Shown piece after piece: positions 1 through 64,000 of a stretch of DNA of 64,000 bases. Source of the stretch: Actinomycetota bacterium (GTDB lineage Bacteria > Actinomycetota > Actinomycetes > Nanopelagicales > Nanopelagicaceae); assembly GCA_009701575.1 (NCBI GenBank), contig WLJX01000004.1:1-64000 (forward strand). Direction: 5' to 3'. The notes under the pieces were generated by a model that was given only the letters and a program-made list of their open reading frames with translations, made no database searches and was not told the DNA's origin. The first letter of the stretch is position 1. Each line of letters begins with the position of its first letter. Both the position numbers and the translations under genes were made by a program.

Positions 1-438
1 CCAAAGGCTGGTGACGTTGCTCGTAAATGGCATGTCATCGATGCAGAAGGAGTTGTACTTGGTCGTCTTGCAAGCCATGCAGCTGTTCTACTTCGCGGAA
101 AGCACAAGACAACATTCGCACCACATATCGACATGGGTGACTTCGTAGTTGTTATCAACGCAGAGAAGGTTGTTTTAACCGGACAAAAAGCTGGACAAAA
201 GTTTGCTCACCATCACTCTGGTTTCCCAGGTGGTATGACTTCAATTGTTTACTCAGATCTTATTAATTCAGATCCAACACGTATCGTTGAAAAAGCAATT
301 CTAGGAATGATTCCAAAGAATAAGTTGGGCCGCACTGTTGGTTCAAAGCTAAAGGTTTACGCAGGACCAGCACATCCACATGCTGCGCAGAACCCAACAC
401 CTTTCGTATTCACCCAAGTTTCCCAGATGACTAAGTAA
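1..438 (+). CDS. rplM: 50S ribosomal protein L13 (5' truncated by window edge)
   Basis: Frame 1 is open from base 1: [57 protein letters not shown]..., typical L13. Followed by rpsI. ORF track start at 133 is internal. Confidence 0.96.
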
Positions 439-456
439 GTAACAGGAGCCATATAA

Positions 457-945
457 ATGTCTGATTTTGATACTGCAATCGATACCGATGTTGAAGAAGT
501 TCCAACTTCTTACTCATCATCAACTCCTGGTATTGCCCCTGGTCGCAAAGGTGTTCTTGCACCTGGTGGCGGAACTGGTCGTCGTAAAGAAGCAGTTGCA
601 CGTGTTCGCTTAGTTCCTGGTTCAGGAAAGTGGATCGTTAACGGTAAAGAGCTAGCAGTTTATTTCCCAAATAAAGTTCACCAACAATTAGTGTCAGAAC
701 CATTCCGCACGGTTGGTGCTGAAAATGAATTCGATGTTGTAGCCCGTATCAATGGTGGCGGAACATCAGGACAAGCAGGAGCACTTCGTTTAGGCGTTGC
801 TCGTGCGCTAAATGAAATCGATCGTGATGCAAACCGTCCTTCACTTAAGAAGGCTGGATTCCTTGCACGTGATGCTCGTGTTATCGAACGTAAGAAGTAC
901 GGCCTAAAGAAGGCACGTAAGCGTTCTCAATACAGCAAGCGTTAA
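457..945 (+). CDS. rpsI: 30S ribosomal protein S9
   Basis: [27 protein letters not shown]... ending in [17 protein letters not shown]. Confidence 0.97.
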
Positions 946-960
946 TTCACTCAATCAAAT

Positions 961-2283
961 ATGGCTCTCTTTGGCACTGATGGTGTCAGAGGTGTTGCCA
1001 ATCGCGATCTCACTGCGGAACTCGCTCTCGATTTAGCTGTCGCTGCTGCACACGTGTTGGCCGAAGTTGGCGCAATATCAAAAAATCGCCCCGTAGCAAT
1101 TGTCGGACAAGACTCGCGCGCATCCGGTGAATTTCTCGAAGCTGCAATTGTTGCTGGCTTAGCAAGTGCTGGAGTTGATGTTTATAAAGTCGGAGTTCTT
1201 CCAACACCAGCCATTGCACACTTAGTTGCATCAACTGGCGCAGATCTCGGTGTAATGATTAGCGCATCGCATAATCCGATGCCAGATAATGGAATTAAAT
1301 TCTTTGCTAAAGGTGGCGGAAAGTTAGATGACGCTCTAGAGGCAGCAATCGAAGCTCGACTCAATGAACCGTGGGATCGACCAATTGGCCGCGAAGTAGG
1401 CAGAGTAATTGTTGATGAATCAGCAGCCGAAAGATATATCTATCACTTGCTCTCATCGCTAAATACAAATCTTTCTGGAATAAAAGTCGTAGTTGATTGC
1501 GCAAATGGCGCAGCATCAGATGTGGCCCCAGAAGTTTATGCTCGAGCTGGCGCCGAAGTTATTGCCATATCTAATAAACCAAATGGTTTAAATATCAATG
1601 AAAATTGTGGCTCCACCCATTTAGAAAATCTAATCGCAGAAGTTAAGAAGCACGGCGCCGATTTAGGTATTGCCCACGATGGTGATGCAGATCGCGCACT
1701 GGCAATAGATGCCGCAGGCAACATAATCGATGGAGATTTCATTCTGGCCATCTTGGCTAAGGAATGGAAAGTTCCAACGGTTGTTGGAACGGTTATGACA
1801 AATCTTGGATTTATTAAAGCGATGTCTGAAGTTGGGATTTCATTTGAAAAGACGCCAGTTGGCGATCGTTATGTTTTAGAGAAAATGTTGGCAAATGGGC
1901 ACAAACTTGGTGGCGAACAATCTGGTCACATAATTATGCGAGATTTTGCGAATACCGGTGATGGTTTGTTAACGGCGCTCCAACTAATGTCAGTAATGGC
2001 CAGAAGCAAGAAACCATTAGCTGAATTAGCAAAGATTATGGATCGATTCCCACAAGTTTTGATAAACGTTGACGGAGTAAAGAAAGAGAAACTCGATAGC
2101 TCTAAAGCAATTGCAGTTGCAATTGGTGAATATGAATCAAAGCTTGGTGCATCGGGTCGAATCTTGTTGCGCGCATCAGGAACCGAACCACTAGTTCGGG
2201 TTATGGTTGAAGCCGAAAATCAGAGCATCGCTGAGGAAATAGCCCAGAAACTTGCATCACTTGTAAGATTAGAACTCTCGTAA
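961..2283 (+). CDS. glmM: Phosphoglucosamine mutase
   Basis: MALFGTDGVRGVANRDLT start, catalytic ISASHNPMPDNGIKFF, RASGTEPLVRVMVEA. Confidence 0.96.
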   Translation: MALFGTDGVRGVANRDLTAELALDLAVAAAHVLAEVGAISKNRPVAIVGQDSRASGEFLEAAIVAGLASAGVDVYKVGVLPTPAIAHLVASTGADLGVMISASHNPMPDNGIKFFAKGGGKLDDALEAAIEARLNEPWDRPIGREVGRVIVDESAAERYIYHLLSSLNTNLSGIKVVVDCANGAASDVAPEVYARAGAEVIAISNKPNGLNINENCGSTHLENLIAEVKKHGADLGIAHDGDADRALAIDAAGNIIDGDFILAILAKEWKVPTVVGTVMTNLGFIKAMSEVGISFEKTPVGDRYVLEKMLANGHKLGGEQSGHIIMRDFANTGDGLLTALQLMSVMARSKKPLAELAKIMDRFPQVLINVDGVKKEKLDSSKAIAVAIGEYESKLGASGRILLRASGTEPLVRVMVEAENQSIAEEIAQKLASLVRLELS

Positions 2284-2303
2284 GTTTCTAAGGAGCCTTC
2301 CCC

Positions 2304-4124
2304 ATGTGTGGCATTGTTGGTTACACCGGAAAAGAACTTGCTCTAACACCAGTTCTTGAGGGGCTTCGCAAACTTGAATATCGCGGTTATGACTCTGCGG
2401 GAATCGCTCTCATCACAAATCCTGGTGAAAAACTTTGGATTGAAAAGCGAGCTGGAAAGTTAGGAAACTTAGAGGAAATTCTCGGAAGTAAAATTCCTAA
2501 TTCACATAGCGGTATTGGGCACACCAGATGGGCGACACATGGTGGACCAACTGATGAGAATGCGCATCCACATCTCGATAACGAAGGTAAGTTGGCAGTG
2601 ATCCACAATGGAATTATCGAAAATTACTTAGAACTGCGCCGTGAGTTAGAAAAAATAGGGCACGTTTTTAAATCAGAGACAGATTCCGAATCAGTAGCAC
2701 ATTTATTAAGTGATGCTAGAAAGAAGCGCGGTGGTGATTTAGCTGCCGCTATGCGCGATATCTGCAAACAGTTACGTGGCTCATTCACACTTCTAGCTAT
2801 TCACAGTGATGATCCGGGACGAATTGTGGGAGCCCGTCGAAATTCACCTTTAGTTGTTGGCGTTGGAAATGGTGAAAACTTCCTTGCATCAGATGTTTCA
2901 GCATTTATTTCCCATACCAAGCGCGCCCTTGAACTAGGCCAAGATGAAGTAGCCGATATTACGGCGGACTCTATTGTTATAACTGATTTATCTGGAAAAG
3001 TATTGCCACACAATGAGTATGAAATCTCGTGGGATGCATCTGCTGCAGAACGAGGTGGCTTTGAACATTTCATGCTTAAAGAAATTTTCGAACAACCTAA
3101 GGCTATTGCCGACACCTTGCTTGGGCGGATCAAGGGTTTAGATAGTGAAGTAACAAAAGGAATTAACTTAGTTGGAATCAAGAAAGTGGTAATTGTTGCT
3201 TGTGGAACCGCATTTAACGCGGGGTTAGTTGGCAAGTACGCGATAGAAAAATGGGCTGATATTGCGGTCGATGTTGAGTTGGCATCAGAATATAGATATC
3301 GCGATCCAAGTGTCGATGAAAGTACTTTGCTGATACCAATTTCGCAATCAGGTGAAACTATGGACACGTTGATGGCGATGCGATATGCCAAAGAGAAAGG
3401 CGCCAGAATATTTGCAGTTTGCAACACAAATGGATCAACAATTCCGCGCGAATCAGATGCTGTTCTTTATACCCATGCTGGCCCAGAGATAGCAGTTGCA
3501 TCTACTAAGGCATTTGAAACCCAATTGATTGCAATGTATTTAATTGGCCTTCATTTAGGTCGCATTAGGGGAGTTATTTCACAAGAGCTTATGGAAGATA
3601 TTGAATTTGAACTTTCAGAACTTCCGGCAAAGGTAGAACAAGTTCTAGAAACTGTTGAACCACTACGTGAACTAACTAGAAAATTTGCGGGCGCAACCTC
3701 AATGTTATTTCTTGGGCGACACGTTGGTTTTCCAACTGCCCTTGAGGGCGCCTTGAAGTTAAAAGAGTTGGCCTATATGCATGCCGAAGGTTTTGCTGGA
3801 GGCGAGTTAAAGCATGGCCCGATCGCGCTAATTGAAGCGGGGACACCTGTAGTTGCAATAGCCCCACCGGCGGGTACATTATTGGCAGAGAAGATGGCAT
3901 CTAATATTCAAGAGGTGAAGGCTAGAGGCGCAGTGATAATTGCAATTGCAGATTCGGAACTTGCTTCAGCGGATTATTTGGTTCGCATCCCCACAACTCA
4001 TGAGTTCTTGCAACCAGTTCTGTCGGTCGTACCATTACAAGTCATCGCATATGAGATGGCAATTGCCCGAGGAAATGATGTAGATCAACCACGTAATCTA
4101 GCAAAATCAGTAACGGTTGAGTGA
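2304..4124 (+). CDS. glmS: Glutamine--fructose-6-phosphate aminotransferase (isomerizing)
   Basis: MCGIVGYTG N-terminal nucleophile domain, GHTRWATHGGPTDENAHPH, SIS domains, C-terminal NLAKSVTVE. Confidence 0.97.
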   Translation: MCGIVGYTGKELALTPVLEGLRKLEYRGYDSAGIALITNPGEKLWIEKRAGKLGNLEEILGSKIPNSHSGIGHTRWATHGGPTDENAHPHLDNEGKLAVIHNGIIENYLELRRELEKIGHVFKSETDSESVAHLLSDARKKRGGDLAAAMRDICKQLRGSFTLLAIHSDDPGRIVGARRNSPLVVGVGNGENFLASDVSAFISHTKRALELGQDEVADITADSIVITDLSGKVLPHNEYEISWDASAAERGGFEHFMLKEIFEQPKAIADTLLGRIKGLDSEVTKGINLVGIKKVVIVACGTAFNAGLVGKYAIEKWADIAVDVELASEYRYRDPSVDESTLLIPISQSGETMDTLMAMRYAKEKGARIFAVCNTNGSTIPRESDAVLYTHAGPEIAVASTKAFETQLIAMYLIGLHLGRIRGVISQELMEDIEFELSELPAKVEQVLETVEPLRELTRKFAGATSMLFLGRHVGFPTALEGALKLKELAYMHAEGFAGGELKHGPIALIEAGTPVVAIAPPAGTLLAEKMASNIQEVKARGAVIIAIADSELASADYLVRIPTTHEFLQPVLSVVPLQVIAYEMAIARGNDVDQPRNLAKSVTVE

Positions 4125-4125
4125 T

Positions 4126-4797
4126 ATGACTACAGATCAATTAATGAAACGCCGACATGAAATGTTTCATGCCCTTCGAGTTTCGGGGCTTTTATTCTTA
4201 GGTTTTCTATTTATAACTCAACAAGTAATAACTCGTGGATGGCTTTATCACCTAGATCATTACATTTTAGATTTGAAGAATCCAAAGTTTAAAGGCTTAG
4301 CTGGTCATATCTTAATTGGGCTTGATGATCTTGGACTTCGATGGTTCACGGCAACTGTTCTTTTGATTTGCGCTGCAATCATTAGTTGGAGATTTAAATC
4401 ATTTCGTCCGATAAATCTCTCAATCTTGGCGCTGGTATCACTTAATTTAGTTGTAGGCGCAACTAAAATTTATATTGGCAGAACAAAGCCAAGACTTTAT
4501 ATTGATGATCTACAGGCCGGCGGAATGTCATATCCAAGTGGCCACGCTTCTAATGCGCTAATTACTTGGGGCCTTCTTGCCTACTTGATTTATCGCTACA
4601 CAAATCGCGCACCATTTGAGGGAATAAAGTTGTATCCAATAGTTGGACTAATCACGACAACTGTTGTGATTGTTTCACTCATTAGAAACACCCATTGGTT
4701 CTCGGATCTACTTGGTGGCGTATTCATAGGTGGCGCCTTACTAGTAGCAATTATTGCAATCGACCGATTTTTTCCATCAGATAAGCAGCCCTCGTAG
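4126..4797 (+). CDS. PAP2-family (phosphatidic acid phosphatase-like) membrane phosphatase
   Basis: Signature pieces KIYIGRTKPRL, YPSGHASNALITWGLLAY, SLIRNTHWFSDLLGG; several TM stretches. ORF track starts at TTG 4117; ATG 4126 is likely. Confidence 0.85.
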   Translation: MTTDQLMKRRHEMFHALRVSGLLFLGFLFITQQVITRGWLYHLDHYILDLKNPKFKGLAGHILIGLDDLGLRWFTATVLLICAAIISWRFKSFRPINLSILALVSLNLVVGATKIYIGRTKPRLYIDDLQAGGMSYPSGHASNALITWGLLAYLIYRYTNRAPFEGIKLYPIVGLITTTVVIVSLIRNTHWFSDLLGGVFIGGALLVAIIAIDRFFPSDKQPS

Positions 4798-5147
4798 TGG
4801 CGCCAATTATTGGAATTGGAATTGATGTCGTTGCAATCGAACGTTTTCAAGAGTCATTGGATCGCACGCCAGGATTGCTAACTCGCGTGTTTACTCCAAG
4901 CGAGTCGCAACTAAAAGTTTCCAGTCTGGCCGCAAGATTTGCAGCTAAAGAGGCTCTAGCTAAAGCGCTTAATGCCAAGTCGGCTTTCAATTGGCAAGAG
5001 GCCGAGGTCATTAATGAATCGAGCGGAAAACCAAATTTTGTATTTACCGGAGAGATGGCCAAACGATTAGCAGATCACAAAGTTCATTTAACGCTCTCGC
5101 ATGACGGTGGAATCGCATCCGCAATGGTGATTGTCGAGGCCAATTAA
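4797..5147 (+). CDS. acpS: Holo-[acyl-carrier-protein] synthase
   Basis: GIGIDVVAIERF ... RVFTPSE ... AARFAAKEALAKAL; GTG start. Confidence 0.93.
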   Translation: MAPIIGIGIDVVAIERFQESLDRTPGLLTRVFTPSESQLKVSSLAARFAAKEALAKALNAKSAFNWQEAEVINESSGKPNFVFTGEMAKRLADHKVHLTLSHDGGIASAMVIVEAN

Positions 5148-6241
5148 TGCGGGCCTTTGTTGAAGTAAATTTAAAGGCAATTGCAAATAACATTGCGCTA
5201 ATTAAGAACGAAACCTCTGCCGAAATTCTTGCCGTAGTAAAGGCAGATGCATATGGTCATGGCTTAGTTCCAATTGCAAAATGCGCGATTAAATCAGGAG
5301 CCTCGTGGCTTGGAGTCGCCTTACTTGAGGAAGCTTTCACGCTTCGCGAAAATGGGGTTACCGCACCACTTATTGCCTGGCTAACTCCACCGAGTGCGGA
5401 TTTCAAAGCCGCAATTGATTCCAATATTGATCTTTCTATTCCATCTTTGAAGCATCTAGAACTTGTAGTTGCGGCAGGTAAAGTGGTTGGTAAAAGGCCA
5501 CGAGTTCATATCGAGGTTGATACTGGAATGAGTCGTGGTGGATTGCTCGGTGAGTGGCAAGAATTTTTGATTGCAATTAAGGGCGCCGATGTAGAAGTTA
5601 TTGGTTTCTGGTCACACTTTGCAAGAGCTGATGAACCAGATGAAATTGCGAATGAAAAACAACTTCAGGAATTCGAAGCTAAATTATCAGAGCTACGTGA
5701 AAAGGGTATTAATCCGAAATATGTCCACTTTGCTAACTCTGCTGCAACTCTTACCAATCCAACTTCACATAACGACATCATCCGCTTAGGAATTTCCATG
5801 TATGGACTAAGCCCTGATGTTAATACCCTTGGCTCTTCACAATCTTTGAACCTTGAACCTGCAATGACCCTTAAGGCCGAAGTTCATTTAGTAAAGCGTG
5901 TACCGGCTGGATCTCCAGTTGGATATGGCGGAACCGAAAAAACTTCCCGCGATACTAAACTTGCAATTATCACTATGGGATATTCCGATGGCATACCACG
6001 CAACACAACGAGCGCTGCGGGTGTATTTGTTGGTGGTGCAAAAGCTCCAATAATTGGCCGAGTATCTATGGATCAATTCGTAGTTGATTTAGGGCCGGAT
6101 TCAGATGCGAAAACTGGGGATATTGCTGAGATATTTGGCCCCCTTGGATATTCAATTGATGATTGGGCTAACGCGGCAGGAACAATTAATTATGAAATGG
6201 TTACTCGAATCGCCACTCGCGTGCCTAGAATCTACGGGTGA
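5147..6241 (+). CDS. alr: Alanine racemase
   Basis: PLP lysine motif AVVKADAYGHG, catalytic region GYSDGIPR, GRVSMDQFVVDLG. Confidence 0.95.
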   Translation: MRAFVEVNLKAIANNIALIKNETSAEILAVVKADAYGHGLVPIAKCAIKSGASWLGVALLEEAFTLRENGVTAPLIAWLTPPSADFKAAIDSNIDLSIPSLKHLELVVAAGKVVGKRPRVHIEVDTGMSRGGLLGEWQEFLIAIKGADVEVIGFWSHFARADEPDEIANEKQLQEFEAKLSELREKGINPKYVHFANSAATLTNPTSHNDIIRLGISMYGLSPDVNTLGSSQSLNLEPAMTLKAEVHLVKRVPAGSPVGYGGTEKTSRDTKLAIITMGYSDGIPRNTTSAAGVFVGGAKAPIIGRVSMDQFVVDLGPDSDAKTGDIAEIFGPLGYSIDDWANAAGTINYEMVTRIATRVPRIYG

Positions 6242-7026
6242 GTTCATCCCTGTTAGCCATCTCAAACCTATCGGTCTCTTTTGGCGGAGTGAAAGCGTTA
6301 ACAAACGTCTCAATTGATGTTCCGAAAAATAGCGTTGTAGGTCTAATCGGACCGAACGGGGCTGGGAAAACTACAGTTTTTAATTGCATCTCGGGTTTAG
6401 TAAAAAGTGATTCTGGAACATTTGCATTTGAAGGCGTCGAACGAGAATTTCCTAAGCCACATGAATTAGTTGATTTAGGTATTACTCGTACGTTGCAAGG
6501 CGTTGGATTATTTAATGAATTATCTGTGCTCCAGAATGTAATGGTCGGAGCGGATAAGAACTACAAACCTAATTTTATTAAAGAGCTCTTTGGGCTCTCT
6601 GGCAAAGTCGAAGCTGGACTTAAGCAACGTGCGGAGGAAGCTCTCGCTTGGACTGGTGCTACTGGGCTAATTGATAGCAAGCCATCTGAACTTAGCTATC
6701 CTGATTCGAAACGAGTTGCACTTGCACGAGCGCTAGTTATAAATCCTAAACTTTTGCTTCTCGATGAACCTGCAGCCGGCTTAGGTCAAGATGACATTGA
6801 TGCGCTTGCTGCGCTAATAAAGCAGATTAAACGCCGCTGCTCAATTCTTATCGTAGAACACCATGTTGATTTTGTTCGTGAAATTTCAGATTCAGTGAGT
6901 GTTCTAAACTTTGGAAAGTTAATTGCTGCGGGCAATTTTGATGAGGTTAAACGTAATCCAGCTGTTATTGAGGCTTACTTAGGTCACACTGATAAGCCAG
7001 ATGAGAATTCTAAACTCGGTATCTGA
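6238..7026 (+). CDS. Branched-chain/amino-acid-type ABC transporter ATP-binding protein (LivG-like)
   Basis: Walker A GPNGAGKTT, LLLLDEPAAGL, IVEHHVDFV; GTG start overlaps alr stop. Confidence 0.88.
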   Translation: MSSSLLAISNLSVSFGGVKALTNVSIDVPKNSVVGLIGPNGAGKTTVFNCISGLVKSDSGTFAFEGVEREFPKPHELVDLGITRTLQGVGLFNELSVLQNVMVGADKNYKPNFIKELFGLSGKVEAGLKQRAEEALAWTGATGLIDSKPSELSYPDSKRVALARALVINPKLLLLDEPAAGLGQDDIDALAALIKQIKRRCSILIVEHHVDFVREISDSVSVLNFGKLIAAGNFDEVKRNPAVIEAYLGHTDKPDENSKLGI

Positions 7027-7739
7027 TGCTCGCCATAACTAATCTTGTAACTGAATTCGCTTCAATCAAAGCGCTCGATAACATCTCGTTTCAGGCGAAG
7101 CCTGGTTTGATCACAACAGTTATCGGAGCAAATGGCGCAGGTAAGAGCACCTTGCTTCGAACAATTTCCGGGTTAGAGCGACCAACTAGCGGTTCAATAA
7201 CATGGTTTGATGAAGAGTTAACTCACAAGAGCGTAGAAGCGATTGTTAGAAGTGGAATCTCTCAAGTTCCTGAAGGACATGCCGTTATTTCACAGTTGAG
7301 CGTTGCTGAAAATATCGAACTTGGTGGCCTCTTTCGTAAGCGAATCGCACGAGGAGATTTAGCAACCGCCACAAAAGAGGTGTACGAACTCTTTCCAATT
7401 CTTCATGAACGTCGTAATGAACCGGCAGGATCTTTGTCGGGTGGCGAACGACAGATGCTTGCAATTAGCCGCGCGCTTGTTTCCCGCCCTAAGTTGTTGT
7501 TATTAGATGAACCTTCACTTGGTTTAGCACCTTTGATTGCGGCTCAGATTATTGGCATCATTAATGATTTATGTCGGTCAACTGGTCTAACAGTGTTACT
7601 TGTAGAACAGAATGCAAATACCGCACTTGCTGTTGCCGATCACGGAATTTTGTTAGCTCTTGGAAAAGTAGTTGCAGATCTACCCGCTAAGGAAATGGCT
7701 GCCGATTCATCCCTTCGAGCTGCTTACTTGGGGTACTAG
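7026..7739 (+). CDS. Branched-chain/amino-acid-type ABC transporter ATP-binding protein (LivF-like)
   Basis: GANGAGKSTLLRTISG, SLSGGERQMLAISRAL, LLLLDEPSLGLAPL. Confidence 0.9.
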   Translation: MLAITNLVTEFASIKALDNISFQAKPGLITTVIGANGAGKSTLLRTISGLERPTSGSITWFDEELTHKSVEAIVRSGISQVPEGHAVISQLSVAENIELGGLFRKRIARGDLATATKEVYELFPILHERRNEPAGSLSGGERQMLAISRALVSRPKLLLLDEPSLGLAPLIAAQIIGIINDLCRSTGLTVLLVEQNANTALAVADHGILLALGKVVADLPAKEMAADSSLRAAYLGY

Positions 7740-8651
7740 ATGACATCATTCTTATCGGCGTTCTTCTCTGGCACGGCGCAAGGTGCAATTTATGCACTTG
7801 TCTCTCTTGGATTAGTTTTAGTTTGGCGTGGCGCCGGAATAGTTAACTTTGCGCAAATGGGTCAAGCAATGTTCACAACTTATATTGCCTCGCAATTGAT
7901 CCAGAATGATTACTCATATTGGAGCGCGTTTTTAATCGCACTAATTAGTGGCGCAGCGCTTGGCGCACTAGTTGATCTTGGATTAATGCGGCCACTTACA
8001 TCGCGGAAGAATTCGCAGTTATTAACTAGTCAATCAATGAGAACAACAATTCCAGTTATTGCTTCACTCGGAATACTCGGAGTCCTAAAGGCGCTTGCCG
8101 GAATTTTCTGGGCAGGCGAAGAGCGAGGTTTTCCATCACCAGTTGCGCCAAATGCGATAAAGATTGGTGAGACTAATCTTGCAATTACCGGCTTTGATCT
8201 CTTTGTAATTGGAACCGTATTCCTAACTTTAGTTTTAACAACAATCTTCTTCACAAAAACTGGAATGGGACTTGCCATGCGCGCAAGTGCGCTAAATCCA
8301 GAAGTCACAAGGCTTAGCGGGATCAAAGTTGGCTGGGTTCGGACTCTGGGTTGGGCAATATCTGGAATAGCTTCTTCACTTGCCGGGCTATTGGTGACAC
8401 CAAAGACAAACCTCTCTCCTAACACCTTAGATTTACTTTTGATTATTGGCTTTACCGCAGCAGTTGTTGGAGGACTTTCGAGTCTGGCTGGATCAGTGCT
8501 TGGTGGATTTATCTTGGGATATGTAATCTCATTCGTTAATGTATATAGCGCTCCAGAGAATGTGTTTATCGCGATCTTGGTCTTCTTATTACTAGCTCTT
8601 TTCTTTAGACCTCAAGGAATTCTTGGCAGCAAGCAGGTACGAAGTGTCTAA
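7740..8651 (+). CDS. Liv-type ABC transporter permease (LivH-like)
   Basis: Polytopic; GTAQGAIYALVSLGLVLVWRGAGIVNFAQMGQ, AVVGGLSSLAGSVLGG. Confidence 0.9.
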   Translation: MTSFLSAFFSGTAQGAIYALVSLGLVLVWRGAGIVNFAQMGQAMFTTYIASQLIQNDYSYWSAFLIALISGAALGALVDLGLMRPLTSRKNSQLLTSQSMRTTIPVIASLGILGVLKALAGIFWAGEERGFPSPVAPNAIKIGETNLAITGFDLFVIGTVFLTLVLTTIFFTKTGMGLAMRASALNPEVTRLSGIKVGWVRTLGWAISGIASSLAGLLVTPKTNLSPNTLDLLLIIGFTAAVVGGLSSLAGSVLGGFILGYVISFVNVYSAPENVFIAILVFLLLALFFRPQGILGSKQVRSV

Positions 8652-9651
8652 AGTTAAAACTCATAAAGTAATTGGGCTGCGCAGTACGCGGCTTTCAATA
8701 GTTTTATTCCTCTTCTTTATTCTGCTTAGTAACCAATTTGAGCCATATAACCAATCCCAGTTAGCAAATATTGCGATGCTCTTGATTGCGGTTCTCTCGA
8801 TTACCTTATTAACCGGCGCATCTGGGCAAATCTCACTTGGTCAGGGTGCGATTATGGCAGTTGGTGGATACAGCTCGGCCTTGCTAGTCACGCGCCTTGG
8901 ACTTTCAATGTGGCTCTCGTTTATCTTGGCAATATTTATATCAGCGCTATTTGGTTTATTTCTTGGACTTGCTGCTGCAAGGCTAAGTGGACCTTATTTG
9001 GCGGGAACAACTTTGGTAATGGCTCTTGCAATTCCATCAATTGCAGTTCGATTCGAAACTTTTTTCAGTGGTGATGTTGGGATAAGTGTTGATTACGGAA
9101 TGCCTCCTAAGTGGCTAACTAATTTGATTGGTGAAGTCAGTATTGAAGAGTGGTCGCTTTATGTTGTTCTGCCATTTACTGCGGTTGCGCTGTTCGCTGT
9201 ATTAAATCTTTCGAATACCAGGACTGGCCGAACCTGGCGCGCAGTTCGTGATAACGAAGTCGCTGCATCACTTGCTGGAATTAACATCGCACGAACCAAG
9301 GTGATTGTTTTTGTCTGCGCATCGGGGCTAGCAGGTTTGGCTGGTGCACTTTATGGTTTTCGCGGACTTGTTGCACCGAGCGTTTATCCAACTGATCTCT
9401 CTCTGACTCTTCTTACCGCTGCAGTAATCGGTGGCTTGCGCTCTATCGGTGGCGCAATTTTTGGAACTTTCGTAATTGTTTTTCTGCCAGATCTAATTGA
9501 GAAAGTAACGGGTAAGTTAGCGATTCCAGAAACAATTGGAATCTATCTACCTGCGCTAACGATTGGCGTATTGCTGCTTTTAACAGTCATCCTCAATCCC
9601 CGAGGGGCGGCTGGAGCGCTAGAACATATCCGCCACAAGAAAAAGCACTAA
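8644..9651 (+). CDS. Liv-type ABC transporter permease (LivM-like)
   Basis: LLTGASGQISLGQGAIMAVGGY, RAVRDNEVAASLAGIN; likely GTG start at 8644 overlapping livH end (ORF track start 8623 is an extension). Confidence 0.88.
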   Translation: MSKVKTHKVIGLRSTRLSIVLFLFFILLSNQFEPYNQSQLANIAMLLIAVLSITLLTGASGQISLGQGAIMAVGGYSSALLVTRLGLSMWLSFILAIFISALFGLFLGLAAARLSGPYLAGTTLVMALAIPSIAVRFETFFSGDVGISVDYGMPPKWLTNLIGEVSIEEWSLYVVLPFTAVALFAVLNLSNTRTGRTWRAVRDNEVAASLAGINIARTKVIVFVCASGLAGLAGALYGFRGLVAPSVYPTDLSLTLLTAAVIGGLRSIGGAIFGTFVIVFLPDLIEKVTGKLAIPETIGIYLPALTIGVLLLLTVILNPRGAAGALEHIRHKKKH

Positions 9652-9837
9652 TTTGCCAATATGCTCGATCTCTGGGGCATTTGAGCGTAAAAGTTGCTCG
9701 ATTGTTACCGTTTTTTACCCGCATGGCTCTTCATTTTGGCTTCACTCGAGGTTAGCCTTTAGGCAGATTCGGACGCACCCGTTCGGATTCCCATGGGCTG
9801 AGCTTCTCGGTTCCATGGCGAGAGTGCAGTAGAAAGA

Positions 9838-11181
9838 GTGAATGCAGTGAATCTTCGCAAACCTCTGATTCTCACCGTAGTCGCATCAGCGCTGGTGGGG
9901 TCTCTAGCAATAAGTAGCGTTTCGGCAACTGCCGCCAGCGATCCAGGAGTTACATCCTCTGAAATCGTTCTAGGTATGCAATTGCCACAAACTGGAGCAG
10001 CAAGCCCAGGTTATAACAAGGTAGATGACGCAGCTCGCGCCTACTTTGATTATGTAAATTCAAAGGGCGGAGTAAATGGCCGCAGCATCAAGCTTGTAGT
10101 TAAAGATGATACTTACAAGGCTGGGTTAACAATTAGCACCGCTTCTAAATTAATTAACGAAGATAAGATTTTTGCATTCTTTGGATCAATTGGAACTCAA
10201 ACCCACGTTTCAATCATCAAAGATATTAACCGTCGCAAGATTCCAGATATCTTTGTAAACAGTGGTTACAGCGGTTTCTATACCGATCCTAAGAAGTATC
10301 CAACAACATTTGGTGGTCTTGGAACTTATACCGTTGAGGCGAAGATCCTTGGAAAGTATCTCAAGGAAAAGTACGCTGATAAGAAGATTGGTATTTTGTA
10401 TCAATCCGATGACTTCGGCCGAAATGCTCTTGCTGGATTTACCGCAGCAGGACTTAAGTTTGAAGCTAAGAAAACTTCAGCATCATTCGTTGCTGGAACT
10501 CAAGGCTCACTTGGCTTGGGAACACAAATTGGTCAGCTAAAAGCTAATGGCGTAGATATTGTGATTATCGCTGCTGTTTCTTCAGCTACAGCAGTTGCAT
10601 ATGCAACAGCCAGTGCGCTTGCCTACAAACCAACAAAGTGGGCAGTAATTAGCGTTGGCGCAGATGCCACAACTTTCCAGACAATCCTTGGCGCAAAGGG
10701 CGTACCTGCAGCAACAAGCGCAGCGATGCTTGCTGGAACTATTTCAGCATCACATGCACCAGCTCCTGGCGATGCGACTGATGAATATGTCACTGCATTC
10801 AAGAAGATAAATGAAGACTTCAATAAAGGCGTAGATAAGCGTTGGGACAACAACATCATGCAAGGCATGAATATTGCTTACCTTGCTACTTCTGCACTTA
10901 TGGGAGTTGGAAAAGATCTAACTCGTGCAAAGTTAATTGCTTACCTTGAGAACAATGGTTCAAAGTTAAGCAGCGCAGCATTCGCACCTCTAGGCTATTC
11001 AAAGTCCACTCATGAGGCCTTCACTGGTTTCTGGCTTGGTGAATATGACGCCACAACACTTCTTGCTCCAATTGATGGAAAGCGCGTTGTTTATACAACC
11101 GATTCCGGAACTGGCGAAGTAACTGTTTCCAACTACAAGCGTACAGCTATTGCTGCTGATGCGCTTCCAAAGGTTGCGTGA
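9838..11181 (+). CDS. Liv-type ABC transporter substrate-binding protein, secreted
   Basis: Signal peptide then DPGVTSSEIVLGMQLPQTGAASPGYNKV, Peripla_BP_6-like organisation; follows LivGFHM. Confidence 0.9.
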   Translation: MNAVNLRKPLILTVVASALVGSLAISSVSATAASDPGVTSSEIVLGMQLPQTGAASPGYNKVDDAARAYFDYVNSKGGVNGRSIKLVVKDDTYKAGLTISTASKLINEDKIFAFFGSIGTQTHVSIIKDINRRKIPDIFVNSGYSGFYTDPKKYPTTFGGLGTYTVEAKILGKYLKEKYADKKIGILYQSDDFGRNALAGFTAAGLKFEAKKTSASFVAGTQGSLGLGTQIGQLKANGVDIVIIAAVSSATAVAYATASALAYKPTKWAVISVGADATTFQTILGAKGVPAATSAAMLAGTISASHAPAPGDATDEYVTAFKKINEDFNKGVDKRWDNNIMQGMNIAYLATSALMGVGKDLTRAKLIAYLENNGSKLSSAAFAPLGYSKSTHEAFTGFWLGEYDATTLLAPIDGKRVVYTTDSGTGEVTVSNYKRTAIAADALPKVA

Positions 11182-11188
11182 GGATAAA

Positions 11189-12832
11189 ATGAAAAATATG
11201 AATCTCAAGAAACTAATAGCAACACTTGGTGCAAGCGCAATGATCTCAGCAGGATTGGTAGTCGCAGTTGCGGCGCCAGCTCAAGCTGCAGATCCAGTTT
11301 GTGTTACTGATGCTAAAACTGGAACTATCACTTGCGAAGGCAAGTTGAGTAATGGCGCTGCATATAAGACGATGGTTCCATCTAATTACGATGGAACTTT
11401 CTACTTCTGGCAGCACGGAATTCGTCCTTCCTATCCATATCCAGGATATACACCTCCAAAGGGCGTTGAACAAATGGCCCCAACAAGTGTTAACCACAAG
11501 GTTGATACAACTAAGTCAATGCTCACACTGGGTTATGGCTTAGCTGCGTATGACTGCTCTACAGGTGGCCTACATGGTTGGAACACTGCAGACTGCGTTG
11601 AAATGCTAAATGAATTAGTAACCATTACTAAGTCACGTATTTCAATTAAGAAAACCATTGTTTACGGTGCTTCAATGGCCGGTGTAGTTCTAACGCCTTT
11701 CATTGAGAAGTATCCAAATCAAGCTGATGCAGTTGGAATTCTTGCTGGTTTAACCCCATCAGTTAATAACGAACTTAAATCTGGTTGCGACATGCTCTAC
11801 ATCTTCAGCGTCTTCTTTGATCCAACGATCAAGGGTTGCGGAGTTATGGGAACAAAGGGTCTGCCTGGTCACATGGCTGTTTTAGGTGACTTTCCTAAGG
11901 TTGTTGCACTACTTACGCAATGGAGTAAGGACTCCGGAGCACTTCCACTTGCATATCCTGCAGCTCTAGTTGGTTCAGGAATTCCACAACGTTCTGCGCT
12001 TCTACTTGCAGGACTTATTGCGGGTCTTCCAACTAAATCTGCAAGCTTTGATGGAATTTCAACAAGCACACTTATTCCAGAACAGAGCATCAATGCAACT
12101 CTTGCAATTCTTCAAAATACAGGCGAACTACTTGGAACTGCCTACTTTGGTGGACAAGCGGTTTCTGAAGTTGTAGGTGCAGGTTTCTACGACAACACAA
12201 AGACTGACTTTGCCTCACTTCTATCAGATGCAGATCTAGGCCGATTTAACCTTGGTCTCTCTGGAGATGATGGAATTAATGCAATGCTTGCAATGCTTGC
12301 TGCAGCGCCACGTGTTACTGGAAATGCAGAAGCAATGGCGAAAATTGCTGCACTTGATAAAGCAAAGTTTGATACCTCAAAGCCAGTAGTTCTGCTCTCA
12401 AATGAAGCAGATCGCTTGGTATTGCCAGGTAACACACCGCTTTATCTAAATAAAGCAAAGGCATCCTATGAATCAAAACTTGCTTCATGGGAGAAGAAAT
12501 ATGCTGCCGCAACAACTTCAAGCCAAGTCTCTGCTCTCTTGAAGAGCAAGCCGGTTTGGAACACAGTGGCAATGTATGCGCTGACTCCTGAAACTTACAC
12601 AAAGTTCACAGCAGCTGGGCTTCCAGATTCAAAGGCCGCAATCTCACCATCAGGTGTTGGCCATGAGTCATTCACCAAAGATCAGCTAATGCTTTGGGTT
12701 CGTGTTCTTGCTTCATCAGCAAAGACTGGAAAAGTCCCAAGTCAAGGTGTCATGAGTTCATTATTGGCTGCAACTCCGTATCTAAATACTGATCCGGATT
12801 ACCAACCAAATGAGTTGAAGTATCAGGATTAA
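11189..12832 (+). CDS. Secreted alpha/beta-hydrolase-like protein
   Basis: Signal peptide MKNMNLKKLIATLGASAMISAGLVVAVAAPAQA; nucleophile-elbow-like GASMAG; C-terminal ...GVGHESFTKDQL plausible catalytic His. ATG 11189 preceded by AGGAT. Confidence 0.68.
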   Translation: MKNMNLKKLIATLGASAMISAGLVVAVAAPAQAADPVCVTDAKTGTITCEGKLSNGAAYKTMVPSNYDGTFYFWQHGIRPSYPYPGYTPPKGVEQMAPTSVNHKVDTTKSMLTLGYGLAAYDCSTGGLHGWNTADCVEMLNELVTITKSRISIKKTIVYGASMAGVVLTPFIEKYPNQADAVGILAGLTPSVNNELKSGCDMLYIFSVFFDPTIKGCGVMGTKGLPGHMAVLGDFPKVVALLTQWSKDSGALPLAYPAALVGSGIPQRSALLLAGLIAGLPTKSASFDGISTSTLIPEQSINATLAILQNTGELLGTAYFGGQAVSEVVGAGFYDNTKTDFASLLSDADLGRFNLGLSGDDGINAMLAMLAAAPRVTGNAEAMAKIAALDKAKFDTSKPVVLLSNEADRLVLPGNTPLYLNKAKASYESKLASWEKKYAAATTSSQVSALLKSKPVWNTVAMYALTPETYTKFTAAGLPDSKAAISPSGVGHESFTKDQLMLWVRVLASSAKTGKVPSQGVMSSLLAATPYLNTDPDYQPNELKYQD

Positions 12833-12851
12833 ATCCTGAACAACTAGAAAT

Positions 12852-12885
12852 TGCGGGGTCAGTTAATTCTGGCCCCGCTTTTTCA
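12852..12885 (+). terminator. Rho-independent terminator
   Basis: GCGGGGTCA-gttaattc-TGGCCCCGC followed by TTTTTC. Confidence 0.85.
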
Positions 12886-12921
12886 TGAAATCGTCTTTAA
12901 ATATTTGGGTAACCTTCTCTT

Positions 12922-13362
12922 GTGGCTGAGATAAATAGCGTTGAAGAGATGTTCTCTTTCGGACGAGCAGTTGGCGAGCAACTCAAATCCGGGGATTTAA
13001 TTCTTTTATCTGGCCCACTTGGCGCTGGCAAGACCGCACTAACTCAAGGAATTGGCCGAGCGTTGGGTATTGAAAATGTAACTTCGCCAACCTTTGTTAT
13101 CTCGAGAATTCATCCTGGAAAGATCCCATTAGTTCATGTCGATGCCTATCGATTACAAGGCGAAGCAACTGCAATCTTTGATGATTTAGATTTAGAGAGT
13201 TATTTAGCTACGAGCATCACCGTTGTCGAATGGGGTGAAGGACTAGCAGACCGACTTGCTGATCAGTATCTAGAAATAAAAATTGAATTCGGTGAGAGCG
13301 ATGACCTGAGAATTGTTTCAATAATTGGCCATGGCGAGCGTTTTGCAGGTTTCAAAGCATGA
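12922..13362 (+). CDS. tsaE: tRNA threonylcarbamoyladenosine biosynthesis ATPase TsaE
   Basis: GPLGAGKTALTQGIGRALGI, VTSPTFVISRIHPG, LVHVDAYRL, VEWGEGLAD; GTG start. Confidence 0.94.
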   Translation: MAEINSVEEMFSFGRAVGEQLKSGDLILLSGPLGAGKTALTQGIGRALGIENVTSPTFVISRIHPGKIPLVHVDAYRLQGEATAIFDDLDLESYLATSITVVEWGEGLADRLADQYLEIKIEFGESDDLRIVSIIGHGERFAGFKA

Positions 13363-14354
13363 GCACATATTTACTTCTTGATACCTCAACTTCTCGTACA
13401 AGTGTTGTAATAGTTAAGAACGGTGAAGTTGTTTTCAGTGAATATAGCGATGGCGCTCTTTCACATGGCGAAACACTTCCCAAACTTGTCGTAGCTGCGC
13501 TAAAAGTTGCGTCACAAATAGATGAAGTAATCGTTGGTATGGGGCCAGGTCCTTTTACTGGACTTCGAGTCGGAATTTCATTCGCCCAAAGTTTCGCTTT
13601 TGCTCGTGGAATCAAGTGGCAAGGTGTCTGCAGCCTTGATGCCATTGCTAGCCAATTTTCCGATAAAGATTTTCTGGTTGCGGTAGATGCGCGTCGCAAA
13701 GAAGTTTTCTACGCCAGATATACCGATGGCGTTCGGATTGGTGAACCAAATGTGTGTCAACCTTCTCAGCTTGATGCGTTGCAAATTCCAATTTATGGTG
13801 AAGCGCTAAATCAATTTCCAGATCCTTCAGCATTTGTAGATATTGCTAATTCGAATAAAACTTATTCGGCACCTATTTATGTTCGTAGACCTGATGCTTA
13901 CCCTGCGCCAGTCGGTGTGAAATTTAGGCCAATGACTCAACTTGATTTGGTTCCAGCATTTGCTATTGAGAAAGCGGCATATGGAAAAGATGGTTGGTCG
14001 ATGGCCCAACTCAAAGAAGAATATGCCGGTAGCGATCGAATGTATGTTGCTGCTGAATTTGGTGGTGAGCTAATTTCATACGCCGGCGTATTTAATTTAG
14101 CTGGGGTTGCTGATGTTCTAACGCTTACGGTTGCCGATGGGCATCGCCGTAAAGGTATCGGGCGCGAGTTATTAAGACGTTTGATTGACTGGTCCCGTAC
14201 CCAAAAGTGTGAAGCGATAATGCTTGAAGTTCGCGTCGGCAATGAAGAGGCGATTCCTCTTTACACATCATTCGGTTTTATCGAAATTTCACGCCGCAAG
14301 GATTATTACGGGCCAGGTAAGACTGCGATCGTTATGCGCAAGGAGTTGAAATGA
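13359..14354 (+). CDS. tsaB-rimI: Fused TsaB / RimI-type N-acetyltransferase
   Basis: N-terminal TsaB ([36 protein letters not shown]) joined in frame to GNAT domain ([48 protein letters not shown]). Confidence 0.92.
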
Positions 14355-15388
14355 AAAACTCTGATGCTCTTGTATTAGGTATTGAAACATCGTGTGATGA
14401 AACGGCTGTTGGAATTGTTTCGGGTCGCAAATTATTAGCAAATGTAATTTCATCCAGCGTTGAAGAACATGCCAGATTCGGCGGGGTTGTCCCAGAAATC
14501 GCAAGCCGGGCACATTTAGAAGCAATGCCTAACGTTATAAAACAAGCGTTAAGTGAAGCCAGAGTTTCCATTGAAGATATCGATGCTTTTGCGGTGACTG
14601 CTGGACCAGGGTTAATTGGAGCTCTTTTAGTTGGAACTTCAAGTGCATCAGGCCTTGCACTTGCGATGGATAAGCCACTTTATGGAGTTAATCATTTATC
14701 AGCCCACATCGCGGTTGACTCGCTCAATTCGGATCATGAATTGAATCCAGCAATTGCGTTGTTAGTTAGTGGTGGCCACAGTTCAATCTTGCAGGTAAAT
14801 GACCTAACGAGTGATGTAATAACACTGGGTTCAACTATTGATGATGCCGCAGGCGAGGCCTTCGACAAAATTGCCAGAATTTTGGAACTTGGTTTTCCTG
14901 GTGGCCCAGCAATTGATCTTGATGCAAAATCCGGTAACCCAAACGCAATTGAATTTCCACGCGGTCTAACACTTGCTCGCGATTTAGTGGAACATAAATA
15001 TGATTTCTCATTCTCGGGTTTAAAAACTGCGGTATCAAGATATTTAGCAAAGACTCCTGAATATATCCGCGCCGATGTTTCGGCTTCGTTTCAAGAAGCA
15101 GTGGTAGAAGTACTTTTACTTAAGGCAATTGCAGCGGCCAAAGAGGTTGGGATCGACACCTTAATAATTGCTGGTGGGGTAGCGGCAAATAGCAGACTTC
15201 GGGCCTTGGCCCAAGAACGGGCCGATAAGGCCGGAATTCAACTACGAATTCCACCAATGAACTTGTGTACCGATAACGGAGCAATGGTTGCAGCCATCGG
15301 TTCATTGGCTGTAGCGAAGGGTTTAAGGCCCTCAGAGCTTGGTTTTGAGGCTAATTCCAGCTCAGGTATTACAAGACCCATCTTTTGA
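14351..15388 (+). CDS. tsaD: tRNA N6-adenosine threonylcarbamoyltransferase TsaD
   Basis: [41 protein letters not shown]. Confidence 0.96.
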
Positions 15389-15418
15389 CGCCTAGCCAGC
15401 CCTGCTTTAGAGTTTGCG

Positions 15419-15445
15419 TTAGCACTCGAAGGGTGAGTCTGCTAA
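15419..15445 (+). promoter_or_regulatory. CIRCE element (HrcA operator) upstream of groESL
   Basis: TTAGCACTC-gaagggtga-GTCTGCTAA against consensus TTAGCACTC-N9-GAGTGCTAA: left arm exact, two mismatches in right arm, spacing 9. Confidence 0.88.
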
Positions 15446-15479
15446 TTTGAGTAGAGCCCACAAATATGAAGGAGCAATC

Positions 15480-15776
15480 ATGGCCGTAACCATCAAGCCG
15501 CTTGAAGATCGCCTAGTTGTAAAGGCAAATGAAGCCGAGCAAACAACAGCATCAGGTTTAGTAATTCCAGATACCGCAAAAGAGAAGCCACAAGAAGGCA
15601 CTGTAATTGCAGTTGGCCCAGGTCGTTTCGATGATGGCGTGCGCACACCAATGGATGTAAAAGTTGGCGATGTAGTTCTTTATAGCAAGTACGGCGGAAC
15701 TGAAGTTAAGTACAACAACGAGGAATACCTTGTTCTTTCAGCTCGCGATGTACTAGCAATTATTGAAAAGAAGTAA
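15480..15776 (+). CDS. groES: Co-chaperonin GroES
   Basis: [47 protein letters not shown] upstream of ATG 15480. Confidence 0.97.
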
Positions 15777-15779
15777 TAA

Positions 15780-17417
<1,638 letters not shown>

Positions 17418-17443
17418 TTAGCCATTAATTAACGCTTAAATTT

Positions 17444-17482
17444 AAGGCCCCAAACTTTCATTAGTGCGGGGCCTTATTTATT
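17444..17482 (+). terminator. Rho-independent terminator after groEL
   Basis: AAGGCCCC-aaactttcattagtgc-GGGGCCTT followed by ATTTATT. Confidence 0.82.
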
Positions 17483-17496
17483 GGTTTAATTAGCAC

Positions 17497-18261
17497 ATGG
17501 CAAATTCCCCAATAATGACGCTCAGCATTGATTGCGGCGGACTTAGTATCAAGGCCTCGGTCCTTGATGAAGATGGCACGATGCATGCCCCTGCAATCGC
17601 AGTGCCAACCCCATATCCACTTACTCCGCTGGATCTCATCAACGTCTTTAAAGATATTGCCTCAAAACTACCTAAAGCAGATCGCATAACAGTTGGCTTT
17701 CCGGGAATGGTTCGCCACGGAGTTGTTGTAAATACCCCACATTATGTAAATGTAAAAGGGCCGCGCACCAAAGTTGATCCAGAGCTGTTCTATGCCTGGA
17801 AGGGTTTAGATTTTAGAAGTCAGGTCGAAGAAACTTTTAAGCTTCCAACCTTGATGTTAAATGATGCTGAGGTCCATGGCGCTGGCGTTGTTGCTGGCTC
17901 TGGCTTTGAAGTTGTTTTAACCCTTGGAACCGGACTTGGTTGCGCAGTATTTGATGGTGGAAAACTTGCACCCCATATTGAACTTTCACATGCTCCGATT
18001 CGTCGATCAACAATTTATGACGAATGGATTGGTGAGCACGAACGTCGTCGCCTTGGCGATTCATTCTGGTCTCGCCGAATTCGCGCGATGGTTACAGATT
18101 TGCGCCCAGTATTTCACTGGGATCGACTCTATTTAGGTGGCGGAAATGCCCGCCGAATTACACCTTATGTCTTAGAACTGATTGGCGATGATGTTGTTAT
18201 CGTGCCAAATGCTGCCGGAATTGTTGGCGGCGTTCGGGCATGGAATTTAACTCGCGTTTAA
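17497..18261 (+). CDS. ROK-family sugar kinase-like protein (polyphosphate glucokinase-like)
   Basis: LSIDCGGLSIKASVLDEDG, VGFPGMVRHG, MLNDAEVHGAGVV, VLTLGTGLGCAVF, YLGGGNARRI. Confidence 0.72.
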   Translation: MANSPIMTLSIDCGGLSIKASVLDEDGTMHAPAIAVPTPYPLTPLDLINVFKDIASKLPKADRITVGFPGMVRHGVVVNTPHYVNVKGPRTKVDPELFYAWKGLDFRSQVEETFKLPTLMLNDAEVHGAGVVAGSGFEVVLTLGTGLGCAVFDGGKLAPHIELSHAPIRRSTIYDEWIGEHERRRLGDSFWSRRIRAMVTDLRPVFHWDRLYLGGGNARRITPYVLELIGDDVVIVPNAAGIVGGVRAWNLTRV

Positions 18262-18293
18262 AAGGTCTCGATTTATTTCGGCCGGCAAACCAC

Positions 18294-18325
18294 TTGCCAT
18301 TGTTATCATAGATAATCTATAATCC
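18294..18325 (+). promoter_or_regulatory. Predicted promoter (TTGCCA-18-TATAAT) overlapped by GntR-type operator ATAGATAATCTAT
   Basis: TTGCCA 18294-18299, TATAAT 18318-18323; palindrome ATAGAT-A-ATCTAT 18308-18320; same core as site at 21402-21423. Confidence 0.62.
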
Positions 18326-18345
18326 TCTTCAATTACAAAGGGGCG

Positions 18346-19530
18346 ATGGCTATGATTATTGAGTCTGTGGATCTTTTTTACGTACGCATGCCAGAGGTTT
18401 TGGATATTGGGGATGGAAGCCAAGATGGCTTAGTTTTTCGAGTTCGAGCCGGAGGATTTGAAGGCTTCGGTGAAGCAGTTGCATCGCCTCTAACCTCAAT
18501 AGCAAGTTGGATCGCTCCAATGTCACACAGTGGGTGCCATCCAGTTATTGATTCTGTACTTGGTTCAAAGCTTGATTCACCGGCTGATATTCAGGCCATC
18601 GCAGACAGAGTAAGGGCGCAATCGTTTTATGGAATTATTCAGAGTGATTTAACTTTCTCTGGAATTGAAATCGCGCTCTGGGATTTGTTAGGTCGGGCCA
18701 AAGAACAACCTATCTACGAGCTTTTGGGGTATCGAAGTTCAGAGAAGAAATTGCCTTACGCGTCAGTCCTATTTGGGGATAGCCCAGCAGAGACGCTAGA
18801 AAAAGCAAGATCTATGCGCACCCGTGGTTTCTCCGCAATTAAATTTGGTTGGGGACCATTTGGACGTGGCTCTGTTGAACAGGATGCCGAACATATATTT
18901 GCCGCTCGCGAAGGAATTGGAAGTGACGGTCATTTAATGATCGATGCTGGAACTGTTTTCGGAGATGACGTTGATGCAGCAGCCCTTCGGTTGAAAGCGC
19001 TATCTGAGGCGAAAGTAAAATGGTACGAAGAACCAGTATCAGCCGCTGCTATTTCGCTATACAAGAATTTGTCGTTACGTACTCCAAAGGTTCCACTGGC
19101 TGGGGGAGAGGGAGCACACAATCGATATCAGGCCGAGCATTTAATTGATCAAGGTGGAGTTGAGTACATTCAGATTGATACTGGATATATCGGCGGAATT
19201 GGACCAGCCTACAAAGTTGCTCAACATGCGGTGAAGCAAGGAGTCCAATTTGTTAATCACACTTTTACTTCTCATTCCGCACTGGCAGCCTCGATGCACC
19301 CATTTGCTGGCTTGAAAGAGTTCTGGCTTGCCGAATATCCAATGGAACCGAAGGCGCTATGTGCAGAAATGAATAAGAACAAGATTGAAATTCAGAGTGA
19401 TGGAATGATTCAAGTTCCAGAACGTCCTGGTCTTGGCATTGATTTTGATACTGAAACTATTAAAAAGTATTTAGTTGAAATTGAGATCAAAGATTCTGGA
19501 AAGGTTCTTTACAAGACCCCAACTATTTAA
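18346..19530 (+). CDS. Mandelate racemase/muconate lactonizing enzyme (enolase superfamily) protein 1
   Basis: KFGWGPFG; metal-ligand segments LMIDAGTVFG, WYEEPV, LAGGEG; IDTGYIGGIGP, VNHTFTSHSALAASMHP. Confidence 0.85.
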   Translation: MAMIIESVDLFYVRMPEVLDIGDGSQDGLVFRVRAGGFEGFGEAVASPLTSIASWIAPMSHSGCHPVIDSVLGSKLDSPADIQAIADRVRAQSFYGIIQSDLTFSGIEIALWDLLGRAKEQPIYELLGYRSSEKKLPYASVLFGDSPAETLEKARSMRTRGFSAIKFGWGPFGRGSVEQDAEHIFAAREGIGSDGHLMIDAGTVFGDDVDAAALRLKALSEAKVKWYEEPVSAAAISLYKNLSLRTPKVPLAGGEGAHNRYQAEHLIDQGGVEYIQIDTGYIGGIGPAYKVAQHAVKQGVQFVNHTFTSHSALAASMHPFAGLKEFWLAEYPMEPKALCAEMNKNKIEIQSDGMIQVPERPGLGIDFDTETIKKYLVEIEIKDSGKVLYKTPTI

Positions 19531-20192
19531 ACGCTCTTTCCATCAACTTTTTTTGAGATCCGAGTTTGAACTGTTCCGATTATGTGCCATTTAAGTATTT
19601 CATCAATCTTTGTTGGCGAACCAGTTGTTAGGACTTCAAGTAGGGCTGCGTGCTCGGATGCTTGCTTGGATAAACTTGGACTAGGTCCGTATTTATAGAA
19701 TTCCAAGCGAACTCTAGATAAGACGGCCTTCCACAAGTTAAGAGTTTGCGTTGAGGCTGCAACTTCCATGGTTATTGTATGGAATTTAATATCCGCTTCA
19801 TTGACCATTTTAATATTCTTTAACTTGGCTCCAGCGCGCATCTGTTCAATTTGATTTTGAAGTTCTTTGACTACATAAGGAGTAAATTTAGCGCGCGCAT
19901 TTCGTAACGCAAATTGCTCCATGACCAGGCGAACTGGTAGCAACATATGCAGAAACTCTTCGTTTGAAATGGAAGTAACGAAGACGCCACGATTGGGAAT
20001 ATGTTCAAGAAGGCCCTCGCTCTCAAGATCACGCATGGCTTCGCGAACGGGTCCAGGACTACATTTGAATTTTTCGGCAACCTCATTCTGTTTCACCTGA
20101 GAACCTGGCATTAGTTCGCCAGAGATGATTTGTTCACGAAGAAAGTGCGCAACACTTGAACGCTGCGAGATTGGTTGTTTACTTAAGGACAT
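19527..20192 (-). CDS. GntR-family transcriptional regulator (FCD-like C-terminal domain)
   Basis: wHTH: SSVAHFLREQIISGELMPGSQVKQNEVAEKFKCSPGPVREAMRDLESEGLLEHIPNRGVFV. Confidence 0.9.
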   Translation of the reverse strand: MSLSKQPISQRSSVAHFLREQIISGELMPGSQVKQNEVAEKFKCSPGPVREAMRDLESEGLLEHIPNRGVFVTSISNEEFLHMLLPVRLVMEQFALRNARAKFTPYVVKELQNQIEQMRAGAKLKNIKMVNEADIKFHTITMEVAASTQTLNLWKAVLSRVRLEFYKYGPSPSLSKQASEHAALLEVLTTGSPTKIDEILKWHIIGTVQTRISKKVDGKSV

Positions 20193-20223
20193 CGGATAAG
20201 TCTACCTAACACCTGAAAAAGAA

Positions 20224-21354
20224 TTAAATGAAACCTTTCGCTCCCGTGTATTTTTCCACTTTATCTGGGTCGAGTTCGTAGCCTAAACCTGGCCCACTAG
20301 GGATCTCTAGGAATCCATCTGAATCCAGCTTCCATGGAGTTTTTCCAATGTCATCTACGTAGGCAGAACCCGTTATGTATTCGACCTTATTTGAACTGCT
20401 TATTGAAGATGCAAGCTGTAAATCGGTTGCCAACCCCACGGCCGTATTCCATCCATGTGGAATAACTTGAACGCCATAGGCATCTGCCAGGGTGGCAATC
20501 TTTTTGAATTCGCTTATTCCGCCAACTTTCGTTACGTCGGGTTGGACAATATCAAAGGCGCCATCTTGTAAGAATGGCAAGAAACTCTGCCTGCGAGTCA
20601 AAACTTCGCCACCTGAAATCGGCACACTTGATTGTTTACGTAGCTCCACAAAGTTATCTAGATCATCAGGTCTGATTGCTTCCTCTAGCCAACCAACTTG
20701 ATAGAAAGCCAGCATATGAGAAGTGTTAATGGCCCACCGAAGCCCATTACGCCAGTAAGCGTCACTTGCACCTGCATCAACAGCAAGAAAAGCTTTATCA
20801 CCAATTGTTTCTCGGGCCGTCTTTACTAGCAGCTCATCATGCTTATCATCAATTCGCCCATATGCGCCCCAACCAATTTTGAATGCCATGAATCCCTGAG
20901 ATAACAAATTCTCTAGATTAGCTGCCATGAGCTTTGGTTCATCCATCAATAGAGATGCGTAAGGCATAACTCTTTCTCTAACTCTTCCACCAAAAAAGCG
21001 CCCGATAGGTTGCTTTGTTGCTTTTCCAAAAATATCCCAAAGCGCAATATCTATTCCACTAATTGTGTGGGTGATAGCGCCACCACGGCCTTGCCAAAAA
21101 GTATTCTGATGTAATTTTTCACTTACTCGCGATGGCTCGTCTGCACGCTCCCCAATAAGAAGAGGCTCGAGAATTTCGAGTGAAGCTTTAACAAGAGCCT
21201 CGCTTGTAAAGACTGATCCAATTCCAGTAATTCCTTCATCAGTTTCGACTGCAATTAACGTGTGAACCACCGTGTCTGGCTTTAGTTCATCAGACCAACC
21301 ACCCTTCGGAGTGGCGCCCCGGAGCCCTGCTGCCTTAATGCGCACAATTTTCAT
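20224..21354 (-). CDS. Mandelate racemase/muconate lactonizing enzyme (enolase superfamily) protein 2
   Basis: FKIGWGAYGRID, LAVDAG, WLEEAI, ISGGEVLTRR, IVQPDVTKVGGISEF, IPHGWNTAVGLA; RBS GGAGG before ATG. Confidence 0.88.
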   Translation of the reverse strand: MKIVRIKAAGLRGATPKGGWSDELKPDTVVHTLIAVETDEGITGIGSVFTSEALVKASLEILEPLLIGERADEPSRVSEKLHQNTFWQGRGGAITHTISGIDIALWDIFGKATKQPIGRFFGGRVRERVMPYASLLMDEPKLMAANLENLLSQGFMAFKIGWGAYGRIDDKHDELLVKTARETIGDKAFLAVDAGASDAYWRNGLRWAINTSHMLAFYQVGWLEEAIRPDDLDNFVELRKQSSVPISGGEVLTRRQSFLPFLQDGAFDIVQPDVTKVGGISEFKKIATLADAYGVQVIPHGWNTAVGLATDLQLASSISSSNKVEYITGSAYVDDIGKTPWKLDSDGFLEIPSGPGLGYELDPDKVEKYTGAKGFI

Positions 21355-21401
21355 TATTTACCTCCGATTAAATCAGCCAAAAAGATCAGCCGAATAGTAT
21401 T

Positions 21402-21423
21402 GACAGATTATAGATAATCTGTC
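21402..21423. promoter_or_regulatory. Palindromic operator, probably for the adjacent GntR regulator, overlapping a minus-strand promoter
   Basis: GACAGATTAT-AG-ATAATCTGTC, perfect 10-bp arms; minus-strand TTGCGT-17-TATAAT overlaps it. Confidence 0.7.
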
Positions 21424-21547
21424 ATCGTAACGCAACGTTTAAACCTCCTCCTTTGGCGAGGCATGGGGATTGGGCGAGGTGGGTACTTGGGGGTACTCGC
21501 GGTATTCCAAATCTGCTAGTTCACATTCAAAAAAGGGAGAGAAAAGA

Positions 21548-22498
21548 ATGGTTATAGCAAAATTAATGAAGCGCAAAGCGGGATTGGCGATTCTTGTTGC
21601 CAGTACAACTTTCGCTGCAACTGTAAGTATTGGTATCTCATCAGCACATGCTGCTGCAGGCGATATCAATTATTCATACTTTACAAAAAACTTTGGATGG
21701 ACCCCTATGAAGGGCCGCCTACCAAATATGGATTGCAAAGACCGTTCATATTCTAATGCGGTAATCAAAGGTATTAATCTAGGCGTTTACGATGCCGCGC
21801 CATACATGTACACCGAGAACGGAAAAATGACTGGTATTGATTACGACATCAATATTGCGGTCCTAGAATATATTGGGATCAAAAAGCACAAGGACATTTT
21901 GTTGCAGTGGCCTCAGATGATTCCAGCACTACTTTCAAAGCGAATTGATGTTATTGGTGGCGACATCCATGAAAATCCAGATCGCTTAAAATCCATCGCG
22001 TTTACCACAACTGCTTGGTGGTACGGAACAACTCTGATGGTTAAATCCGATAATCCAAAAGGTATTAAAACTTGGGCAGACTTGCAAAAGCCTGGTGTGA
22101 AAGTTGGCGTACTTACAGGATCATTCGTTGGTGAATTCCTCGCTAAGCTTTCACCAAAACCAGATTTGGTATTAGTGCCAGATTCAAACTCTGAGTTCCA
22201 ATCTCTAGCATCAGGGAAAGTAGATGTTGTTGTTGATGATGCGCCAAAAGAGGGCGCATACATGATCAGCAATCCTGGTTCAGGGTTAAAGATTTTGAGC
22301 GCAGCAACATCAAACCCTCCTGTTGATTTCCAGGATACTGATGCAAAATTTGCTCTGCGTCCTGCAGATTGCTCATTGAATCAAGCCTATTCACGCGGTT
22401 TGGCTGAATTGCGCGATCACGGCGTGATCACACAAATCCTAAAGAAGTATGGACTAGGAGATGGAGATAACCTCTTCATGCCTAACTACAAGCCATAA
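21548..22498 (+). CDS. Polar-amino-acid-type ABC transporter substrate-binding protein (SBP family 3)
   Basis: Signal peptide ...SIGISSAHAAAGD; GKMTGIDYDINIAVLEYIGI, LLSKRIDVIGGDI, SLASGKVDVVVDDAP; ATG 21548 with upstream GGGAGAG. Confidence 0.88.
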   Translation: MVIAKLMKRKAGLAILVASTTFAATVSIGISSAHAAAGDINYSYFTKNFGWTPMKGRLPNMDCKDRSYSNAVIKGINLGVYDAAPYMYTENGKMTGIDYDINIAVLEYIGIKKHKDILLQWPQMIPALLSKRIDVIGGDIHENPDRLKSIAFTTTAWWYGTTLMVKSDNPKGIKTWADLQKPGVKVGVLTGSFVGEFLAKLSPKPDLVLVPDSNSEFQSLASGKVDVVVDDAPKEGAYMISNPGSGLKILSAATSNPPVDFQDTDAKFALRPADCSLNQAYSRGLAELRDHGVITQILKKYGLGDGDNLFMPNYKP

Positions 22499-22515
22499 CG
22501 AGTAGGAAATTTAGA

Positions 22516-22555
22516 GGCGGCAGGCTTTCTTCGAGAGTCTGCCGCCTTTCTCTTT
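22516..22555 (+). terminator. Strong hairpin with T-rich tail between SBP and permease genes
   Basis: GGCGGCAGgct-ttcttcgag-agtCTGCCGCC followed by TTTCTCTTT. Confidence 0.75.
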
Positions 22556-22609
22556 AGCATCCTGTTAAGTTCTTTAATTGTTACTTACTAGCAATAGTTA
22601 GGATCAAAA

Positions 22610-23308
22610 ATGCTTTTTAATATTGATAATGCCTACTCCGCCCTTGGTGTTCTCTCCTTGGGACTCTTGATGACTATATTTTTAACTATTATTTGCGGAG
22701 CAACAAGTTTAGTTGCTGGCGTCTTTGTAGCCCTCGCTAAAATGTCAAAAAGGCGTTGGTTAAGGGCTATAACTGGTTCTTACGTAACCATAGTTCGATC
22801 AACTCCGCTATTGGTTCAATTGATTTTCATTTATTACGCTTTACCATTTGTCGGAATTCGATTGAATCCGCTTTCTGCGGCGTACATCGGATTATCATTA
22901 AATGTAACTGCCTACCTTTCTGAGGTTTATCGTGGGGGAATAGAAGCTGTTTCAAAAGGGCAACACGATGCCGCCGCCGCTTTGGGAATGAAAAGTTCTG
23001 TAGCCATGCGACGAGTAATATTTCCACAAGCCTTGCGAACACTAATTCCGACCCTCGGAAACTATATTGTTTCGCTCTTCAAAGATACTTCCCTTGCATC
23101 TGTCGTTACAATTCAAGAATTGATGTTTAAAGGGCAGATAATTGCGGCTCAAAATTATGACTACATGACTATTTACGCGATGGTATTTCTTCTTTATTTA
23201 GCGGTTGGTTATCCGTCAATTCGTTTTGTTACATATTTGGAAAAACGCATGAAAAACGGTTATGCCGTCAAGAAGGCTTCAAAAAGGAAAGTAGGAGTTG
23301 CGCTATGA
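22610..23308 (+). CDS. Amino-acid-type ABC transporter permease
   Basis: [74 protein letters not shown]. Confidence 0.93.
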
Positions 23309-24075
23309 GTACACCGATAATTGAAATTAAGAATCTTACAAAGAGTTTTGGATCCAACCTAGTGCTGGAAGATTTCTCTACAACAATACAAAAAGGAGAA
23401 GTTGTTGGAATTATTGGACCTTCTGGGAGTGGAAAATCAACGTTACTTCGTTGCATAAACTTTCTTGAAATTGCAGATTCAGGTTCTATCTCTATTGCCG
23501 GAGAGGAAGTAAAAGTCGATGGCAAAGGCGGACATTCTGTACCTGCGCTAAAAATAGCCCAATTACGCACAAAAGTTGGAATGGTTTTTCAGCAATTCAA
23601 TTTATTTCCACATCTAACGGCAATTGAAAATATCATCGCTGGACCTAAGTATGTTCTGAAGGAAGACCAGAAAGAACGAGAGCAGAAGGCTCGCAACTTA
23701 CTTGAAATGGTTGGACTATCGGAGAAAATGGATCATTTCCCAGAAGAACTTTCTGGTGGCCAGCAACAACGTGTAGCCATTGCCCGAGCGTTAGCAATGA
23801 ATCCTGAGGTGATGCTATTTGATGAAGCAACCAGTGCTTTGGATCCCGAAATTGTTGGTGAAGTTCTAGGCGTTATGCGCAAATTAGTTGATGATGGAAT
23901 GACGATGTTAGTAGTAACGCATGAGATGGGCTTTGTTCGACAAGTCGCTGACCGGGTAATATTCATGGATGAAGGCAAAATCGTTGAAGAGGGACCACCA
24001 AGTCAACTCTTCGATAATCCAAAACACCCTCGAACAAAAGATTTCCTATCGGCTATTCTTTCACATACCGAATAG
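23305..24075 (+). CDS. Amino-acid-type ABC transporter ATP-binding protein (GlnQ-like)
   Basis: [68 protein letters not shown]. Confidence 0.93.
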
Positions 24076-24090
24076 CGAAAAGGTATCACT

Positions 24091-24993
24091 TTGAATAGAG
24101 GCGTTTACCCCGTAATCCAAACTCCTTTGGATGAGAACGATGAAATTGATGAAGGTGTTTTTGAAACCGAAATCAATTGGTTAATTAAGTGCGGTGTTAA
24201 AGGTTTAGTTCTGGCAATGGTTTCAGAGGTAATGCGGTTTAGTGCGGCCGAACGGCGCAAACAATGGCAGATTGTGCTTCGCATACTTGACGGACGCTTG
24301 CCCCTAATCGTTAGCGTTGGCGGCGAGAGCACCGCAATTGCAGTTCAATTGGCAAAAGCTGCAGAAGCTGATGGCGCAACCGCACTAATAGCAACCCCTC
24401 CTGCATCATTCCCGGCAACCTCATCCGAAATCTATTCTTACTACTCCACAATTATTGAAGCAGTGGAGATTCCGTTAATAGTCCAGGATGCAAGTAATTA
24501 CATGGGTCAACCACTTGAACTTGAGTTGTATGGAAAGTTGCTTGAGAAATATGGCAATACCCGCGTGCAATTTAAGCCAGAAGCAAAGCCAGTTAAAGAC
24601 CGTATGGCGGCGTTACAAGAAATTGCAGGCGGAAATGCAAAAGTTTATGAGGGCCAGAGTGGTTTGGATTTGCTGGATACGCACCCACTTGGACTTGTAG
24701 GAACAATGCCAGGCGCTGAAATTCCTTGGGCAATTATCGCGCTTTGGGAGGCTTTGGAAGCCAACGATTTGGCACGTGCTACTGCAATTCATGCTTGCGT
24801 TAAAAACTTAGTTGCATTTCAACCAACCATTGATGCCTATGTCGCAGTTGAAAAATATTTATTAGTAAAACAAGGAATCTTTACTTCAAGTCGTCAGCGC
24901 GGCCCAGTTAGCGTAACCCTTAGCGATCAAACCAAGAACGAGATTGATCTCGTATTCAGCGAGCTTCTTAAGGTTGTTGGAAGGCAGAAATGA
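24091..24993 (+). CDS. Dihydrodipicolinate synthase/N-acetylneuraminate lyase (DapA) family protein
   Basis: GVYPVIQTPLDENDEID, LPLIVSVGGESTAIAVQLAKAAEADGATALIATPP, VQFKPEAKPVKDR; TTG start. Confidence 0.82.
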   Translation: MNRGVYPVIQTPLDENDEIDEGVFETEINWLIKCGVKGLVLAMVSEVMRFSAAERRKQWQIVLRILDGRLPLIVSVGGESTAIAVQLAKAAEADGATALIATPPASFPATSSEIYSYYSTIIEAVEIPLIVQDASNYMGQPLELELYGKLLEKYGNTRVQFKPEAKPVKDRMAALQEIAGGNAKVYEGQSGLDLLDTHPLGLVGTMPGAEIPWAIIALWEALEANDLARATAIHACVKNLVAFQPTIDAYVAVEKYLLVKQGIFTSSRQRGPVSVTLSDQTKNEIDLVFSELLKVVGRQK

Positions 24994-26387
24994 CAAGTGT
25001 TTCTAACCGAGTTGATCTCACCCCCAAGCAATTGGAGCACTTAAAATCCCTTGTTTCTGGTGGAGTGAGTTCAAGCAAATCTGTTTTAGAACAACATGGC
25101 ATGGATGAGTCGGCTCACCTACCAATCCTTCCCTCCGCAGTGGCAATGGTTAGTTCTACAGAAGAAGTTTCAAAAGTACTTGCCTACTGCAATCAAGAAA
25201 GAATTCCGGTTACTCCATTCGGAGCTGGCACATCATTAGAAGGTAATGCAATTCCATTATTTGGTGGCCTTAGTTTAGATCTGACTAACATGAATAAAAT
25301 TTTAGATGTTCGACCAGATGATCTGACCGTTCGCGTCCAAGCCGGGGTTCGGCGCATGGCGCTAAATGAACGGCTATCACGTGAAGGTCTCTTCTTTTCA
25401 GTTGATCCAGGTGCTGATGCAACTATCGGAGGTATGGCTTCAACAGGTGCTGCAGGTACTACAAGTGTGCGTTACGGAACGATGAGAGAGAACGTCTTGG
25501 CTCTGACTGCCGTACTTGCTGACGGAACAATTATTGAAGCAGGTCGCGAAACTCGGAAACTTTCGGCAGGTTATGACATAACTAGGTTGCTTGTTGGATC
25601 GGAAGGAACTCTTGCAGTCATTACCGAGATTGCACTTAAGTTAAATGGCATACCTGAAAAAATGGCTGCTGCGATAGTTAACTTTCCAACCCTTTCTGAT
25701 GGATTTCAGGCAGCGACAGCCATCGTCAGAATGGGAATTTCAATTGCTAGATGTGAATTCCTAGATGAGGTTTGCATTCAAAATGTAAATGCCTTAGATG
25801 GTTTGAATCTAAAGGTTGCACCAACTTTGCTCTTCGAATTTCATGGAACGCCGCAAGGTGTCGAAGAGGAAGCCAAAGCCGTAGCAGAGATTGCTGCGGA
25901 ATTTCATGGCAGTGATTTCGAATGGGCCGCCGATGAAGGTGCTAGGCGAAAATTATGGCAAGCAAGACACAATGCACATTGGGCAGCGATGGCAGCAAAT
26001 CCTGGAATGCGAACTGTCAGCACCGACACGGCAGTTCCATTATCTAGGTTGGCCGAAGCTGTTAGAGTAGCAAGCGAAATCTTTAACGCCTCAAGATTTA
26101 AGTTTTCAATTTTGGGCCATGTCGCTGATGGAAATTTCCATGTTTCAATAGTTACCGATCCAGAAAAGCCGGAGGATCTCGTCGAAGTTCGTAAATTAAC
26201 TCATCAATTAACCGGTCGAATTATTGATATGGGTGGTACTTGCACCGGTGAACACGGAATTGGATCTGTAAAAATTGAAGATCTCGTAAAGGAAGTTGGA
26301 GAAAATGGAGTTAACGTGATGCGTTCTATAAAGCGCGCCCTTGATCCAAATGGAATTCTAAATCCTGGAAAAATATTCAGTAATTAA
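24990..26387 (+). CDS. FAD-linked oxidase, GlcD/D-2-hydroxyacid dehydrogenase-like
   Basis: VTPFGAGTSLEGNAIP, VDPGADATIGGMASTGAAGTTSVRYGTMRENV, SILGHVADGNFHVSI, GGTCTGEHGIGSVK. Confidence 0.9.
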   Translation: MTSVSNRVDLTPKQLEHLKSLVSGGVSSSKSVLEQHGMDESAHLPILPSAVAMVSSTEEVSKVLAYCNQERIPVTPFGAGTSLEGNAIPLFGGLSLDLTNMNKILDVRPDDLTVRVQAGVRRMALNERLSREGLFFSVDPGADATIGGMASTGAAGTTSVRYGTMRENVLALTAVLADGTIIEAGRETRKLSAGYDITRLLVGSEGTLAVITEIALKLNGIPEKMAAAIVNFPTLSDGFQAATAIVRMGISIARCEFLDEVCIQNVNALDGLNLKVAPTLLFEFHGTPQGVEEEAKAVAEIAAEFHGSDFEWAADEGARRKLWQARHNAHWAAMAANPGMRTVSTDTAVPLSRLAEAVRVASEIFNASRFKFSILGHVADGNFHVSIVTDPEKPEDLVEVRKLTHQLTGRIIDMGGTCTGEHGIGSVKIEDLVKEVGENGVNVMRSIKRALDPNGILNPGKIFSN

Positions 26388-26692
26388 GAAGCGGTAGAGA
26401 AAGTACCTTCATCAGCGCTCTGATTATGGCTTAATATATTTAAGCGATCGTCTTCAGTTAAGCCACCCCAGATTCCATATGGCTCAGCCAAAGTAAGGGC
26501 TTGCTTTCTACATGCTTGCAATACGGGACATGAGGCACACACAGCCTTTGCGGCATTCTCACGATTCTTGCGGCGAGGTCCACGCTCTCCATCTGTATAG
26601 AAGAACATTTCAGTAGGAAGCTCACGACATGCAGCAGATTCTTGCCATTCCCAATCAGAAGCGATTGGTCTTGGCTGTATCTGTGTAGTCAT
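26384..26692 (-). CDS. WhiB-family transcriptional regulator
   Basis: WQESAACRELPTEMFFY, GERGPRRKNRENAAKAVCASCPVLQACRKQAL, YGIWGGLTEDDR: four Cys and GIWGG. Confidence 0.95.
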   Translation of the reverse strand: MTTQIQPRPIASDWEWQESAACRELPTEMFFYTDGERGPRRKNRENAAKAVCASCPVLQACRKQALTLAEPYGIWGGLTEDDRLNILSHNQSADEGTFSTAS

Positions 26693-26832
26693 CCGGGCTC
26701 CTGTTCACGTATTTACTGCTCTAAGCGATAGTACAACCGCGCCATAGGTTGTTCAACAATCCACCGGCTTTTGTTGCGTAATTTAAGCGTTTTCAGGTGG
26801 CAAGGTTCACAGCTTCTAGGGACAATTGCAGC

Positions 26833-27753
26833 ATGACCCCCGCGCTTGAGACCCTTGATTCAAAGGAATCGCTCCCAGTCGCAGCCGTAGCCCGAATGCT
26901 TGGGGTGGCGCCCTCAACTCTTCGTACTTGGGATCGCCGGTATGGCTTAGGTCCTAGTAAGCACAACGTCGGTACACATCGAAGATATTCTGCAACTGAT
27001 TTAATTCGATTAACTGCAATGGTTCGACTCGTTGTTGCCGGGGTAGCACCGAAAGATGCAGCTCTAAAAGCACTAAAACTAAATGTGCAGGGAAGTAGGC
27101 AAGCAATTGAAAAGGTTTGTCGAGTACCAGAGAGCCAAGCGGATCTTGTAACTCTGCTCCATCGCTCGGCTATGAAATTTGATCAGGCACAGCTTGAAAA
27201 ACTCATAAGAAAATCAATTGCAGGTATCGGTGTTGAAGCCACCTGGCTTGAAGTCCTATCCCCACTGTTAATTGAAGTGGGAGATGAATGGGTGCGCACG
27301 GGTGATGGAATTGAAGTTGAACATTTTCTGAGTGAGTTACTACGAAAGATATTAAGTGAAAGCCTTGGAAAGATTGATAAGCCTAAGAATTCACGGCCGG
27401 TACTGCTTGCATGTGTTGAAAATGAAATGCACTCACTTGCATTGATGGCGCTCGCCGCAGTTTTGGCTGAAGCCAAGGTCGAATGCTTATTTCTTGGTGC
27501 CAGAACTCCACAAACAGCGCTTAATCAAGTTGTAATTAAATCCGCGCCACCAGCAATTTTTCTCTGGGCCCAACTTGGCGAGAATGCAGATCATACTTTT
27601 GTGAATGAGCTTCCAACAATCCGGCCAGCACCAAGAGTTCTATTGGGTGGACCTGGCTGGAAATCTGCAAAAGGAAAAATCCACAGCAAAGTGGTAATTA
27701 CCGAAGGACTTAGTGAAGCCCGAGAAGAGATTCTGCAGGCTCTGGCCGTTTAA
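26833..27753 (+). CDS. MerR-family regulator with C-terminal cobalamin-binding domain (CarH/LitR-like)
   Basis: HTH PVAAVARMLGVAPSTLRTWDRRYGLGPSKHNVGTHRRYS; W-x9-EH in DEWVRTGDGIEVEHFL; B12-domain-like ENEMHSLALMALAAVLAEAKVECLFLGARTP. ORF may start at 26797. Confidence 0.83.
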   Translation: MTPALETLDSKESLPVAAVARMLGVAPSTLRTWDRRYGLGPSKHNVGTHRRYSATDLIRLTAMVRLVVAGVAPKDAALKALKLNVQGSRQAIEKVCRVPESQADLVTLLHRSAMKFDQAQLEKLIRKSIAGIGVEATWLEVLSPLLIEVGDEWVRTGDGIEVEHFLSELLRKILSESLGKIDKPKNSRPVLLACVENEMHSLALMALAAVLAEAKVECLFLGARTPQTALNQVVIKSAPPAIFLWAQLGENADHTFVNELPTIRPAPRVLLGGPGWKSAKGKIHSKVVITEGLSEAREEILQALAV

Positions 27754-27785
27754 TAGCGGGTAAAACGCCTATTTTGATTGACTAG

Positions 27786-28916
<1,131 letters not shown>

Positions 28917-28918
28917 CC

Positions 28919-30031
28919 ATGAACGAAATTGAAATTGGCCCAGGAAAGCGTGCTCGCGTTGGCTATTCATTTGATGACATTGCGATAGTTCCAAGCCGCC
29001 GTACTCGTGACCCAGAAGAGGTTTCAATCAACTGGCAGATTGATGCTTACAAATTTGCACTTCCAATGATGGCTGCTCCAATGGATTCTGTTGTATCACC
29101 AGATACTGCAATCGCCATCGGAAAGCTTGGCGGACTTGGAGTTTTAAACCTCGAAGGACTTTGGACAAGGCACGATGATCCAAGAATTCCACTTGGTGAA
29201 ATTGCATCGATGCCACAAGAAAAAGCTATTCGCAGAATGCAGGAACTTTACTCATTACCTATTCGTCCGGAACTTATTAAAGAACGTATCGCACAAATTC
29301 GCGCATCAGGTGTGACGGTCGCTGCGGCCCTTTCACCACAACGAACAGCTGAACATGCAAAGGCTGTTATTGATGCTGGTGTAGATATCTTCGTTATTCG
29401 CGGAACCACTGTGAGCGCCGAACATGTTTCGACTGAAATTGCGCCATTAAACTTAAAGAAATTTATTTATGAATTAGATGTCCCAGTAATTGTTGGTGGC
29501 TGTGCAACTGGTACTGGTGCTCTTCACTTGATGCGCGCTGGTGCTGCTGGTGTGCTAGTTGGATTTGGTGGCGGCGCGGCACACACAACTCGTTCAGTAT
29601 TAGGTATCGCGGTACCAATGGCATCTGCTGTTGCCGAAGTCGCATCTGCTCGTCGTGATTACATGGATGAATCTGGTGGACGTTTTGTTCACGTGATCGC
29701 CGATGGCTCTGTTGGTAAATCTGGCGATATTGCAAAGGCAATTGCTTGCGGTGCCGATGCCGTAATGATGGGCTCGCCACTTGCGAAAGCAGTTGAATCA
29801 CCAGGCAAAGGTTGGCACTGGGGTTCTGAAGCACATCACACAGAATTACCTCGCGGTGACAGAGTTCAAGTTGGAATTGTCGGAACTTTGGAAGAGATAC
29901 TCGTTGGTCCATCTCACCTTGCAGATGGAAGTATGAATTTGTTCGGTGCACTGCGACGTGCGATGGCTACATCTGGTTACTCAGATCTAAAAGAGTTCCA
30001 GCGCGTTGAAGTTGTAATCGATCGTGTCTAA
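28919..30031 (+). CDS. guaB3: GuaB3-family IMP dehydrogenase-like protein
   Basis: [73 protein letters not shown]. Confidence 0.93.
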
Positions 30032-31583
30032 TACCAAAACTCAAGAGCTGGTATTAGTCGTTGATTTTGGGGCGCAATATGCGCAATTAATTGCTCGTCG
30101 AGTTCGCCAAGCCCAGGTTTATTCGGAAATTGTTCCCTCATCAATGCCCATTGAAAAAATGCTGGAGAAGAATCCGGTTGCCATAATTTTATCTGGTGGG
30201 CCATCAAGCGTTTATGAAGCTGGCGCACCAACCCTAGATCCAAAGATTTTTGAAGCTGGTATCCCAATCTTCGGAATTTGTTACGGTTTCCAAGTCATGG
30301 CATCGGCACTTGGGGGAGTTGTAACCCAAACTGGTAAATCAGAATTCGGCCGGACAACTCTTTCTCATACTTCAAATTCGAAATTGTTAAATGGTCTGCC
30401 TAAAGAATTTAGCGTTTGGATGAGCCACGGTGACAGCGTTACAACAGCGCCAACCGGCTTTACTTCTACAGCCGCAACAGTTGATACGCCAATTGTTGCC
30501 TTCGAAAGTGGCGATGCGAAATTTGCAGGTGTGCAATTCCATCCCGAAGTCCTGCACTCTGAAAATGGTCAAGAAGTATTACGACGTTGGTTAATCGATA
30601 TCGTCGGGTGTATACCAACTTGGAACTCCGAGAATATTGTTACAACAGAAGTTGAAAAAGTTAAGGCTCTTGTCGGCAAGGGGCGAGTTCTTTGTGGCCT
30701 ATCTGGTGGCGTTGACTCGGCAGTTGCCGCAGCGATTGTGCAGAAAGCGGTGGGCTCACAACTCACCTGCGTCTTTGTAGATCATGGATTACTGCGCGAA
30801 GGCGAAGCGGAACAAGTAGAACGTGACTTTGTTGCATCTACCGGCGTCACGCTTAAGGTTGTCGATGCTAAAGAGCGCTTCTTGAAAGCACTTGCAGGCG
30901 TTACGGACCCTGAAACAAAGCGAAAGATTATCGGCACTGAATTTATTCGAGTCTTCGAGGCAGCTGCTAGAGAAATTTCAGCAACCGAACCAATTGATTT
31001 TTTAGTACAGGGAACTTTGTATCCTGATGTAGTTGAATCTGGTGGCGGAGAAGGCGCAGCAAATATTAAATCGCACCATAACGTTGGTGGATTGCCTGAT
31101 GATCTGCAATTTAAATTAATCGAACCACTGCGTACGCTTTTTAAAGATGAAGTTCGATATGCCGGATTATCAATGGGACTGCCTGAGGAAATTATTTGGC
31201 GTCAACCTTTTCCAGGACCTGGTCTTGCAATTCGGATAGTTGGCGAAGTGACTGAGAATAACCTTAGAATATTGCGAAAAGCTGATGCAATTGCTCGAAT
31301 TGAATTGCGTAATGCAGATTTAGATCGGATAATTTGGCAGTGTCCAGTTGTTTTATTAGCTGATGTAAGAAGTGTTGGAGTGCAAGGAGATGGCCGAACT
31401 TATGGTCACCCAATTGTTCTTCGGCCAGTTTCATCAGAAGATGCAATGACTGCAGATTGGAGTCGGATTCCGTACGAAGTATTGGAGAAGATTTCAACTC
31501 GAATTACAAATGAAGTTCGAGAAGTAAATCGAGTGGTTCTAGATGTAACGTCTAAACCGCCCGGAACTATTGAGTGGGAGTAA
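30024..31583 (+). CDS. guaA: GMP synthase (glutamine-hydrolyzing)
   Basis: [52 protein letters not shown]-terminus. Confidence 0.97.
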
Positions 31584-31589
31584 TTTAGA

Positions 31590-32276
31590 ATGAGACGTTC
31601 AACTACTGTTGTGATTGTTACAACGTTGATCGCTTCTATTCTGATTGCTGCACCTGCAAGCGCCGAAAAAACTAAGAAGTTCAAGAAAGCTAGTCAGACT
31701 TCTTCATTGCTTGCGCTCTGCAAAGACACCAAGGCTGTTGGGCACTCACCAATGCGGTTACCAGTCCCTTCAATAAAGCGACCACATGTAAATAAAATTA
31801 TTACTTTCAAGACAAATTGCGGAGAGATTCAGATTGCTGCAGATGGTGTCAATGCACCGTTAACTGTTATCTCCATGAGCTACTTGGCAAACAAGGGATA
31901 CTTCGATAATTCACCTTGTCACCGCATAACGACTTCTGGAATTTTTGTTCTCCAATGTGGTGATCCAACTGCTTCAGGTTCAGGTGGACCGGCATGGCAA
32001 GTTCCAGATGAGAATCTTCCAACCGGTACGGGAAATATTTATCCAGCAGGTTCTGTAGCAATGGCAAACTCGGGTGCTAATACAAATGGCAGCCAATTCT
32101 TCATCGTTTATGATGATAATTCGCGCCTAGGCCCAAATTACACACTATGGGGCAAAGTAACTAAAGGTTTAGATATTGTGAAAGCGGTTGCCGCACTTGG
32201 ATCTGATAATTCAAATCCAGCAGGTGGAGGCGTTCCAAACCAAGCAATTACTATCGAACGTGCAAGTGCTCGCTAA
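31590..32276 (+). CDS. Secreted peptidyl-prolyl cis-trans isomerase (cyclophilin type)
   Basis: Signal peptide; IITFKTNCGEIQIAADG, MSYLANKGYFDNSPCHRIT, GSVAMANSGANTNGSQFFIVY, LWGKVTKGLDIV. Confidence 0.92.
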   Translation: MRRSTTVVIVTTLIASILIAAPASAEKTKKFKKASQTSSLLALCKDTKAVGHSPMRLPVPSIKRPHVNKIITFKTNCGEIQIAADGVNAPLTVISMSYLANKGYFDNSPCHRITTSGIFVLQCGDPTASGSGGPAWQVPDENLPTGTGNIYPAGSVAMANSGANTNGSQFFIVYDDNSRLGPNYTLWGKVTKGLDIVKAVAALGSDNSNPAGGGVPNQAITIERASAR

Positions 32277-33002
32277 TTAATCGCTAGTAACTATTCTAAA
32301 TATTTCAGCGACTCTTCCATCGGCTAAGCCATTTAACTTTGCATTTCGCTCGCCCCACTCGCGAATCATCTTCTCTAAATCAGGATTGTGCGCTGTCTGA
32401 CTTACATGGGCTTGTAGTGCCGCAATCTTCTTATCGAAAGTTTCAGTGACATCCACAAAGTGGTCTGGAGTGTGATGAGACATTACCCAGACTTCGCGTA
32501 CGCGCCAAGGTTCTAAACCTTCATCTTTCAATAGCTCTTCAAAAGCGAATGGGTTTCTAGCATCCGGATAAACGGCCTGAATTGCCGCTTCACCTGCCGC
32601 CATATGATCCGGATGACTTGAAAAGAGCCGATCCCAATTTCGTTCCGGACTTTGGATAAGCATTCGTTGAGGTTTGCTCTTTCGAATTTCACGAACTATC
32701 TGTTTACGTAATTCAATTGTTGGCACCAACCAACCATCACGGTGATTTAGGAATTCAATATTTATTACACCAAGAACTTTTCCAGCATCGCGCTGTTCAC
32801 GTTGGCGAATCTTTGGCATATCTTCCCGAGGAACATCTGGATCCTCGCCGCCTTGGTCACCATTAGTGCATATGCAATATGAAACTTCGATTCCCATCGC
32901 CGTCCATTGCGCAATCGTTCCTGCGGCCCCGAAATCTAGGTCGTCGGGGTGAGCAGTCACTACAAGGACGCGTTCAATTTCGGAATCATCTAAAGGAGGC
33001 AT
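32277..33002 (-). CDS. PIG-L/LmbE-family deacetylase
   Basis: VLVVTAHPDDLDFGAAGTIAQWTAMGIEVSYCICTNGDQGG; SHPDHMAAGEAAIQAVYPDARNP. Confidence 0.88.
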   Translation of the reverse strand: MPPLDDSEIERVLVVTAHPDDLDFGAAGTIAQWTAMGIEVSYCICTNGDQGGEDPDVPREDMPKIRQREQRDAGKVLGVINIEFLNHRDGWLVPTIELRKQIVREIRKSKPQRMLIQSPERNWDRLFSSHPDHMAAGEAAIQAVYPDARNPFAFEELLKDEGLEPWRVREVWVMSHHTPDHFVDVTETFDKKIAALQAHVSQTAHNPDLEKMIREWGERNAKLNGLADGRVAEIFRIVTSD

Positions 33003-33055
33003 TGGGCAATCTTAGGAGAACTTTATGGATTATGTGAGTCGTTAGACTCCGACCT

Positions 33056-35281
33056 ATGTCTGCAGAGTCACTAATCGATGGATTGAACCCACAACAGCAA
33101 GCAGCTGTTACTCATGAGGGTTCTCCGCTTTTAGTAGTGGCTGGTGCTGGTTCTGGGAAGACGCGAGTTCTAACAAGGCGAATCGCATACTTATTGGGAG
33201 AACGTGGCGTAAATCCTTATGAGGTTCTAGCAATTACTTTTACAAATAAAGCTGCAGCAGAAATGAAAGAGCGCGTTGCAGATCTAGTTGGCGATCGGGC
33301 AAAATCAATGTGGGTCTCTACATTTCACTCCGCATGTGTTCGAATCTTGCGCCAAGAAGCATCTAAAATTGGTTACTCAAACTCTTTCACAATTTATGAT
33401 TCATCAGATAGTTTGCGACTTATCACGCTGGTAATGAAAGATATGAATCTAGATATAAAACGTTATGCACCAAGAGCGGTCGCCGGTCTCATCTCACAGG
33501 CCAAGAATGAACTTCAAGGCCCAGCTGATTTTGTGCAATCGGCTGATAATCAATTTAATGAAATTGTTGCCGAAGTATTTGCGCATTATCAAAAGCGATT
33601 GGCTAGTGCGAATGCTATGGATTTTGATGATTTAATTGGAAGAACTGTTGAAATCTTGCAACGTTATCCCGAGAGTCGCCAACGTTATCGATCACGCTTT
33701 CGCCATGTTTTAGTCGATGAGTATCAAGATACAAATCATGCGCAATACATGTTGATTAAAGAGCTTGTTGGTACCGAAGGAGAGGGAATCCCACTTGCCG
33801 AACTCTGCGTTGTTGGCGATGCAGATCAATCAATCTATGCCTTTCGTGGCGCAAATATTCGAAACATTCTGCAATTTGAAGCGGATTATCCAAGTGCTAA
33901 AACAATTCTTCTTGAACAAAATTATCGCTCAACCCAAAATATTCTGACAGCAGCAAACGCTGTAATTTCAAACAACGAAGGTCGTAAAGCTAAGAACCTT
34001 TGGTCCGAATCTGGCTCTGGTTCAAAAATTACAGGTTACGTCGCGGAAAGTGAACACGATGAAGCTGACCATATAGTTTCGGAGATTGGCCGCCTAAGAA
34101 AAGAGAGCCTTTCACAACCTGGCGATACCGCAATTTTCTATCGCACAAATGCCCAGTCTCGAGTATTTGAGGAAGTTTTTTTACGTTCAGCCATCCCATA
34201 CAAAGTTGTTGGTGGAGTGCGCTTCTATGAGCGTAAAGAGGTAAAAGATTTCTTAGCCTATCTTCGAGTGTTAGTTAATTCTGAGGATGAAATTTCACTT
34301 CGCAGAATTATCAATACGCCAAAGCGTGGAATCGGCGATCGCGCACTAGACACTGTTGACCTATTTGCTAAAGATTCCGATATCTCATTTTGGAGCGCCC
34401 TTAATCGCGCGGCAGAAGTTCCAAGTATTCCAACTCGATCAATCGCCGCAATAAACGACTTCGTTCACTTGATAACTTCGTTAACTTTCTTGGTCGAAGC
34501 CAAAACTCGGCCATCGATTATTGCGCAAGCTGTCCTAGAGCAATCAGGGTTGCTTCACGAACTTGAGAAGAGCGATGATTTGCAAGATGAATCGCGCGTC
34601 GAGAATTTACAGGAATTGGTCTCTGTTGCAGTTGAATATGAAGAGGGCGAAGTTGAAGAAGGTGAAGAAATTTCACTTCTAGATTTTCTGGAGAACGTTT
34701 CACTTGTTGCAGATTCAGATCAAATTCCTGAAGGCGAAGATCATGGCGGTGTAGTTACGCTAATGACGCTACACACAGCAAAAGGCTTGGAATTTCCAAC
34801 GGTATTTTTAACTGGAATGGAAGAAGGAATATTTCCGCACTCTAGAACTTTGGGTGATCCAAAAGAGATTGAAGAGGAGCGCCGACTGGCATACGTTGGA
34901 TTAACTAGAGCACGTACTCGATTATTTATTTCACGATCTGAATATCGAAGTTCATGGGGTGCGCCAACCTACAATCCAGCTTCAAGATTTCTTTCGGAAA
35001 TTCCAGATGAGGTAATTGAATGGAATGAGCACGCACCGGCACCTTCTAGGGCCAGTATTTTAAAGACATCACATTTCACTCCAGCCCCAAGAGCGACAGG
35101 ACGCAAAGCATCTTCGACAATGGTTTTGAACGTTGGAGATCGTGTGTCACATGACACATTTGGATTAGGCAGCGTTATCGCTGTCATCGGAGAAGGAGAT
35201 CGTGCCGAAGCCACAATTAACTTCGGTTCACTCGGAGAAAAGCGGTTATTACTGCGATATGCGCCGGTAGAGAAGCTCTAA
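33056..35281 (+). CDS. pcrA: UvrD/PcrA-family ATP-dependent DNA helicase
   Basis: LNPQQQAAVTHEGSPLLVVAGAGSGKTRVLTRRIAYLL, VDEYQDTNHAQY, VGDADQSIYAFRGA, LEQNYRSTQNIL, TLHTAKGLEFPTVFLTGMEEGIFPH. Confidence 0.96.
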   Translation: MSAESLIDGLNPQQQAAVTHEGSPLLVVAGAGSGKTRVLTRRIAYLLGERGVNPYEVLAITFTNKAAAEMKERVADLVGDRAKSMWVSTFHSACVRILRQEASKIGYSNSFTIYDSSDSLRLITLVMKDMNLDIKRYAPRAVAGLISQAKNELQGPADFVQSADNQFNEIVAEVFAHYQKRLASANAMDFDDLIGRTVEILQRYPESRQRYRSRFRHVLVDEYQDTNHAQYMLIKELVGTEGEGIPLAELCVVGDADQSIYAFRGANIRNILQFEADYPSAKTILLEQNYRSTQNILTAANAVISNNEGRKAKNLWSESGSGSKITGYVAESEHDEADHIVSEIGRLRKESLSQPGDTAIFYRTNAQSRVFEEVFLRSAIPYKVVGGVRFYERKEVKDFLAYLRVLVNSEDEISLRRIINTPKRGIGDRALDTVDLFAKDSDISFWSALNRAAEVPSIPTRSIAAINDFVHLITSLTFLVEAKTRPSIIAQAVLEQSGLLHELEKSDDLQDESRVENLQELVSVAVEYEEGEVEEGEEISLLDFLENVSLVADSDQIPEGEDHGGVVTLMTLHTAKGLEFPTVFLTGMEEGIFPHSRTLGDPKEIEEERRLAYVGLTRARTRLFISRSEYRSSWGAPTYNPASRFLSEIPDEVIEWNEHAPAPSRASILKTSHFTPAPRATGRKASSTMVLNVGDRVSHDTFGLGSVIAVIGEGDRAEATINFGSLGEKRLLLRYAPVEKL

Positions 35282-35347
35282 ACAACCACTAGGATTTCGC
35301 TTATTCGCAAGCGCAAGATTTAGCATTTATAACGAATGGGGTAACTA

Positions 35348-36508
35348 GTGGATCTCTTTGAGTATCAAGCTCGAGATCTTTTCGAATCACACGGCGTTCC
35401 AGTTTTGGGTGGCGCAGTTGCGTACACACCTGAGGAAGCCGAAGCTGCTGCAGAATCAATGGGCGGACGTGTGGTTGTTAAAGCACAAGTAAAAGTTGGT
35501 GGCCGAGGTAAAGCTGGTGGCGTGAAACTTGCAGAAAGTGCGAGCGACGCAAAAGAGAAAGCCACTGCAATTCTTGGAATGGATATCAAGGGCCACATAG
35601 TTAATAAAGTAATGATTGCTCAAGCCGCGCCAATCGAAGCAGAGTACTACTTAGCAATTTTGCTCGACCGCGCAAATCGCAATTTCCTAGTCATGGCTTC
35701 AGTTGCTGGCGGTATGGAGATTGAAGAAGTTGCACATAAAACCCCAGAAAAATTAGCAAGAATTGGTATCGATCCAAATATCGGAATTTCAAAAGAGAAG
35801 GCACGCGAAATAGTTTTAGCCGGGCAATTCCCAGCCGATGTTGTAGATCAAGTTGTAGATGTATTACTCAAATTATGGGCGGCATTTGTAGCTGAAGATG
35901 CAACTCTTATGGAGATCAACCCACTTGTTAAAACAAGTGATGGAAAAGTTGTTGCACTAGATGGCAAAGTAACATTGGATGACAGTGCAGACTTTAGACA
36001 TCTAGACCATGAAGCGCTTATTGATCACGCTTCAGCAAATCCATTAGAAGCAGCAGCCAAAGCTAAGAATTTGAATTATGTAAAGCTCGATGGTCAGGTT
36101 GGAATCATTGGAAATGGCGCAGGACTTGTGATGAGTACGCTCGATGTCGTCGCTTATGCTGGCGAGAAATTCAACGTTAAGCCAGCAAACTTCCTAGATA
36201 TCGGCGGCGGTGCATCAGCTCAAGTAATGGCTGATGGCCTTGGAATTATTCTTGGTGATCCCGATGTTCGAAGCGTTTTCGTAAATGTCTTCGGTGGTAT
36301 TACTGCATGTGATGCCGTCGCAAATGGAATTGTTCAAGCCCTTGAAATGCTTGGCGATAAGGCAACTAAGCCAATCGTTGTTAGATTAGATGGAAACAAT
36401 GTGCTTGAAGGACGTCGCATCTTGAACGAGGCGGCGCATCCACTTATTCAACAGGTTGACACTATGGATGGCGCAGCAGCGCGCGCTGCAGAATTGGCGG
36501 CAAAATAA
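35348..36508 (+). CDS. sucC: Succinate--CoA ligase subunit beta
   Basis: [55 protein letters not shown] start. Confidence 0.96.
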
Positions 36509-37398
36509 TGGCGATCTTTGTAAACGAAAATACTAAAGTTCTAGTTCAAGGAATGACTGGTTCTGAAGGTACAAAACATACTGCGCGAATGATTAAGTCC
36601 GGAACAAAAATTGTTGGTGGAGTTACACCTGGCAAAGGCGGACAGAGCGTTGAGATCGAAGGAGTAACGCTTCCAGTATTTAATAACGTTACTGAAGCAG
36701 TTGCTGCAACAGGGGCAAACGCTTCGGTTGTATTTGTTCCTCCTAAGTTTGCGAAAGCAGCGGTCATCGATGCAATTGATGCAAAGTTGCCACTAGTAGT
36801 TGTAATTACTGAAGGAATTCCAGTTCATGATTCTGCAGCGTTCTATGCATATGCTGTTGCAAAAGGAACTACTCGTTTAATTGGGCCAAACTGCCCAGGT
36901 TTAATAAGTCCTGGAAAATCTAATCTGGGAATCATTCCAGCAGACATAACAGGTCCAGGGCGAATCGGACTAGTTTCTAAATCCGGAACTCTGACCTATC
37001 AAATGATGTATGAACTTCGTGACTTTGGAATCAGTACAGCAGTAGGAATTGGTGGCGATCCAATTATTGGTACAACGCATATCGATTGCCTGCGCGCTTT
37101 CCAAGACGATCCAGATACTGATGCAATTGTCATGATTGGTGAAATTGGTGGCGATGCTGAAGAGCGTGCCGCTGCATTTATTGCTGAGTATGTAACTAAG
37201 CCAGTTGTTGGTTATGTTGCAGGTTTTACTGCTCCCGAAGGAAAGACAATGGGACATGCTGGAGCGATTGTTTCTGGTTCTTCTGGAACCGCTGCTGCAA
37301 AGCAGAGTGCACTTGAAGCAGTTGGCGTTAGCGTCGGTAAGACACCAAGTGAAGCCGCGCAATTAATGCGCACTATTTTAAATAATAAAAAAGGTTAA
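36508..37398 (+). CDS. sucD: Succinate--CoA ligase subunit alpha
   Basis: [38 protein letters not shown], catalytic [13 protein letters not shown]. Confidence 0.96.
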
Positions 37399-37403
37399 CT
37401 AAC

Positions 37404-38501
37404 TTGGGCCGCATCCTGCTGGTTACTTTTCAACAGGCGCTGCGCAGTGTGGCCTTAATTTTATTTCCACTTAGTTTTATCGCGCTCTTCGCATGGTCGA
37501 CAGCCGGTAGTGCAACTGGAAATACCTCTGATCCAATTCGCGCCGCGATTTGGCTCTGGCTCGGTGGACATTTAATTCCATTTAAATTGGCGTTATCTTC
37601 TGGCTTCTCAAGTGGTGCTCTTACATACCTTCCACTTGGAGCAGTTATTTTTCCTTGGCTTGCCATCCGAAGTGGATTTCGTCGAGCCAGCGATTATCTA
37701 AGCAATCCACGTGGTGCAAGATCATTTATCGTGATTTGGTACACGGCAATTGCAACAATTGCGGCTTTGCTTTCACAGAGCACAAACATCAAGCCAAATA
37801 TTATTCTGACTCCAATATTAGTTTCAATTATTGGGTTGAGTGCAACCGTCGGATACCAGGCCAAAGCCTTTGAAAGATTTAGGCTATTAACCTTTTCGTT
37901 CCTTGCCCTTTTAGGCCTGGTCATAATTTTTATAGCAATCTCATTAGGTCTGCATTTTGCGGTTGTGAAGTCTCTTGCAATCGTTATCCAGCCAGGAATT
38001 ATGGGTGGAATTCTCTTTACGCTCTTGCAACTTCTATATCTTCCTAATATGGCTCTGGCCGGTATTTCATATCTATTTGGAACCGGATTTTCTTTAGGGC
38101 TTGGTACTTCAATTTCGCCAATAAATTTAGATTTAAATTCTCTTCCCGCCATTCCAATCTTGGGTGCATTGCCAACGAGTGAGCATCCAATCTATTTAAT
38201 AGCGCTAATCGCGCCGGTATTAATGATTCTCGTTAATCAAATCGTTATTTTCCGCCGTTTTCAAGCCTTTACAATTCGGCAGACTGAATTGGTGAAAGCG
38301 CTAATTCCACTACTGGCGCTGTTGATGGCGCTTTCGTATTTTGCGGGTGGAACGCTTCTAACTCAGGACATGAATCCAGTCGGGATCAGTTGGTGGAAGT
38401 TGCCGACTGTTTTTGCACTAATTCAGTCAGTAGCGCTGATTTTTGGGTTGTACCTGCCCAAGTTGATAAAGAAAATTAAAGCTCATAAGAGCGAGCTTTA
38501 G
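37404..38501 (+). CDS. Multi-pass membrane protein (DUF6350-like by position between sucD and purN)
   Basis: About eight hydrophobic spans; ORF in actinobacterial sucD-X-purN order; TTG start. Confidence 0.6.
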   Translation: MGRILLVTFQQALRSVALILFPLSFIALFAWSTAGSATGNTSDPIRAAIWLWLGGHLIPFKLALSSGFSSGALTYLPLGAVIFPWLAIRSGFRRASDYLSNPRGARSFIVIWYTAIATIAALLSQSTNIKPNIILTPILVSIIGLSATVGYQAKAFERFRLLTFSFLALLGLVIIFIAISLGLHFAVVKSLAIVIQPGIMGGILFTLLQLLYLPNMALAGISYLFGTGFSLGLGTSISPINLDLNSLPAIPILGALPTSEHPIYLIALIAPVLMILVNQIVIFRRFQAFTIRQTELVKALIPLLALLMALSYFAGGTLLTQDMNPVGISWWKLPTVFALIQSVALIFGLYLPKLIKKIKAHKSEL

Positions 38502-39068
38502 ATGAAGATAGTTTTATTAGCCTCCGGAAGTGGTTCCTTAGCTCAGGCAATCATCGATGCAAAAAGTGCTGGTGATTTGGATTTAGAAATTCTGGCACTA
38601 GTTTCAGATCGAGATTCAGAAGTTTTAATTCGTGCGACATCAGCAGGAATAATTACAAAGAACTTACCAATGACACCAGATCGAGCATCCTGGGATACCC
38701 AGTTAATTAATTACCTTTCAGAGCTAAAACCAGACTTGGTTGTGAGCGTTGGCTTCATGCGTATCTTGTCCAAAGAATTTGTAGAAAAATTCCGCACAAT
38801 AAACACCCATCCAGCTTTGTTGCCCAATTTCCCTGGCGCCCACGGCGTAAGAGATGCGCTGACCGCAGGAGTCACCAAGACTGGTGCAACGGTGCACTGG
38901 GTTGATGCTGGTGTTGATACTGGTGCGACTATTGCTCAGAAGGAAGTTGAGATTCTGCCAACAGATGATGAAGCAACTCTGCATGAACGCATTAAGATTG
39001 TGGAACGAGCGCTCATAGTTGAGGCCCTTAAAAACTTCATTATTAGCGGAATTCCAGGGCGGATTTAA
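38502..39068 (+). CDS. purN: Phosphoribosylglycinamide formyltransferase
   Basis: [71 protein letters not shown]. Confidence 0.95.
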
Positions 39069-40606
39069 TGGATCGCAAGAAAATATCACGAGCACTTGTC
39101 AGCGTTTATGACAAGGTTGGTTTGGTTGAACTTGGTAAGAACCTGGAAAAACATGGAATTGAGATTCTTTCTACTGGTTCAACTGCTAAAACTTTACGTG
39201 AAGCAGGAGTAAAAGTAATTCCAGTCGAGGAGTACACCGGCTTTCCCGAAATGCTTGGCGGACGCGTAAAGACGCTGCATCCCAGAATTCATGGTGGAAT
39301 ATTGGCCGATCAAAGTGATCCGGAGCATTTGTCACAACTAGCAGCCCAAGATATTGCGCCCTTTGATTTAGTAATCATAAATCTCTATCCATTTACCCAG
39401 ACCATCGCAAGCGGCGCAAAATTTGAAGAATGTATTGAACAAATTGATATTGGTGGACCAAGTATGTTGCGTGGTGCTGCGAAGAATCATAAATCCGTCG
39501 CAGTTATTTCGGATCCATCGCAATACGGATTACTTAATGAAGCTTTGAATAGTGGTGGCTTTACACTGCAAGAACGTCAGAAATTAGCGATGGCTACATA
39601 TCGCAAAACTGCCGAATACGACATTGCTATTTCAGAGTGGTTGGGCAGCGAATTAGATCAGAGCGACTGGCGAGCCAAGGTTTGGAAGAAGATTGCAGAC
39701 CTTAGATATGGTGAGAATCCACATCAATCAGCGACGGTTTACTTAGATAGTTCAACTTCAGTTGGAATAACAAGTGCTAAGCAACACCATGGCAAAGAAA
39801 TGTCATTTAATAATTACACCGATGCTGATGCCGCACTACGGGCAGCTTATGATCACAGCGAACCATGCGTTGCAATTATTAAACATGCAAATCCTTGTGG
39901 AATTGCAATAGCCAGTGATATCGCAACCGCTCATGCCGCAGCTCATGCTTGCGATTCAGTATCTGCTTTCGGGGGAGTAGTGGCCGCAAATCGCTCGGTA
40001 TCAAAGAATATGGCTCTAGCGCTAAGTGAAATATTTACTGAGGTTGTGGTTGCACCAGGATATGAAGATGGTGCAATTGAAATTCTCTCCAAGAAACCAT
40101 CAATTCGAATTCTAGAAATTTCTGATTATAAAATAGCTAAAGAAGAACTTCGCCCAATTTCAGGTGGCATATTGATTCAAGAGACTGATCTCATAAATGT
40201 AGATGGCGATAGTTCAGCAAATTGGCAACAAGTATCAGGTGGAAAAGTGAGCGCGGAAGTTTTGCGAGATTTAGAGTTTGCCTGGCGAAGTGTGCGCGCT
40301 GTTAAGAGCAATGCAATCTTGTTGGCGAAGAACGGTGCATCAGTCGGTGTTGGTATGGGTCAGGTAAATAGAGTTGATAGTGCAAAACTTGCAATCGATC
40401 GTGCTGGAAATCGCGCCCAAGGTTGCGTCGCTGCAAGTGATGCTTTCTTTCCATTTGCCGATGGACTTCAAATTCTCTTAGCCGCCGGAGTATCTGCTGT
40501 CGTAGCGCCAGGTGGAAGTGTGCGTGATGCTGAAGTGATTGAAGCGGCAAAGAGCGCTGGAGTACCCATGTTCTTCACTGGGGTTCGCCATTTTTCACAT
40601 GCCTAA
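39068..40606 (+). CDS. purH: Bifunctional AICAR formyltransferase/IMP cyclohydrolase
   Basis: [55 protein letters not shown]. Confidence 0.96.
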
Positions 40607-40628
40607 CTCTTCTCGATAGGATTGCAAT

Positions 40629-41465
40629 ATGAGCGCAATAATTCTTGATGGTAAAGCCACAGCGGCAATAATCAAAGAAGAGTTACGCCAAATCGTTTCA
40701 ACTTTAATCAACAAGCCAGGACTTGGAACAATTTTGGTAGGAGATGATGCGGGTTCGCATTCTTACGTTGATGGAAAACATAAAGATTGTGCTGAAGTTG
40801 GAATTAATTCAATTCGAATTGATCTACCTGCCAACTCAAGTCAGAACGATGTTCTTGCGGCAATCAAGGATTTAAATAACAGCAAAGAATGCACTGGTTA
40901 TATTGTTCAACTCCCAGTTCCAAAGGGAATAAGTGCAAATCTATTATTAGAAAGTATCGACCCAGCCAAAGATGCAGATGGTTTGCATCCACTCAGTTTA
41001 GGGCGATTAGTTATTGGCGAGAAGGCCCCGCTGCCTTGCACCCCCCGTGGCATCCTGGAATTGCTAAATCGTTATTCACTTTCAACTTCCGGGAAAGATG
41101 TTGTGGTTATGGGACGTGGTTTAACCGTTGGACGCCCACTCGCTTTACTTCTATCTCAAAGAGGTAGCGATGCCACCGTAACAATTACCCACACTAAAAC
41201 TGTTGATGTTATTTCACATACCAAGCGCGCGGACATAATCGTTGCCGCAATTGGAAGTGCGCACTTCTTGACTCCAGAGATGATTAAGCCAGGAGCAATC
41301 GTTTTGGATGTCGGCATTACTCGCACCGCAGCAGGTTTACTTGGAGATGTTCATCCAGATGTTGCAAAGGTTGCATCAGCGATTGCACCGATGCCGGGTG
41401 GCGTTGGCCCAATGACTCGCGCAATGCTGCTTTCGAATGTTGTAGAAATGGCGCAACGAATTTAA
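40629..41465 (+). CDS. folD: Bifunctional methylenetetrahydrofolate dehydrogenase/cyclohydrolase
   Basis: [62 protein letters not shown]. Confidence 0.96.
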
Positions 41466-41704
41466 TGAAAATTGCTATCGATCGTTTGAGGCTTGCTGCA
41501 TTTGGAATAATCGTTCTAGGTGTTCTCCTTGGGATTTTTAACGTTGTCCGAACAGGAGCGCTTTTACTTGCACTGGGCACTGGCGTCATAGCGATTACTA
41601 AATATTTACGCTCAAATCGCCACCGAAAGATTGAGCTAATTCTCCCCGTTGGAATGGCAATACTACTTTTTGTGGTGGCGCTCACACTGCCTCATGCCAA
41701 GTAA
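41465..41704 (+). CDS. Small membrane protein (DUF3017-like by position)
   Basis: 79 aa, two or three TM segments, start overlaps folD stop. Confidence 0.55.
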   Translation: MKIAIDRLRLAAFGIIVLGVLLGIFNVVRTGALLLALGTGVIAITKYLRSNRHRKIELILPVGMAILLFVVALTLPHAK

Positions 41705-41764
41705 CATTTAGCCATTGGGATTTATTAGAAGTAATTAGAAGTACTTAGAAAAGGGAATAAGAAA

Positions 41765-42721
41765 ATGAGTAGATCAGGGAAAGTTACTGTTGTAGGAGCT
41801 GGTTTTTATGGTTCAACAACTGCACTTCGGTTAGCAGAATATGACATCTTTGAAACAGTAGTACTCACAGATATTTTAGAAGGTAAGCCTGAAGGCTTGG
41901 CTTTGGATATGAATCAATCCCGATCAATTGAAGGATTCGAAACAAAGATTGTTGGCGCAACAACTACTGCTGAAGGTGCAGGATACGAAGCAACTGCTAA
42001 CTCCGAAGTTGTAGTTATCACTGCAGGATTGCCACGCAAGCCAGGCATGAGTCGTATGGATTTAATCGGCGTAAACGCTGGAATCGTTCGAGGCGTTGCT
42101 GAAAATATTGCTAAGCATTCACCAAACGCCGTAATTATTGTTGTTTCAAATCCATTAGATGAAATGACCGCACTTACCCAATTGGCTACATCGTTTCCTA
42201 AGAATCGTGTAATGGGCCAGGCTGGAATGTTGGACACCGCACGCTTTACAAACTTTGTTGCCGAAGAACTTAAGGTACCTGTTGCTTCAGTAAAGACGTT
42301 AACTCTTGGTTCACATGGCGACACAATGGTTCCAGTTCCAAGTCGTTGCACTGTCGACGGTAAGCCGCTAACTGAACTTTTGGATTCAGCAAAAATAGAA
42401 TCACTTGTTGACCGCACTAGAAACGGTGGTGCAGAAGTTGTTGCACTACTTAAAACAGGCTCTGCTTATTACGCACCATCTGCAGCCGCAGCAAGAATGG
42501 CCAAAGCAGTCAAGGAAGATTCTGGTGCAGTAATGCCAGTGTGTGCCTGGGTTGATGGCGAATATGGAATCAGTGGTGTATATCTCGGCGTTGAAGCCGA
42601 AATTGGAAAGAGCGGAGTTCGCAAAGTTGTTGAAGGTGCGTTAACTCCTTCAGAAGTAGAAGCTCTCAAGGCGGCAGCAGAAGCTGTTCGCGCCAAGCAA
42701 GCAGATGTTAAAGATCTCTAA
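41765..42721 (+). CDS. mdh: Malate dehydrogenase
   Basis: KVTVVGAGFYGSTTALRLAE, VVITAGLPRKPGMSRMDL, VSNPLDEMTALTQ, GSHGDTMVPVPS. Confidence 0.94.
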   Translation: MSRSGKVTVVGAGFYGSTTALRLAEYDIFETVVLTDILEGKPEGLALDMNQSRSIEGFETKIVGATTTAEGAGYEATANSEVVVITAGLPRKPGMSRMDLIGVNAGIVRGVAENIAKHSPNAVIIVVSNPLDEMTALTQLATSFPKNRVMGQAGMLDTARFTNFVAEELKVPVASVKTLTLGSHGDTMVPVPSRCTVDGKPLTELLDSAKIESLVDRTRNGGAEVVALLKTGSAYYAPSAAAARMAKAVKEDSGAVMPVCAWVDGEYGISGVYLGVEAEIGKSGVRKVVEGALTPSEVEALKAAAEAVRAKQADVKDL

Positions 42722-42754
42722 AACTTAAGAAGAAAATAGAAACGGGCGAAGAAA

Positions 42755-43972
42755 ATGTCGAAGATTAAAGTAGAGGGAACAGTCGTTGAACTAGATGGCG
42801 ATGAGATGACTCGCATTATTTGGTCATTTATCAAAGAGAAATTGATCTTGCCTTATCTAGATGTAAATCTTGAATATTACGACCTCGGAATTGAACACCG
42901 AGACGCCACAAATGATCAGGTAACTATTGATTCTGCTAATGCGATAAAGAAGCATGGCGTGGGAATTAAGTGCGCAACCATAACTCCAGACGAGGCCCGA
43001 GTTGAAGAATTTGGTCTAAAGCAGATGTGGAAGTCACCGAATGGAACTATCCGCAATATTTTGGGTGGCGTAATTTTCCGTGAACCAATCATTATGAAGA
43101 ATGTGCCAAGACTTGTTCCTAACTGGACCAAGCCAATCGTTATCGGCCGTCATGCATATGGCGATCAGTACAAGGCCACAGATTTCCGAGTTCCAGGTGC
43201 CGGCACGCTAACAATGACATTCACACCTAAAGATGGTTCAAAGCCTATGGAATTTAACGTCTTTGATTTTCCATCATCTGGTGTTGCGATGGGTATGTAT
43301 AACTTAGATGACTCAATTCGCGACTTTGCGCGTGCATCGATGAATTATGGTTTAATCCGAAACTATCCAGTATTTCTTTCGACTAAGAACACAATTTTAA
43401 AGGCTTACGATGGTCGCTTCAAAGATATTTTTGCAGAAGTTTTCGAGAGTGAATTCAAAGCTAAGTTTGATGCCGCAGGCATCACTTATGAGCACCGTTT
43501 AATTGATGACATGGTTGCAACCTCACTTCGTTGGGAGGGTGGTTATGTTTGGGCCTGTAAGAATTACGATGGCGATGTGCAATCAGATACCGTCGCACAA
43601 GGTTACGGATCACTCGGTTTAATGACTTCAGTACTTATGACTCCAGATGGATTAACCGTTGAATCTGAAGCTGCACACGGAACGGTTACTCGTCACTTCC
43701 GCGATCACCAAGCCGGAAAGCAAACTTCAACAAATCCAATTGCATCTATCTTTGCTTGGACACAAGGTCTATCTCACCGTGCAAAGTTGGATAACAATCC
43801 AGCGCTTGCAGAGTTTGCATCAACTCTTGAGAAGGTCTGCGTACAAACTGTTGAATCTGGAAAGATGACTAAGGATCTTGCAATCCTGATTTCAAAAGAT
43901 AGCCCTTGGTTAAATACTCAAGACTTCTTAGCCGCAATCGATGAGAATCTAAAGGTCGCCTTAAATAAGTAA
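42755..43972 (+). CDS. icd: NADP-dependent isocitrate dehydrogenase
   Basis: [80 protein letters not shown]. Confidence 0.96.
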
Positions 43973-43986
43973 TTCATTTGTTACAG

Positions 43987-44025
43987 AAAAAAGCCCCGCA
44001 CCAGATATTGGCAGCGGGGCTTTTT
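43987..44025. terminator. Bidirectional Rho-independent terminator between convergent genes
   Basis: AAAAAGCCCCGC-accagatattggca-GCGGGGCTTTTT. Confidence 0.9.
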
Positions 44026-44037
44026 AGTTATCACTAA

Positions 44038-45123
44038 TTAATTAATGCGGAGTCCTGAATTTGCATCAAATAGGTGAACCGCAGCTGGAATTGCATTAAC
44101 TGAGATTGTTGCACCTGGCTTTGGTGGATTCTTTGGATCCCAACGAACAATTACTTGTGCGCCTTCATCAGTTTCTTGTGCAAACTTAATGCTCTTATCT
44201 ACTGGCTTACCGTAGATGAAAGCATCTGAACCAAGCTCTTCAACAACTTCAACTTGAACATCGAAGCCACCTGAAGTAGCAGGAACAAAACCTTCTGGGC
44301 GGACACCAACTGTTACAACTGCACCAGCACTTGCTGGAACATCAACAGCGAAGCCACCAAGTTGTGCTTTGCCACCCGAAACTGGAACTGTCAGCAAGTT
44401 CATTGCTGGAGAACCAATAAATCCGGCAACGAAAGCATTTGCTGGACGATCATAAAGATTGCGAGGTGTATCAACTTGCTGAAGCAGACCATCTTTAAGA
44501 ACTGCTACGCGATCTCCCATTGTCATTGCCTCTACTTGATCGTGTGTCACATAAACTGTTGTGATTCCAAGACGACGTTGTAGTGCGGCAATTTGAGTAC
44601 GAGTTGCAACACGAAGCTTTGCATCCAAGTTTGATAGCGGTTCATCCATCAAGAACACTTGTGGCTCACGAACAATTGCGCGACCCATTGCTACGCGTTG
44701 ACGCTGTCCGCCAGATAGCGCCTTTGGCTTACGGTCTAAATAATCTTCAAGATCAAGAAGCTTTGCTGCTTCCTTAACGCGACGATCGCGTTCTGCTTTA
44801 TCTATGCCAGCAATCTTTAGTGCGAAGCCCATGTTTTCGGCTACGGACATATGTGGATAGAGCGCGTATGACTGGAACACCATTGCAATATCGCGATCTT
44901 TTGGTGCAACGTGAGTTACATCTTTATCGCCAATGCGGATTGAACCAGTATCAACTTCTTCTAGGCCGGCAAGCATGCGGAGTGATGTTGATTTTCCGCA
45001 ACCTGATGGGCCAACTAGAACAAGGAATTCACCATCATTGATAGTTAGACTTAACTTATCTACTGCAGGCTTGGTGGTGCCTGGATAAACGCGAGATGCA
45101 TTTTCAAATACGACTGATGCCAT
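44038..45123 (-). CDS. UgpC/MsmK-type sugar ABC transporter ATP-binding protein
   Basis: ASVVFENASRVYPGTTKPAVDKL, GPSGCGKSTSLRMLAGLEEVDTG, SGGQRQRVAMGRAIVREPQVFLMDEPLSNLDAKLRV, C-terminal TOBE-like region. Confidence 0.93.
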   Translation of the reverse strand: MASVVFENASRVYPGTTKPAVDKLSLTINDGEFLVLVGPSGCGKSTSLRMLAGLEEVDTGSIRIGDKDVTHVAPKDRDIAMVFQSYALYPHMSVAENMGFALKIAGIDKAERDRRVKEAAKLLDLEDYLDRKPKALSGGQRQRVAMGRAIVREPQVFLMDEPLSNLDAKLRVATRTQIAALQRRLGITTVYVTHDQVEAMTMGDRVAVLKDGLLQQVDTPRNLYDRPANAFVAGFIGSPAMNLLTVPVSGGKAQLGGFAVDVPASAGAVVTVGVRPEGFVPATSGGFDVQVEVVEELGSDAFIYGKPVDKSIKFAQETDEGAQVIVRWDPKNPPKPGATISVNAIPAAVHLFDANSGLRIN

Positions 45124-45230
45124 CTTTTTACTTCTCCTTTTCCGGGCAGGTACGTGCCCGACGATCCTTTGGATAAAGGCTTTGCTACCGCTCGGTTGAG
45201 CGTGGGCATAGGTTACGCGTCGGAGGCGAT

Positions 45231-46592
45231 ATGCGCCACCCGCATAGCATCGCCTACCGAGCCAAAGAAGTTACCCTTACGCCTGTGACCATCCACATCC
45301 TGCGCGATATCGGCCTGGTGCTCCTCTTTATTGCGGTAGCTGGATTCTTTGTCGCAGCTGAAATTGCCCTGATCTCGTTGCGGGATTCCCAGATCCGCCA
45401 ACTTGAGGGAACGAGCAAGCGCGGCGATCGCGTAGTTCAATTAACGAAAAATCCAAACCGGTTCTTAGCCGCAGCTCAAGTTGGAATTACCTTCTTAGGA
45501 TTTTTATCAGCAGCTCTAGGTTCCGAGCGCCTTGGTAAATATGTAGCACCAATCTTTGAGGATTGGGGCTTATCAAGAACTGTTAGTGAAACCCTTGCAC
45601 TCGTTTCAATAACAATTGTAATTGCATATATCTCTCTGGTTTTTGGCGAACTTGTCCCAAAGCGACTTGCACTTTACCGAACTGAAATAATTGCGCTCGC
45701 AGCAGCTCCAACAATTGATTTGATGGCGAAAATATTCCGTCCAGTTATTTGGTTGCTTTCAAAATCTACTGATGCAATTACAAAACTATTTGGTCTTAGC
45801 TCAAAAGAGATTCGCAGCGAAATATCTGAAGCCGAACTAGTTGACTTGGTTTCTGGACATACGGCGCTAAGTGAAGAAGAGCGCGAAATTGTAGAAGAAG
45901 TATTTGCTGCCGGCGATCTGCAATTACATGAAATTATGGTGCCGAGAACTGAAGTAGATTTCATGGATGTCGGCTTAACAATTAGTGATGCAATAACCGT
46001 TGCCGTTGAACGCTCACATTCGAGATATCCAGTTACTAGGGGTAGCACAGATGAAGTCATCGGTTTCCTTCACGTACGAGATTTACTAAATCCAAAAGTT
46101 AATTCATCGGCAGGTGAAACTATTCTTGACTTAGTTCGACCTGTGTTAAATCTTCCGGGAACCAAAGGGGTGTTACCAGCACTTGCGGAAATGCGCGGTA
46201 AGCGAAGTCATATTGCAGTAGTTTTGGATGAGTATGGCGGAACTGACGGAATAGTTACGCTGGAAGACCTTGTCGAGTGCCTAATCGGTGACATTCAAGA
46301 TGAATACGATGAAGATGATTTAGAAGTAACACCACAAGCACGAACTGGGGATTTTGAAGTTGATGGCTTAATTTCACTCGAAGATCTTTACGATCAGACT
46401 GGAATCGTTATCCCAGAGGGGCCATATGAAACTGCTGGTGGCTTTGTAATGCATCATTTAGGGCGTATTCCCCAGCTCCATGATGTGATAAATATTGCGA
46501 AGGTTCGCATAACTGTTTTAACTCTTGAAGGAAAACGGGCAGGTCAATTACTGATATCAAGAGATGAATGGAAAGATAGCCCTCATGAATAA
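45231..46592 (+). CDS. CNNM/HlyC/CorC-family membrane protein with CBS domains
   Basis: DUF21-like TM region, [75 protein letters not shown]. Confidence 0.9.
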
Positions 46593-47598
46593 CGGAGTTA
46601 AAGAACGTGTTTTGTCGGGCATTCAACCGACTCACGACTCCTTTCATCTTGGAAATTATTTAGGCGCAATTAAGCAGTGGGTAGATCTTCAAAGTTCAAA
46701 TGATGCGTTCTATTGCGTAGTTGATCTGCATGCACTGACTATTGAAACAAAGCCAGAGGATTTAAAACGTCGCACTCTTGCTTCAGTTGCCCAATTGATT
46801 GCGCTAGGACTTGATCCTGAAAAATGTACGCTCTTCATTCAATCTCATGTTCCTGCGCATAATCAATTAGCCTGGGTTTTGGAATGTCTAACTGGATTCG
46901 GTGAAGCCAGTCGAATGACGCAATTTAAAGATAAATCTCAAAAAGCTGGATCAGATCGGACCGTGGTTGGACTCTTTACATATCCAATCCTGCAGGCCGC
47001 AGACATCTTGTTGTATCAGGCAAATAAAGTCCCAGTAGGTGAAGATCAGCGTCAGCATATTGAATTAACACGAGATCTTGGACAACGATTCAACTCAAAA
47101 TTTGGTGAAACATTCACAATTCCCGAAGGCTATATTCTAAAAGCTGGAGCAAAGATTAATGATTTACAAGAACCAACGGCGAAGATGAGTAAATCAAGTT
47201 CAGCTAGTTCTGGAGTTATTGAACTCATGGATAGTCCAGAAATAAACACTAAGAAGATTAAGAGCGCAGTTACAGATACTGGTCGTGAAGTAACTTTTGA
47301 TGAGAAAGAAAAGCCTGGTATTTCAAACTTATTAACTATTTATAGCGCACTAACTGGTAAAAATATTGATGAGTCACAGCAAGATTTTGAAGGAAAAGGC
47401 TATGGAGATTTCAAGGGAGCCGTAGCGGATGTAGTGGTCGATTACCTAAAGCCAGTTAGAGATAAGGCGAATAAACTTCTTCAAGATGAAACTCACCTAA
47501 ATAAGCTTCTCGCAATCGGTGCTGAAAAGGCTAACGCAGTTGCATCTAAAACTTTAAAAGATACTTACAACGCCCTAGGGCTTATCTCTCGTGGCTAA
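46585..47598 (+). CDS. trpS: Tryptophan--tRNA ligase
   Basis: [25 protein letters not shown] (HIGH-like), [21 protein letters not shown] (KMSKS); ATG 46585 chosen over 46564. Confidence 0.95.
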
Positions 47599-48598
47599 AC
47601 GTTTCTTAGTCTTTCTAGCTTTAGTTGCACTCTCGCCATTAATTGCAGTACCTGCCAAAGCAGCACCAGCAAAGGTAAAAATTGGAATTGTTTACGAAGT
47701 CGGTGGTCGCGGGGATAAATCTTATGATGATGCTGTAGCAATCGGAGTAGATGCTGCTAAGAAGAAATTTGGCCTATCTGATTTCGACGTTCGCGAATTG
47801 GTAACCACCGGAATAGATTTTGATCGAGAGAACCGCATTGAATTCTTAGTCAAGGCTAAGTACGACTTAGTAATAGGAGTCGGACCATTCTTTGATGAAG
47901 CAATGAACTTTATGTCCGAAAAATATCCTGAATCCGAATTCGCAATAGTTGGAAGTTCTGGCGTCGAATCCTTAAATGTTAGTTGTATGGCATTCGCCCT
48001 TGATCAAAGCGCATATTTAGCTGGGGTTATGGCAGCCTTGAATTCCAAGTCAGGGAAGATTGGCTACTTGGGGGACAGCGATAACCCAAAAAACGGTTTG
48101 ATGCTTCGTAATTTTCAGGCCGGCGCAAACTATGGGCTGTCAAAGGTAAAGGTAATTGCACGAGATCCTATTTCTAGCGCAGCGAGCGATGTTTCGGAGC
48201 TCTCCAACCAAGGCGTAGATGTGTTCTTCTCTACCTGGTCACGGGATGGAAGCGTCCTAAATTCAATTACCAAATTAAGTAAAGGTAAGAAAGTAATTAA
48301 GTTAATTGGAGTGCGACCAGATCAGTATTTCCTAGCAAGTAAAGCGGCACAAAAGCATTTGATTGGTTATGTAAATCAAAGATATGACAGCGCAGTGATT
48401 GATCTATTCGAGGCCGCTATCTCTGGAGTTTCGATTACTGAAGAAGTAGATGCGAAAAACGGCGTATTTGGTCGCACTTTCAACCTACAAAATAGGGGAA
48501 TTGATCTTGTCGCAACAACGGCAAATCAGGCATCAAAGAGCGCAGTATCAAGGGCAAAGAGCGCACTTGTTGCAAAGAAAATTAAGGTTGTTAAATAA
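47591..48598 (+). CDS. BMP-family substrate-binding protein, secreted
   Basis: Signal peptide ...[63 protein letters not shown] start overlaps trpS. Confidence 0.85.
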
Positions 48599-48600
48599 CA

Positions 48601-49440
48601 TTAGATTCCGATTGGGTGCCAAATTGTTTTGATTTCCATAAAATTGGTCATTCGCTTAGTAGATTGCAATTCGCTAAATGAGTAAATTCGCTTAAGGTTT
48701 TCAGCGCCTAGCTCTTTAAGCTCAGAAAATTCGCTCTTGCTAACACCTGTTGCATCAATTCCATCAATATCCATATGGGAACCAGCCCAAGATATAAATT
48801 GATCGAATTTTCCGGTTAGAACGTTTACTACGCCGGCAGGTACATCACTAGTAGAAATGCACTCCGCCAAAGTTATTGCGCATAGTGGGTTCTTCTCATT
48901 TGCAATCAAGATTGCAGTATTACCGCTGGCAATAATTGGGGCCAGGCTTGCAACAAGATTTAACAATGAAGGCTTTGCATCAGCAAAAATTGCAACAACG
49001 CCAAGGCTCTCTGGGATTGAGAAGTTGTAGTACGGACCAGATACTGGGTTAGTAGATCCCGAAATTGAATCAATCTTGTCGCACCAACCTGCATACCAAA
49101 CCCAGGTATCGATTGCGCTCTGCACTTGAGCTTTCGCAGCGGTAGGTGTTGCTCCCTCTTGCGTAACAATTTCAGCAACAAACTGATCAATTCGCCCCTG
49201 CATTATTTCAGCAACGCGATAAAGAACCTGTCCTCGGTTGAATGCAGTAGCGCTAGACCAACCATGATGGGCAGTTCTGGCCGCCACAACTGATTCGCGC
49301 AAATCTTTTCTTGACCCAAGGCATGGATTCGCTAGAAATTTACCTTTGGCATCTTTAACTTCATAAACTCGACCAGATTCACTTCGTGGAAAACTTCCAT
49401 TGATGAATAACTTATAAGTCTTCATTACATCTATGCGCAT
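48601..49440 (-). CDS. Truncated aldehyde-dehydrogenase-like protein lacking catalytic domain
   Basis: 279 aa; ALDH N-terminal fold (YKLFINGSFPRSESGRVYEV, VAEIMQGRIDQFVAEIVTQEGA, PESLGVVAIFADAKPSLLNLVASLAPIIASGNTAILI) but no LELGGK or catalytic-Cys segment. Confidence 0.82.
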   Translation of the reverse strand: MRIDVMKTYKLFINGSFPRSESGRVYEVKDAKGKFLANPCLGSRKDLRESVVAARTAHHGWSSATAFNRGQVLYRVAEIMQGRIDQFVAEIVTQEGATPTAAKAQVQSAIDTWVWYAGWCDKIDSISGSTNPVSGPYYNFSIPESLGVVAIFADAKPSLLNLVASLAPIIASGNTAILIANEKNPLCAITLAECISTSDVPAGVVNVLTGKFDQFISWAGSHMDIDGIDATGVSKSEFSELKELGAENLKRIYSFSELQSTKRMTNFMEIKTIWHPIGI

Positions 49441-49441
49441 T

Positions 49442-50884
49442 TTAGTATTGGCCCTTCAAGTAACCGGATAGACCATGTCTTCCACCCTCACGTCCCCAAC
49501 CGGATTCTTTATAACCTCCGAATGGGCTTGCTGGATCAAATTTATTAAAGGTATTTGCCCAAATTACGCCGGCACGTAACCGCTTTGCCGTCCAAAGAAT
49601 TCGAGAACCTTTATCGCTCCAAACACCGGCAGATAACCCGAAAGGCGTGTTATTCGCTTTATCAATTGCTTCTTGTGGAGTTCGGAATGTTAGGACAGAT
49701 AGAACTGGTCCAAAGATTTCTTCACGTGCGATTCGATGCGACTGTGATACTCCCGTAAAAATAGTTGGGGCATACCAGAAGCCTGATGATGGGAGAGTGC
49801 AGTTTGGACTCCATCGCATTGCACCTTCGATATCCCCAGAATCTGCGAGATCCTTAATACGACTAAGTTGAGCAGCGCTATTGATAGCACCTAGATCGGT
49901 ATTTTTATCCATTGGATTTCCGATCCGAATTAAATTCATCCGGTTCTTCAGCTTCTCTAAAACCTCATCTTGAACGTTCTCTTGAATTAATAACCTTGAG
50001 CCGGCACAACATACGTGACCTTGATTAAAGAAGATTCCGTTAACTATTCCCTCAACAGCTTCATCAATCGGAGCGTCCTCGAAGACAATATTTGCGCCTT
50101 TGCCACCGAGTTCTAGCGTTGCACTCTTCTTAGTTCCGGCAATCGCTTTTGCAATTGCTTTACCAACACCAGTCGATCCAGTAAATGCGACCTTATCTAC
50201 ATCGGGATGGTTCACTAAATGTGAACCGGTAGCGCCATCACCAGTAATAATATTTACAACGCCCGCTGGCAACCCAGCTTGTTGGCAAACTTCGGCAAAT
50301 AGGAGCGCAGTTAGTGGCGTAGTTTCTGCAGGTTTTAAGACAACAGTATTTCCAGTTGCAAGTGCTGGTGCAATTTTCCAGGCAAGCATTAGCATTGGGA
50401 AATTCCAAGGAATTATTTGTGCCGCAACTCCATATGGTTTCGGATTTGAACCATGACCGGCATATGAAAGTTTGTCGGCCCAACCGGCGTGATAGAAGAA
50501 GTGTGCAGCCGCGAGTGGAATATCAGTATCTCGGGTCTCACGAATTGGCTTTCCATTATCTAAAGTTTCAAGAACAGCGAATTCACGGCTTCTTTCCTGC
50601 AAGATCCTGGCAATTCTAAATAGATACTTTCCGCGCTCTTCTGGTGGCATCTTTGACCAGACCTTAGTAAAAGCGTTGCGTGCGGCAGTTACAGCAAGAT
50701 TTACATCAGCAAGTTCGGCATATGCAATTTTTGCTAGGACTTCTTCAGTTGCTGGATTAATAGTGGTGAAAACCTTGCCACCCTTTGGTGCTATGAATTT
50801 TCCATTAATGAACAAGCCATATTGGCTCTTAATGTCAACGAGCGCAGCAGATTCTGGTGCTGGGGCATATTCGAACTTATTCAT
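49442..50884 (-). CDS. Aldehyde dehydrogenase
   Basis: IIPWNFPMLMLAWKIAPALATGNTVVLKPAE, ATLELGGKGANIVF, FNQGHVCCAGSRLLIQ, EEIFGPVLSV, FGGYKESGWGREGG. Confidence 0.95.
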   Translation of the reverse strand: MNKFEYAPAPESAALVDIKSQYGLFINGKFIAPKGGKVFTTINPATEEVLAKIAYAELADVNLAVTAARNAFTKVWSKMPPEERGKYLFRIARILQERSREFAVLETLDNGKPIRETRDTDIPLAAAHFFYHAGWADKLSYAGHGSNPKPYGVAAQIIPWNFPMLMLAWKIAPALATGNTVVLKPAETTPLTALLFAEVCQQAGLPAGVVNIITGDGATGSHLVNHPDVDKVAFTGSTGVGKAIAKAIAGTKKSATLELGGKGANIVFEDAPIDEAVEGIVNGIFFNQGHVCCAGSRLLIQENVQDEVLEKLKNRMNLIRIGNPMDKNTDLGAINSAAQLSRIKDLADSGDIEGAMRWSPNCTLPSSGFWYAPTIFTGVSQSHRIAREEIFGPVLSVLTFRTPQEAIDKANNTPFGLSAGVWSDKGSRILWTAKRLRAGVIWANTFNKFDPASPFGGYKESGWGREGGRHGLSGYLKGQY

Positions 50885-50900
50885 CTCTGATTCACTCTCT

Positions 50901-51848
50901 TTAATCTAGCGTCACATAGTTTGGACTAGCGTAATACCCATCACGCATCTTCATTCGCTGCATAAGCAGATCATTTAGAAGCGCACTTGCACCAATTCGA
51001 AATAGTGATGGATCAAGCCATTCTGGGCCTGCTATCTCGTTTACTAAAACAAGTTGTTTCATGGCATCTTTAGTATTTCGAATTCCGCCTGCGGGCTTAA
51101 CTCCGATTCGAACCCCAGTCATCTTATGAAAATCTCGGACTGCCTCGAGCATTACGTAGACGACAGGAGCGGTCGCAGCAGGCGAAACTTTTCCAGTACT
51201 TGTCTTAATAAAATCTCCACCAGCCAGCATTGCAAGATATGAGGCTTTGCGAACGTTATCTAAAGTAACAAGCTCGCCAGTTTCTAGAATAACTTTAAGG
51301 TGAACGTCTTTGCCGCAAATTTCTTTTATGGTCTTTATCTCATCAAAAACTAAACCAAGATTGCCGGCTAAGAAAGCGCCACGATCAATGACCATGTCAA
51401 TCTCACTCGCACCATTTGCGATTGCATCTTTAGTATCTTGAATCTTTACTTCCATACTCGCACGACCTGAAGGAAATGCAGTTGTTACAGCAGCAACAGG
51501 AATGTTTTTGCCCCCACCATTATCAAGCGCTTCTCTCGCAATTTTCACCATATCGTTGTAGACACAGATTGCTCCGACAGATGGAATTGATAAATCAGTT
51601 GGATCTGGATAAACACCCTTTGCGCAGAGCGCCTTAACTTTTCCTGGAGTATCTGCGCCTTCTAAAGTAGTTAAGTCCACCATTCGGATAGCAAGATCAA
51701 TTGCCCAATTCTTACTTGAGGTCTTGATGCTTCGGGTGGCTAACATTTCAACCCGGGCACTTGCTCCCACTGCATCAACAGGAGCCAGGGTCTTTAGGAA
51801 CTTCTTAAGCGAAGCTTCGCTGTTATCTGCGAGTAGCGTTGAATTCAC
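50901..51848 (-). CDS. deoC: Deoxyribose-phosphate aldolase
   Basis: IDLAIRMVDLTTLEGADTPGKVKALCAKG, VAAVTTAFPSGRASMEVKI, DFIKTSTGKVSPAAT, GVRIGVKPAGGIRNTKDA. Confidence 0.93.
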   Translation of the reverse strand: MNSTLLADNSEASLKKFLKTLAPVDAVGASARVEMLATRSIKTSSKNWAIDLAIRMVDLTTLEGADTPGKVKALCAKGVYPDPTDLSIPSVGAICVYNDMVKIAREALDNGGGKNIPVAAVTTAFPSGRASMEVKIQDTKDAIANGASEIDMVIDRGAFLAGNLGLVFDEIKTIKEICGKDVHLKVILETGELVTLDNVRKASYLAMLAGGDFIKTSTGKVSPAATAPVVYVMLEAVRDFHKMTGVRIGVKPAGGIRNTKDAMKQLVLVNEIAGPEWLDPSLFRIGASALLNDLLMQRMKMRDGYYASPNYVTLD

Positions 51849-51871
51849 ACCGCAAATCTAGCACTTAAGAG

Positions 51872-53587
51872 TTAGTCCTCGATGAGACATAAGGTCGCAC
51901 CGCTAGCAACGGTTTGACCAACATTCACATGCAACTTAGAAATTGTTCCTGCCTTATGAGCAATTAGTGGCTGCTCCATCTTCATCGCTTCTAAAACAAC
52001 TATTAAATCGCCAACTTCAACTCGATCGCCATTGCCCTTAACAACTTTAACGACCGTTCCCTGCATCGGGCTTTCCAGAGAGTCTCCAGCAAGAGCGGTA
52101 ATTGCATTGCTCTTAACGCGATGTCGCTTCTGAATTGGTTCTGGGGTGTGGAGAAGGACTTCAAAGCGGTGGCCATCAACTTCAGCAATAATTTTCTGTG
52201 ATGCCGCCTTTGAATCAGCCGTTCCTTGCTTAAATGAAAATGGTGGAATCTCATTCTTAAACTCATTTTCAATATAACTTGTATATACCTTGAAATCTTT
52301 AGTGAAATTTGGATCTTCAACAATTGCACGGTGGAATGGAAGAGCTGTTGCTAGGCCACCGATATCAAATTCTCTAAGTGCGCGGCGGGCTCGATCAATT
52401 GCTTCTTCACGAGTCGAACCAGTGACGATCAACTTTGCAAGGAGTGAATCAAAGTGTGAACCAATTGTGTGGCCATGGTCGAAGCCAGCATCAATTCGAA
52501 CTCCCGGACCTGATGGAACTTCCCACTTAGTAATTGTTCCAAGTGATGGAAGAAATCCTTTTCCTGGATCTTCGCCATTGATTCTAAATTCAATACTGTG
52601 TCCACGAATTATGGGATCGACTGGATTAATAGTTTGACCATCAGCAATTCTAAATTGTTCACGAACTAGATCAAGGCCAGTGACTTCTTCGCTTACTGGG
52701 TGTTCAACTTGAAGTCTGGTATTAACTTCCAAGAACGAAATCGTGCCATCAGAACCAATTAAGAACTCGCAAGTACCGGCGCCTATATAGCCAGCCTCTT
52801 TCATGATCGCCTTACTTGATGAATAAAGTTGGTCAATCTGGGCCTGTGTTAAGAATGGTGCAGGAGCCTCTTCAACTAACTTCTGGTGGCGACGTTGCAA
52901 CGAACAATCACGAGTACTTACAACAATCGCATTTCCTTTAGCATCAATCAAAACTTGAGTTTCAACATGTCGTGGCTTATCTAGATAGCGCTCGACGAAA
53001 CATTCACCGCGGCCAAAACCGGTAATAGCTTCACGAACGGCTGATGCAAAGAGTTCTGGAATTTCCTCGATTGTGTGTGCAACTTTTAAGCCACGTCCAC
53101 CACCACCGTGTGCCGCCTTGATTGCAACCGGCAGGCCATGTTCTTTGGCAAATGCAACAATCTCTTCAGGTGTATCAACTGGGTCGGTGGTTCCTGCAAC
53201 TAATGGGGCGCCAACTTTGGCCGCAATCTTTCGGGCCGAAACTTTATCGCCAAGCAATCTAATTGCATTTGGTGGGGGTCCTATCCAAATTAAACCTGCT
53301 GCAATAACACGGTCAGCAAAATCTGCATTCTCTGAAAGAAATCCATATCCAGGATGAACGGCATCGGCTCCAGATTTCTTTGCAATCTCAATTATCTTAT
53401 TCTGATCTAAATAAGTTTCGGCTGCAGACAAGCCTTGTAGGGCATAGGCCTCATCAGCGGTTGCAACATGTAGTGATGTTCGATCTTCGTCAGAGTAAAT
53501 GGCGATTGATCTAATTCCATGGTCACGTGCAGCTCGAGCCACGCGTACTGCGATTTCACCACGGTTCGCGATTAGTACTGCTTTCAT
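51872..53587 (-). CDS. accA: Biotin-dependent acyl-CoA carboxylase alpha subunit (biotin carboxylase + BCCP)
   Basis: [47 protein letters not shown], biotinyl [12 protein letters not shown] near C-terminus. Confidence 0.94.
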
Positions 53588-54204
53588 GCGTTCACCGCCG
53601 AATTAGAAATTGCGCTCCAAGAGAGTCCAAGTGAATTAACGGCGCGCCTAAGCAGTGGAAGTGAGAGCCCAATGATTCCTGATGGATCTCCTTCAATTCT
53701 TGAAATAAATGGTGCACTCAATCCATCTAACGTGAAACCACCAGCAACATTTAGTGGCTCACCTGTCGCAACATAGCCCGCAATTTCAGCATCTGTCATG
53801 TCGGCGAAAAATACTTTTGAGGTTGAAACATCACTTATTTCAATACCTTGCTTTGTATCTATTATGCAATGTCCAGTGTGTAAGTAGCCAAAATTTCCAC
53901 GCAACTCTTTGCAGCGAGCAGTCGCTAGCTCCGGCGTCATCGGTTTTCCAAAAGACTTTCCATTGAATTCAAAGGTTGAATCGCAGCCAATAATCAAATG
54001 TTCATTGCCAACCAAGTTCTTGACTGTGTGCGCCTTCAGAATAGCTAGCGCGATAACCATTTCGCGTGGCGCCAACGCGGTTAGCTTTGGATCTTCTTCA
54101 TCAACACCGCTAATCATTACTTCCGCAGAAATCCCACTCGAGTCCAAGAGACGTTTGCGCGAAGGTGAAGCAGATGCCAAAACTACATTTCTAGATTCAG
54201 ACAT
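53584..54204 (-). CDS. maf: Maf-family nucleotide pyrophosphatase
   Basis: [71 protein letters not shown] 54204 overlaps AccE-like stop. Confidence 0.93.
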
Positions 54205-54371
54205 CAGAAACTCTGACCCCACTTACGTGGCAAGGGTTGGCGGATCTGAGATTTGCGCCAAAGATTTGCAGTTTCAACCTTCTTTACGACAGGTGTTGGT
54301 AGTGCTTTTTCTAGAGCAGCCAACTCTTTCTCAGTTGGGGTGCCATTTAAAATTGTGAATTTAGAGTTCAT
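54204..54371 (-). CDS. Acyl-CoA carboxylase epsilon-subunit-like protein (55 aa, absent from ORF track)
   Basis: Manual translation: [60 protein letters not shown] overlaps with both flanking genes; lies between carboxyltransferase beta and maf. Confidence 0.85.
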   Translation of the reverse strand: MNSKFTILNGTPTEKELAALEKALPTPVVKKVETANLWRKSQIRQPLPRKWGQSF

Positions 54372-55942
54372 CAGAGCGGAATATTTCCATGCTTGCGTGG
54401 TGGTAGTGCAACACGCTTATTGCGAAGTGCATTTAGCGCCTTAACTATTTGATGGCGAGTTTCTTGTGGTTCGATAACAGCATCTATGAAGCCACGATCA
54501 GCGGCAATATATGGATTTAGCAAGGTCTCTTCATAATCTTCAATTAACTCTTTACGTCTATCATCAACATCTTTCGCATCCGCTAACTCTTTGCGATGCA
54601 GAATATTTACGGCACCTTGGGCTCCCATAACTGCAATTTGCGCAGTTGGCCAAGCAAGGTTTACATCAGCACCAAGGTGTTTTGAACCCATAACAATGTA
54701 TGCACCACCATATGCCTTACGAGTGATAACAGTTATCAATGGCACTGTTGCTTCACCATATGCATAAAGCAATTTAGCTCCGCGGCGAATGATGCCGTTC
54801 CACTCTTGTTCGGTACCAGGTAGGAATCCTGGAACATCAACCAAAGTTATTACTGGAATACCAAAAGCATCACAAGTGCGTACAAAACGTGCAGCCTTCT
54901 CACTTGCTGCAATATCTAGCGTTCCAGCTAGCGCTTGTGGTTGGTTCGCAACAATTCCAACTGAACGACCTTCAATTCGCCCAAAGCCAACCAAGATATT
55001 AGGTGCAAAGAGCGTATGAACTTCTAAGAAATCTGCTTCATCCAAGATTGCTTCAACAAGAACTTTCATGTCATATGGCTTATTTGGATTATCTGGAATT
55101 AACGAATCAAGCGCACGATCTGACGGTGCGATATCGCTACTTTCAGTCGCAGCAAGAACAGGGGGCTCATCCATATTATTACTTGGTAAATATGAGAGCA
55201 AAGCTTTTACATAATCAAGGGCGTCATCTTCGCTGTCAGCGAGGTAATGTGAATTTCCAGTCTTGGTGTTGTGAGTCCGAGCGCCACCAAGTTCTTCCAT
55301 GCCAACTTCTTCACCAGTAACAGCCTTGATTACATCTGGACCAGTAATAAACATTTGCGAAGTCTCATTAACCATAATCACAAAGTCAGTGATTGCAGGT
55401 GAATAAACTGCGCCACCAGCAGTTGGACCAAGGATCAAAGAGATTTGAGGAATAACGCCTGATGCTCGAACATTTCGTTTAAAAATTTCACCATATTGGC
55501 TAAGTGATGCAACGCCTTCTTGGATACGAGCGCCACCTGAATCATTAATTCCAACGATTGGGATTCCGCTCTTAAGTGCGAACTCCATAACTTTTACAAT
55601 TTTCTCTCCGAATACTTCGCCCAAGCTTCCACCATAAGTTAAGAAATCTTGAGAATAGATAGCGATTGCGCGGCCATCAACTGTTGCATGCCCGGTTATG
55701 ACGCCATCGCCGTATACGCGATTCTTATCCATTCCGAAATTCGAAGAGCGATGTCTAGAGAAGGCATCCATCTCGACGAAAGAGCCTGCATCTACAAGAC
55801 GGGCAATTCGTTCGCGCGCAGTTAACTTTCCTTGCGCATGGCGCTTCTCGATTGCTTCTGGCGTACCGTTCGTTTCAGCTTGCAAACGACGTCTGCGAAG
55901 ATCAGCAATCTTTCCGGCTGTTGTGCGAATATCATCAGTCAC
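54371..55942 (-). CDS. accD: Acyl-CoA (propionyl/acetyl-CoA) carboxylase carboxyltransferase beta subunit
   Basis: [116 protein letters not shown] start. Confidence 0.95.
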
Positions 55943-56017
55943 GGTCGTAGGTTACTAGTTCCAGCAGATATTTCCTACAAATGTAAATGAAACGAGTCAT
56001 GAAGTGATGCCAGAGTT

Positions 56018-56776
56018 ATGCGAGAGTTAATGAACGCCGATGCAATTGCAGGCGCGTTAGCGAGCGGCTACTGGCGAGTATCGGTGATTGATGAGATTGA
56101 TTCAACACAAAATTATTTACGCATCAGTAATCCAAAACCAGGAGAGTTAATTACTGCCGAGTATCAATCTGCAGGTCGTGGTCGATTAGATCGAAAATTT
56201 ATCGCCACAAAATCAAGTGCACTTTTATTTTCTTTCTACATCGAACCAACAATTGCGATTAATAATCTCGGTTACCTATCACTTCTAGTTGGCGCAAGTA
56301 TTACCAATACTCTAAATAAAATAACTAATTCTAAAAATTTTAAATGTAAATGGCCAAATGACATTATCTTTGGCGATCGGAAGATTGCCGGTTTACTTGC
56401 TGAGAAGTTTGGTTCTGGTGTAATTGTTGGTGTTGGTATAAATGTATCGACCTCGGAAGAGCAACTGCCAGTTCCACATGCTTCATCTATTTTTCTTGCA
56501 ACTGGGACTGGTTTGGATAGAAATGTATTGCTGGTTCAAATTTTAAAAGATTTAGAGAGTGCGCTCAAAGATTGGGAGAGTGGTGCGGATTTGACTCCAG
56601 CTTATCGAAAGCTAAGTGCAACTCTTGGAAGAGTAGTTAGGGTCGAGCTTCCTGGAGGCTCGATGGTTGAGGCAATAGCCCTAGATATAGATTCCACTGG
56701 CGCGCTTCATCTAGATAATGGCCAGGTCATCACAGTTGGAGATGTAATACATCTGGACAGTAAACTTTCCGAGTGA
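56018..56776 (+). CDS. birA: Biotin--[acetyl-CoA-carboxylase] ligase
   Basis: VIDEIDSTQNYL, ITAEYQSAGRGRLDRKF, KCKWPNDIIFGDRKIAGLLAE, VVGVGINVS. Confidence 0.93.
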   Translation: MRELMNADAIAGALASGYWRVSVIDEIDSTQNYLRISNPKPGELITAEYQSAGRGRLDRKFIATKSSALLFSFYIEPTIAINNLGYLSLLVGASITNTLNKITNSKNFKCKWPNDIIFGDRKIAGLLAEKFGSGVIVGVGINVSTSEEQLPVPHASSIFLATGTGLDRNVLLVQILKDLESALKDWESGADLTPAYRKLSATLGRVVRVELPGGSMVEAIALDIDSTGALHLDNGQVITVGDVIHLDSKLSE

Positions 56777-57885
56777 GCTTTCCTAGAGTCGGTGTAATCG
56801 GTGCCGGCCAACTAGCCCGAATGATGGCAGTACCAGCAAATGATTTAGGAATAGATTTCAAAGTATTCGCTGCGATTCCAAATGATTCTGCGGCTCAAGT
56901 AACCCACTTCGTCTTAGGTGATTACACCGATGTGAATTCAGTTCTAGCATTTGCGAAGAATTGTGATGTTCTAACCTTCGAGCATGAACTTGTCCCACAA
57001 AGTGTGATTAAAGCAGTTGAAGCTGCTGGGATAAAGGTTTACCCAAAATCTGAATCATTTACTTTTTCGCAAGATAAGTTAGAGATGCGTAAGAAGGTTA
57101 CTGAATTAGGTCTGCCAAACCCTAATTGGCAGAAATATCAGGGTGGCAAATCAGAGATTAACTTTCCATTAATTGCAAAGCTTCCTGCCGGAGGATATGA
57201 CGGTCGTGGCGTTTATGTGATCAATAGTGAAGAAGAGCTAATAGAACTGCATAAAAAAATGGGAACCCTTCTCCTCGAGGAAAAACTTAACTTCGATTAC
57301 GAGATTTCAGTTATGGTTGCAAGATCACCACACAATCAAGCAGCAACCTGGCCTGCAACACTTACGGTTCAGAGCAATGGAATTTGCACTTCAACCATCA
57401 CACCTGTTCCTGATATTTCAGAAGCGCTGAGTGAAAAGACGCAGGTAGCCGCTTTAGAGATTGCAGCAGGAATTTCGTTAGTCGGAGTAATGGCTGTTGA
57501 GATGTTTATTATTGGTGAAAATTTTTATATAAATGAACTTGCACTACGCCCACATAACTCAGGTCATTGGAGTATTGAAGGTTCACTTACAAGTCAGTTC
57601 GAACAACATCTACGTGCAATCTTGGATTTGCCACTTGGCGATACTGCAATGCGAAATAAATTTGCTGTAATGGGAAATGTGTTGGGCGGCCCAAAGAGCG
57701 ATATGTATCGTCCTTATTTACATCTGATGGCTCGCACACCAGGACTCAAATTCCATCAATATGGCAAGGAAGTTAAGCCTGGTCGAAAGATTGGCCATGT
57801 AACTATGTGCGGTGAAAATCTTCTACAATTGCGAGAAGAAGTCGCCCATGCAGTTGACTACATGAATGGAGTAATTGATGAGTGA
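56773..57885 (+). CDS. purK: N5-carboxyaminoimidazole ribonucleotide synthase
   Basis: [75 protein letters not shown]. Confidence 0.95.
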
Positions 57886-58384
57886 TGTAGCGATAATCAT
57901 GGGATCTGATTCTGATTGGCCAGTAATGGAAGATGCAGCGAAGGTTTTGGATTCGCTTGGAATTACATATTCCGCAGATGTGGTTTCCGCACATCGCATG
58001 CCACTTGAAATGGTTGAGTTTGCCCAGAGCGCTAAGGCTAAGGGTTACAAAGTAATAATTGCAGGTGCCGGTGGCGCTGCACATTTACCTGGGATGGTTG
58101 CGTCACTTACCGCACTTCCAGTTATCGGAGTCCCAGTTCCACTTAAGAATTTAGATGGAATGGATTCACTGCTCTCGATTGTTCAGATGCCGGCCGGAGT
58201 CCCAGTTGCAACTGTTGGTGTTGGAAATGCCAAGAATGCTGCTCTGCTTGCTGCACGAATTCTTGGGATCAGCGATGAAGAAGTATCGAAGAAGGTAAGC
58301 GTTGAACTTGCCAAGATAAATGTTGAAGCAAAAGAGAAAGGCGCAAATCTAACCTCGCGCCGAAATCAAAAAACTGGCTTTTAA
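57878..58384 (+). CDS. purE: N5-carboxyaminoimidazole ribonucleotide mutase
   Basis: [69 protein letters not shown]. Confidence 0.95.
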
Positions 58385-59694
58385 ACTTCGCTTCGCCCAA
58401 GTGCTCTAAATTTCCAACCTGCTGCAATCCAAGCATCACGATCTAAAGCATTTCGGCCATCAATAATTATTGGGTTTGCAACAAGTGATTTCATCTTTAC
58501 TGGATCAAGTTCTCGATAAACCTTCCACTCAGTTAAGTGCAGAACTAAATCAGCACCATTAAGCGCCGCTTCAATACTTTCCGAGTAATTAAGAGTTGGA
58601 AAACGTTTTCTTGCTGGTTCGATTGCCTTTGGATCATGAATAGTTACGGTGGCACCAGCAGCTGCAATTTGTACGGCGATATCGAGTGCAGGGGAGTCGC
58701 GAACATCATCGCTATCAGGTTTAAATGCTGCACCTAGAACTGCAATCTTCTTGCCGCTCAAGTTTTCTGCTAAATCTTTTCGAACTAATTCAATTACTCG
58801 TTGACGGGCGCGCAGGTTTATCGAATCAATTTCGCGTAAAAATTCAAGTGCTTGATCTGCACCAAGTTCGCCAGCTCGCGCCATAAATGCGCGAATATCT
58901 TTCGGCAGACAGCCGCCACCAAAACCAATACCTGCTTGCAAGAATCGACTTCCAATTCTTGGGTCATATCCAATTGCCTTAGCAAGAACAGTTACATCGC
59001 CGCCCGCAGCTTCACAAACTTCAGCCATGGCATTGATAAATGAAATCTTCGTTGCAAGGAATGAATTTGCTGCAACCTTAACAAGTTCGGCGGTCGGTAA
59101 ATCGGCGCGAACCCAAGGGGTATTTGCCTCGAGATTTACTTGATAAATTTCTTTTAACTTTGCTTCAGCGGCATCGTTTGTTACACCAACAACTAATCGA
59201 TTTGGGCGCAAGGTATCTTCAACAGCGAAGCCTTCACGTAAGAACTCTGGGTTCCATGCTAAATCAACTTTAGGATTTACTTTCAACAATCTCTCACGCA
59301 GTCTTGCGGCAGTTCCAACTGGAACCGTAGATTTACCAACTACAAGTGAACCAGGCTTACAATTTGGTGCGATTGCATCTAGGGCAGCATTTACAAATTT
59401 AAGATCGGCCGCGAGTGAATTCTCGCTTTGTGGGGTTCCAACACAAATAAAATGAACATCGGCTTCGGCAATTGCGCTGAAATCGGAACTGAAAGTTAGC
59501 CGCCCAGATGCGATCTCTTGCTGCAGTAACTCTTCCAGCCCCGGTTCATAGAATGGAACTTTTCCGGATGATAAAAGTGCAATTTTGGCGGCATCAACAT
59601 CTACGCCAATTACTTCAAATCCAAGTGTGGACATACAGGCTGCGTGGGTCACACCCAAATATCCAGTACCAATTACGGAAACTCTAAGCTTCAT
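58381..59694 (-). CDS. ugd: UDP-glucose 6-dehydrogenase
   Basis: [101 protein letters not shown]. Confidence 0.94.
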
Positions 59695-59734
59695 TTGCCC
59701 GATACTAGTGCGAGGTAACGCTACCGTTGGAGAT

Positions 59735-60721
59735 ATGAATCAGGTTTCTAGTGAATTAACGGGGATTTCTGTTGTTCTGCCCATCCTCAATGAGGAGCGA
59801 CACCTATCTCAATCGATTTCTGCAATCTTGGCTCAGGAGTATTCAGGAGATTTCGAAGTAATTTTGGCACTTGGTCCATCTAGTGATCGTACGAATGAAA
59901 TCGCAGCGGAGCTTGCAGCGAAAGATGCGCGAGTAGTTCTAGTTGATAATCCAACTGGCAGAACCGCGAATGGTTTAAATGCCGCAATCGGTAAAGCTAA
60001 ATATCCAATTATTTCGCGCATCGATGGTCACGCTGAAATTTCACCAACTTATTTATCACAAGCAGCAGCGCTTCTTGAAAAAACTGGTGCAGTAAATGTT
60101 GGTGGAATCATGGCAGCAGTCGGTACAACAAATTTTGAAAGAGCAGTGGCAACAGCAATGCGCTCGCCAGTAGGCGTTGGTTCATCAGCGTTTCATACTG
60201 GCGGTGTTGCTGGACCGGCTGACACTGTTTATCTAGGAACCTTTAGAAAATCTGCGCTGCTAGAAGTTGGTGGTTACGATGAAAGATTTACCCGTGCTCA
60301 AGATTGGGAGTTAAATTACCGTCTCCGCAAGCGCGGTGGAAAAATTTGGTTTGATCCATCCTTACTTGTTACTTATCGACCAAGATCTACGATTAAAGCG
60401 CTTGCTAAACAGTATTTCCAATATGGAACTTGGCGTCGTGCGGTATCACGAAGCCACAAGGGGAGTGTTAATTTTCGTTACTTAGCACCACCGACTGCGC
60501 TTGCGATAAATACAATTTCTCTTATCTTTGGTCTAGTAATTGCACCAATATTTCTTATTCCACTAGCAACTTATATCGTTGCAATTATTATTGGTTCTTT
60601 TGTTATCGGAAAATCTTTTACCGAAAGACTAATTCTTCCCGTTGTTTTAGCCACAATGCATATGGTTTGGGGTGCCGGGTATCTCTCTTCGCCAAAAGGG
60701 TTATTGGCTGAAGAACAATGA
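59735..60721 (+). CDS. Family 2 glycosyltransferase with C-terminal TM segments
   Basis: GISVVLPILNEERHLSQSISAILAQEYSGDFEVILALGPSSDRTNEIA, RIDGHAEISPTYLSQAA, TRAQDWELNYRLRKRGGKIWFDPSL; ATG 59735 (ORF track start 59585 is an extension). Confidence 0.9.
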   Translation: MNQVSSELTGISVVLPILNEERHLSQSISAILAQEYSGDFEVILALGPSSDRTNEIAAELAAKDARVVLVDNPTGRTANGLNAAIGKAKYPIISRIDGHAEISPTYLSQAAALLEKTGAVNVGGIMAAVGTTNFERAVATAMRSPVGVGSSAFHTGGVAGPADTVYLGTFRKSALLEVGGYDERFTRAQDWELNYRLRKRGGKIWFDPSLLVTYRPRSTIKALAKQYFQYGTWRRAVSRSHKGSVNFRYLAPPTALAINTISLIFGLVIAPIFLIPLATYIVAIIIGSFVIGKSFTERLILPVVLATMHMVWGAGYLSSPKGLLAEEQ

Positions 60722-61896
60722 AACGCTTTGCAATTGCATTTGTTCTAATCAGTTTCTCTTTAACTTCGCAAGCAAGTGCGATACCGCCGAAATCATTTAC
60801 TTTTACTGGTTCTGGATATGGACATGGCGTTGGACTTAGCCAATATGGCGCAAAAGGTCAGGCGCTAGAAGGAAGAACAGCGACTGAAATCCTTAATTAT
60901 TACTTTCCAGATGCTCAAGTAACACCTGTTCCAGACTCAAGAACTATTAGCGTAAATATTGCCCACCAAGTATTAAGCCTTTCATTATCAATCCCTATAG
61001 ATGATTTCTTCACAATTCAAGGCGAGGGTCTAATTGAAACTTCGACTGCACTAGGCGCAAACCTTAGTTTTGTGATGGCAAATAATTTGATTTCAAACTC
61101 CACTGTAAATGCAAAAAGTTGGATAATTAAGTGGAGCAATCCCAATTCTGTTGTGACTTTAAATTATGGAACCACCAAATTTCTAGTTAACCATGGATAC
61201 ATCAAACTTCGGGCAGTCAAAGCAACGAGCCTTGGTTATCGTATTGAAGCCACGAATTTATTGCGTCTGCACGATGAATACTTATACGGAATTGCTGAAG
61301 TGCCATCTTCTTGGCCGGCTGCAACGCTACAAAGCCAAGTTATTGCTTCGCGTACATATGCGCTTATGCGAATGAACTCGATTAAGAAAGCTTGCGATTG
61401 CCATGTTTATAACTCTAAATACGATCAAGCATTTGTTGGTTTCTCAAAAGAAGGCGAAGCAAGATATGGCCAATTCTGGAAAGCGGCCGTTGATGCAACA
61501 GCCATTGATGCGGAGAATGGTCTCGCAATAACAATTGATGGGGCGCCAATCAGTGTGTTTTTCTCATCATCTACTGGTGGGATGACACAGAGAGCGGTTG
61601 ATGTTTGGGGAACAGAAATTCCGCATTTAGTTAGCGTTCCTGATCCATGGAGCATTGATCCGGCAATAAATAAAAATTATGCGAGTTGGACAAAGAAAGT
61701 TTCACAGAAGGCTATGGCAAAAGCATTTGGATTGCCTGATGTCGAGCGCTATGAAATTGCTAGTAGAACTGCAACCAATAGCGTCTTATTTATTACTGGA
61801 TATTCAAGTACCGGAGTTTCTAAAACTTTACCTGTTGCTACCTTTAAAACAGCGGTCAAACTACCTTCATCTTGGTTTGATTTACCAATTAGTTAG
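60718..61896 (+). CDS. Secreted SpoIID/LytB-domain protein
   Basis: Signal peptide; FTFTGSGYGHGVGLSQYGAKGQALEGRTATEILNYYFP, YLYGIAEVPSSWPAATLQSQVIASRTYAL, FFSSSTGGMTQRAVDVWG. Confidence 0.88.
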   Translation: MKRFAIAFVLISFSLTSQASAIPPKSFTFTGSGYGHGVGLSQYGAKGQALEGRTATEILNYYFPDAQVTPVPDSRTISVNIAHQVLSLSLSIPIDDFFTIQGEGLIETSTALGANLSFVMANNLISNSTVNAKSWIIKWSNPNSVVTLNYGTTKFLVNHGYIKLRAVKATSLGYRIEATNLLRLHDEYLYGIAEVPSSWPAATLQSQVIASRTYALMRMNSIKKACDCHVYNSKYDQAFVGFSKEGEARYGQFWKAAVDATAIDAENGLAITIDGAPISVFFSSSTGGMTQRAVDVWGTEIPHLVSVPDPWSIDPAINKNYASWTKKVSQKAMAKAFGLPDVERYEIASRTATNSVLFITGYSSTGVSKTLPVATFKTAVKLPSSWFDLPIS

Positions 61897-62806
61897 CATG
61901 AAGAACTGAATTCAAACCGCCCCAGCTTCCAGTCTTTGGAATTGCTTCTAGCGCACCACTCTTAGAATTGCGTCGAAAGAGCAAATTGTTTGCACCAGAT
62001 AACTCACTAGCCTTAACGACTTCACCATCCGGAAGAGTTATTTTTGAACCAGCGGTTATATAAGTTCCTGATTCGACAACACAATCGTTGCCAAGAGAAA
62101 TTCCAACTCCGGCATTTGCTCCAAGTAAAGAGCGTTCACCAATCGAAATAACTTGTTTCCCGCCACCGCTTAACGTTCCCATGATCGAAGCGCCACCACC
62201 GATATCACTTCCATCACCAACGACAACTCCTGCACTAATTCGCCCCTCAACCATTGATTTACCTAAAGTTCCGGCATTGAAGTTTACGAAACCTTCATGC
62301 ATCACTGTTGTGCCACTTGCAAGGTGCGCTCCAAGTCGAACGCGATCAGCATCTGCAATGCGAACACCTTCTGGAACAACGTAATCAACCATTCTTGGGA
62401 ACTTATCGACCGAAAAGACGGTAAGAGTTCCATACTTTGCCCGCAACTTTGGTCCAACTAAATTAAAGGTAGAGACCGAACAAGGTCCAGCAGATGTCCA
62501 GACAACGTTATTTAGAATTCCGAAGATTCCTTCCAACGATTGACCATGTGGTTTAACAATCCGATGCGAAAGAAGATGGAGACGAAGATAAGCATCAGCA
62601 ACGTCTTTAGGCGCCGCATCTAGATCGATTTCGATTGCGACTTTGCTCTTTGTTACTTCGCGAATTGAATCGGTGCCAGTAAATTCAGATAAATCGGGCC
62701 CATTATTCTCAGCGAGTTTGCCAAGGCCAAGGGAATCAAACCAGACATCCAAAACTTCACCAGTGTTTGCAGTGCTGGCAATTCCAAATCCGAAGGCGCT
62801 TCTCAT
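61889..62806 (-). CDS. dapD: 2,3,4,5-tetrahydropyridine-2,6-dicarboxylate N-succinyltransferase
   Basis: Left-handed beta-helix hexapeptides (MVEGRISAGVVVGDGSDIGGGASIMGTLSGGG), VVPEGVRIADADRVRLGAHLASGTTVMHEGFVNFNAGT. Confidence 0.92.
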   Translation of the reverse strand: MRSAFGFGIASTANTGEVLDVWFDSLGLGKLAENNGPDLSEFTGTDSIREVTKSKVAIEIDLDAAPKDVADAYLRLHLLSHRIVKPHGQSLEGIFGILNNVVWTSAGPCSVSTFNLVGPKLRAKYGTLTVFSVDKFPRMVDYVVPEGVRIADADRVRLGAHLASGTTVMHEGFVNFNAGTLGKSMVEGRISAGVVVGDGSDIGGGASIMGTLSGGGKQVISIGERSLLGANAGVGISLGNDCVVESGTYITAGSKITLPDGEVVKASELSGANNLLFRRNSKSGALEAIPKTGSWGGLNSVLHAN

Positions 62807-62851
62807 GAGATAACGCTACCAAAACCATTTAACCTCTAGACTTCTTTTATT

Positions 62852-63385
62852 ATGCGAATAGCCGTTTATTGCTCAGCCTCATCGAGTATTGACCAGAAAT
62901 ATCTTGACCTGGCCTTTGATATTGGTGTTGCGATTGCAAATGTTGGCGCTGACCTGGTTTGGGGCGGTGGCCAAATTTCTATGATGGGTGCAGCAGCAAA
63001 AGGGGCGCGCGAACGCGGCGCAAAAACTTTCGGTGTTATTCCAGAGAAACTTGTAACTGTTGAATTTGAAGATCCAGAAGCAACTGAAATGTTTATCGTT
63101 TCCAATATGAGAACTCGGAAAGCAAAGATTGAAGAGTTAGCAGATGCCTTCATAATGCTGCCGGGTGGAATCGGAACCCTAGAAGAATTCTTTGAAATTT
63201 GGGTTGGGCGCAAATTGGGTTATCATTCAAAACCAGTTGTGGTTTGTGATCCCTATGGAACATTTGCACTACTGCGAAGTGCCCTTGATTACCTAAGTGA
63301 TGAAGAGTTTATTGGCGCTAATCCAAATGAATTAGTCGCTTGGTGCAGTGATATTCCAAGCACAATCCTTGCCTGCACAAAGTAG
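62852..63385 (+). CDS. LOG-family (lysine decarboxylase-like, TIGR00730-type) protein
   Basis: VYCSASSSIDQKYLDLAFDIGVAIA, VWGGGQISMMGAAAKGARERG, MRTRKAKIEELADAFIMLPGGIGTLEEFFEIW. Confidence 0.92.
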   Translation: MRIAVYCSASSSIDQKYLDLAFDIGVAIANVGADLVWGGGQISMMGAAAKGARERGAKTFGVIPEKLVTVEFEDPEATEMFIVSNMRTRKAKIEELADAFIMLPGGIGTLEEFFEIWVGRKLGYHSKPVVVCDPYGTFALLRSALDYLSDEEFIGANPNELVAWCSDIPSTILACTK

Positions 63386-63402
63386 CGGAGTAACCTTCAC
63401 TC

Positions 63403-63591
63403 ATGGGCGCACTCTCGGAACTTCTGGCAAGCCTGCCTGAGGAGGAGCGCTTTATTCTTACAATGCATTACATCCGTTCGATGTCGGCCAAAGAGATTGC
63501 ACAGACCCTTGGGGTGCCTGAACGCGCAGTTCAAAGCGTTATCACGAGTGGCAAATCTCGTCTACTTTCCGCGTTAAATCCGGGGCAATAA
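63403..63591 (+). CDS. Stand-alone sigma-70 region-4-like HTH protein (62 aa)
   Basis: LLASLPEEERFILTMHYIRSMSAKEIAQTLGVPERAVQSVITSGKSRLLSAL; no region 2. Confidence 0.78.
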   Translation: MGALSELLASLPEEERFILTMHYIRSMSAKEIAQTLGVPERAVQSVITSGKSRLLSALNPGQ

Positions 63592-63685
63592 CCAGCTTTT
63601 CTCAATTTCCTTTCATAAGCGCTTTTGCGAGATACTTAGCCACTGATTTCCCCGGTTTGATTTAGATTTCTAAAGGAGCAACAAC

Positions 63686-63865
63686 ATGGCAGCCATGAAA
63701 CCTCGTACTGGTGATGGACCCATGGAAGTCACTAAGGAAGCTCGCAGTTTTGTTATGCGCATCCCACTAGAAGGTGGCGGCCGTCTGGTTGTAGAACTAA
63801 ATGTTGAAGAAGCCACAAATCTCGGCAATGCACTTCAGGCAGCGGTATCCCTCGTTAAGAAGTAA
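63686..63865 (+). CDS. DUF3117 family small protein (59 aa, absent from ORF track)
   Basis: Manual translation MAAMKPRTGDGPMEVTKEARSFVMRIPLEGGGRLVVELNVEEATNLGNALQAAVSLVKK*; RBS AAAGGAG. Confidence 0.9.
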   Translation: MAAMKPRTGDGPMEVTKEARSFVMRIPLEGGGRLVVELNVEEATNLGNALQAAVSLVKK

Positions 63866-63897
63866 TCAAAACTTCATTTGCTGGAATCGTTATAACA

Positions 63898-64000
63898 GTG
63901 AAACTAGTTCCAAGAATCGATTGTCATACACAATCTGATATTGATTATTCGATTGTCGACGCTATTGCGATTCCATTCGGTAAAACAGAGGAAACTAGCG
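63898..64000 (+). CDS. 5' end of a CDS running off the window, possibly leucyl aminopeptidase family
   Basis: GTG start: MKLVPRIDCHTQSDIDYSIVDAIAIPFGKTEETS, open to window end. Confidence 0.45.
   Translation, partial: MKLVPRIDCHTQSDIDYSIVDAIAIPFGKTEETS

Follow-up and report, generated by a model that had tools for sequence, protein, structure and literature searches.

Freshwater actinobacteria respond to light, though our literature search found no assigned light sensor for their acI group. The locus described here, in a window of 64,000 nucleotides of Nanopelagicales DNA (the whole stretch that was analysed), raises the question of whether a MerR-type regulator with a cobalamin-binding fold could be such a sensor and, if so, which genes it would control.

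Domain architecture of the regulator

The open reading frame starts at an ATG at position 26833; an in-frame GTG at 26797 would lengthen the product by 12 residues. The gene and its domains are as follows.

26833..27753, plus strand: MerR-CBD regulator, 306 aa (LitR/CarH-like, actinomycete branch; ORF listing, Pfam, PDB relatives and tree)
26878..27060, plus strand: MerR helix-turn-helix DNA-binding domain, residues 16-76, with LRTWDRRYG (Pfam MerR_1, 5.7e-13)
27157..27357, plus strand: four-helix bundle B12-binding_2, residues 109-175 (Pfam, 2.3e-7)
27400..27666, plus strand: Rossmann-type B12-binding domain, residues 190-278 (Pfam, 1.4e-7)

The helix-turn-helix that the preliminary description had read from the letters is borne out by the Pfam match, and the protein contains all three domains of the CarH architecture (MerR helix-turn-helix, B12-binding_2 and B12-binding), the last of these at 31.8 bits against a Pfam cut-off of 32.1 and, in a genome-level search, at 33.4 bits, above that cut-off. 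Its best relatives in the PDB are the CarH structures 3whp (1.8e-22) and 5c8d (2.7e-22), and because they align over residues 11-277 the W-x9-EH motif of the regulator must be homologous to theirs, chance being excluded. An AlphaFold model built from five sequences had a pLDDT of 52 and was set aside.

Residues of the cobalamin pocket

The residues that decide how the cobalamin fold may be used lie at these positions.

27289..27324, plus strand: W153-x9-E163-H164, the CarH adenosyl-contact motif (sequence, alignment with 5c8d, orthologues of the order)
27424..27441, plus strand: E198-M-H200-S-L-A203, putative lower axial His, with Ala in place of Gly (alignments)
27565..27567, plus strand: W245 in place of the tail-pocket Ser (Ser222 of Thermus thermophilus CarH, TtCarH; SxT/V motif; orthologue alignment)
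27646..27651, plus strand: G272-G273, the GG motif of the B12 fold (alignments)

The exact W-x9-EH spacing noticed earlier holds in both the sequence and the alignment with 5c8d, where W153, E163 and H164 fall on W131, E141 and H142 of TtCarH, and the candidate lower-axial His proposed within ENEMHSLA is likewise well placed, with E198-M-H200 on E175-x-H177. Equivalents of W131, E141 and H177 occur in all 56 aligned orthologues from the order and that of H142 in 55. The Gly-to-Ala change reported at the end of E/DxHxxG is also real (A203), and since this position is Ala in 50 of the orthologues, Pro in 5 and Val in 1, it is a trait of the lineage. A second change, which the preliminary description did not mention, affects the equivalent of Ser222: it is Trp245 in the regulator and Trp in every one of the 56, and among 45 further actinomycete members it is Trp in 42 and Tyr in 3, giving 98 Trp and 3 Tyr in a sample of 101. 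None of these 101 proteins departs from the cobalt-ligand His, from the GxxxP residues or from the second Gly of GG; at the HxxG Gly all have Ala or Pro apart from one with Val and one with Thr, and in the EH pair the sole substitutions are one Arg and one Pro. The Trp of W-x9-EH is present in 56/56 members within the order and 33/45 outside it.

Measured against the classic B12 motif D/ExHx2G/P...SxT/V...GG (PMC9304148), the regulator has the His and the GG, with Ala203 at the G/P position and W-A-Q at SxT/V. Three of the four published light-response signatures (PMC11796333) are present, namely GxxW, EH and GxxxP, and the fourth, GxxH, reads NEMH. His132 of TtCarH, the upper ligand in the light state, is Val here, and none of the listed acI members has His at this position. 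The alignment also fails to preserve R176, D201, G160 and G192, which we take from the TtCarH structure to be dimer and tetramer positions.

Such a pocket might have ceased to bind cobalamin. The fold would then have been kept for oligomerisation or partner binding, with the Trp plugging the pocket and the activity of the protein set by a partner or by its expression level, and in keeping with this Trp or Tyr replaces the tail-pocket Ser, and Ala or Pro the HxxG Gly, throughout the branch. Precedents are CarA of Myxococcus xanthus, likewise a MerR protein with a cobalamin fold, which works without B12 (PMC9304148), and class II LitR, which needs none (PMC9758184). We nevertheless consider a CarA-like, B12-independent protein unlikely: the 56 orthologues show little or no variation in W-x9-EH, the cobalt-ligand His, GxxxP or GG, which would be unexpected without bound cobalamin; CarA reportedly keeps the B12 motif and lacks the W-x9-EH Trp, whereas the regulator does the reverse; and Streptomyces LitR, apparently of the same branch, is B12-dependent. 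The class II proteins of Pseudomonas (PplR/PmlR) resemble the regulator in being LitR-type with a deviating cobalamin module, but according to the literature they have no Rossmann B12 domain and are read out by a LOV protein, unlike the regulator.

Alternatively, the ligand itself may differ, being another tetrapyrrole or a corrinoid whose tail is smaller or folded away, so that the protein would be a redox or nutrient sensor feeding WhiB. An aromatic residue in the DMB-tail pocket of every member, with the adenosyl-side contacts kept, would suit such a ligand, as would an apparent target that is an Fe-S redox regulator; yet the conserved residues are the very ones that give CarH its adenosyl specificity, and the gene neighbours point to no other ligand, and we regard this as distinctly improbable.

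An actinomycete branch apart from canonical CarH

The regulator is LitR-type and belongs to a distinct actinomycete-wide branch apart from canonical CarH. It shows the marks of that branch (Trp/Tyr at the tail-pocket Ser, Ala/Pro at HxxG, invariant His and GxxxP), and it scores 104.4 bits with the NCBIfam CarH equivalog, the cut-off of which is 400 bits. In a tree that contained only three canonical CarH-type sequences, on long branches, the Trp-pocket actinomycete branch is separated from CarH and from two canonical CarH-like paralogues of related genomes, L121 and L122, with support of 100/98. The earlier assignment to the CarH family therefore stands as far as the architecture, GxxW, EH, GxxxP, the cobalt-ligand His and GG are concerned, and fails for canonical CarH on the equivalog score, the separate clade and the altered HxxG and SxV. 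The two paralogues retain both the HxxG Gly and the SxV Ser, and are possibly the sole members of the regulator's family with an unaltered B12 motif (two genomes). Each (L121 at 4986-5861 of G031:C2, L122 at 4800-5714 of G086:C8) is divergent from a gene for a fasciclin-domain protein with a signal-like N-terminus.

With the class I LitR proteins, the CarH of T. thermophilus, Bacillus megaterium and M. xanthus, the regulator shares the domain order, W-x9-EH, the cobalt-ligand His, GxxxP and GG. It differs from them in Gly180 to Ala, Ser222 to Trp and His132 to Val, in oligomer contacts that are not retained, in having one dyad inside a promoter without tandem 11-bp TnnACA repeats, and in not adjoining crt genes, whereas carH of T. 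thermophilus adjoins crtB and phr.

Closer relatives lie inside the Trp-pocket branch, where a subgroup with support of 98/83 holds genes linked to crt, photolyase and sigma-factor genes. L113, L114 and L116 adjoin an ECF sigma factor, a DNA photolyase and a DUF2867 epimerase; L109 and L237 lie in a photolyase-crtB-crtE-crtI cluster; and L118-L120 adjoin a NUDIX protein (IPP-isomerase-like by sequence) and a CrtI-like oxidase. A record from Streptomyces sp. KN37 has the same divergent sigma-factor arrangement, which we take to be the litR-litS layout of Streptomyces, together with the same pocket. From the litS/phr gene context, not from its own sequence, we infer that S. coelicolor LitR is a member of this branch too. 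That protein has been described as a coenzyme-B12-based, B12-dependent regulator; light-dependent carotenoid production in S. avermitilis required added B12; and AdoB12 strengthened both dark repression and light activation by Streptomyces LitR, giving lower expression in the dark and higher expression in the light (PMC12705666). Thus a Trp-filled pocket need not abolish the use of B12, and by analogy light sensing by the acI regulator is plausible.

The Streptomyces LitR-type genes share with the regulator both the branch and the pocket changes (ExHxxP/A, Trp for Ser, GGPGW), and litR is divergent from the gene of the sigma factor LitS as the acI gene is from that of WhiB, both of these being global regulators. 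They differ in having W-x10-EH rather than W-x9-EH, a longer linker and, as target, an ECF sigma factor beside a photolyase; their loci contain no match to the acI operator described below. Read from the CarH side, the tree suggests that linkage to whiB preceded linkage to crt and photolyase genes. We speculate, though we think it less likely than not, that this is an ancient actinomycete line of Trp-filled-pocket B12 photoreceptors with the older job of coupling light to the iron-sulphur redox regulator WhiB, and that carotenoid and photolyase control by LitR in Streptomyces and relatives is a later re-use; in freshwater acI bacteria the protein would then be a one-operator light switch.

Distribution and gene neighbourhood

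A search of 251 genomes from the order gave a homologue in 192, a count that includes at least one genome (G086) with the canonical paralogue alone, and in 89 of the 108 good genomes; all of these belong to an order of small genomes (1 to 2 Mb), about 190 of 251 of which keep the gene adjoining guaB. Across the wider class, matches occur in 153 of 297 genomes. The neighbours that matter here are the following.

26384..26692, minus strand: whiB-like gene for a protein of 102 aa, transcribed divergently from the regulator and presumed to be its target (Pfam Whib, 3.2e-22)
27795..30031, plus strand: guaB and guaB3, the downstream syntenic anchor (synteny comparison)

The gene order groEL - whiB (divergent) - regulator - guaB - guaB3 reaches many high-GC families, with extra genes ahead of guaB in some relatives (for example, a response regulator in L084). 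The divergent pair is retained through much of the class, and at L111, L115, L107 and L110 (families f26 and f33) it persists although about 5 kb to either side contains neither groEL nor guaB; conservation of the whiB-regulator pair itself thus extends beyond the guaB block. The two genes do not form an obligate pair, an idea that we rejected: whiB often outlives merR, though three closed g4 genomes have lost both. Between groEL and whiB, the window itself has sugar-acid and transport genes over about 9 kb (17497-26387; a ROK-type protein, two enolase-superfamily enzymes, a GntR-type regulator, an ABC importer and DapA-like and GlcD-like proteins), far more than is found there in most relatives.

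A candidate operator in the whiB promoter

The intergenic region between whiB and the regulator contains the conserved element TACAAYCGNNNCATARGTTGTTCAAG, which differs by no more than 5 mismatches within the order and can be recognised in other families. Its parts in the window are listed here.

26732..26757, strand not assigned: candidate operator TACAACCGCGCCATAGGTTGTTCAAC, 26 bp, with the dyad ACAACC-N8-GGTTGT (conserved across the order)
26751..26756, minus strand: putative -35 of whiB, TTGAAC (pattern TTGnnn-N17-TAnnnT; too weak for a generic promoter scan, which missed it)
26728..26733, minus strand: putative -10 of whiB, TACTAT (same pattern; unlisted by the generic promoter scan)

The pattern TTGnnn-N17-TAnnnT occurs on the whiB strand in 72 of 87 whiB-merR intergenic regions as against 5 of 87 on the other strand, and the 17-bp spacer between the putative hexamers is occupied by the operator dyad. 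Promoter spacers are usually not conserved, so a dyad that is conserved in this one looks like a regulator site; the -35/-10 spacer is, besides, the typical site position for MerR proteins. The locus therefore combines a MerR-family helix-turn-helix with a dyad between putative hexamers, to which the protein is predicted to bind. Tandem 11-bp repeats of the CarH type (nnnnTnnACAn) were found, two in tandem, in just one of the 87 regions. Many relatives have another conserved block, roughly TTTCARGTGGYG, close to the start of the regulator gene (26788-26801 in the window, and homologous positions), and some members of the family carry an additional, weaker operator copy at a distance of about 27 bp from the first.

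An operator consensus was built from 65 acI sites (46 bits in 42 columns). With three mismatches allowed, the element was found exactly once per genome in all 16 genomes searched that have merR, and not at all in three closed genomes without it, all three of which also lack the corresponding whiB. In a further 14 genomes from three genera, several of them closely related, whiB is present and no regulator was found. In 13 of them guaB or guaB3 lies directly beside whiB, the region of the fourteenth (G080) being ended by a contig edge, and the operator is absent from all 14. The element accordingly tracks the regulator rather than whiB, and we rejected the idea that it is a plain whiB promoter, since these 14 genomes keep whiB without it. 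It could instead be merR's own promoter, lost along with the gene, and a single-step deletion may have taken the regulator and the DNA of the element together. By this comparison, the regulator is coupled to one conserved dyad in the putative -35/-10 spacer of whiB, adjoining its own gene.

Search for other targets

Possible control of carotenoid or photolyase genes elsewhere had been part of the preliminary description. The operator matrix found no element at the crtB loci of 15 relatives or at the photolyase loci of 15 genomes, the source genome included, with flanks of about 1.5 kb; the best scores there were -24 to +3, whereas the real site scores 48. A shorter operator core with three mismatches matched no more often than a reversed-pattern control, and crtB was not recovered in the source genome, which is incomplete. 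The proposed carotenoid and photolyase targets are thus unsupported, the sole strong candidate operator being that in the whiB promoter, though weaker sites may exist at these loci. Upstream of branch members unlinked to whiB, the same element ranked first in the locus for L118 and L103 (by chance about 0.03 to 0.05 each) and did not for L113, L119 and L120, and we do not claim it there.

Cofactor supply and a model of light control

An ATP:cob(I)alamin adenosyltransferase (PF01923, 5.2e-61) is encoded in the source genome, and the enzyme was found in all 15 relatives tested, including genomes without the regulator. Published acI genomes have no B12 synthesis and do have a putative cobalamin ECF transporter and riboswitches (PMC5301498). 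Such dependence on uptake would suit a regulator that binds AdoCbl to report B12 supply instead of light, the holo-protein setting whiB according to imported cobalamin. We think this very unlikely: no element lies near the adenosyltransferase loci L197 and L199 (both from merR-lacking genomes), and the presence of branch members in photolyase and crt clusters suggests light.

To the reading of the regulator as a LitR-type B12 light switch of the divergent whiB gene, from the Trp-pocket actinomycete branch, we give an even chance. The protein would bind the 26-bp dyad and carry AdoCbl made by the adenosyltransferase from imported cobalamin; W153 and E163/H164 would lie against the adenosyl group, and H200 beneath the cobalt. 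Light would break the Co-C bond and, by analogy with Streptomyces LitR at litS, turn the repressor into a non-repressor or an activator of whiB, and probably of its own gene too. The output would be a light-set level of the iron-sulphur redox regulator WhiB, with no direct control of pigment genes. Two predictions follow: cobalamin photoreception persists when two textbook residues of the B12 motif are lost, and a WhiB protein may mediate the action of light. With a named light-sensor candidate, a single concrete DNA target and a probe of 26 bp, the question becomes directly testable.

Elsewhere in the window, an msiK RNA (RF01747, 63.5 bits) lies at 45128-45186 on the minus strand, just upstream of an ABC ATPase gene at 44038-45123.
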